A stretch of 36,204 nt of DNA from assembly GCA_018648605.1 (NCBI GenBank), contig JABGQU010000012.1, positions 1 through 36,204 of the forward strand, given 5' to 3'. Both the position numbers and the translations under genes were made by a program. Positions within the stretch are counted from its first letter, which is position 1. Each line of letters begins with the position of its first letter. Positions 1-36,204 of the stretch are shown here, piece after piece. This DNA is from Anaerolineae bacterium. GTDB lineage: Bacteria; Chloroflexota; Anaerolineae; Anaerolineales; Villigracilaceae. A model generated the notes under the pieces. The model did no database searches and was not told the DNA's origin. It saw nothing but the letters and a program-made list of their open reading frames with translations.

Positions 1-42
1 GTTCAGATGCGGTTTTGAACGCTCAAATGTTTCCTTTGCCAT
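1..42 (-). CDS. tuf: Elongation factor Tu, N-terminal 14 residues (cut by window edge)
   Basis: Only the first 14 codons are inside the window. They read MAKETFERSKPHLN, the characteristic start of bacterial EF-Tu just before the G1 loop. A clear Shine-Dalgarno AAGGAG lies about 6 nt before the ATG. The gene lies 41 bp downstream of fusA on the same strand, the classical str-operon order rpsL-rpsG-fusA-tuf. EF-Tu delivers aminoacyl-tRNA to the ribosome as a GTPase. The rest lies outside the window. Confidence 0.93.
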   Translation of the reverse strand, partial: MAKETFERSKPHLN

Positions 43-83
43 CTCTTTCTCCTTAGTTTATGAAAAAGATAAATCTGAAATTA

Positions 84-2153
84 TTACTTTAATATTTCTT
101 CCATTACAGAAGCCGAAACCGGCGCGTAATGGTCAAATTCCATCGAGAATACGCCACGTCCTTTTGTGCCGGAACGTAATTCAGTTGCATAACCGAACAT
201 TTCCGCCAAAGGAACCGTCGCACGTACTGCCTGGGCATTACCGGGGCGCATTTCCATGCCGCCAATATTGCCACGGCGACTATTCAATTGTCCCATAATA
301 TCGCCAAGATATTCTTCAGGAACAACAGCTTCAACTTTCATCATTGGTTCGAGTAAAACTGGTCTACCTTTGCGAATTCCTTCTCGGAAAGCCATTGAGC
401 CAGCCACTTTGAAAGCCATCTCGCTCGAATCAACTTCGTGAAAAGAACCATCAATCAAGGTTACTTTCAAGTCAGTGACCGGATACCCAGCTAAAACGCC
501 GCTATCTGCTGCGCCCATAACCCCTTTTTGAACTGCAGGGATATATTCGCGCGGGATAGAGCCACCAAAAATCTTGTCTTCAAAAGAAATACCGCTGCCA
601 CGTTCTCCTGGCTCAAGAGACAGAATCACATGTGCATATTGCCCATGACCACCACTCTGCTTCACATGGCGATACTCCGCCTTCTCTACAGCCCGAGTAA
701 TTGATTCGTGGTAAGCCACACGCGGGCGTCCAATATTTGCTTGAACTTTGAATTCGCGCAGCATACGATTGACCAAAACATCAAGATGCAACTCGCCCAT
801 ACCAGAGATAATCGTCTGACCGGTCTCTTCATCTTTACGAACTCGGAAAGTCGGGTCTTCTTCGGAGAGCTTATGCAATGAGTTTGCCATTTTTTCCTGA
901 TCTGCAACTGTTTTCGGCTCAATCGCCACAGAAATTACAGGGTCAGGGAAAGTGATATTTTCGAGAACAACTTTTTTGTTATCGCAAAGAGTATCGCCGG
1001 TAAAAGTATTTTTCAACCCTAAAACCGCGGCAATGTCGCCTGCGCGTACTTCTTCAACATCTTCGCGCCGATCCGCATACATACGAATCAAACGCCCAAT
1101 TCGCTCACGCTTTCCTTTGTTGGTGTTATTGAGAGTCTGCCCTTTGCTGAGCGTCCCTGAATAAACACGGAAGTAAGCCAAACGTCCAACGTACGGATCA
1201 GTAACAATTTTGAAGATTAATGCACTCAAAGGAGCATCATCCTCAGCAGGTAGGTTTATGACTTCACTCTCATCGTCCGGTGAAACACCATCAACAGAAC
1301 CAATATCTGCCGGGGAGGGAAGATAATCAATAACTGCATCCAAAAGAGGCTGAACGCCTTTGTTTTTAAGTGCGGTTCCACAAAAAGCAGGAGTGGCTTC
1401 ATTGGCAAGTGTTGCTTTACGCAACGCAGCTTTTAATTCGGGGACTGTAATCTCCTCGCCTTCCAGGAATTTAAAAGTGAGGTCGTCATCCAGTTCTGCA
1501 ATTTTCTCGACAAGCGTTTCTCGCGCGGCTTCAACTTGCTCCCGCATTTCTGCCGGAATCTCAATGACTTTCGGATCTGCCCCTAATTCGTCATCAAAAA
1601 TCGTTGCCGTCATCTCAAGTAGATCTACCGCACCCTTATAATCTGCTTCGCTGCCAATTGGCATTTGCACCGCGATCGGATTTGCACCCAAGCGTTGACG
1701 CACCATATCAAGCGTGCGGTCAAAAGATGCACCAACACGATCCATCTTATTAATGAAGCAAAGACGTGGCACACCATAGCGATCAGCCTGGCGCCAAACA
1801 GTTTCACTCTGCGGCTCTACACCTTGAACAGCGTCAAAAATAATAACGCCGCCATCGAGAACGCGTAAAGAACGTTGCACTTCAGCTGTGAAATCGATAT
1901 GACCAGGGGTGTCGATAATATTAACCTGGTAGCCTTTCCACTCTGCGGAAACGGCTGCCGAGACAATGGTTATGCCCCTCTCGCGTTCCTGCTCCATCCA
2001 GTCGGTAACAGTTGTTCCGTCATCCACTGAACCAATACGATGCGTTTTGCCTGTATAGAACAGAATTCTTTCTGTTACAGTTGTTTTACCAGCATCAATA
2101 TGGGCAATAATGCCTATATTACGATACTGCTCCAGAGGATAAGCGCGTGCCAT
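84..2153 (-). CDS. fusA: Elongation factor G
   Basis: EF-G is the ribosomal translocase GTPase. The 689-aa length is normal for the family. The GTPase motifs are all visible near the N-terminus: AHIDAGKTT (G1, about residues 17-25), the RGITI switch I segment, DTPGH (G3) and NKMD (G4). Domains II to V follow, including the [15 protein letters not shown] segment of domain IV. It lies between rpsG and tuf with short spacers, so it is cotranscribed. The Shine-Dalgarno region before the ATG is weak (GGTAAAGAT), which may point to coupling with rpsG. Nothing in the sequence suggests the mitochondrial-type or recycling-only EF-G paralogue. Confidence 0.97.
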
Positions 2154-2179
2154 TTTATCTTTACCTATATACCTTAATA

Positions 2180-2647
2180 CTATGAACGGTAATGAGAGAA
2201 AGCACGATTTGCTTCTGCCATTTTGTGTGTTTCATCACGTTTACGGATTGCAGCACCAGTCTCATTATAAGCATCTAAAAGTTCAGCTGCCAAATTTTCA
2301 GAGAAAGAGCTGCCTTTGCGTGAACGCGCAGCTGTCAAAATCCAACGGATTGCCAAAGCAAGACGGCGCTCGGGGGTTACATCCATCGGAACCTGGTAAG
2401 TTGCACCACCAACACGGCGAGGGCGAACCTCCATACGTGGGGAAGCTTTAGTCAAAGCAGCTTCAAAAACTTCAAGCGGCTCTTTACCAGAACGTTCGCC
2501 AAGAAGATCCATCGTCTGATAAACCAGTCTTATAGCGGTGCTCTTCTTGCCACGCTTCAAAACATGATGGATAACAGTTTCAACCTGAAGGCTGTTATAG
2601 CGCAGGTCCGGTGTAATAATTCTTTTTTCGGGTCTAGATCGTCGCAT
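2180..2647 (-). CDS. rpsG: 30S ribosomal protein S7
   Basis: S7 nucleates assembly of the 30S head and contacts tRNA at the E and P sites. The protein is 155 aa, the usual length, and begins [14 protein letters not shown]. It contains the conserved [14 protein letters not shown] segment and the [21 protein letters not shown]-terminus typical of bacterial S7. A GGAG Shine-Dalgarno sits 7 nt before the ATG. It lies 26 nt after rpsL and 26 nt before fusA, so it is the second gene of the str operon. Confidence 0.97.
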
Positions 2648-2673
2648 GAGAATACTCCAAAAAACTACTTCAA

Positions 2674-3084
2674 TTAGCGCTTCGAACCATATTTCGAGCG
2701 ACCCTGGCGGCGATTGCTAACACCAGTGGTGTCTAAAGAGCCACGTACGATATGGTAGCGTACACCAGGCAAATCTTTCACACGACCACCGCGCACCAAA
2801 ACAACAGAGTGCTCTTGCAACTGATGCCCTTCGCCAGGGATATAAGCCGTTACTTCAAGACCGTTGGTTAAACGAACACGAGCGATCTTACGCAAAGCAG
2901 AGTTCGGCTTCTTAGGCGTCATTGTACGAACAACCGTGCAGACACCACGCTTTTGCGGAGCGCCTTGCGGCTGACGAACTCGACGCTGTTTCATCGAATT
3001 ATAGGTATAGAGCAAAGCCGGGGCTGTGCTTTTTGCTTTCTTTGTGCTACGACCCTTACGGACCAATTGGTTAATTGTGGGCAC
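2674..3084 (-). CDS. rpsL: 30S ribosomal protein S12
   Basis: S12 sits at the decoding centre and controls accuracy. I start it at a GTG (position 3084), five nt after a GGAGG Shine-Dalgarno, giving the canonical [12 protein letters not shown]-terminus; an upstream TTG would add four residues but overlaps the ribosome-binding site. The streptomycin-contact motifs [11 protein letters not shown] and the [12 protein letters not shown] loop are intact and unmutated. About 13 extra residues ([12 protein letters not shown] region) sit between the N-terminal helix and the QKRGVC segment compared with E. coli S12, probably a lineage trait. It is the first gene after the promoter at 3216-3244. Confidence 0.96.
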
Positions 3085-3135
3085 GCTCGCCTCCAAACAA
3101 AGTAATCTAACTCAAAATAATGTATTTTGCCAACA

Positions 3136-3169
3136 AATGAGACCATCAAAAGACTATGATGGCCTCATT
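3136..3169 (-). terminator. Long leader hairpin between rpoB and rpsL (attenuator or rpoB terminator)
   Basis: The arms 3136-3148 and 3157-3169 form a 13-bp stem with an 8-nt loop. In the minus-strand transcript every position pairs (one G-U); in the plus-strand transcript the same position is an A-C mismatch, so the minus strand is the functional one. The tail after the stem is only TTTGTT, which is weak for an intrinsic terminator. It lies downstream of the promoter at 3216-3244, so it is inside the rpsL leader and could act as an attenuator or S12/S7 regulatory structure as well as ending rpoB transcription. Confidence 0.6.
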
Positions 3170-3215
3170 TTATAATCTGCGGGGTAAACTCGCGTCTTTT
3201 AGGCAACGAAAGAGG

Positions 3216-3244
3216 ATTTTATCACGCGCTGCCAGTGCCGTCAA
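3216..3244 (-). promoter_or_regulatory. Predicted sigma70-type promoter for rpsL-rpsG-fusA-tuf
   Basis: On the minus strand, TTGACG (complement of 3239-3244) and TAAAAT (complement of 3216-3221) are separated by 17 nt, with a TG one base before the -10 hexamer (extended -10). It begins about 20 bp downstream of the rpoB stop codon and gives a leader of about 120 nt before rpsL. No experimental support. Confidence 0.6.
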
Positions 3245-3263
3245 GAAAATTTTGGACGAGTTT

Positions 3264-6200
3264 CTAAAGTTTCAAGTTTGAGCCGATTGACATCAAGCCT
3301 GTTCCGAGTTTTGGAGGCCGCGCTTTTGCCTCATCCTTCCCAAACTTGATAGAATCTCCGGCATCATCAATTGCCTCAACAGACAAGCCTAAGCTCTGCA
3401 ATTCTTTTACCAGCACGCGGAAGGATGCTGGTAAACCTGGGGCTTCCATTGGTTCGCCTTTCACAATTGCTTCGTAGGTGCTTACGCGCCCGATCACATC
3501 ATCAGACTTAACCGTTAGCATTTCTTGCAAGGTATGTGCTGCGCCGTAAGCTTCAAGCGCCCAAACTTCCATTTCACCAAAACGCTGACCACCAAATTGC
3601 GCCTTACCACCTAAAGGTTGTTGTGTCACAAGGCTGTAAGGACCTGTTGAGCGAGCATGAACTTTGTCTTCTACCAAGTGATGCAATTTCAAGATCGTCA
3701 TCACGCCAACTGTTACAGCCTGATCGTAGCGTTTACCAGTTTTGCCGTCACGCAAAATTTGCTTGCCTAAAGTTGGCACAGGGATAGCTGTTTTCAGCAT
3801 GACATCATGTGCCTTCTTTGCAAGGTTTTCATCAGCAACTTGTTTGGTATGTCCTTGAGCTTCCAGCCACAAACGATGACAAGCCTTTAAGGCATTCTCA
3901 TCACGCTCTGATGTGCGGCGGAAGTTTTCAACCCCATCAGGCAGGAAGATCATAGCCGGGTCATAGCCACGATCACGCAACCATTCATCTGCTGTTGCGC
4001 GGCGAGCAAAGGTTTCGTCCACTGCCAATTTGGAGAGGTCATAATCACGTTCGCCAAGCCAACCTTCTAAATAAAGGCGGCGAACCTCATCATCATCTTG
4101 GATCATTTCGGGGTCGTATTCGTGCTCATTGAGCCAATTCCATGCTATAACGGCGGTTTCGCGCCAAGCTTGGTCAACCAACCACGCACGAGCCAGATCA
4201 GCTTCGATCTCAGCTTCTGATGCACCATCGAACACCGGGATAACCGCACGGTAGCCCATGCGTTTTGCTGCCCAGCCCATATGGACTTCAAGCACCTGAC
4301 CGATGTTCATACGAGCAGGAACACCGAGCGGGTTCAGGATAATGTCGACAGGGGTACCATCTTCAAGGAAGGGCATATCTTCAACCGGAACAATGCGTGA
4401 GACCACACCTTTGTTCCCATGACGCCCAGCCATTTTATCTCCAGCCATGATTTTGCGACGTTGCGCCACAGAGACGCGTACCATCGTATCAACCCCAGCT
4501 TTGAGGTCAGAATTTTCCGCACGGGTGAAGACTTTTACATCCACAACTTTACCACGCGCGCCATGCGGCATGCGCAGGGAAGTATCTTTCACATCCCGTG
4601 ATTTTTCGCCAAAGATAGCGCGCAATAGACGCTCTTCAGGGGTAAGTTCTTTCTCGCCTTTGGGCGTGATCTTGCCGACCAAAATATCGTTCGGCTCAAC
4701 TTCTGCACCAATGCGGATGATGCCATTCTCGTCGAGGTCTTTTAGTGCTTCTTCACCAACATTCGGGATGTCACGGGTAATTTCTTCCGCACCTAATTTG
4801 GTGTCGCGTGCTTCGACTTCGTGTTTTTCAACATGAACGGAAGTGAAACGATCGTCCTGCACCATGCGCTCGGAGACCAGGATCGCATCTTCGAAGTTGC
4901 CACCTTCCCATGAAAGAAAGGCAACGACTGCGTTTTGCCCTAAGGCAAGTTCGCCAGCATCTGTCGAGGAAGAGTCAGCAATAATATCGCCTTTCTTGAC
5001 GATCTGTCCTTTAATCACTGCGGGACGTTGATCGATACAAGTACTCTGATTCGAGCGTTGATATTTCTGTAATTGATATGTACGCAAACTACCATCTTGC
5101 TCACGGATGATGATCTTGCTGCCAGTAACAGAGGCAACTTCACCATCGCGCTCGGAGATGATAACCTGACCAGAGTCGAAGGCTGCGCTATATTCCATGC
5201 CAGTCGAAACTAGCGGAATCTCAGGCCGCAACAAAGGTACAGCTTGCGCCATCATGTTTGATCCCATGAGGGCACGGTTTGCATCATCATGTTCAAGGAA
5301 GGGGATTAATGCAGCGCTAATACCAACGATCTGGTGCGGGGCGACATCCATATAATCAACTTTTTCAGGTGACGCAAACAAAAAGCCAGAGTGGTTACGC
5401 GAGGAAACACGCGTACGAACAAACTCGTTGCTCTCATCAAGCGGTGCATTTGCCTGCCCAATAATGAATTTATCTTCTGCATCTGCCGAGAGGTATTCCA
5501 TTTTCTTCGGGTCTGGCGAAACAACGGGCACTACAGGAACATTCTGTTTAAGTTTAGCGATCTTCTTAAGCATAGCTGAAGTAATACGTGTGCCATCTTC
5601 AAAAAGAACGTCGCCTTTTGCATTTAACAAATCGCCACGCAAAGCGCGCCCTTCGAGAGCAGCGTCGTCACTCGCAAATTCTTTCACAACCTTGCGATAA
5701 GGTGTCTCAATAAAACCATATTCATTCACACGAGCAAAAGATGCCAAACGACCGATCAAACCAATATTCGGACCTTCAGGGGTTTCAATTGGGCAAATTC
5801 GACCATAGTGTGAATGGTGAACATCACGCACATCAAAGCCAGCACGCTCACGGCGTAAACCACCAGGTCCCAAAGCCGAAAGTGTACGTTTGTGGCGCAG
5901 CTCTGAAAGCGGATTGGTCTGGTCCATAAATTGTGACAACTGACTTGAACCAAAGAACTCACGCAGCGAAGCAACAACAGGGCGAATATTCACTAAAGAC
6001 ATCGGTGCAAGTTGATCTTGGTCACGAATGGACATACGTTCTTTAATCACGCGCTCCATACGACGCAAGCCGATGCGTAATTTATTCTGGATCAACTCAC
6101 CCACCGTTTTTACACGGCGATTGCCAAGATGATCAATATCATCTTTTTGCTCGATGGCGTTGTTGATCAAGATCATGCGGCGCACCAAGCGGACAATATC

Positions 6201-7169
6201 CATCTTGGTAATGTTACGGTGCGGAATCGGGACGCTCAGATTCAGCTTCTGATTCAGTTTATAGCGACCAACACGCTCAAGATCATAATGGCGTTGATCG
6301 AAAAGTTGTTCTTCTAGGAAGTTGCGGGCATTTTCAAGTGTTGCGGGATCGCCAGGTCGCATTCGTTTAAAGAATTCGATAAGCGACGCTTCCGCGATAC
6401 TCAACTTGCTCTCGCTATCCCATTCTGGTTCCTGCTTCAGCGTGGATGCGATATACATACGCTCGACATTGGTATCCACATCCGCGAAGAGGGACATGAT
6501 CTCTTCATCAGAACCTGTCTTCAGCGGAGAATCGGGACGCCCGTCATCGACGGCTGCCAAGGCACGCAAGAAGACTGTGATCGGCACAGTACGCTTGCGG
6601 TTGAACTTCAAGATCATATAGTCGCTTTTGCGAGTCTCAAACTCCATCCACGCACCACGATCAGGGATCAATTTAGCGGTAGCAAGTAGACGTCCAGTAG
6701 CGCGGTCGGGAGTGGCTTCAAAATAAACGCCCGGGGAGCGGATCAACTGCGAAACGACCACGCGCTCAGTTCCATTAATAATGAAAGTACCCTTCGATGT
6801 CATCTCAGGGAAATCACCGATAAAGATATCCTGCTTGATCGGCTCAGGAACATCCTTCCCAGCTAACAGAACAGAGACGTAAAGAGGGCTGGAATAAGTA
6901 AGATCGCGCTCTACACATTCAGCAATACTATATTTTGGTTCTTCAAACCAATACTTAAGATCCCACTCTTTGGCTTCTGGGCTTTGACCAGGGAAATATA
7001 ATTGCATTCCCTTATTATAAGATTCGATGGGGGATATTTCGTGGAATAAGCTTTCTAGACCTTCGCTTTTTAAACGCTTGAACGATTCGATTTGTACTTC
7101 AATTAAATTGGGAAGACCGAGCGTGACAGGAATACGCGCGTAACTCTTTTTTGGCAATACAGACGTCAT
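3264..7169 (-). CDS. rpoB: DNA-directed RNA polymerase subunit beta
   Basis: Beta subunit of RNA polymerase. The chosen start is the ninth codon of the longest frame: an AGGAG Shine-Dalgarno lies 6 nt before it, whereas the upstream ATG at 7193 has no ribosome-binding site. The product is about 1301 aa. The rifampicin pocket is intact ([25 protein letters not shown]), as is the [20 protein letters not shown] region near the C-terminus. Compared with E. coli there is an insertion of roughly 130-140 residues (DNA about 3780-4200) between [10 protein letters not shown] and [11 protein letters not shown], with repeated W-L-x4-Y-D motifs. rpoC does not follow; rpsL does, after its own promoter. 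Confidence 0.97.
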
Positions 7170-7217
7170 CCGACTCTCCTGACCGTATTTCATGGGGGGT
7201 GATTAAATCAATACCGC

Positions 7218-7233
7218 CCCACCCTATAGTGGG
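7218..7233 (-). other. Small hairpin in the rpoB 5' leader
   Basis: CCCAC/GTGGG arms (7218-7222 and 7229-7233) with a 6-nt loop lie just after the predicted transcription start of rpoB. It is short and may only stabilise the 5' end of the message. Confidence 0.3.
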
Positions 7234-7247
7234 ACAAGCAATCTTGG

Positions 7248-7277
7248 ATTATAAGCGATGTTTTCTATTTCAGTCAA
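7248..7277 (-). promoter_or_regulatory. Predicted sigma70-type promoter of rpoB
   Basis: On the minus strand, TTGACT (complement of 7272-7277) and a consensus TATAAT (complement of 7248-7253) are 18 nt apart. The predicted start is near 7241, leaving about 70 nt of leader before the rpoB start at 7169. Confidence 0.65.
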
Positions 7278-7431
7278 GCGATTTTTCGGCGAGTTTCGCA
7301 ATCGGATTCCCCTCTTTCTAGGCTAAAATAGTAGAGATTGCGTTGCGGGATTTTACCACGCTTTGCGCAACTCATCTTGGAAAGACGGGTTTTCTATATA
7401 CAGTGTAATTATCGCCACTTTAGGAGGCAAA

Positions 7432-8799
7432 ATGTCATCAGATGCACCGCAAGTAAACGACAAACGTGAAATTTTTGGCTGGGCAATGTACGATTGGGCA
7501 AACTCCGCCTTTAGCACCACCATCGGGACAGTTTTCCTTGCGCCCTATGTTGCCGCCCTTGCCCGTACAGCAGCCGAAGCCGCCGGAACTTCAACCGTTT
7601 CATTTCTGGGCATCCCCATAGCGCCGGATTCATTCCTTCCTTATATGATCTCCCTCTCCGTTGGGTTGCAAGTTCTCTTCCTCCCCATTCTTGGAGCCAT
7701 TGCAGATTATTCGCACATGCGCAAATCCATGATGCGCCTCTTTGCGACCATCGGTGCAATCGCTACAATCCTGCTTTTCTTCGTCAGCGGGTCACTCTGG
7801 TGGTTGGGCGGCTTACTTTATGTATTTGCCAATCTCGCTTTTGGGGCAGCAATAGTTTTCTATAATGCCTATTTGCCCGATATCGCCAGCGAAGATGAAC
7901 GCGACCGCGTCTCGTCATATGGCTGGGCAATGGGCTATCTTGGCGGCGGCATTTTGCTGGCACTCAATCTTGCTTTCTATCTATTTAGTGAAGATATTGG
8001 CGTGCCTGAAACCCTCGCCATTCGTATCAATCTCGCATCAGCCGGTATCTGGTGGCTGGGCTTCTCCTTCATTACTTGGAAACGCCTCCGCTCACGAAAA
8101 GCCTCCCGAACACTCCCGCAGGGCGAAACTTATATCAAGATCGGTTTCAAACAGCTTGGCAAGACGATCAAAGAGATCAAGAACTTCCCAGAAACACTCC
8201 GTTTCCTGATCGCATACTTCCTATATAACGACGGCATCCAAACAGTTATCGCCGTTTCATCCACATTCGCTGCTGCACCGCTCATTCAAGGCGGTCTTGC
8301 ACTAGACACCTCCACATTAACAGCCGTCATCCTGATGATCCAATTCATGGCATTTGGCGGCGCGTTGCTTTGGGGCAAACTTGCCAAATGGATGGGTGCA
8401 AAACAATCGGTTGTTCTCAGCCTCGTCATTTGGTCTGGCGTGGTTATTTACGCTTATGCCGGTCTCAAAGGCGAAAACGCCACAACTGAGTTCTTCATTC
8501 TTGGCGCCTTCATTGCCCTCGTAATGGGCGGCTCGCAAGCCATTAGCCGCAGCCTCTTCGCGCAAATGATTCCCTCTGGTCAAGAAGCCGAATACTACTC
8601 CTTCTACGAGATTAGCGAACGCGGCACTTCCTGGATCGGACCACTCGTTTTCGGTCTCGCCAATCAGATGTTCGGAAGTCTGCGCCCCGCCCTGCTCTCT
8701 CTGATCTTCTTCTTTGTGATGGGGTTAATCATTCTACCCTTTGTCAAAGTGGACAAAGCTATCGCAGACGTCAAAGCTTACGACGCGGAACGCGCTTAA
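7432..8799 (+). CDS. MFS permease of the UMF1/Atg22-like family
   Basis: Integral membrane transporter of about 455 aa with roughly 12 hydrophobic segments. The N-terminal signature FGWAMYDWANSAFSTTI is typical of UMF1-family permeases related to fungal Atg22 vacuolar amino-acid effluxers. Late motifs such as GGSQAISRSLFAQMIP and FYEISERGTSWIGP also fit. The start is the ATG at 7432, which has an AGGAGG Shine-Dalgarno; the longer frame upstream (from 7363) has none. The substrate is unknown; amino-acid efflux is only suggested by the eukaryotic relatives. It is divergent from rpoB and ends at a shared bidirectional terminator facing thrC. Confidence 0.88.
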   Translation: MSSDAPQVNDKREIFGWAMYDWANSAFSTTIGTVFLAPYVAALARTAAEAAGTSTVSFLGIPIAPDSFLPYMISLSVGLQVLFLPILGAIADYSHMRKSMMRLFATIGAIATILLFFVSGSLWWLGGLLYVFANLAFGAAIVFYNAYLPDIASEDERDRVSSYGWAMGYLGGGILLALNLAFYLFSEDIGVPETLAIRINLASAGIWWLGFSFITWKRLRSRKASRTLPQGETYIKIGFKQLGKTIKEIKNFPETLRFLIAYFLYNDGIQTVIAVSSTFAAAPLIQGGLALDTSTLTAVILMIQFMAFGGALLWGKLAKWMGAKQSVVLSLVIWSGVVIYAYAGLKGENATTEFFILGAFIALVMGGSQAISRSLFAQMIPSGQEAEYYSFYEISERGTSWIGPLVFGLANQMFGSLRPALLSLIFFFVMGLIILPFVKVDKAIADVKAYDAERA

Positions 8800-8821
8800 T
8801 TTAGGTTTGATACCGTTAATT

Positions 8822-8860
8822 AAAAGAGACCGGGTTTCTTGAAGAAACCCGGTCTCTTTT
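8822..8860. terminator. Bidirectional intrinsic terminator between the permease and thrC
   Basis: A 17-bp perfect stem (8822-8838 with 8844-8860) with a 5-nt loop is flanked by A-rich sequence on the left and a T-run on the right. The two genes converge here, so it can end both transcripts. Confidence 0.9.
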
Positions 8861-8867
8861 CTTTTTC

Positions 8868-9917
8868 CTATACCCCAAGCAATTCCCGCAACGCCCCCAT
8901 CTCCGCCGGGATTAGCTTCGGCGTGGGCATCGACTCAGCGATAATGCCGGGGTCTTTCATCCCATGCCCGGTGCAGACGATGGCGATCTTCTGTTCTTTG
9001 GGGTCGAAATCTCCGGCTTCAATCTCGGCTTTCAAGCCTGCCAGCCCCGCAGCGGATGCGGGTTCCACCCACACGCCTTCACTAGCTAAAATACGTTGTG
9101 CATCAAGAATTTTCTCATCACTTTGGGCGATAATTCTTCCACCAGATTCTTCGGCAGACATCAAAGCTTGTTCACCGCGTGCCGGTTTCCCGATGCGGAT
9201 CGCAGTCGCGACGGTTTCGGGATTCTCTACGGGATGCCCCAAAACCAGCGGCGCAGAACCAGCGGCTTGCACGCCCAAAATCTGGGGGAGTTTCGTGCCC
9301 TTCACTTCAGCGTATTGCTTATATCCCGCCCAATAGGCAGAGATATTCCCCGCGTTGCCTACGGGCAGACAATGCCAATCGGGGGCATCGCCCAAAACAT
9401 CACATATCTCAAATGCGCCACTCTTTTGCCCTTCGATTCTATACGGGTTGATCGAGTTGACCAAAGCCAGCGGCGTTTTCCTTGTAATTTCAACGACCAT
9501 TGTTAACGCGTCATCAAAGGAGCCTTCGATCTGGATCACGTCCGCGCCATAGGCAATTGCGCCAGCTAGTTTTCCGGCTGCCACTTTCCCCTCGGGGATC
9601 AGCACGACAGCCCGCATTCCGGCGCGGGAGGCATACGCTGCCGCTGAAGCAGCGGTATTTCCCGTCGATGCACAGATAACAGTCTCCGCGCCACGCCCGA
9701 GGGCTTCACTAACAGCAGCTGTCATGCCGCGGTCTTTGAAGGAGCCGGTCGGATTTAAGCCTTCATATTTAACGTAAATCTCTGCTGCGCCCAATTCCCG
9801 CGCCAAACGCGGCATGGGGATGAGGGGCGTATTTCCCTCCAGCAACGCGACAGAGCGGGTGTGGTCGGGCAAGTCGAGCAGATGCCCATATTTTTGTAGT
9901 ACACCTTCGTAAGACAT
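8868..9917 (-). CDS. thrC: Threonine synthase
   Basis: PLP enzyme that converts O-phosphohomoserine to threonine. The 349-aa length fits the shorter class of bacterial threonine synthases. The PLP lysine is K61 in the motif NPTGSFKDRGM, the phosphate-binding loop is ASTGNTAAS, and the C-terminal CTGHGMKDP segment is characteristic. EGNTPLIPMPRLA near the N-terminus also fits. It stands alone on the minus strand, closed by the shared terminator at 8822-8860. The start ATG has an AAGGAAA element upstream. A threonine dehydratase is less likely given the GHG(M)KDP motif. Confidence 0.95.
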   Translation of the reverse strand: MSYEGVLQKYGHLLDLPDHTRSVALLEGNTPLIPMPRLARELGAAEIYVKYEGLNPTGSFKDRGMTAAVSEALGRGAETVICASTGNTAASAAAYASRAGMRAVVLIPEGKVAAGKLAGAIAYGADVIQIEGSFDDALTMVVEITRKTPLALVNSINPYRIEGQKSGAFEICDVLGDAPDWHCLPVGNAGNISAYWAGYKQYAEVKGTKLPQILGVQAAGSAPLVLGHPVENPETVATAIRIGKPARGEQALMSAEESGGRIIAQSDEKILDAQRILASEGVWVEPASAAGLAGLKAEIEAGDFDPKEQKIAIVCTGHGMKDPGIIAESMPTPKLIPAEMGALRELLGV

Positions 9918-9937
9918 AGAAATTTCCTTTTTATAAT

Positions 9938-10030
9938 TGCTTCGTATGATTTTGCGAGGCAGTTATATCGCCGAAGCAATCTCCTATTTAGAGACTGCCA
10001 CGTCGCAAGAGCACGCTCCTCGCAGATTCA
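9938..10030. repeat. Dispersed intergenic repeat with GCAATCTCC...CTCCTCGCAG pattern
   Basis: The stretch contains an inverted pair ATTGCTTCG...CGAAGCAAT followed by TCTCCTATTTAGAGACTGCC and CTCCTCGCAGATTC. It resembles a widespread family of intergenic repeats built around GATTGCTTCG and CTCCTCGCAATGAC. Recognised from memory; only one copy is in this window. It covers the upstream region of thrC. Confidence 0.45.
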
Positions 10031-10045
10031 TTTAGTTTTCTAAAG

Positions 10046-10077
10046 AGACCTGACGGGTTTCTAAACCTGTCAGGTCT
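10046..10077. repeat. Near-perfect inverted repeat (AGACCTGACGGGTTT...)
   Basis: Arms 10046-10060 and 10063-10077 are inverted copies with a single G/T difference. It could fold as a hairpin in either transcript and may act as the dcd terminator, but it lies more than 120 nt past the dcd stop and has no clear T-run, so a dispersed palindromic repeat is equally likely. Confidence 0.55.
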
Positions 10078-10156
10078 TGGTATTAACGGTAGTTTTTTTT
10101 CTTCGGGCAGATGCCTATAAATGGTAGCAAGCCTAAATCGAGAGTGAAGCGGCTTT

Positions 10157-10197
10157 TCATCCCGCCCTCATCCTAGCCCTCTCCCTGAGGGACAGGG
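10157..10197. repeat. REP-like repeat (CCCTCATCCTAGCCCTCTCC...)
   Basis: The sequence CCCTCATCCTAGCCCTCTCC followed by CTGAGGGACAGGG matches a common bacterial intergenic repeat pattern, with a hairpin at 10177-10197. It ends 2 bp before the dcd stop codon. Confidence 0.5.
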
Positions 10198-10199
10198 AA

Positions 10200-10754
10200 C
10201 TAAAGCTTCGGCAAGACGATCGACTGCTGTCCCTGATACTTGCCTTTTTTATCGGCGTAAGATGTTTCGCACTCTTCGTCGGCTTCAAAGAAAAGAACTT
10301 GCGCCAAGCCTTCGTTTGCATAAATTCTCGCTGGAAGCTGGGTGGTATTCGAGATTTCGAGCGTCACAAAACCTTCCCATTCTGGTTCAAAAGGCGTCAC
10401 GTTGACGATAATGCCGCAGCGTGCATAAGTGGATTTACCAAGACAGATCGTGAGCACGCCGCGCGGAATGCGGAAATATTCAACCGAGCGCGCCAAAGCA
10501 AAAGAGTTCGGTGGAATGATGCAAGTATCACCCTGAAACTCAACCATCGACTTAGGGTCAAAGTTTTTCGGATCTACAATAGCAGAGTGAACATTTGTGA
10601 AGATCATAAATTCGTCAGCCACGCGAATATCGTAGCCATAAGATGAAACGCCATAAGAAATGACTCCATCGCGCACCTGATTTTCTACAAAAGGCTCGAT
10701 CATGCGCTCTTCAACAGCCGTTTTTCTGATCCAATGATCTGGTTTAAGTCCCAT
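10200..10754 (-). CDS. dcd: dCTP deaminase
   Basis: Trimeric enzyme of the dUTPase superfamily that deaminates dCTP to dUTP in pyrimidine nucleotide synthesis. The 184-aa length is standard. The phosphate-binding GKSTYAR motif (about residues 106-112) and the catalytic glutamate in TLEISN (E133) are present, as is the SYGYDIRV segment. A good AAGGAG Shine-Dalgarno precedes the ATG. It lies 14 nt downstream of the M23 lipoprotein gene on the same strand and may be cotranscribed. Bifunctional dCTP deaminase/dUTPase is possible and cannot be excluded by reading alone. Confidence 0.95.
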
Positions 10755-10768
10755 TTTTTCTCCTTTTA

Positions 10769-11896
10769 TTACTCTTCAATAAGAAAATAGATTGCTGTAA
10801 CTTTATCGGGATGCACCTCTACAAAACGCTCCCAGTATTGCCCTGCATAAGAAAAGCTGACGCGATACTCACCTGCTGGCAGATCGGCAATTGCATGAGT
10901 CTCTTGCCAAAGATCATCCATGCCAACGGGATCTGACTCCGCGGCATACGCCTCCAAACTTGCTACCCATTCCAAATCGGATTCTGAAACCCCTACACGT
11001 TCCACCACAACCGGAACCCGAAGTTGCTTCTCGTTCTGGTTGTGAATGCGCACCACGATACCACCGCACGTTTCGTCCAGGGGTTGCAGCCAAAGTTCGG
11101 GGTTACGCGTATCGCTGTAATTCTCGCCAAGGCGCACTTCAAAATGAAGATGGCTGCCAATCGCTCCACCAGACATGCCCACGTTACCAATCGTCTGCCC
11201 GGTTTTCACACGTTCACCTTCTACAACATTGATAGAAGAAAGGTGTGCATAAAAGGTATAAAGCGGCACGTCCAATGTGGGGAATTCATGCTGAATGATG
11301 ACCAGATTTCCGTAAAACCGTTCCCAGGGTGCATAGATGGCAGGTCTATCTTCAGCGGCGTATAGTACGCGTCCATCGGCCACCGCGAGAGTAGGGGTTC
11401 CAAGCTCATTAATAAATTCAACCCCATGATGCGGATCACGTTTCCCGTTGATGGTTGAGCCATAACGATAACCGCGCTCAACTTCGTTCTGATATTCTGT
11501 GCCGATCGGGCGCGGCAGCCAAAAATGTGCATCTTCCACACAAAAGGTTTCGTAGGCATCGCAGGGAATTGGTGTGCCAGTCGGAATCATTATCACCGTC
11601 GGGCTAGGCTCTAGTGTTGGCGTGAGCGTGGGCGGAATTTCTGCTTTGATCGCGGTTGCAGAGATGAACGTTGCTGTCGTCGGGGGTGGCGTTGAGGTTG
11701 GGGCGCAGGCAGAAATCAACACAGTCAAAAATAAAAGAAGCAACAAGTTCCTAAGCGGAGTTCGCGACAGGGAACGCAATCGAAGGACCGCGTATCTAAA
11801 CGCCACTCTTCGACTACGGGTTTCGATACGCCCTTCACTCCGTTCAGGGCTACTCAACCCTCCGCTCAGAGACTGTTTCCTTCCTGCAAAAATCAA
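10769..11896 (-). CDS. M23-family (LytM-like) lipoprotein peptidase
   Basis: Predicted secreted lipoprotein with a C-terminal M23/LytM fold. A hydrophobic stretch [14 protein letters not shown] ends in a lipobox (Cys at residue 64 of the longest frame), then a Thr/Pro-rich linker. HLHFE and YAHLSS supply the later metal-site motifs. The first zinc motif reads HHGVEF, with Glu where the family has Asp, so activity is uncertain. About 95 residues follow the M23 domain. The start is uncertain: the frame opens at a TTG overlapping the ftcD stop, and the first ~50 residues are translated from palindromic repeat A1. Initiation at an internal GTG or TTG nearer the signal peptide is plausible. Confidence 0.8.
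11744..11876. repeat. Palindromic repeat family A, copy 1
   Basis: The ends are inverted copies: CTAAGCGGAG on the left and CTCCGCTCAGAGACTGT on the right, with internal CTTCGACTACG and TCGATTGCG-type motifs. The same termini occur at 21742-21872 and 24491-24587. This copy lies just after ftcD and is read through as the N-terminus of the M23 lipoprotein. Confidence 0.75.
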
Positions 11897-13407
11897 AACT
11901 CCAAGCCCCCGCGCTCTTCAAGTGTTTTTCGTAATGCCGAGTCTATCTGATCGGCTTTTGCTTCTAACTCTTTCAATTCTGCCAAAAGCGCATCAACCTT
12001 CGTCTTATCTTTCAGCGATGTGGCGTTGATCCGTACATTATAACCAGCTGCTGTTAACGCAGCACGCGCCATCGCCGCGCCGGTTGCACCGTCTGTGATG
12101 GCATTCGTATTGCCAATGCGGGCAACTTTCAACACCAATTCCATCACGGCTACGGCATCACGCGCCGTCTGCAAAGGAACTTGTGCTGCGTAGAGGGTTG
12201 CATCCTGAATGGCTTGTGAACGGGCGGATTTTTCTGTATCCGTTTCCTTGGGGAGTCTAAAGGCCTGCATGATGCCATCAAAAGATGCCGCATCTTCGTC
12301 CACCGCGTGGGTCAATTTAGCGCGCAACTCTTCAGCTTCGTCCAAGACCACTTTCATCTCTTCTTCCACTTCGGCATATTTCTTCTTGCCAATGCTCAAA
12401 CGGGCGACCATCGCAACCAATCCCGCGCCCATCGCAGCGGAATAAGCGGCTGCTGAGCCTCCACCAGGAGTGGGGCTGCCATCAGCCAGTGCATCGAGAA
12501 AATCAGCTTTTTCCTGCGCCGCGAAAAGTCGCGTTTCGAGAATTTGATCTTTTTCAAATTGGTCGAGTTGCGTATACCAGACAGCTGCATCAACCAACGC
12601 TTCTTGCGGGATCAACCCCACCAACTCGCTATGATGAATGCCAACGCCATAACGCTCTGCTTCGCGTCGAATAAACTCTACAACGCGCGCAACGGGCGTT
12701 TTACGAAAATTGGTCAAATTCATCGAAACCTGTGCGCGACCATCCACGAGCAGTCCCATTCCCTTGACGAAAGCAAATCCGCCCGAAGAGTGACGCACGG
12801 AGGCACCGATCTTCTTAGCGATGGAAACATCATCCGTTGTCAGGTAGACATTGAAGGCGACCAGCGGATCACGCGCGCCAATGACAGTTGCTCCCGCTGT
12901 GGGGACAGTATGCGGCCCCTCATCAGGGATCCGTTGTTCCGGCGTCCCGACTTCGGCTTTTAGCCCCTCATATTGCCCTTTACGGACTTTCGCCAGGTTA
13001 ACGCGATCCGGTCTGGTTGCCGCGTTTTCGTAGAAATAGACGGGGATCTGCAACTCTGTCCCCACGCGCCGACCAAGTTCCTTCGCAAGAGCGACACACT
13101 CGTCCATCGTCACATCCGAGATCGGGACAAAAGGAACCACATCCGTTGCGCCCACGCGCGGATGCGCTCCATCATGTTCATCCAAATTGATTAGCTCACC
13201 TGCAACCTTGATCGCTCGAAAAGCGGCTTCAGCAACTGGTTGCGGCGGCCCTGCAAAAGTGAGTACGGTGCGGTTGTGATCGTTATCCGATGAGCGATCA
13301 AGCAAGCTCACTTCGGCTACAGATTCAACTGCCGCAACGATTTGATCGACCACTTCGGGGCGGCGAGCTTCAGAAAAATTAGGGATACATTCAACAATTT
13401 TTGGCAT
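11893..13407 (-). CDS. ftcD: Bifunctional glutamate formimidoyltransferase / formimidoyl-THF cyclodeaminase
   Basis: The 504-aa protein joins two activities of histidine degradation. The N-terminal ~300 residues (MPKIVECIPNFSEARRPE, DHNRTVLTF, DEHDGAHPRVGATDVVPF) transfer the formimino group of formiminoglutamate to tetrahydrofolate. The C-terminal ~200 residues (LADGSPTPGGGSAAA, IGNTNAITDGATGAAMA) release ammonia to give methenyl-THF. I start at ATG 13407, which has a GAAGGA Shine-Dalgarno; the 36 extra residues of the longer frame are translated repeat B1. Bacteria often encode the two domains separately; here they are fused. The gene follows hutH on the same strand; hutU and hutI are not in the window. 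Confidence 0.93.
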   Translation of the reverse strand: MPKIVECIPNFSEARRPEVVDQIVAAVESVAEVSLLDRSSDNDHNRTVLTFAGPPQPVAEAAFRAIKVAGELINLDEHDGAHPRVGATDVVPFVPISDVTMDECVALAKELGRRVGTELQIPVYFYENAATRPDRVNLAKVRKGQYEGLKAEVGTPEQRIPDEGPHTVPTAGATVIGARDPLVAFNVYLTTDDVSIAKKIGASVRHSSGGFAFVKGMGLLVDGRAQVSMNLTNFRKTPVARVVEFIRREAERYGVGIHHSELVGLIPQEALVDAAVWYTQLDQFEKDQILETRLFAAQEKADFLDALADGSPTPGGGSAAAYSAAMGAGLVAMVARLSIGKKKYAEVEEEMKVVLDEAEELRAKLTHAVDEDAASFDGIMQAFRLPKETDTEKSARSQAIQDATLYAAQVPLQTARDAVAVMELVLKVARIGNTNAITDGATGAAMARAALTAAGYNVRINATSLKDKTKVDALLAELKELEAKADQIDSALRKTLEERGGLEF

Positions 13408-13429
13408 ATTCTTATCCTTCGGATATCTA

Positions 13430-13516
13430 GCACTGCATTGCACTTTCAAAGTGCGTTGCAGTGCGGGGGTTAGAAAAACCCGATGTGCAACGCATCTTAC
13501 AGATGCAATGCACATC
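13430..13516. repeat. Three-hairpin repeat family B, copy 1
   Basis: Two imperfect hairpins (13430-13464: GCACTGCAttGCACTTT with its complement; 13482-13516: GATGTGCAACGCATC with GATGCAATGCACATC) flank a small GGGTT/AACCC hairpin. The same three-part structure recurs at 21899-21987. Both copies have the same orientation relative to the gene downstream and end about 22-25 nt before its start codon. Confidence 0.8.
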
Positions 13517-13524
13517 TATCATTT

Positions 13525-15075
13525 TTAACAAATAAACTCATCCAACGCGCCACTCGAAATCAAGGCTTTTACAGCGGCGATATAGTCATATAAAACGGTA
13601 TCTTCTTCAATAAAGGGGACTTGCTCACGAACGAGCGCATAAATGGGCGCGGTGCCTTGCCCAAGCGTGGCGTTTTTACCAATTTCCTGCTTGCGAAAAT
13701 CAACACCTTGCGCGGCTGCCATTAGCTCAAGAGCGATGATATGCTCCACATTTTGAGTGATCTGACGCAATTTAAGCCCGGCGGTTAGCCCCATGCTGAC
13801 GTGATCTTCCACATTGGCAGATGTGGGGATACTATCCACACTAGCTGGGTGCGCCAGTACTTTATTTTCTGTGGCTAAAGCTGCTGCCGTATATTGCGTG
13901 ATCATAAAGCCTGAGTTCAAGCCGCCCTTTTTCGTCAGGAATGCCGGCAGTGTTTGAGAGTTGCTGCACTCATCCGTCAGGCGCATCATACGACGCTCTG
14001 AGATATTACCTAGTTCTGTCAGCGCAATGGCAAGGTAATCCATCGCGATCGCAAGTGGCTCCCCGTGAAAGTTGCCGCCAGAAATAACAGTGATCTCTTC
14101 GGTTTCATCGTCAATGAAGATCAACGGGTTGTCGGTGACAGCGTTCAATTCAATTTTCATCACCCAACGCGTATAGGCAATGGCCTCGCGCGCCGCACCA
14201 TGCACCTGCGGCATACAACGCAGAGTATAGGCATCTTGCACGTTACTGGGGTCGTAATCTCGCGTAAATTCGCTGCCTTTAAGCAAAGCACGCAGATGTT
14301 CTGCCGTTTCTATTTGGCGCGGGAAAGGACGTAAATTATGAATGCGCGCATCAAATGCAAGCGGCGTGCCGTTCAAGGCTTCCAAGCTTAAAGCGCCTGT
14401 TGCATCTATCGTTCCGCATAAACGCTCCGATTGATGGACAAGCAAAGTGCCCAGTGCGCACATCACCGAGGTGCCATTCGTGAGCGCCAAACCTTCTTTT
14501 GCCGCCAGCTCCACAGGCTCTAAACCTGCACGCTGCAAAGCTTCTGCACCAGAGAGCATTTCGCCCTGATACTCGGCTTCGCCCATCCCGATCATTACCA
14601 ATGCCATGTGTGCGAGTGGGGCTAGATCTCCGCTTGCGCCGAGCGAGCCTTTTTCGGGAATTGCGGGATGAATCCCCGCATTGAGCATACCGATCAGCAA
14701 GCCTAAAGTCGAGGCGCGTATCCCGGAGTACCCGCGCGCGAGTGTATTTGCGCGGATGAGCATGATCGCACGCGTGGTCGGGATGTCATATAAATCCCCT
14801 GTCCCCACAGCGTGGCTCATGATAATATTTTTCTGCAATTTTTTTACATCTTCAAGCGGGATGACTTTATCTTTAAACGCGCCAAATCCTGTTGTAATAC
14901 CATAAGCAACTTCACCACGTGCCAACAAAGTCTGGACGGCTTCAGCCGCCCTCTCAACTTGCTTCTGTGCATCAACATCTATCACAACTTTTGGCATCCC
15001 GGCTTCGCCATACGCGACTCGAACAACTTGCTCGATCGTGAGCGATTGTCCATCAATAACGATTCTTTCTGTCAT
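13525..15075 (-). CDS. hutH: Histidine ammonia-lyase
   Basis: Non-oxidative deamination of histidine to urocanate, the first step of histidine degradation. The 516-aa length fits. The MIO prosthetic group is formed from A147-S148-G149 in GSLGASGDLAPLAH, and the N-terminal YGITTGFG motif and FHGEPLA segment are typical. I start at ATG 15075, where a GAGG Shine-Dalgarno sits about 5 nt upstream; the 18 extra residues of the longer frame have no such signal. The next gene on the strand, ftcD, belongs to the same pathway, which argues against a tyrosine or phenylalanine ammonia-lyase. A repeat element separates the two genes. Confidence 0.93.
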   Translation of the reverse strand: MTERIVIDGQSLTIEQVVRVAYGEAGMPKVVIDVDAQKQVERAAEAVQTLLARGEVAYGITTGFGAFKDKVIPLEDVKKLQKNIIMSHAVGTGDLYDIPTTRAIMLIRANTLARGYSGIRASTLGLLIGMLNAGIHPAIPEKGSLGASGDLAPLAHMALVMIGMGEAEYQGEMLSGAEALQRAGLEPVELAAKEGLALTNGTSVMCALGTLLVHQSERLCGTIDATGALSLEALNGTPLAFDARIHNLRPFPRQIETAEHLRALLKGSEFTRDYDPSNVQDAYTLRCMPQVHGAAREAIAYTRWVMKIELNAVTDNPLIFIDDETEEITVISGGNFHGEPLAIAMDYLAIALTELGNISERRMMRLTDECSNSQTLPAFLTKKGGLNSGFMITQYTAAALATENKVLAHPASVDSIPTSANVEDHVSMGLTAGLKLRQITQNVEHIIALELMAAAQGVDFRKQEIGKNATLGQGTAPIYALVREQVPFIEEDTVLYDYIAAVKALISSGALDEFIC

Positions 15076-15102
15076 TAGTACCTCGTTTTTCAGAATGCGC
15101 CT

Positions 15103-15112
15103 ATTATGCCAC
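15103..15112 (-). promoter_or_regulatory. Possible extended -10 of hutH
   Basis: On the minus strand TGGCATAAT lies about 28 nt upstream of the hutH start. No convincing -35 hexamer is seen, so this is tentative. Confidence 0.35.
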
Positions 15113-15148
15113 ATAGCCCCGCAAAGCACGCAGATTTTAAGAGTAGCG

Positions 15149-15157
15149 TGCTACAAT
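15149..15157 (+). promoter_or_regulatory. Extended -10 (TGCTACAAT) giving a probably leaderless message
   Basis: TGCTACAAT ends 6 nt before the ATG at 15164, so transcription would start at or next to the start codon. The same nine bases occur at 23132-23140, again 6 nt before an ATG, and a one-base variant at 35289-35297. Confidence 0.55.
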
Positions 15158-15163
15158 TAACGC

Positions 15164-15412
15164 ATGCAAACCCCCGATAAAAGAATCTCCATTCCCGAAC
15201 TCATGCGCTACAATGGCGACGATGAAGACGAAAAATGGATCGCCTACGAGGGCATCGTTTACGACGTGAGTGAATGCCCAAACTGGCGCAAAGAGATGCA
15301 CCGCAATCTCCACTATCCCGGCATTGATCTAAGCGGCGAACTTGAAGACGCGCCCCACGCCGATGATGTTTTTACGCGCCCCTGCGTAAAGGTCATTGGG
15401 AAATTAATCTAG
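15164..15412 (+). CDS. Small cytochrome b5-like heme/steroid-binding domain protein
   Basis: An 82-aa soluble protein without signal peptide. The pattern WIAYEGIVYDVSECPNW...LHYPGIDLSGELEDAPHADDVF matches the minimal cytochrome b5-like domain found alone in many anaerobes; the usual HPGG heme loop is replaced by HYPGID, with a second histidine in APHADDV. Heme binding is therefore inferred, not certain. The gene appears leaderless, with no Shine-Dalgarno and a -10 element 6 nt before the ATG. It is divergent from hutH and 35 nt upstream of fdhD, so it may be the first gene of the formate dehydrogenase locus and serve as a small electron carrier. Confidence 0.8.
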   Translation: MQTPDKRISIPELMRYNGDDEDEKWIAYEGIVYDVSECPNWRKEMHRNLHYPGIDLSGELEDAPHADDVFTRPCVKVIGKLI

Positions 15413-15447
15413 CCTTATTCAATAAAAACCTAATTTAACGGTAAAAA

Positions 15448-16242
15448 ATGAACACACCCAATACCCCCACCCAATATCACTTTTTCCAAAATGGAAAGAA
15501 CGAGCAAATCGACGCCCATCTCCCCATAGAAGCCTCTGTCTCACTCACTGTCAATGGCGAAGTATGGCTCACTTTTATGTGTACCCCCTCCCTGCTCGAA
15601 GCCCTCGCAATCGGCTTTCTCTTTAATGAAGGCATTGTCAAGGATTTCGATGAAGTTGCTGATGTGCGTGTCTGCGAACATGGCGACAACGTGGATGTCT
15701 GGCTCAACCACGCGGCCGAGAAACCAAAAAAGTGGACTCGCACATCCGGCTGTGGTGGCGGGATGACTTCTGTCGAGCCGAACACAGATATTGAGCCTGC
15801 TCAGCACCAAAATGGCGTAATTCTCGACCCCAAACAAATTCCCGTCTTGCTAAAGATGCTTGATGAGAACCAAACTCTCTACCGCCAAACCGGCGGGCTT
15901 CACACCTCCTTACTGACCGATGGAAAAGAAAGCATCGTCTCTGCTGAAGATATCGGGCGGCATAATACGCTCGATAAGATCGCTGGGCAAATGCTAATGG
16001 AGGGAATCAAGCCTAAAACAAGTATGTTGCTCACTACGGGGCGAATCAGCTCCGAGATGATGCAAAAATCCCTGCGCTTGGGCGTATCTGTCGTCATCTC
16101 GCGCACATCCCCAAGTTCGATATCTGTAGAATTAGCCGAGCAGCAAGGCGTTACACTGATCGGCTATGCCAAACGACATCGCTTTAACGTTTATACACAC
16201 CCAGAGAGAATACTCTCTCTTCAGGAAATAAAGGAGATCTAA
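15448..16242 (+). CDS. fdhD: Formate dehydrogenase accessory sulfurtransferase FdhD
   Basis: FdhD passes sulfur from a cysteine desulfurase to the molybdenum/tungsten bis-pyranopterin cofactor, which formate dehydrogenases need for activity. The 264-aa length is normal. Family motifs include TPSLLEALAIGFLFNEGI, QTGGLHTSLL, EDIGRHNTLDKI and LTTGRISSEMMQKS. The sulfur-carrying loop reads TSGCGGG: C102 is present but the second Cys of the E. coli CxxC motif is glycine. It lies upstream of the FDH structural genes, fitting its role. It is followed immediately, with no gap, by a small membrane peptide gene. Confidence 0.95.
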   Translation: MNTPNTPTQYHFFQNGKNEQIDAHLPIEASVSLTVNGEVWLTFMCTPSLLEALAIGFLFNEGIVKDFDEVADVRVCEHGDNVDVWLNHAAEKPKKWTRTSGCGGGMTSVEPNTDIEPAQHQNGVILDPKQIPVLLKMLDENQTLYRQTGGLHTSLLTDGKESIVSAEDIGRHNTLDKIAGQMLMEGIKPKTSMLLTTGRISSEMMQKSLRLGVSVVISRTSPSSISVELAEQQGVTLIGYAKRHRFNVYTHPERILSLQEIKEI

Positions 16243-16422
16243 ATGGATCAGAGTGTTATAAAAACACGCGCCGGCCTTTTGCTTGGCATTGGTATTGGCG
16301 TTGCAATTGGCACAGCAACAGATAATATTGCCGTTGGGGTGGGCGTTGGCGTTGCTCTGGCAGTCGCTTTTTCACAAAACCCGGGGAAGGGTGAAAAGAA
16401 AGAGGAAGAGAAAGAAGAATAA
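16243..16422 (+). CDS. 59-aa glycine-zipper membrane peptide
   Basis: A short gene starting at the base after the fdhD stop, with an AAGGAG Shine-Dalgarno inside the end of fdhD (7 nt before the ATG). The product is MDQSVIKTRAG followed by a long Gly/Ala/Val-rich segment with GxGxGxAxG spacing (LLLGIGIGVAIGTA, VGVGVGVALAVAF) and a highly charged tail (GEKKEEEKEE). This suggests one hairpin or one long transmembrane glycine zipper with a cytosolic acidic/basic tail. No family is recognised; similar small hydrophobic proteins are often unannotated. Its position suggests cotranslation with FdhD, perhaps anchoring or protecting the FDH complex, which is speculation. Confidence 0.72.
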   Translation: MDQSVIKTRAGLLLGIGIGVAIGTATDNIAVGVGVGVALAVAFSQNPGKGEKKEEEKEE

Positions 16423-16576
16423 TCGACGGTCAGCTTCGTGTCTATGCGCAACACAGGTGGGCTTCACCCTTTTATCACGACAAATGTCAGACGAATATAA
16501 GAAAAATGCGACTACCCATGTATAAAGAATAAGAGCATAATAACTAGGTAATTTCCCCAAATTTATTGGAGGCTCT

Positions 16577-17062
16577 ATGGCAGTTACCACAAACGACCGC
16601 AGTGCACTTATCCCATTACTGCAACAAGTACAAGTGGAAATGGGATATGTCCCCAAAGAAGCGATCACGGAGATCAGCAAAGAGTTGCTTGTTTCACCCA
16701 GCGAGATTTTTGGCGTACTTACCTTTTATTCCCAATTCCGCTTAAACCCGACAGGGAAACACATGGTAAAGATTTGCAGCGGGACCGCTTGCCATGTACG
16801 TGGTGCGCCACTCATTATTGATGCAGTTGAGGATGAACTTGGTCTCGAAAATGGCGAAGAAACCACCGAAGATAATGAATTTACCGTTGAAAAAGTTGCT
16901 TGTTTTGGTGCTTGCTCTCTCGCGCCCGTCATAATCATTGACGAAGATACCAAAGGTAATATCACGCCTGACCAGGCGCGCAAGATGGTGCGCAAGATCA
17001 TCAAAGCAGAAGCGAAGAAAAGTGTCGCAGCCCAAAAGAGCGAGGAGGTAGTAAATGGCTAA
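16577..17062 (+). CDS. NuoE-like [2Fe-2S] subunit of NAD-linked formate dehydrogenase
   Basis: A 161-aa thioredoxin-fold [2Fe-2S] protein of the NuoE/HydC/FdhG type. The four cluster ligands are C67 and C72 (CSGTACHVRG) and C109 and C113 (CFGACSLAP). The N-terminal helical bundle (GYVPKEAITEISKELLVSPSEIFGVLTFYSQF) is typical. GGAGG precedes the ATG. It overlaps the next gene by 8 nt, so the two are translationally coupled. Together with the NuoF-like and catalytic subunits it forms the diaphorase module that exchanges electrons with NAD(H). Confidence 0.93.
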   Translation: MAVTTNDRSALIPLLQQVQVEMGYVPKEAITEISKELLVSPSEIFGVLTFYSQFRLNPTGKHMVKICSGTACHVRGAPLIIDAVEDELGLENGEETTEDNEFTVEKVACFGACSLAPVIIIDEDTKGNITPDQARKMVRKIIKAEAKKSVAAQKSEEVVNG

Positions 17063-18941
17063 TTACACCGCCATCCGCAAATGGGCAGATGAAGAAGTTA
17101 GCGCACAAAGAGCCGATAAAGCCCGCATCGCGATCGGTTTGGGAACCTGTGGAATCGCAGCCGGGGGGAACACTATTCTTGAAGCTGCTGAAAAAACACT
17201 GGCAAATAATGATGAGATCAAAGCCGATATTGTTTCTGTAGGCTGTATCGGGATTTGCTATAAAGAACCTTTGCTTGATATTGAAATCCCAGGGCAACCA
17301 CGCCTAAGTTACGGTCCAGTTACGCCTGGCGAAACCAAGAAGATTCTTGAAAACGTGTTCATTCACAATATCTACGAGCATAAGAAAGCTCTCGCCGTTA
17401 TCGACGACGAAAGTTTTTCTGAAATCCCGTCTTGGCACGAAATCCCCTTCTTTGCTCCGCAAGAGCGAACGGTTTTACGAAATTGCGGATTTATTGACCC
17501 TGAAAAGATCGAAGATTATATCGTCAACGATGGCTACGCCGGTCTCTCACGCGCTTTGCTGGATATGACCCCGGAAGCCGTCGTGAAAGAAACACTGGAC
17601 GCCGGGCTACGTGGGCGCGGTGGCGCCGGTTTCCCTGCTGGACGCAAGTGGACGATTGCTGCCGATAATATCCGCGCCCTGAAAGAAAAGCAATCCGATC
17701 TACCTTCCTATGGATACGTCATCTGCAATGCCGATGAAGGCGACCCCGGCGCATTTATGAATCGCAGCGTACTCGAAGGCGACCCACATTCTGTTATTGA
17801 AGGAATGACTATCGCTGGATACGCCATCGGCGCATCTTATGGCTATATTTATTGTCGTGCAGAATATCCATTAGCTATTGATCGACTAAAACTTGCCCTT
17901 GAACAAGCCCGTGAGAAAAATCTGCTTGGGGAAAATATCCTGGAAACTGATTTCTCTTTCGATATCAAATTAAAAGAAGGTGCGGGAGCCTTTGTTTGCG
18001 GAGAAGAAACTGCTCTGATCGCATCCATTGAAGGGGACAGAGGCATGCCGATGCCACGTCCGCCCTATCCTGCCCAATCCGGTTTGTGGGGCATCCCGAC
18101 CATCATTAATAATGTTGAGACGCTCAATAATATCCCTGTCATTCTCTCAAAAGGTGCCACAAGCTGGGCAAAAAAAGGAACTGAAAAAAGTAAAGGCACA
18201 AAAACCTTCGCATTGACCGGAAAAGTACAAAACACGGGTCTGATCGAAGTTGAATTGGGAATGAGCCTACGTCAAGTGATCTACGATATTGGCGGCGGCA
18301 TCCCGGATGGGAAAGAATTCAAAGCCGCACAAACGGGCGGACCTTCTGGCGGATGTCTGCCGAAAGAACAACTCGACCTGACCATTGATTACGAAGCCCT
18401 CGCAGAAGCCGGCTCGATCATGGGGTCTGGCGGTTTGGTCATCATGGACGAATCGACCTGTATGGTGGATGTTGCCCGCTACTTCCTGACTTTTACCCAA
18501 TCCGAATCTTGTGGAAAATGCGTTCCCTGCCGTTTGGGGACAAAGCGTATGCTCGAGATCCTGACCCGCATCACAGCAGGACATGGCAAGATCGAAGATA
18601 TTGCCTTGCTCGAAGAATTGGCTCCATCCATTAGAGACTCTTCTCTGTGTGGGCTTGGACAATCCGCGCCAAATCCGGTTTTGACAACTCTCAAATATTT
18701 CAGAGAAGAATATGAAGCCCATATTCTTGATGGTCGTTGCCCCGCAGGCCAGTGTAAGGCGCTTATTACTTACGAAATTGACGCTGATGACTGCACAGGC
18801 TGCATGGTTTGTTTACGTGCCTGCCCAACCGAAGCGATTACCGGCGCTCGCCGTGAATTACATGTTATTGATCCCGAGCTATGCACACGCTGCGATACTT
18901 GCCGTCAGGTTTGCAAGTTTGATGCGGTGCTAGTTGCGTAG
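17055..18941 (+). CDS. NuoF/HydB-like NAD- and FMN-binding subunit of formate dehydrogenase
   Basis: A 628-aa flavo-iron-sulfur subunit. The N-terminal ~100 residues form a thioredoxin-like [2Fe-2S]-type domain (GTCGIAAGG, GCIGICYKEP). The core carries the NADH/FMN motifs GLRGRGGAGFPAGRKW and CNADEGDPGAFMNR, then the [4Fe-4S] site SCGKCVPC near residue 485. The C-terminus adds a two-cluster ferredoxin (DCTGCMVCLRACP, LCTRCDTCRQVC). This N- and C-terminal extension is the architecture seen in HydB and NAD-dependent FDH beta subunits, not in respiratory complex I NuoF. It overlaps the NuoE-like gene by 8 nt and lies 17 nt before the catalytic subunit. Electron bifurcation with ferredoxin is possible but unproven. 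Confidence 0.93.
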   Translation: MANYTAIRKWADEEVSAQRADKARIAIGLGTCGIAAGGNTILEAAEKTLANNDEIKADIVSVGCIGICYKEPLLDIEIPGQPRLSYGPVTPGETKKILENVFIHNIYEHKKALAVIDDESFSEIPSWHEIPFFAPQERTVLRNCGFIDPEKIEDYIVNDGYAGLSRALLDMTPEAVVKETLDAGLRGRGGAGFPAGRKWTIAADNIRALKEKQSDLPSYGYVICNADEGDPGAFMNRSVLEGDPHSVIEGMTIAGYAIGASYGYIYCRAEYPLAIDRLKLALEQAREKNLLGENILETDFSFDIKLKEGAGAFVCGEETALIASIEGDRGMPMPRPPYPAQSGLWGIPTIINNVETLNNIPVILSKGATSWAKKGTEKSKGTKTFALTGKVQNTGLIEVELGMSLRQVIYDIGGGIPDGKEFKAAQTGGPSGGCLPKEQLDLTIDYEALAEAGSIMGSGGLVIMDESTCMVDVARYFLTFTQSESCGKCVPCRLGTKRMLEILTRITAGHGKIEDIALLEELAPSIRDSSLCGLGQSAPNPVLTTLKYFREEYEAHILDGRCPAGQCKALITYEIDADDCTGCMVCLRACPTEAITGARRELHVIDPELCTRCDTCRQVCKFDAVLVA

Positions 18942-18958
18942 ATTTCCGAGGAGAACCC

Positions 18959-21736
18959 ATGAGCAAAATAACACTTAAGATAGATCACAAGAAAATTGAA
19001 GTCCCCGAAGGCAGCACCGTTCTGGATGCAGCGCGGGCGGCGAATGTTTATATTCCCACCCTGTGCGATGACCCGCTTTTAGAGCCATTTGGCGCCTGCC
19101 GTCTTTGCATTGTAGAGATTGATGGATATAGAGGTTTGCCCACAGCCTGTTCCACCCCTGCTGCTGAGGGGATGGAAGTTCATACATCCAGCCCAATGAT
19201 CGAGACAAATCGCAAAACGAGCATGAATTTATTGCTCTCCGATCACCCGCTGGATTGCCAGCATTGCGTGAGCAATATGCGCTGCGATCTACAATATGTG
19301 GCTGCTTACGTTGGCGTGCGTGGTGAAAACCCCTATAAAGGCGAACGCCGCGCTTACGATCTTGACGAGAGCAACCCCTTCTACAGCCGCGACCTTGAAA
19401 TGTGCATCTTATGCGGAAAATGCGTCCGTGCCTGCGATGAGTTACAAGGTCGCCAAGCGATCAGCTTCGGCTATAGAGGTTTCTCCACAAAAATTACAAC
19501 GCCTTTCGACCTCCCTATGTGGGACTCGACTTGTGAATCTTGTGGTCGCTGTGTGGATATGTGCCCAACAGGCGCTCTCTACGATAAAACGGCTAAAAAA
19601 CATGGTTTACCAACTGGAGAAACTAAAACAACCTGCCCCTATTGCGGTGTAGGATGTGGTTTGATTCTTGAAACCCGCGACGGCGAAATTATCGGCGCGC
19701 GCGGAGATCGAGAGAACTCGGTAAATGAAGGGCATACTTGTGTGAAAGGGCGTTATGGTTGGGAATATGTGCAACATGCCGACCGTGTGAAGAAGCCCCT
19801 TGTCCGCAAATATTTGCTTGAGGGCAAGAAAAAGTCAGAGATAGACAGAAGCTCATCGAATTGGGAATGGGCAGAAACAAGCTGGGATACAGCATTAGAG
19901 ATCACTGCCAGCAACCTGACCCAAATCCGCGATCGTCACGGTGCCGATAGCATCGGCTTTATGACTTCGGCAAAATGTCTGAACGAAGAAAATTATCTAG
20001 TGAATAAACTGGCGCGACAGGTCATAGGAACCAATAATATTGACCATTGCGCCCGGCTCTGACACTCTAGCACCGTGGCCGGTCTGGCCACCACGTACGG
20101 TTCAGGCGCAATGTCCAACTCGATGGACGATATCGCCGAGAAAGCAGAAGCCTTTTTCATTATTGGCTCAAATACGACAGAGCAGCATCCCGTTTTCGGG
20201 ACAAAATTACGCCGCGCCATTCAAAAACGGGGCGCAAAGCTAATCGTCGCCGACCCGCGTCGGATCGATATTACTGACCTAGCAACTGTCCACTTGCAAC
20301 AGAAAGCGGGCACAGATACCGCGCTGATCAATGGGTTGAGTTATCTGATCCTGAAAAATGGGCATGAAGATACAGCCTATATCGCTGAACGCACAGAAGA
20401 TTTTGAAGAATATCGCAAAGTTATCCAAAATTATCCGCCTGAAAAGGTAAGCGAGATCACAGGCGTGCCCGCAGAACTGCTGCACGAAGCTGCCGAGATC
20501 ATGGGCACGCACAAACCTATGGCCCTTATGTGGGCAATGGGCATCACCCAGCATATTAAAGGCGTGCGCAATGTGATGGCCTTGGCGGGGCTGCAAATGT
20601 TGCTCGGCAATATTGGCGTACCCGGTGGCGGCACAAATCCGCTGCGCGGACAAAATAACGTTCAGGGCGCTTGCGATTTGGGCGGTTTGCCCAATGTTTA
20701 CCCGGGCTATCAACCCGTGACCGGTGAATATGTTCAGGAAAAATTCATCGAGGCTTGGGGCGCTGCACCGGAGATGAAAGTTGGGAAAACGCTCACTGAA
20801 ATGATTCCCGACGTTCTCAAAGGGGAGACCCACGCCCTATTTATTCTCGGCGAAGACCCCGTCATGTCTGACCCCGACACCAAACATATCCGTGCCAATC
20901 TCGAAGCCTGCGATTTTGTCATTTTGCAGGAACTTTTCGAATCAGAAACCGCTCCCTATGCGGATGTCCTGCTCCCCGGCGCATCTTTTGCCGAAAAGAC
21001 AGGCACTTTCACCAATACAGAGCGACGCGTGCAGATGGTTCGACAAGCGATAGCCCCAGTTGGGGATTCTCTTCCCGATTGGCAGATCATTTCATCCCTG
21101 GCAAAGCGGATTATCGCTCTTAGCCCCAACTTGCGCTCGTTAAATACACCTTTCTCTGGCTGGGACTATGAAGACACATCCGCCATCATGGATGAAATTT
21201 CAGCCCTAACGCCCCAATATGCGGGGATCAGCCACGAACGTCTCGAAAATGGCGAACGTTTACAATGGCCTGTGCCAGATAAAACCCACCCTGGAACACC
21301 AATCCTGCACGTTGGACGATTTGCTCGCGGCAAAGGCAAATTTATGCCCATTGAGCATGTTCCGCCTGCCGAATCTCCCGACGATGAATATCCCTTCATT
21401 ATGTCAACGGGACGGGTGCTCTATCACTGGCATGGCGGACAAATGACTCGCCGAGTGGAAGGGATCATGGAAGTCTACGGAGAAGCGCTCGTAGAAGTCA
21501 ATCCAATAGATGCCGCCAACCTAGATATTAACGGAGACAACGGCATCCGGCTCACATCACGCCATGGCAGCATCGAAACAAAAGCCTGGGTCACCGATCG
21601 TGTTCCCCCCGGTATGGTTTATGCCAACTTCCACTTCCCTGATGCTTCAGCGAATGAGCTAACCCATGCTTCACTTGACCCTGTAGCGAAAATACCAGAA
21701 TATAAGGTTACGGCTGTGAAGGTTGAGAAACTATAG
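18959..21736 (+). CDS. Selenocysteine-containing formate dehydrogenase catalytic subunit (UGA at 20060-20062 read as Sec368)
   Basis: One 925-aa gene that looks split by an in-frame TGA. Order: N-terminal [2Fe-2S] domain (C36, C47, C50, C64), His/Cys [4Fe-4S] site (H96, C100, C103, C109), two ferredoxin-like clusters (C149-C159, C192-C202), then the Mo/W-bisPGD core with its own [4Fe-4S] (C226, C229, C233, C261). The TGA lies in HCARL-U-HSSTVAGL, aligned with the active-site selenocysteine of E. coli FdhF (CARVUHGPSVAGL), and the next residue is the conserved catalytic His. The frame continues without loss to the C-terminal molydopterin-binding domain. A SECIS-like hairpin follows at once. 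It oxidises formate to CO2 (or reduces CO2), passing electrons to the NuoE/NuoF-like pair. Confidence 0.95.
20060..20101 (+). promoter_or_regulatory. Bacterial SECIS-like element of the formate dehydrogenase
   Basis: Starting at the UGA, a perfect 6-bp stem GTGGCC/GGCCAC (20075-20080 with 20086-20091) closes the apical loop GGTCT (20081-20085). The GGTCT loop begins 18 nt after the UGA, the same place and sequence as in the E. coli fdhF SECIS as I recall it. The hairpin would recruit SelB-Sec-tRNA. Confidence 0.85.
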
Positions 21737-21741
21737 AAAAG

Positions 21742-21872
21742 ACAGTCTCTGAGCGGAGATGTAGCGAAGCGAAATCGTAGTCGACGTGTGCCCTTTAGGG
21801 TAAGAGCGCTTCTTGAAAAACCGTCCTTCGACTGCGTGCTTTTCTGCGAAAAGCCCTCCGCTCAGGATCTGG
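21742..21872. repeat. Palindromic repeat family A, copy 2
   Basis: Begins ACAGTCTCTGAGCGGAG and ends CTCCGCTCAGGATCTG, with internal CGTAGTCGA and CCTTCGACTGCG. It lies directly after the FDH stop codon and next to repeat B copy 2, between FDH and the diiron protein. Confidence 0.75.
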
Positions 21873-21898
21873 ATTTTTTCTTTTATAAAAAAAAACAA

Positions 21899-21987
21899 GA
21901 TGTGCATTGCATCCTCACTTGGATGCGTTGCACATCGGTTCTACACTATAAACCCGCCCTGCAACGCACTTTGGAAGTGCAATGCAG
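21899..21987. repeat. Three-hairpin repeat family B, copy 2
   Basis: GATGTGCATTGCATC pairs with GGATGCGTTGCACATC, a central GGTT/AACC pair follows, then CTGCAACGCACTTTGG pairs with AAGTGCAATGCAG. It has the same order as copy 1 read toward ftcD. It ends 22 nt before the ATG of the downstream gene. Confidence 0.8.
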
Positions 21988-22009
21988 CTCTCTCAAAAGG
22001 AGACCACAA

Positions 22010-22498
22010 ATGGACATCCGCAAAGTTCTAGAATACGCCCTGCAACGCGAATACGAAGGTAAAGCCTTCTTTGAAAATAATGCTGAGCGTCTCAGCAACG
22101 CTGCCGCGCGTAGCGCATTTATAAAAATCGCAGAAGAAGAACAACGCCATATTGAATTCATCCAGACACAACTTGATGCGCTGGATGCCGAAAACCCACT
22201 AGCCCAAGCTGCCCCAGAAATGGACGAAGTCGATATTCTTACCGGGCGCGCTGCATCAGAAATGATCGAGCAAAGCGTCAACGAATCCATGGTCGCCGAT
22301 CTGCCTGTGCTGCGCATGGCATACTTGATTGAGCGAGATTTCTCCGAGTTCTATCATCAAGTTGCAGCCAAAGCAGAAGGCGAAGCAAAAGCCACCCTCG
22401 AGATGCTTGCTCGCTGGGAAGCGGGTCACGAACGTCTTTTTAAGCGCATGCACGATGAAGCCTTTGAAAAATACGCCGATATGCCCTGGGGAGGGTAA
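22010..22498 (+). CDS. Rubrerythrin-like ferritin-fold diiron protein
   Basis: A 162-aa four-helix-bundle protein. The likely metal ligands are E16 (YEGKAFFE), E44 and H47 (EEEQRHIEF), E108 (IERDFSEFY) and E137 and H140 (WEAGHERLF), the rubrerythrin/ferritin-like pattern. There is no C-terminal rubredoxin domain. I start at ATG 22010, which has an AGGAG Shine-Dalgarno; the longer frame from 21788 runs through repeats A2 and B2. Proteins of this type reduce peroxide or store iron in anaerobes. Its position after the oxygen-sensitive selenium FDH suggests a protective role, which is inference. Confidence 0.85.
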   Translation: MDIRKVLEYALQREYEGKAFFENNAERLSNAAARSAFIKIAEEEQRHIEFIQTQLDALDAENPLAQAAPEMDEVDILTGRAASEMIEQSVNESMVADLPVLRMAYLIERDFSEFYHQVAAKAEGEAKATLEMLARWEAGHERLFKRMHDEAFEKYADMPWGG

Positions 22499-22606
22499 AC
22501 GGTTGTAGCTCAGCCTCCCTATTCGTCTCTTCTGATATCTAATCTAACAAAGGTGTGCTTTTTGGAGCTACTGCTTGTATATCACCACTTGCTATTGCTT
22601 TTTAAT

Positions 22607-22903
22607 TTAGCGTAGAGACAATAACAAGAGTGCGGCACCGCCTGCTAAAGTGACAGGCGTATCGAATACCTTGCCTACTATCTTACCGTTGGCATAAATG
22701 TCGCCGTTTTTGAGTGCCTTGCCTGCTATCTTGCCATTAGCATATACATCACCATTTTTGAGTACCTTGCCTGCTAACCTGCCGTTGGCATATACATCAC
22801 CATCTTTGAGTACCTTACCTACTATCTTGCCATTGGTGTAAATATTGCCATCTTTAAGCACCTTTCCTACTATCTTGCCATTAGAATAGATGTCACCGTT
22901 CAT
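22607..22903 (-). CDS. Repeat protein of five 16-residue GDIYxNGKIVGKVLKD units
   Basis: A 98-aa protein made almost wholly of a 16-residue motif (consensus GDIYANGKIVGKVLKD) repeated about five times, followed by a short hydrophobic tail TPVTLAGGAALLLLSL. The regular turn (NG) and alternating hydrophobic pattern suggest a small beta-solenoid or beta-sheet stack anchored to membrane at its C-terminus. I start at the third of three close ATGs, 9 nt after an AAGGAG Shine-Dalgarno. No function is recognised. It stands alone between the diiron gene and the M23 cluster, on the opposite strand to both. Confidence 0.75.
   Translation of the reverse strand: MNGDIYSNGKIVGKVLKDGNIYTNGKIVGKVLKDGDVYANGRLAGKVLKNGDVYANGKIAGKALKNGDIYANGKIVGKVFDTPVTLAGGAALLLLSLR
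22658..22897 (-). repeat. Five tandem 48-bp coding repeats
   Basis: In-frame 48-bp units encode the 16-residue motif of the repeat protein. Units differ at scattered, often synonymous positions (for example ttggcataaatgt, ttagcatatacat), so they have diverged under coding constraint and are not a recent slippage product. Confidence 0.85.
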
Positions 22904-23131
22904 AATCATCATCTCCTTTCAATATTTTGTGTTTTGAAGAAGCTATATTTGTTTATGCTAAGATGCTTTTATCGTAAGCTTTAAATCTGGAAATTTGGGT
23001 CGTAGTCATTATTTTTCCATTTGCAGTGATACTACGTTGGTGAGATTATATCGTAACGGATAGTGAATCGCACCAACTACCCACACACACAAACTTGTCA
23101 ACCAAACGTTAAGAATTCCCTCATCCATCCA

Positions 23132-23140
23132 TGCTACAAT
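23132..23140 (+). promoter_or_regulatory. Extended -10 (TGCTACAAT) 6 nt before the first M23 gene
   Basis: Identical to 15149-15157 and at the same 6-nt distance from the ATG (23147), predicting a leaderless message. No Shine-Dalgarno is visible before this ATG. Confidence 0.55.
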
Positions 23141-23146
23141 TTGCCC

Positions 23147-24487
23147 ATGCGTAAGATTATTTTATTCATTCTCATGGCGTTTATTCTCGCAGCCTGTGCC
23201 GCGCCGACCGAAGAACCACCCAACTGGGACGATTACAATCCCTTCGCCGCGGCAGATCAGCAAGCGGCTATTCCCCTATCCTCCTTGCTGCCGCCCACGC
23301 GCGCAGCCGGAGAGCCGATCTCTACCCCTACACCGAGTTTAGCGCGTTTTGTGCCCGCATCCGAGCAGGGGCCGGGCTTCAAGATCATCCCCGATTCTGA
23401 GCTGGTCAAGGGTCCCGCCGGCCTTCTGCTGAATATGGAAATCTACCTAAAAAGCAAGAACGGCTATATCAAAGCCTATCAGGAAGAAGTCGACGGCGAA
23501 TTACTGAGCGGCATCGAGATCGTGGAACTCGTCTCGCAAAATTACTCGGTCAACCCGCGTCTTTTATTGGCATTGATCGAATACCAAAGCAGATGGGTGA
23601 CAAATCCCGTTGTGGATGAAATCAGCTACCCCATGCGTTATTACAATGAATGGAATGCGGGACTCTACCGTCAACTCACCTGGACAGCCAACGAATTAAA
23701 TCGCGGCTACTATCTCTGGCGTGCCAATGCCCTCACCGAGTGGACGTTCGTGGATGGAGACGTGGTCGGCATTAACCCAAGCATCAACGCCGGGACAGCC
23801 GCGCTGCAACACTACTTTGCCCTATTATATTCACGCGATATTTGGGAACACGATATTACCGAAAACGGCTTTTTTGCCACCTACCAATCCCTTTTTGGCT
23901 ACCCCTTCGACTATGCCATTGAGCCTATTGTCCCCGCAAATTTGACGCAACCCCAACTAACGCTGCCCTTCGCGCGCGGAGAAACCTGGTCATATACTGG
24001 TGGCCCGCACGGCGGCTGGGATGTAGGCTCTGGCTGGGCGGCTCTCGATTTTGCCGCCCCCGGCGAACCAACCGGCTGCGCCCCCGCTGATGCCTGGGTA
24101 CGCGCAGCAGCGGCAGGTATTGTCGTTCGCGCCAATGATGGTGCTGTCGTCGTCGATCTGGATGGGGATGGCTACGAAGAAACAGGCTGGACGTTGCTCT
24201 ATATGCATATGGGGTCGGATGGACGTGTCTCAGCCGGAAGCAAAATAAATATCGGGGATCGTATCGGGCATCCATCCTGTGAAGGCGGGCTGTCCAACGC
24301 ATCCCATTTACATTTTGCGCGCCGTTATAATGGCGAGTGGATTCCCGCCGATGGCAGGCTTCCCTTCAATCTCGATGGCTGGGTTTCCAGCGGCACAGGT
24401 TCCGATTATGATGGCTATCTCACTCGCGGCGACGAGATCGTCGAAGCGTGGGATGGGCAAAATCCGCTCAATCAAATTACGAGGTAA
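23147..24487 (+). CDS. Lipoprotein with lysozyme-like region and M23 peptidase domain (paralogue 1)
   Basis: A 446-aa lipoprotein: signal MRKIILFILMAFILAAC with lipobox Cys17, a Pro/Thr-rich linker, a central region (about 110-250) resembling lysozyme-like transglycosylases (NPRLLLALIEYQSRW...), then an M23 domain (YTGGPHGGW...ALDFAAP, LLYMHMG, HLHFARRYNGEW). The M23 first metal motif is stretched: His and Asp are separated by about ten residues rather than three, as in both paralogues downstream. It has no LysM domain. I start at ATG 23147, which follows a -10 element and opens directly on the signal peptide. Probably peptidoglycan remodelling at the outer face of the membrane. Confidence 0.88.
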   Translation: MRKIILFILMAFILAACAAPTEEPPNWDDYNPFAAADQQAAIPLSSLLPPTRAAGEPISTPTPSLARFVPASEQGPGFKIIPDSELVKGPAGLLLNMEIYLKSKNGYIKAYQEEVDGELLSGIEIVELVSQNYSVNPRLLLALIEYQSRWVTNPVVDEISYPMRYYNEWNAGLYRQLTWTANELNRGYYLWRANALTEWTFVDGDVVGINPSINAGTAALQHYFALLYSRDIWEHDITENGFFATYQSLFGYPFDYAIEPIVPANLTQPQLTLPFARGETWSYTGGPHGGWDVGSGWAALDFAAPGEPTGCAPADAWVRAAAAGIVVRANDGAVVVDLDGDGYEETGWTLLYMHMGSDGRVSAGSKINIGDRIGHPSCEGGLSNASHLHFARRYNGEWIPADGRLPFNLDGWVSSGTGSDYDGYLTRGDEIVEAWDGQNPLNQITR

Positions 24488-24490
24488 AAA

Positions 24491-24587
24491 ACAGTCTCTG
24501 AGCGGAGACGCAGGCGTAGTCGAAGAGCGACTCTAGCAATGCCGTCCTTCGACTACATTCCCTGCAAGAATTCCGCTCAGGAACTGT
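24491..24587. repeat. Palindromic repeat family A, copy 3
   Basis: Begins ACAGTCTCTGAGCGGAG and ends TTCCGCTCAGGAACTGT, with internal inverted GTAGTCGAAG and CTTCGACTAC. It is the most symmetric copy. It fills the gap between the first two M23 paralogues and ends 12 nt before the second one's ATG. Confidence 0.8.
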
Positions 24588-24598
24588 TTCTATCACTT

Positions 24599-26194
24599 AT
24601 GAAAAAAGTATTTATTCTTATCCCCCTTTTGGCAATCATTCTTACTTCTTGCGGGCAGGCTCCCCCCTTATGGGGTGCATATAGCACGCCTACTCCCGAG
24701 GTTTTTCTGTCCATTGTCGACGTGCCATCTGCTTCATCTACAATGAAGCCTCTGCCAACTGCGCTCTCTGCCATCACACCTACTGCACAACAGACTGTTG
24801 CAACGCGACAAAATACGCTTGTCCCTACTGCTCGCCCTACACAGATCGTAGCAACAAAAGAACCAGCGTTTTTATATTATTCACAATCGGGTGATACGCT
24901 CGAAGTTGTCGCCATTCATTTTGGTGTAGATGTGGCAGAGATCAGTTCCGGCGAAACCTTGCCCTCAGCGCAGGCCCTTCTTGATCCGGGCACACTGCTC
25001 TCTATCCCCAAAAGGCTTGAAGAAACCACATCCAGCGAACAGCTTTTCCCCGATAACGAAGTGGTTTTCTCTGCAACAAGCATAGACTTTGACACAATTG
25101 CCTTTGTAGAAGAAGCGGGTGGCTATCTCAGCGAATACCGCGAGTATCTCGGTTCCACAGGCTGGACAACTGGCGCTGAGGGAGTTGCACGTCAGGCTCA
25201 AGAAAATTCGCTCAACCCGCGCCTTTTACTGGCTTTGGTAGAATATGAATCGGGCTGGCTTCTTGGGCAGCCTGGCAACCTTTCGGAAACTGACTACCCC
25301 CTCGGCTATATCGACACACGCAAACATGGTTTGTTTCGCCAAATGATGGTGACTGTACAGGATTTAGCAGTCGGTTATTATGGCTGGCGCGACGGGACGC
25401 TAACCGAGCTAACCTTCTCGGATGGAACAACAATGCGTATCGCCCCGGAATTGAATGCTGGTTCCGTTGCGATTCAATATTATTTCTCCCTAAAAATGGA
25501 ACCCGACCTCTGGGCACAAACAGTCGACCCGAATATCGGCTTCCCGGCCTTCTATGCAGATACTTTCGGTGATCCCTGGGCACGCGCCCAGGCTGTTGGG
25601 CCGCTCTTTCCCGCCGGGCTGGAACAACCCGAGCTTGTCTTACCCTTTGAGCCGCGCCGCGTCTGGGCATATACGGGTGGACCCCACTCCGCGTGGGCAC
25701 ATGAGGGCGCACAAGCTGCGCTTGATTTTGCCCCATCAGGCGATTACAGCGGCTGCGCAGAAACCGATAAATGGGTCGTTGCCTCAGCTCCAGGCTTAAT
25801 TGTCCGCTCTGATCACGGCGTAGTCATGCTCGATCTGGATGGTGACGGCAATGAAGAAACCGGCTGGAATTTGCTCTACCTGCACATCGGCACCGAGGGG
25901 CGTATTCCGCTGGGCAGCTGGGTAGAAATAGATGATCGGCTTGGTCAACCCTCCTGCGAGGGTGGCGTCTCAACAGGCACACACCTTCACCTTGCACGTA
26001 AATATAACGGCGAATGGATGCTCGCTAGCGGCCCCATCCCCTTCAATCTCGATGGCTGGATCGCTCATGCGGGCGAGAAATCCTACGTTGGAACGCTAAC
26101 ACGCGGCGATGAGCTTATCACCTCTAGCCTGGTTGGCGAACTTTGGTCGGTCGTCTTGCGCGAAGACCCCGAAGAGACTGAAAAAGAAGAATAG
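24599..26194 (+). CDS. LysM and M23 lipoprotein with lysozyme-like region (paralogue 2)
   Basis: A 531-aa lipoprotein. Signal MKKVFILIPLLAIILTSC with lipobox, a Thr/Pro-rich linker, one LysM-like peptidoglycan-binding motif (YYSQSGDTLEVVAIHFGVDVAEI...), a lysozyme-like region (NPRLLLALVEYESGW, retaining the Glu-Ser pair of soluble lytic transglycosylases) and a C-terminal M23 domain (YTGGPHSAW...ALDFAPS, LLYLHIG, HLHLARKYNGEW). I start at ATG 24599, opening on the signal peptide; the 20 residues before it are translated repeat A3. There is no clear Shine-Dalgarno. It is the middle of three tandem paralogues. Confidence 0.88.
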   Translation: MKKVFILIPLLAIILTSCGQAPPLWGAYSTPTPEVFLSIVDVPSASSTMKPLPTALSAITPTAQQTVATRQNTLVPTARPTQIVATKEPAFLYYSQSGDTLEVVAIHFGVDVAEISSGETLPSAQALLDPGTLLSIPKRLEETTSSEQLFPDNEVVFSATSIDFDTIAFVEEAGGYLSEYREYLGSTGWTTGAEGVARQAQENSLNPRLLLALVEYESGWLLGQPGNLSETDYPLGYIDTRKHGLFRQMMVTVQDLAVGYYGWRDGTLTELTFSDGTTMRIAPELNAGSVAIQYYFSLKMEPDLWAQTVDPNIGFPAFYADTFGDPWARAQAVGPLFPAGLEQPELVLPFEPRRVWAYTGGPHSAWAHEGAQAALDFAPSGDYSGCAETDKWVVASAPGLIVRSDHGVVMLDLDGDGNEETGWNLLYLHIGTEGRIPLGSWVEIDDRLGQPSCEGGVSTGTHLHLARKYNGEWMLASGPIPFNLDGWIAHAGEKSYVGTLTRGDELITSSLVGELWSVVLREDPEETEKEE

Positions 26195-26204
26195 TTTTTT
26201 GCAA

Positions 26205-27701
26205 ATGCTAAAAATAAAACCAACATTGTGCGTGAGAAAAACCTTCACGCGCAATGCCTATCTCACCCTGCTCCTTGCTCTCCTTTTCGCAAGCTGTGCG
26301 CCCCCTGTTTCGGTGGCGCAGGTTTCTTTGTTGGGAACCCCCACCCCCGAAATAACCTCCACGCCCTATACAACACGCCCCACATACAAACCCGGCGAAC
26401 TTGTCGAATATATCGTCCGATCGGGCGATACGATCCCTGGCTTGGCAGGGCGCTTTAATACCAGTGAAGCTGAAATTTTCGCTGCCAACCCCGTCGTTCC
26501 TCAGGATGTGAGCACCCTCCCGATCGGAATGCCAATGCAGATTCCGATCTATTATCTGCCACTTTGGGGTAGCCAGTTCCAGATCATGCCCGATTCTGTC
26601 TTCATCAATGGGCCTGCTGCAACAAATTTCGATACCCAAAGTTTTGTCGATGCCTACCCGGGCTGGCTCAAAGATTATAAAAGTTACGCAAGTGGAGAAA
26701 ACCGCAGTGGTGCTGAAATTGTCGACTATGTCGCTACAAACTTTAGTGTTAGTCCACGCCTTTTATTAGCACTGCTTGAAGATCAGGCTGGCGCGCTCAC
26801 ACAAACCGAAGAGCCTAAAAGCGAATATACGCTTGGATATATCGAACCAAAATCCCATAAGGGTATGTACCTGCAATTGGTCTGGGCAGCGAATACGCTC
26901 AATAACGGATATTATGGTTGGCGCGAAGGCAAATTAACCGAGTTCGACCGCGAAGATGGCAGCATCGAACGTCCTGATCCGTGGCAGAACGCTGCTACGG
27001 TTGGAATCCAGTATTATTTGTCCCGCAGCCTCTCCGGGTCAGCGTATGAACGTGCGATTGGTCCCGAAGGTCTATTGGATACGTATTCCAGACTTTTCGG
27101 TGATCCCTGGGCAAACGTAGACACACATATCCCCGGCTTGCTACAACAACCCGAACTTTTATTACCTTTTCCGCGTGGGCGCACATGGACATATACCGGC
27201 GGGCCCCACACCGGCTGGGGTATAGGTATGCCCTTCGCCGCTATTGATTTCGCGCCGCCTTCAGAGTTTAGTGGCTGCTTTGTGACCGACCCCCAACAAT
27301 TCGCCACCGCCATGGCAGATAGCGTTGTCTCGCGTGTAGATCGCGGCTTGATCGTACTTGATCTCGATATGGATGGAGACGAGCGCACAGGCTGGTCTAT
27401 CATTTATTTACATCTTGCCACCCCTGATCGTGCAGATTTAGGTGCGGTACTTAAGGCGGGAGACTCAGTAGGTTATCCCTCTTGCGAAGGCGGTACAACG
27501 ACGGGCACTCATATCCATATCGCCCGCAAATATAATGGCGAGTGGATCGCAGCAGATAGCCCCGTCCCTTTCACAATGGAGGGTTGGGTTCCGCAGAATG
27601 GGGCAGCTGAATACGAGGGCGCTATTATCCGTAATGGGATCGTTGTCACCGCTAGTTCGGTCTCCGATGCCTATAGCCGGATCACGTCAAGAGATGAATA
27701 G
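26205..27701 (+). CDS. LysM and M23 lipoprotein with degenerate lysozyme-like region (paralogue 3)
   Basis: A 498-aa lipoprotein starting 10 nt after paralogue 2. N-region MLKIKPTLCVRKTFTRN, hydrophobic AYLTLLLALLFASC with lipobox, a LysM motif (YIVRSGDTIPGLAGRFNTSEAEIFAANP), a lysozyme-like region whose catalytic segment reads LLEDQAGAL (the Glu-Ser pair lost), and an M23 domain (YTGGPHTGW...AIDFAPP, IIYLHLA, HIHIARKYNGEW). The first HxH of the M23 motif reads HIH and should still bind metal. The start at 26205 avoids a 32-residue overlap with paralogue 2. Likely cotranscribed with it. Confidence 0.87.
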   Translation: MLKIKPTLCVRKTFTRNAYLTLLLALLFASCAPPVSVAQVSLLGTPTPEITSTPYTTRPTYKPGELVEYIVRSGDTIPGLAGRFNTSEAEIFAANPVVPQDVSTLPIGMPMQIPIYYLPLWGSQFQIMPDSVFINGPAATNFDTQSFVDAYPGWLKDYKSYASGENRSGAEIVDYVATNFSVSPRLLLALLEDQAGALTQTEEPKSEYTLGYIEPKSHKGMYLQLVWAANTLNNGYYGWREGKLTEFDREDGSIERPDPWQNAATVGIQYYLSRSLSGSAYERAIGPEGLLDTYSRLFGDPWANVDTHIPGLLQQPELLLPFPRGRTWTYTGGPHTGWGIGMPFAAIDFAPPSEFSGCFVTDPQQFATAMADSVVSRVDRGLIVLDLDMDGDERTGWSIIYLHLATPDRADLGAVLKAGDSVGYPSCEGGTTTGTHIHIARKYNGEWIAADSPVPFTMEGWVPQNGAAEYEGAIIRNGIVVTASSVSDAYSRITSRDE

Positions 27702-27736
27702 CCTCTTTCTGTTTCGAGAAAGAACAGGAAAAGAAT

Positions 27737-29083
27737 ATGTCTGAAAAGAAAAGTACGCCCAACTCGCAAGGAATGCGAAGCTTTTATATTATGTGGATTG
27801 GGCAATTTGTCTCTATTTTCGCTTCACGGATGACAGGCTTTGCGATAACCCTCTGGGCTTGGGATCTAACAGGGTCGGCAACTGCGCTGGTTTTAGTGGG
27901 TGTCTCCCATGCGTTACCCGGGGCAATCTTCAGTCCCTTTGCAGGAGCGTTAGTAGATCGTTGGAATCGCAAATTAGTAATTATGCTCTCTGATTTTTCA
28001 GGTGCGTTCACTACTTTTATTTTGTTAATTCTCTTCACTACAGATTATATTGAAATTTGGCATCTCTATGTTGCTGGTGTTTTCTCTGGTTTCTTTGGCT
28101 CTTTTCAGTACCCTGCCTATGCTTCTGTGATCACAACAATGGTTCCAAAAGAACAGTATTCACGTGCCAATAGTTTGCGTTCTGTGATCGCATCGGCATC
28201 TGGGATTGGCGCCCCTCTTCTGGCGGGCACGCTGCTTGTTTTTCTGAGAATCGACGGGATCATGATCATTGATCTCATCACCTTTTTCATCGCTTTGGGC
28301 ACCATTCTGGCTATTCAAATTCCGCAACCAAAAGAAAGCGATGAAGGTAAAAAAGGGAAGGGAACGGTTTGGACAGAAACACTACAAGGATTGAAATATA
28401 TCCGTGCACGAGAAAGTCTTTTTGCTATTTTCTTGCTATTCGCTTTCTCAAATATTGCCGCTGCATTTACCTTTCCTTTGATAAGCCCCATGATCCTTGC
28501 CAAAACGGGCAGCGACTCTGTTATCTTGGGAACAGTCAGATCAGTCGGGTCAGTTGGTTTTCTGGTCGGCGGTTTGATCACAAGTATATGGAGTCCAAAG
28601 AAGCGCATCCATGGAATTAATTTGAGTTTCATTTTATGGGGCATTTTAGGCGGGTTTATTTTCGGCTCAAGTTGGACCATGACCGCCTGGGTAATCGGTT
28701 CATTTTTTATGAGCCTCTTCAATCCAATGATAAACAGTCTCTATATTGCGGTTTTACAAGCCAAAGTTGAACCGGATTTACAAGGCCGTATTTTTGGTTT
28801 AGAAAATGCCATCTCGACCATCACCTACCCAACCGGGCAACTTATCGCAGGGCTCGCCGTTGATAATTTTCTCGAACCTGCTCTAATGCCTGGGGGTAGT
28901 CTCGTAATTATCTTTGGTGGAATTGCTGGCACAGGTGCCGGTGCGGGAATGGGGCTAACGATCTTATTTGGAGGCATTCTTGCCGTCATCACGGGTGTAG
29001 CTGGATATGCGATCAAATCAATTCGAGAGATCGAAACCCTCTTGCCAGACCATGAACCGATAACAAATTCACAACCAGCTTGA
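27737..29083 (+). CDS. MFS exporter (MefA/EntS-like)
   Basis: A 448-aa permease with about 12 transmembrane segments. Motifs such as SFYIMWIGQFVSIFASRMTG, FAGALVDRWNRKLVI and RANSLRSVIASASGIGAPLLAG are typical of the MFS family that includes macrolide efflux MefA and the enterobactin exporter EntS. A GTGAGAGMG stretch precedes the last helix and may bend it. The substrate cannot be named from sequence. It starts 35 nt after the third M23 gene and may share its transcript. Confidence 0.85.
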   Translation: MSEKKSTPNSQGMRSFYIMWIGQFVSIFASRMTGFAITLWAWDLTGSATALVLVGVSHALPGAIFSPFAGALVDRWNRKLVIMLSDFSGAFTTFILLILFTTDYIEIWHLYVAGVFSGFFGSFQYPAYASVITTMVPKEQYSRANSLRSVIASASGIGAPLLAGTLLVFLRIDGIMIIDLITFFIALGTILAIQIPQPKESDEGKKGKGTVWTETLQGLKYIRARESLFAIFLLFAFSNIAAAFTFPLISPMILAKTGSDSVILGTVRSVGSVGFLVGGLITSIWSPKKRIHGINLSFILWGILGGFIFGSSWTMTAWVIGSFFMSLFNPMINSLYIAVLQAKVEPDLQGRIFGLENAISTITYPTGQLIAGLAVDNFLEPALMPGGSLVIIFGGIAGTGAGAGMGLTILFGGILAVITGVAGYAIKSIREIETLLPDHEPITNSQPA

Positions 29084-29146
29084 ATGTTACGCGATGGTAT
29101 AGATTTCTATCGCATAAAACTTCTGGACATTAAATAAAGGTATCTT

Positions 29147-31072
29147 ATGGAAAACACTCCACTTATTCTGATCTTCATTACCAGCTTTCTTATTGTTGCA
29201 TTAGCATCCAAGCAAATTGGCGCTTTTTTTGCTCGTTATAACCTTCCGCTTATCAGCGGATTTCTCTTTGCCGGTGTTCTTGTGGGGCCCTTCGTTTTAG
29301 ATATGATTCCCAGCGAGGCAATTGGCAAACTGCGCTTTGTCGATGAAATCTCTCTAGGTTTTATCGCTTTTGCAGCAGGGAGCGAACTCTATCTGAAAGA
29401 TTTACGCGGCAGGCTAAAAGGAATTGCCTGGGTAACTATTGGGCAGATTTTTTTCACACTTCTGTTTGGCAGCATAAGCGTTTATTATCTACTTAGTTTT
29501 ATCCCATTCATGGCAACTTTGCCCAGCACCAGTCGAGTAGCAGCCTCTATTATGGCGGCAGCAATTCTTGTTGCACGTTCGCCCTCGTCCGCAATCGCCA
29601 TCATCAACGAATTACGCGCAAAAGGACCTTTTACACAAACTATCCTTGGCGTTACAGTGATCACCGATGTTGCTGTTATCATCATTTTTGCAATTAGCTC
29701 AGAAAGCGCAGGGGCACTTCTCTCGCAACTTCCCATAAATATTGGCTTTGCTGCCCTCCTTATAGGAGAATTACTGGTCTCAATGCTGCTTGGCTTTTTA
29801 CTGGGGAAATTTATAGGGTTTATTCTCTCTCTAAATCTGCGCACCCTATCTAAATCGATCATCGTCCTCGCTTTAGGATACTCCGTCTTCGTCGCATCTG
29901 CGCTTGTACGTATCTATAGCCACGCATTGCTGCACATCGAGTTTTTGCTTGAGCCTCTCCTCATCGCCATGATCGCCTCCTTTTACATCACAAATTGGAC
30001 AAGGCATCGCGACCAGATGCTTGATATTCTTGAAGAAGTCAGCCCCGCCATCTACATCGCCTTTTTTACCCTGACAGGTGCATCCCTTGCTCTGGATGTC
30101 CTTAGTCAAGTATGGGGCATCGCTCTTGCCCTCTTCTTGATACGCTTACTAACAATTTTTATCGGCTCCTTGAGCGGAGGTCTGATCGCACGTGAACCAA
30201 TGCAACATAATATGCTGAGCTGGATGGCGTATATCACCCAAGCTGGTGTCGGTTTGGGGCTTGCCAAAGAAATGGCTGTTGAGTTTCCCTCCTTTGGCGA
30301 ATCCTTTGCCACGCTCATCATTGCCGTTATCGTTCTCAATCAAATTGTAGGCCCCCCCCTCTTCAAATGGGTCATTCATCGCGTCAACGAAGCACATACG
30401 CGTGGTGAAACAAGCTTCGACGGCACGCGCGACGCCCTCATCTTCGGCACAGACGATCAAGCCCTTGCAGTTGCGCGCTTACTAAAATCCCAAAATTGGA
30501 ATATCAAATGGGTCTGCACTGATTCATCTTGCGCAATGGCACCTATGAAAGAAGATGAACCGCTCACGGTCATTCCCCGCCTTAGCTTTGAAAGCCTTGA
30601 AAAAATTGATGCATCCAAAGCCGATTCTGTCGTTGCAATGCTTTCTGATGAAGAAAATTATCGTCTCTGTGAACTCTTTTATGAGAATTATGGCACTGAG
30701 ACCCTCGTGGTTCGTTTGAACGACCTTGCCAATCGTGAACCCTTCCAAAAACTTGATGTGCTCACTGTTCACCCGGGTACGGCTACTGTACAGCTTTTAG
30801 ATCAATTCGCTCGCAAACCAGATACAGCATCCCTCTTGATGGACACAGAATCAAAATTCAAAATTCGAGAATACTCTCTCCGCGATCCAAACTTGCATGG
30901 CGTTGCGCTACGCGACCTGCGCCTGCCTACCGACACCTTAATTGTCGCCATCCACCGTAATGGAAACGATATCGTATCGCATGGCTATACACGTTTACGC
31001 CTCGGCGATAAAGTAACTGTGATCGGCTCCCCGGAAAACCTCGATGAAATTTTGCTGAAATTCGAGCTTTAA
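29147..31072 (+). CDS. CPA2-type cation:proton antiporter with TrkA-like regulatory domains
   Basis: A 641-aa membrane protein. Residues 1 to about 410 form a 12-13 helix antiporter core (ISGFLFAGVLVGPFVLD, FAAGSELYLKDLRG, ILVARSPSSAIAII, TQAGVGLGLAKEMA). After the membrane part comes a Rossmann-like TrkA-N domain (DALIFGTDDQALAVARLL, about 430-545) and a TrkA-C domain (SLRDPNLHGVALRDLRLP...LGDKVTVIGSPENL, about 560-641). The TrkA-N glycine motif is reduced (GTDDQA), so nucleotide binding may be altered. It probably exchanges Na+ or K+ for H+. It ends at a bidirectional terminator. Confidence 0.9.
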   Translation: MENTPLILIFITSFLIVALASKQIGAFFARYNLPLISGFLFAGVLVGPFVLDMIPSEAIGKLRFVDEISLGFIAFAAGSELYLKDLRGRLKGIAWVTIGQIFFTLLFGSISVYYLLSFIPFMATLPSTSRVAASIMAAAILVARSPSSAIAIINELRAKGPFTQTILGVTVITDVAVIIIFAISSESAGALLSQLPINIGFAALLIGELLVSMLLGFLLGKFIGFILSLNLRTLSKSIIVLALGYSVFVASALVRIYSHALLHIEFLLEPLLIAMIASFYITNWTRHRDQMLDILEEVSPAIYIAFFTLTGASLALDVLSQVWGIALALFLIRLLTIFIGSLSGGLIAREPMQHNMLSWMAYITQAGVGLGLAKEMAVEFPSFGESFATLIIAVIVLNQIVGPPLFKWVIHRVNEAHTRGETSFDGTRDALIFGTDDQALAVARLLKSQNWNIKWVCTDSSCAMAPMKEDEPLTVIPRLSFESLEKIDASKADSVVAMLSDEENYRLCELFYENYGTETLVVRLNDLANREPFQKLDVLTVHPGTATVQLLDQFARKPDTASLLMDTESKFKIREYSLRDPNLHGVALRDLRLPTDTLIVAIHRNGNDIVSHGYTRLRLGDKVTVIGSPENLDEILLKFEL

Positions 31073-31107
31073 CTTGAGAGTGTTTTTCCCCACATAGCCC
31101 AACAAAA

Positions 31108-31140
31108 AAACTTCCGAAGTCTTGTAGACTTCGGAAGTTT
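31108..31140. terminator. Bidirectional intrinsic terminator
   Basis: A 14-bp perfect stem (31108-31121 with 31127-31140) and 5-nt loop, with an A-run on the left and T's on the right, between the converging antiporter and OsmC genes. Confidence 0.9.
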
Positions 31141-31152
31141 TAGAATAGCAAC

Positions 31153-31623
31153 CTACGCACGCTCGTATTTACCTTTTACAACAAGCTTTCGTTCGCCATT
31201 GTCCTGAGCTTCATAGATCTCATAAACCAGTTCAATGGGCATCACCTTATCCAACATCGCCTGAGCGGGGCAATAACGATCTGCCGAAAGTTGGACGGCG
31301 CGAAGAACAGCAGCTTCGTCAATCCCATGCCCCGTTACTTCATACGTTATAGTAGCTTGCGTAAAAACATGTGGGTGTGCATCTGCCTGACCAACATTTA
31401 CCTTCACTTCGTAGGCGGTGATCTCCTGTCGTTTTTTACGCATAATCGAGATCACATCCATCGCTGTGCAGCCAGCTAAACTGATTGCCATTAACTCCAT
31501 TGGACGGAATCCGTCATTCTCGCCACCAACGCTGGGCGCAGCCCCAAGCGGCACTTCAAAACCGGTAGCAGCCGTCCCGGAGAACGTCATCCCATGATCC
31601 CAAGTTACTTTTGCATCCATCAT
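31153..31623 (-). CDS. OsmC-family peroxidase-like protein
   Basis: A 156-aa OsmC/Ohr-like protein. Two cysteines sit at the usual peroxidatic places: C52 in SLAGCTAMDVISIM and C118 in DRYCPAQAML. The motif ISLAGCTAMDVI is closer to the OsmC/YhfA subgroup than to Ohr. It would reduce organic hydroperoxides using thiol reductants. AGGAG precedes two adjacent ATGs; the second (31620) has the better spacing. It is the last gene of the sigma-linked thiol-redox group, 15 nt after the TlpA-like gene. Confidence 0.9.
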   Translation of the reverse strand: MMDAKVTWDHGMTFSGTAATGFEVPLGAAPSVGGENDGFRPMELMAISLAGCTAMDVISIMRKKRQEITAYEVKVNVGQADAHPHVFTQATITYEVTGHGIDEAAVLRAVQLSADRYCPAQAMLDKVMPIELVYEIYEAQDNGERKLVVKGKYERA

Positions 31624-31638
31624 TTTCTCCTGTCTAAA

Positions 31639-32253
31639 TTAGCCATCACCCTGAATAACCGGCGTCACATGTTTTTCAAGCATCGCCTGGCTGATAGCAC
31701 CTGTCCATGCTAAACGGACAACTCCATTGCGATCAATCACAAAAGAAGCAGGCAAACTATAAGAGCTAAATGCCAAGCCAGATTCGCTGTCTTCATCGAT
31801 CCAAACAGGATAAGTCAGCTTATTTGTTTTCAAAAAGGCTTCGACCGTTGCAGCGGGTTCACCATAATCAATACCAACAATCACAAACCCCTCATCGGCA
31901 TGATCTTCATAATATTGTTGCAATACAGGTAATTCTTCTTTACAAGGCGGACACCAGGTTGCCCAGAGATTCACAAGAATAATTTTCTGTCCTTCGTAAT
32001 CCGACAAGCTTACTTTCTCACCTGCCAGGTTGGTCAACTCCAGTTCAGGGGCATCATATTCCACAGACATAGGAATAGAAGAGTACTCTTCTGGCGCTGC
32101 ACCCTGTGCAGATTCACTTTTTGGCAACACAAAAAGCGCTGCAACACCGATCAAGACCACGCCAACCCCAACCGCGATCATACCAACAGGTGGAACAGTT
32201 TTCTTTTTTAAATCTCTCTTAGTGCTACGACGAGAAGGTTTTTTCTTTTCCAT
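31639..32253 (-). CDS. Membrane-anchored TlpA/ResA-like thioredoxin
   Basis: A 204-aa protein with a basic N-terminus (KKKPSRRSTKRDLKKK), one transmembrane anchor (about residues 22-43) and an extracytoplasmic thioredoxin domain. The active site WATWCPPC gives C101 and C104; the cis-proline segment is YSLPASFVIDRNG. Such proteins reduce extracytoplasmic disulfides, for example in cytochrome c maturation. Here the neighbours point to general thiol-redox or stress duty. It lies 15 nt before OsmC and 77 nt after the glutaredoxin gene, with a hairpin in that gap. Confidence 0.92.
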   Translation of the reverse strand: MEKKKPSRRSTKRDLKKKTVPPVGMIAVGVGVVLIGVAALFVLPKSESAQGAAPEEYSSIPMSVEYDAPELELTNLAGEKVSLSDYEGQKIILVNLWATWCPPCKEELPVLQQYYEDHADEGFVIVGIDYGEPAATVEAFLKTNKLTYPVWIDEDSESGLAFSSYSLPASFVIDRNGVVRLAWTGAISQAMLEKHVTPVIQGDG

Positions 32254-32283
32254 TTAGATACCTCGTAATGTTGCTGATATAGA

Positions 32284-32314
32284 AGAATCCGAGAGCCTTG
32301 GGAACTCGGATTCT
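32284..32314 (-). terminator. Hairpin after the glutaredoxin gene
   Basis: AGAATCCGAG (32284-32293) pairs with CTCGGATTCT (32305-32314) around an 11-nt loop. On the minus strand it is followed by TCTATATC, a weak U-tract, so it may be a partial terminator or an RNA-processing site between glutaredoxin and tlpA-like genes. Confidence 0.55.
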
Positions 32315-32330
32315 CCTCGTCATTCTTTAT

Positions 32331-32582
32331 TTATAAGCCAAGCAAGCGATCAATTTTCGGCCGATCAAATCCGACGATAACCTTGCTACCGATATGGATT
32401 TGGGGTACTCCCTGTTGACCGCTACGCCGAACCATATCTCGGGCAGCTGCCTGATCCCGTGAGACATCTACCTCTCGAAAAGGGATCTGCTTACTACGGA
32501 AATATTGTTTGGCTTTACGGCAGTAACTACATGTTGGCGTTGAAAACATAATCACGCGTGGATATTTCTTATTGTCTGCCAT
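32331..32582 (-). CDS. Glutaredoxin-like protein
   Basis: An 83-aa single-domain glutaredoxin/NrdH-type protein: strand VIMFSTPTCSYCRKAKQYF with redox pair C18/C21, then the GVPQIHIGSKVIVGFD segment with the cis-proline. The DVSRDQAAARDMVRRSGQQGVPQ helix is typical. It lies 14 nt downstream of the selenocysteine oxidoreductase and is surely cotranscribed with it. It uses ordinary cysteine, unlike its neighbour. Confidence 0.93.
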   Translation of the reverse strand: MADNKKYPRVIMFSTPTCSYCRKAKQYFRSKQIPFREVDVSRDQAAARDMVRRSGQQGVPQIHIGSKVIVGFDRPKIDRLLGL

Positions 32583-32596
32583 AAAAAACCTCGTAC

Positions 32597-33259
32597 TTAT
32601 TTCATAATTCGCTTTAATTCAGCGAGCATATTGCTTTCGGGTACTGCGCCAACAATATTAGCAGCACCATCATTGATAGTTGTTTGCGGCACACCGCTAA
32701 CATTATATTTATTCGACAAAGCCTGAAACTCTGTTGCTTCCACCATCTCAGCCTGAACCATCGAGCTTTCCATTGCAAATTGATGAGCGAGCGTCACGGC
32801 TCGCGGGCAATAGGGTCAGGTAGGGGTAACAAATACCTGCATAAGAACAGGCTCTTTCAGACCCTTAAGAAAATCTCGTGTATCCTGAGAGAGACCTGAG
32901 TCTCGACCAGAAACGAGCAAAATATCTTGAATAAGCGAAGTAAATTCATGCCCCGAGGGGATACCTGCAAAACGGACTCCAAAATCGGAAACGGTATCGC
33001 CATCTTTCGCAGCGATCACGACTCCAGGAGCTTTGTCTACGTTATATTTTGCTGCAACATCAGCATCATCTTTGAGATCATATAATTCAATACTCAACTT
33101 GTCTGAAATCGCAACAACTTCTTCAAGAAGTTGCTGGGTATCAGCACAATAAACGCAGTCTTCTTTCTCTCCAAAAAACAGGATGTGAACAGATTCTTTC
33201 ATGGGAGCAAAAGCATCTGCGATCTGTTTCACAACATCTGCATTTAATAAGGTTGTCAT
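32597..33259 (-). CDS. Selenocysteine-containing protein disulfide oxidoreductase (glutaredoxin-like, two thioredoxin folds; UGA at 32816-32818 read as Sec148)
   Basis: A 220-aa gene interrupted by an in-frame TGA. The protein has two thioredoxin folds, as in archaeal/bacterial protein disulfide oxidoreductases (PDO). Domain 1 has C35-V-Y-C38 and the loop DKAPGVVI; domain 2 has VFVTPT-U148-PYC151-PRAV and the cis-proline loop VSGVPQTTI. The TGA replaces exactly the attacking Cys of the usual CPYC motif, and the frame then runs to the normal C-terminus. A hairpin follows at the same distance as in the FDH gene. The ATG has AAGGAG. It follows the anti-sigma gene after 64 nt and precedes glutaredoxin by 14 nt. 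Predicted cytosolic dithiol/selenol reductase. Confidence 0.92.
32787..32818 (-). promoter_or_regulatory. Bacterial SECIS-like element of the PDO gene
   Basis: On the minus strand the UGA (32816-32818) is followed 11 nt later by a perfect 6-bp stem GCGAGC/GCTCGC with loop CGTGAC. The loop lies 18-23 nt after the UGA, matching the position in the FDH element (19-23). Confidence 0.75.
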
Positions 33260-33297
33260 AAAAAATCTCCTTTTTGATTTTTAGTGTACAAAACTTT

Positions 33298-33323
33298 GAT
33301 GCATAAAAAAGCGAAAAGTTACA
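33298..33323 (-). promoter_or_regulatory. Candidate ECF-sigma promoter before the selenoprotein PDO
   Basis: On the minus strand, TGTAACTTTT begins at 33323 and CATC occupies 33301-33298, with 16 nt between TGTAAC and CATC. The AAC in the -35 is typical of ECF sigma promoters. The same GTAACTTTT-and-CATC pair at the same 16-nt spacing lies before the sigma factor gene. Two examples only. Confidence 0.4.
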
Positions 33324-33581
33324 TCACTTTTCTTCTTGAATAAAATCTTCCAGGCTAAGCCGATGAAAAAGGCGTTCTCGCACTTCTGCAGGGATCAAGG
33401 TTTGCGCCGCGGTTTCATGATAGAGATAAATTGTTTTTTTCAGTGTATCAACAACAACACGGCAATTGCCACAATCTTCAATATGGCGTTCGATCTCTTT
33501 GCACAGAGTATCTCCTAAAACACCATCTACATAATCTGATAATTCTTCAAGGAATGCATCACAATTTATATCGTTCCTCAT
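33324..33581 (-). CDS. Soluble zinc anti-sigma factor, RsrA-like
   Basis: An 85-aa cytosolic anti-sigma factor with no transmembrane segment. The ZAS motif is H33-x3-C37-x2-C40 (HIEDCGNC). C7 lies 26 residues before the His, and C27 six before it. This copies the spacing I recall for RsrA of Streptomyces (C11, C31, H37, C41, C44), the redox-sensing partner of SigR, with a uniform shift of four. The start ATG overlaps the sigma stop codon by one base (TGATG), so the two are cotranslated. It should hold the sigma factor until oxidation forms a disulfide and releases zinc. Confidence 0.87.
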   Translation of the reverse strand: MRNDINCDAFLEELSDYVDGVLGDTLCKEIERHIEDCGNCRVVVDTLKKTIYLYHETAAQTLIPAEVRERLFHRLSLEDFIQEEK

Positions 33582-34189
33582 CAGATTTTCTCCTGACCTA
33601 ATCGTTCACCATAATATGCTGAAAGCATTTCGCGTAATTTCAAACGGGCACGTAATAATCTCGTTTTTATGGCTGTCTCTGTGAGCTCAAGCGTTTCGCT
33701 TGTCTCACGAATGGAAAGCCCTTCAAGGTCTCGCAAAATAAAGACGATCCGTAATTTCTCTGGTAATTTGTGAATAGCTTTATCCAAATGATTTTGTGCT
33801 TCAGATGACATCAACTCACCCTCTGGCAAACAACACCAATCCGTGAACGAGGTTAAAAGAAGATCATCATCAGTATCTTCATTCTCGCCGTTTTTGAGCG
33901 TTATATCAACTTCAGGCTTTGCGCGGCGAATAGTCATCAACGCTTCGTTAACTGCAATTCGATAAAGCCAAGTCGACAAACTGGAGCGCCCTTCAAATTT
34001 TGGCAAAGCCTGCATCGCCTTTAGAAAGGTATTTTGAAGAACGTCTTCAGCATCTTGCGGGTTAGATAACATTTTCAACGCAAGACGATATATTTTTGTC
34101 GAATATGCGTCCACAAGGCGAGCCACTTCGGCTCGATCTCCAGAACGCAGTAGCTGCAAAGAAAATTCTTGCAGATCATTCTCATTCAT
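33581..34189 (-). CDS. ECF RNA polymerase sigma factor (sigma-70 region 2 and 4)
   Basis: A 202-aa ECF sigma factor. Region 2 spans about residues 24-90 (IYRLALKMLSNPQDAEDVLQ, FLKAM, STWLYRIAVNEALMTIRR) and region 4 about 135-190 (LPEKLRIVFILRDLEGLSIRE, TETAIKTRLLRARLKLRE). An acidic linker (NGENEDTDDDLL) joins them. Its partner anti-sigma is encoded directly after it with overlapping codons. The genes that follow (Sec-PDO, glutaredoxin, thioredoxin, OsmC) suggest that it controls a disulfide-stress response, as SigR does. Upstream are both a housekeeping-type promoter and a candidate self-recognised promoter. Confidence 0.94.
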   Translation of the reverse strand: MNENDLQEFSLQLLRSGDRAEVARLVDAYSTKIYRLALKMLSNPQDAEDVLQNTFLKAMQALPKFEGRSSLSTWLYRIAVNEALMTIRRAKPEVDITLKNGENEDTDDDLLLTSFTDWCCLPEGELMSSEAQNHLDKAIHKLPEKLRIVFILRDLEGLSIRETSETLELTETAIKTRLLRARLKLREMLSAYYGERLGQEKI

Positions 34190-34192
34190 TTA

Positions 34193-34218
34193 GATGCTTC
34201 CTTAACAAAAAAGTTACC
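34193..34218 (-). promoter_or_regulatory. Candidate autoregulatory ECF promoter
   Basis: On the minus strand GGTAACTTTT begins at 34218 and CATC ends at 34193, 16 nt apart, matching the arrangement before the PDO gene. CATC lies only 3 nt before the sigma ATG, so this promoter would give an almost leaderless or 5'-shortened message, which lowers confidence. Confidence 0.3.
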
Positions 34219-34255
34219 TTGAATTACTAAAAAGTTTTGTTCAGTATAACGTAAG

Positions 34256-34284
34256 ATTATAAACACTCCATAAGCGTGCAGCAA
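34256..34284 (-). promoter_or_regulatory. Predicted sigma70-type promoter of the sigma/anti-sigma operon
   Basis: On the minus strand TTGCTG (complement of 34279-34284) and TATAAT (complement of 34256-34261) are 17 nt apart, about 67 nt upstream of the sigma ATG. It would supply basal sigma and anti-sigma. Confidence 0.55.
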
Positions 34285-34440
34285 TTTCATATTGATTTTC
34301 ATTTGCCCCGTCTAAAAGGAAAAACGTATGGGAAAGCAAGTTCATAGCATGTTAGTAAAGAAGTAATAAAAACCACATAATTTGATAGGGACAAATGTCG
34401 AAGCCTTCGGGAAATTTGCCACTATGAAACCACTTTTCTG

Positions 34441-34455
34441 TTTGATATTATCAAA
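34441..34455. promoter_or_regulatory. 15-bp perfect palindrome TTTGATATTATCAAA
   Basis: A palindrome centred on one base, resembling a CRP/FNR half-site pair (TTGAT...ATCAA) but with 3 bp rather than 4 between them. It ends 4 nt before the chosen ATG (34460) of the cNMP-domain gene. If the true start is the earlier ATG at 34424, it is coding sequence and the resemblance is chance. Confidence 0.4.
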
Positions 34456-34459
34456 TATC

Positions 34460-34921
34460 ATGGTTTCTAAATTCAACAACATCCCGCTTTTTGAAGGTTT
34501 AAACGAAAATACTCTTCAACTCCTTGAGCCTTTATTTGAAACTTGTACTTGCCACAAAGGTACAATTTTTGAACAAGGGACACCTGCTATTCATATCTAT
34601 CTTCTAATCGAGGGATCTGTTGATATACTCTATAAGCCCTATGATTCTCCCCCCATCATCATTACCAATGTCAAATCCGGCGGCATTTTCGGTTGGTCTG
34701 CCATTGCAGACAACACCCTCTACACATCTGGGGCAACTTGTCTGGGAGAAAGCAAAGCTGTGCGCATTCAAGGCAAAGCCTTGCGCGAACTTTGTATCGA
34801 GCATCCCGAAGCAGGAGAAATCTTACTAGATCGTTTCGCAAAATCTGTATCAAAACGTTGGCATAACGCTCATGCACAAGTGCGTGAAATACTATCTCAA
34901 GGTATTTCCAATAATTTATAG
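34460..34921 (+). CDS. Stand-alone cyclic-nucleotide-binding-domain protein
   Basis: A Crp-type sensor beta-barrel without a DNA-binding domain (153 aa from this start). FEGLNENTLQLLEPLFETCTCHKGTIFEQGTPAIHIYLLIEGSVDILY and GGIFGWSAIADNTLYTSGATCLGES form the barrel; the C-terminal helix (ERLLDRFAKSVSKRW region) ends the protein. Several cysteines (ETCTC, ATCLGES, ELCIEH) could take part in redox or metal sensing. The start is uncertain: ATGs at 34424 and 34460 and a TTG at 34382 are possible, none with a strong Shine-Dalgarno; 34460 gives the usual domain boundary. It must work through a partner protein or as a sink. It is divergent from the ECF sigma gene. Confidence 0.78.
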   Translation: MVSKFNNIPLFEGLNENTLQLLEPLFETCTCHKGTIFEQGTPAIHIYLLIEGSVDILYKPYDSPPIIITNVKSGGIFGWSAIADNTLYTSGATCLGESKAVRIQGKALRELCIEHPEAGEILLDRFAKSVSKRWHNAHAQVREILSQGISNNL

Positions 34922-34947
34922 GTACGTATCCAAGAAGGAAAGAAAAA

Positions 34948-35208
34948 ATGAGTACAACTTCTGATCATAGCCACCCAGTTCACAGCAAGGAAGAGCAAAT
35001 AAAAGGCTTACTTACACAAGTAAGCGCATATATAGAGCAATATCACGGTGGATCGGTAGAGTTCATCTCTCTGCAAGGAGATATTTTGACCGTGCGCGTT
35101 GGAGGCGCCTGCATGGGTTGCCCCCTTTTGCCATCCACTTTACAAGGTTGGGTTGCCGGAACAATCCGCCAATTTTTTCCTGATATCAAAGTTCACTCTG
35201 TAGACTAA
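34948..35208 (+). CDS. NifU-like C-terminal domain (Fe-S scaffold) protein
   Basis: An 86-aa protein with the NifU C-terminal fold: GSVEFISLQGDILTVRVGGACMGCPLLPSTL, with the CxxC pair C-M-G-C that assembles or carries [Fe-S] clusters, and a final IRQFFPDIKVHSVD helix/strand. A short His-rich N-terminus (DHSHPVHS) may bind metal. AAGGAAAG precedes the ATG. It lies 26 nt after the cNMP-domain gene, so they are likely cotranscribed. It could supply clusters to the FDH and other Fe-S enzymes. Confidence 0.88.
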   Translation: MSTTSDHSHPVHSKEEQIKGLLTQVSAYIEQYHGGSVEFISLQGDILTVRVGGACMGCPLLPSTLQGWVAGTIRQFFPDIKVHSVD

Positions 35209-35220
35209 CTCTTATCATTC

Positions 35221-35257
35221 AAGAAAAACGGCGTTCGTGTTGAACGCCGTTTTTCTT
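35221..35257 (+). terminator. Intrinsic terminator after the NifU-like gene
   Basis: A 16-bp perfect stem (35221-35236 with 35242-35257), 5-nt loop, ending in a T-run, 13 nt after the stop codon. Confidence 0.92.
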
Positions 35258-35288
35258 ATGGTTCTGCCAGATTGAACGGGGAATTTTA

Positions 35289-35297
35289 TGCTACACT
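35289..35297 (+). promoter_or_regulatory. Extended -10 (TGCTACACT) of the histidine kinase gene
   Basis: One base different from TGCTACAAT at 15149 and 23132. It lies 41 nt before the ATG, which here does have an AAGGAG Shine-Dalgarno. Confidence 0.5.
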
Positions 35298-35338
35298 GAG
35301 TAAAATTATAAAAGGGGTCTCTTTTTCAAGGAGTAGAG

Positions 35339-36204
35339 ATGAAAAAGACCGCAATCTTGCTTACAAAACTGCGCCCTCAAACAAAATATCTTTTATTTGG
35401 ATTCTTCTTTGGTTTGCTCTTTCCACTTGTTGGAACAGTTATAGAACTTTCTCTGGCATCTATGCCGTTTAGCCTCAATGCCATTTTCAGAGTCCAAGAA
35501 CTAAATCCAGTACTCCTGATCGTAGATACAGCCCCAATTGTATTAGCAATCATTTTTCGCGCTATCGGTATACGCGAGGAAAAACTTGCTCAAGTTAATC
35601 ATGATCTCGAAGAAAAAGTCCTTCAACGGACTGCCGCACTAGAAGAAAGCAATCGAGCTTTAGAAATTGAGAATACCGAACGAAAAATCGCTGAAAAAGA
35701 AAGTGATCGTCAGAAAAAATACTTTCAAGCTTTAATTGAAAACAGCCCCACAGCAGTCGTCCTGTTGGATAACGATGAGACCATTCTGCACTGCAACCCT
35801 GCCTTCGAAAATCTTTATGGCTATAATTGTGCAGAGATCATGGGACAAGATATCGACAAGCTCATCACAACAGACGACACAAAGGAAGAAGCCGCTCTTC
35901 TCACCCAACAAGTAATGGATCTGCGTGTTCAAACCATAACCAAGCGGAGGCGGAAAGACGGCTCGCTCGTGGACGTGGAAGTGTTCGGCGTGCCCGTATT
36001 TGTGGGTGAAGAGCGGGCTGGCGCCTTGGCAATTTACCACGACATCTCAACCCTTGTTAGCGCTCGTCAAGCTGCTGAAGAAGCAAACCGTGCCAAAAGC
36101 GAATTTCTCGCCAATATGAGCCATGAAATTCGTACCCCCATGAACGGCGTCATCAGGGCGATTGCATCTAAATACCAACGGCTAATATCTTGCAGAGGTA
36201 GTCA
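35339..36204 (+). CDS. PAS-domain sensor histidine kinase (runs off the window end)
   Basis: The visible 288 codons start at ATG 35339 after AAGGAG. Two transmembrane segments (about residues 17-42 and 58-76) are followed by a coiled coil ([18 protein letters not shown]...), a PAS domain ([19 protein letters not shown]...[10 protein letters not shown], about 125-240) and the H-box ([18 protein letters not shown]) with phosphorylatable H262. The usual GMTELAL-type continuation after GVI is missing: from about 36155 the frame stays open but reads unrelated residues ([10 protein letters not shown]). This may be an insertion, a chimeric join or simply the contig end. No ATPase domain is seen within the window. 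Confidence 0.85.

Follow-up and report, generated by a model that had tools for sequence, protein, structure and literature searches.

Does the TGA that interrupts an oxidoreductase gene on the minus strand of this Anaerolineae contig end the protein, or is it read as selenocysteine (Sec)? The gene occupies positions 32597-33259 of the window (the whole stretch of 36,204 nucleotides that was analysed), and its minus-strand translation is a single open frame whose sole internal stop is a TGA at 32816-32818, codon 148, with the residues VLMQVFVTPT-*-PYCPRAV around it. The frame stays open to a TAA at 32597-32599, giving a coding region of 32600-33259 and a product of 220 aa, including a predicted Sec at residue 148, the first residue of a UPYC motif. 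Translation thus bears out the original prediction, which had placed an in-frame UGA within VFVTPT-U-PYCPRAV and followed the frame to its normal end. We put at roughly 96% the probability that the gene product is a Sec-containing protein disulfide oxidoreductase (PDO) of the TIGR02187 family, with UGA recoded as Sec148, a reading that rests on sequence comparison. The mechanical list of open reading frames shows the gene as two pieces (32816-33259 and 32597-32797), just as had been foreseen for gene callers, and an annotation that takes UGA as a stop leaves the PDO gene truncated or split.

The read-through protein matches the NCBIfam model TIGR02187 (PDO_seleno_TRX) with 275.3 bits over residues 8-217, the curated cut-off being 185 bits. 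Its best matches of solved structure are 1j08 and 1a8l, with E values of about 1e-42 over some 200 residues, and their CPYC motif aligns with UPYC; judged from these matches, the architecture of a PDO with two thioredoxin folds is settled. Together with 2ayt and 2ywm, these Cys-type PDO/glutaredoxin-like proteins, whose hosts are hyperthermophiles, share with the Anaerolineae protein two fused thioredoxin folds (about 200 residues aligned, E values down to 1e-42), but have Cys at the second site where Sec is predicted here. The N-terminal domain of AhpF, which also consists of tandem thioredoxin folds, is a weaker match (E about 1e-10) and is part of a flavoprotein, whereas the protein described here stands alone. 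The first thioredoxin fold carries a CVYC motif (Cys35-Cys38; 33146-33157, minus strand) in which both cysteines are invariant in the alignment. In an alignment of 13 sequences, all four columns of C35xxC38 and U148xxC151 are conserved and P191, within a GVPQT segment, is invariant; this segment is likely the cis-Pro loop that had been anticipated in the C-terminal part, with P191 as its cis-proline.

A search of 100 genomes, made up of the one that holds the window plus relatives, gave a PDO match in 55. The closest named relatives are 'Candidatus Desulfolinea nitratireducens' and drafts labelled Anaerolineae or Anaerolineales; no homologue of the PDO gene was found in viral contigs. Among the 50 homologues that were read as loci, codon 148 is TGA in 27 and TGC or TGT in 23; within the window's genus, all nine genomes carry TGA. 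This nearer set was extended with named genomes, counting distinct genes only, to 111 homologues, in which the codon is TGA 32 times, TGC or TGT 79 times, and never anything else. Since the column is held by TGA or a Cys codon alone in so many distinct genes, the presence of TGA lies far beyond chance. The TGA-type genes of relatives each contain just one internal stop, invariably TGA. The family match and a column restricted to Sec and Cys codons, with TGA kept throughout the genus, uphold the original proposal of a PDO-family selenoprotein with UPYC as its second site.

Immediately 3' of the TGA lies the perfect 6-bp hairpin that had been noted there, GCGAGC-CGUGAC-GCUCGC (32787-32804, minus strand), a putative bacterial SECIS element whose stem is GCGAGC/GCUCGC and whose loop, CGUGAC, starts 17 nt past the TGA. 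The bSECIS model limits the loop to 3-9 nt, the stem to 4-16 bp, the distance from UGA to 16-37 nt and the MFE to at most -7.5, and demands a G within the first two loop positions (PMC13188914); the hairpin, with a 6-nt loop, a 6-bp stem, a distance of 17 nt, -10.9 kcal/mol and a G at loop position 2, lies within these limits. Compared with shuffled sequences, the window's own hairpin reaches a z of only -1.5 to -1.9, and an Rfam search of the hairpin region gave no match, so that the case for a SECIS rests on the comparison across genes. In the nearer set, the inner five pairs are present at fixed register in 27/27 Sec genes and in 0/23 Cys genes; in the 111-gene set, they are present in 31 of the 32 TGA genes and in 3 of the 79 Cys genes. 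The sole TGA gene that lacks the fixed-register hairpin (L117) has a shifted equivalent, CCAGG-CGGUCGU-CCUGG, and two genes (L101 and L125) show a compensatory pair change from CGAGC/GCTCG to CAAGC/GCTTG. A score for the best free hairpin also parts Sec from Cys genes (p=1e-12), but many Cys genes hold some hairpin too, and we therefore prefer the fixed-register count.

The same region is constrained below the level of the protein. Comparing codons for the same residues, we found a synonymous entropy of 0.4-0.7 bits in Sec genes versus 1.8-1.9 in Cys genes at codons +5, +6, +7 and +9, whereas the synonymous freedom of codons +10, +11, +12 and +14 is alike in the two groups. Three hairpin codons are nearly invariant in Sec genes (GCC in 30/32, GTG in 30/32 and CTC in 29/32) and free in Cys genes, and loop positions 2-3 are G-U in 30 of the 32 Sec genes. 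For the signal that recodes UGA in the Chloroflexota PDO, comparison across genes gives unusually clean evidence.

The means to insert Sec, which the original prediction had called for, are all encoded in this genome: selA (547 bits), selB (334 bits), selD (351 bits) and a tRNA-Sec (selC) with the anticodon TCA (UCA), each above its curated cut-off. Two TGA-bearing drafts (G003 and G020) have no detected selA, their completeness being just 85% and 88%, respectively. Over 50 genomes, the presence of selA shows no significant association with the Sec form (Fisher p=0.39); it fails to part Sec from Cys genomes because nearly all relatives own selA, and most the Sec machinery.

Three other accounts of the TGA have to be set against these data. 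A single-base change turns TGC or TGT into TGA, and the assembly is a draft in 211 contigs, so a Cys codon might have become a nonsense codon in a pseudogene or through an error of sequencing or assembly; yet every genome of the genus has an identical TGA, as do 32 of the 111 distinct homologues, the frame past it and the active site are fully intact, and the synonymous constraint on the hairpin is confined to TGA genes. The conservation of the TGA rules this account out, and we leave it a probability close to nil. The same hairpin constraint bears on the idea that UGA serves as a programmed stop and that the C-terminal part is made separately from a GTG at 32797, yielding two proteins. Both pieces do appear in the list of open reading frames, but the second would begin past the active site and so be without it, and a hairpin constrained in TGA genes alone, together with the Sec machinery, is explained by recoding and not by termination; we have rejected such an internal start as very improbable.

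Altered codes for UGA occur in other lineages, and the codon could in principle be decoded here as Trp, Cys or Gly. The anti-sigma gene of the same cluster, however, terminates at AAG TGA, which indicates that the cluster also uses TGA as a normal stop and that the genetic code has not been reassigned. Since, in addition, all other homologues have Cys at this column and the genome has a full Sec machinery, we reject a code change, whose likelihood we consider negligible, and retain the recoding of UGA as Sec148.

In a maximum-likelihood tree of 111 proteins, built with the Sec/Cys column masked and with a bootstrap that was not fully settled, the Sec/Cys label needs 13 changes on the best tree, and at least 8 are forced by strongly supported branches alone; a single Sec clade is rejected (p-AU 0.0001). 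These changes may reflect either losses of Sec or horizontal exchange. Switches also occur within genera, between L064 (Sec) and L062 (Cys) in genomes G019 and G040, and between L038 (Sec) in G045 and L039 and L044 (Cys) in G055 and G026. In two Cys genes (L067 and L079), the loop of the SECIS and the 5' side of its stem persist (CGA GCC GTG), which suggests a recent change from Sec to Cys and makes these sequences possible relics of Sec loss. We lean towards the view that the PDO active site in Anaerolineae has exchanged Sec and Cys no fewer than 8 times, and probably some 13 times as on the best tree, within genera and despite retention of the Sec machinery, and that the SECIS hairpin appears or decays alongside each switch, possibly by the exchange of a UGA-plus-hairpin segment between alleles. 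The gene would then be a compact natural experiment on the gain and loss of a selenoprotein, and repeated switches in close relatives offer a test bed for the contribution of selenium to a thiol oxidoreductase.

During translation, the hairpin just 3' of the UGA would recruit SelB with selenocysteyl-tRNA(Sec), so that UGA would be decoded as Sec148 and the full 220-aa protein made. Cys PDOs and the N-terminal domain of AhpF provide a model for the attacking and resolving residues of the second site; by analogy with them, Sec148 may attack substrate disulfides or peroxide-derived intermediates and Cys151 may resolve the selenenylsulfide. Electrons would be supplied by a flavin thioredoxin reductase to the first CxxC.

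All neighbours of the PDO gene that we consider here are on the minus strand. Upstream are genes for an ECF sigma factor, the likely regulator of the cluster (33581-34189), and a zinc-finger anti-sigma factor with a ZAS motif, H-x3-C-x2-C (33324-33581); downstream are genes for a YruB-type glutaredoxin-like protein with a CSYC motif (32331-32582), a TlpA/ResA-like thioredoxin with a CPPC motif and an N-terminal hydrophobic stretch (31639-32253), and an OsmC-family protein (31153-31623). Its position behind the ECF sigma/zinc anti-sigma pair suggests that the PDO cluster is probably induced by thiol or oxidative stress. The arrangement resembles the actinobacterial SigR/RsrA thiol-stress regulon, in which thiol oxidoreductase genes likewise adjoin those for a sigma factor of the ECF type and an anti-sigma factor with H-x3-C-x2-C, but the anti-sigma factor here is no more than RsrA-like, with 38.3 bits against the RsrA model TIGR03988, under its cut-off of 62.5. 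The sigma/anti-sigma pair (33324-34189) marks a candidate thiol-stress regulon of Anaerolineae. Most relatives, with Sec and Cys forms alike, have such a pair close to the PDO gene, and the neighbourhood of sigma factor, anti-sigma factor, PDO and TlpA recurs with both Sec and Cys forms. This likeness counts against the suggestion that Sec alters the redox partner, of which we see no sign.

The protein had also been called a hidden selenoprotein, which overstates the case, as the family has been listed since 2006 and the NCBI model bears the name PDO_seleno_TRX. Zhang et al. (2006, PMC1794560) predicted UxxC selenoproteins of TIGR02187 in Carboxydothermus and Symbiobacterium under the name 'homolog of AhpF N-terminal domain (Grx-like domain protein)', and the family is also found in reviews of 2022 and 2026 (PMC9312934, PMC13188914). 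These proteins, of which ABB15282.1 is an example, share with ours the NCBIfam family, the UxxC motif type and a single Sec, and differ in their hosts, ours being Anaerolineales (Chloroflexota). In the literature searched, which was covered in part, we found no published report of a TIGR02187 selenoprotein in Anaerolineae. The Anaerolineales PDO is a very well supported addition to a known selenoprotein family, not new in kind, and extends this predicted family to a large, mostly uncultured group of Chloroflexota.

In-frame TGA codons are found in other genes of this genome as well. The selD gene (contig C75:25113-26045 of the window's genome, G000; L009) has one of its own, like known Sec-containing SelD proteins. 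On the plus strand of the window, the gene for a formate dehydrogenase alpha subunit (18959-21736) has a TGA at 20060-20062 in the context CARL-U-HSSTVAG, and its read-through product matches TIGR01591 with 802 bits; on this sequence evidence, it is a second selenoprotein of the window. A possible stem, GTGGCC-GGTCT-GGCCAC, lies 12 nt past this TGA, although the free fold of a longer segment favours another structure.
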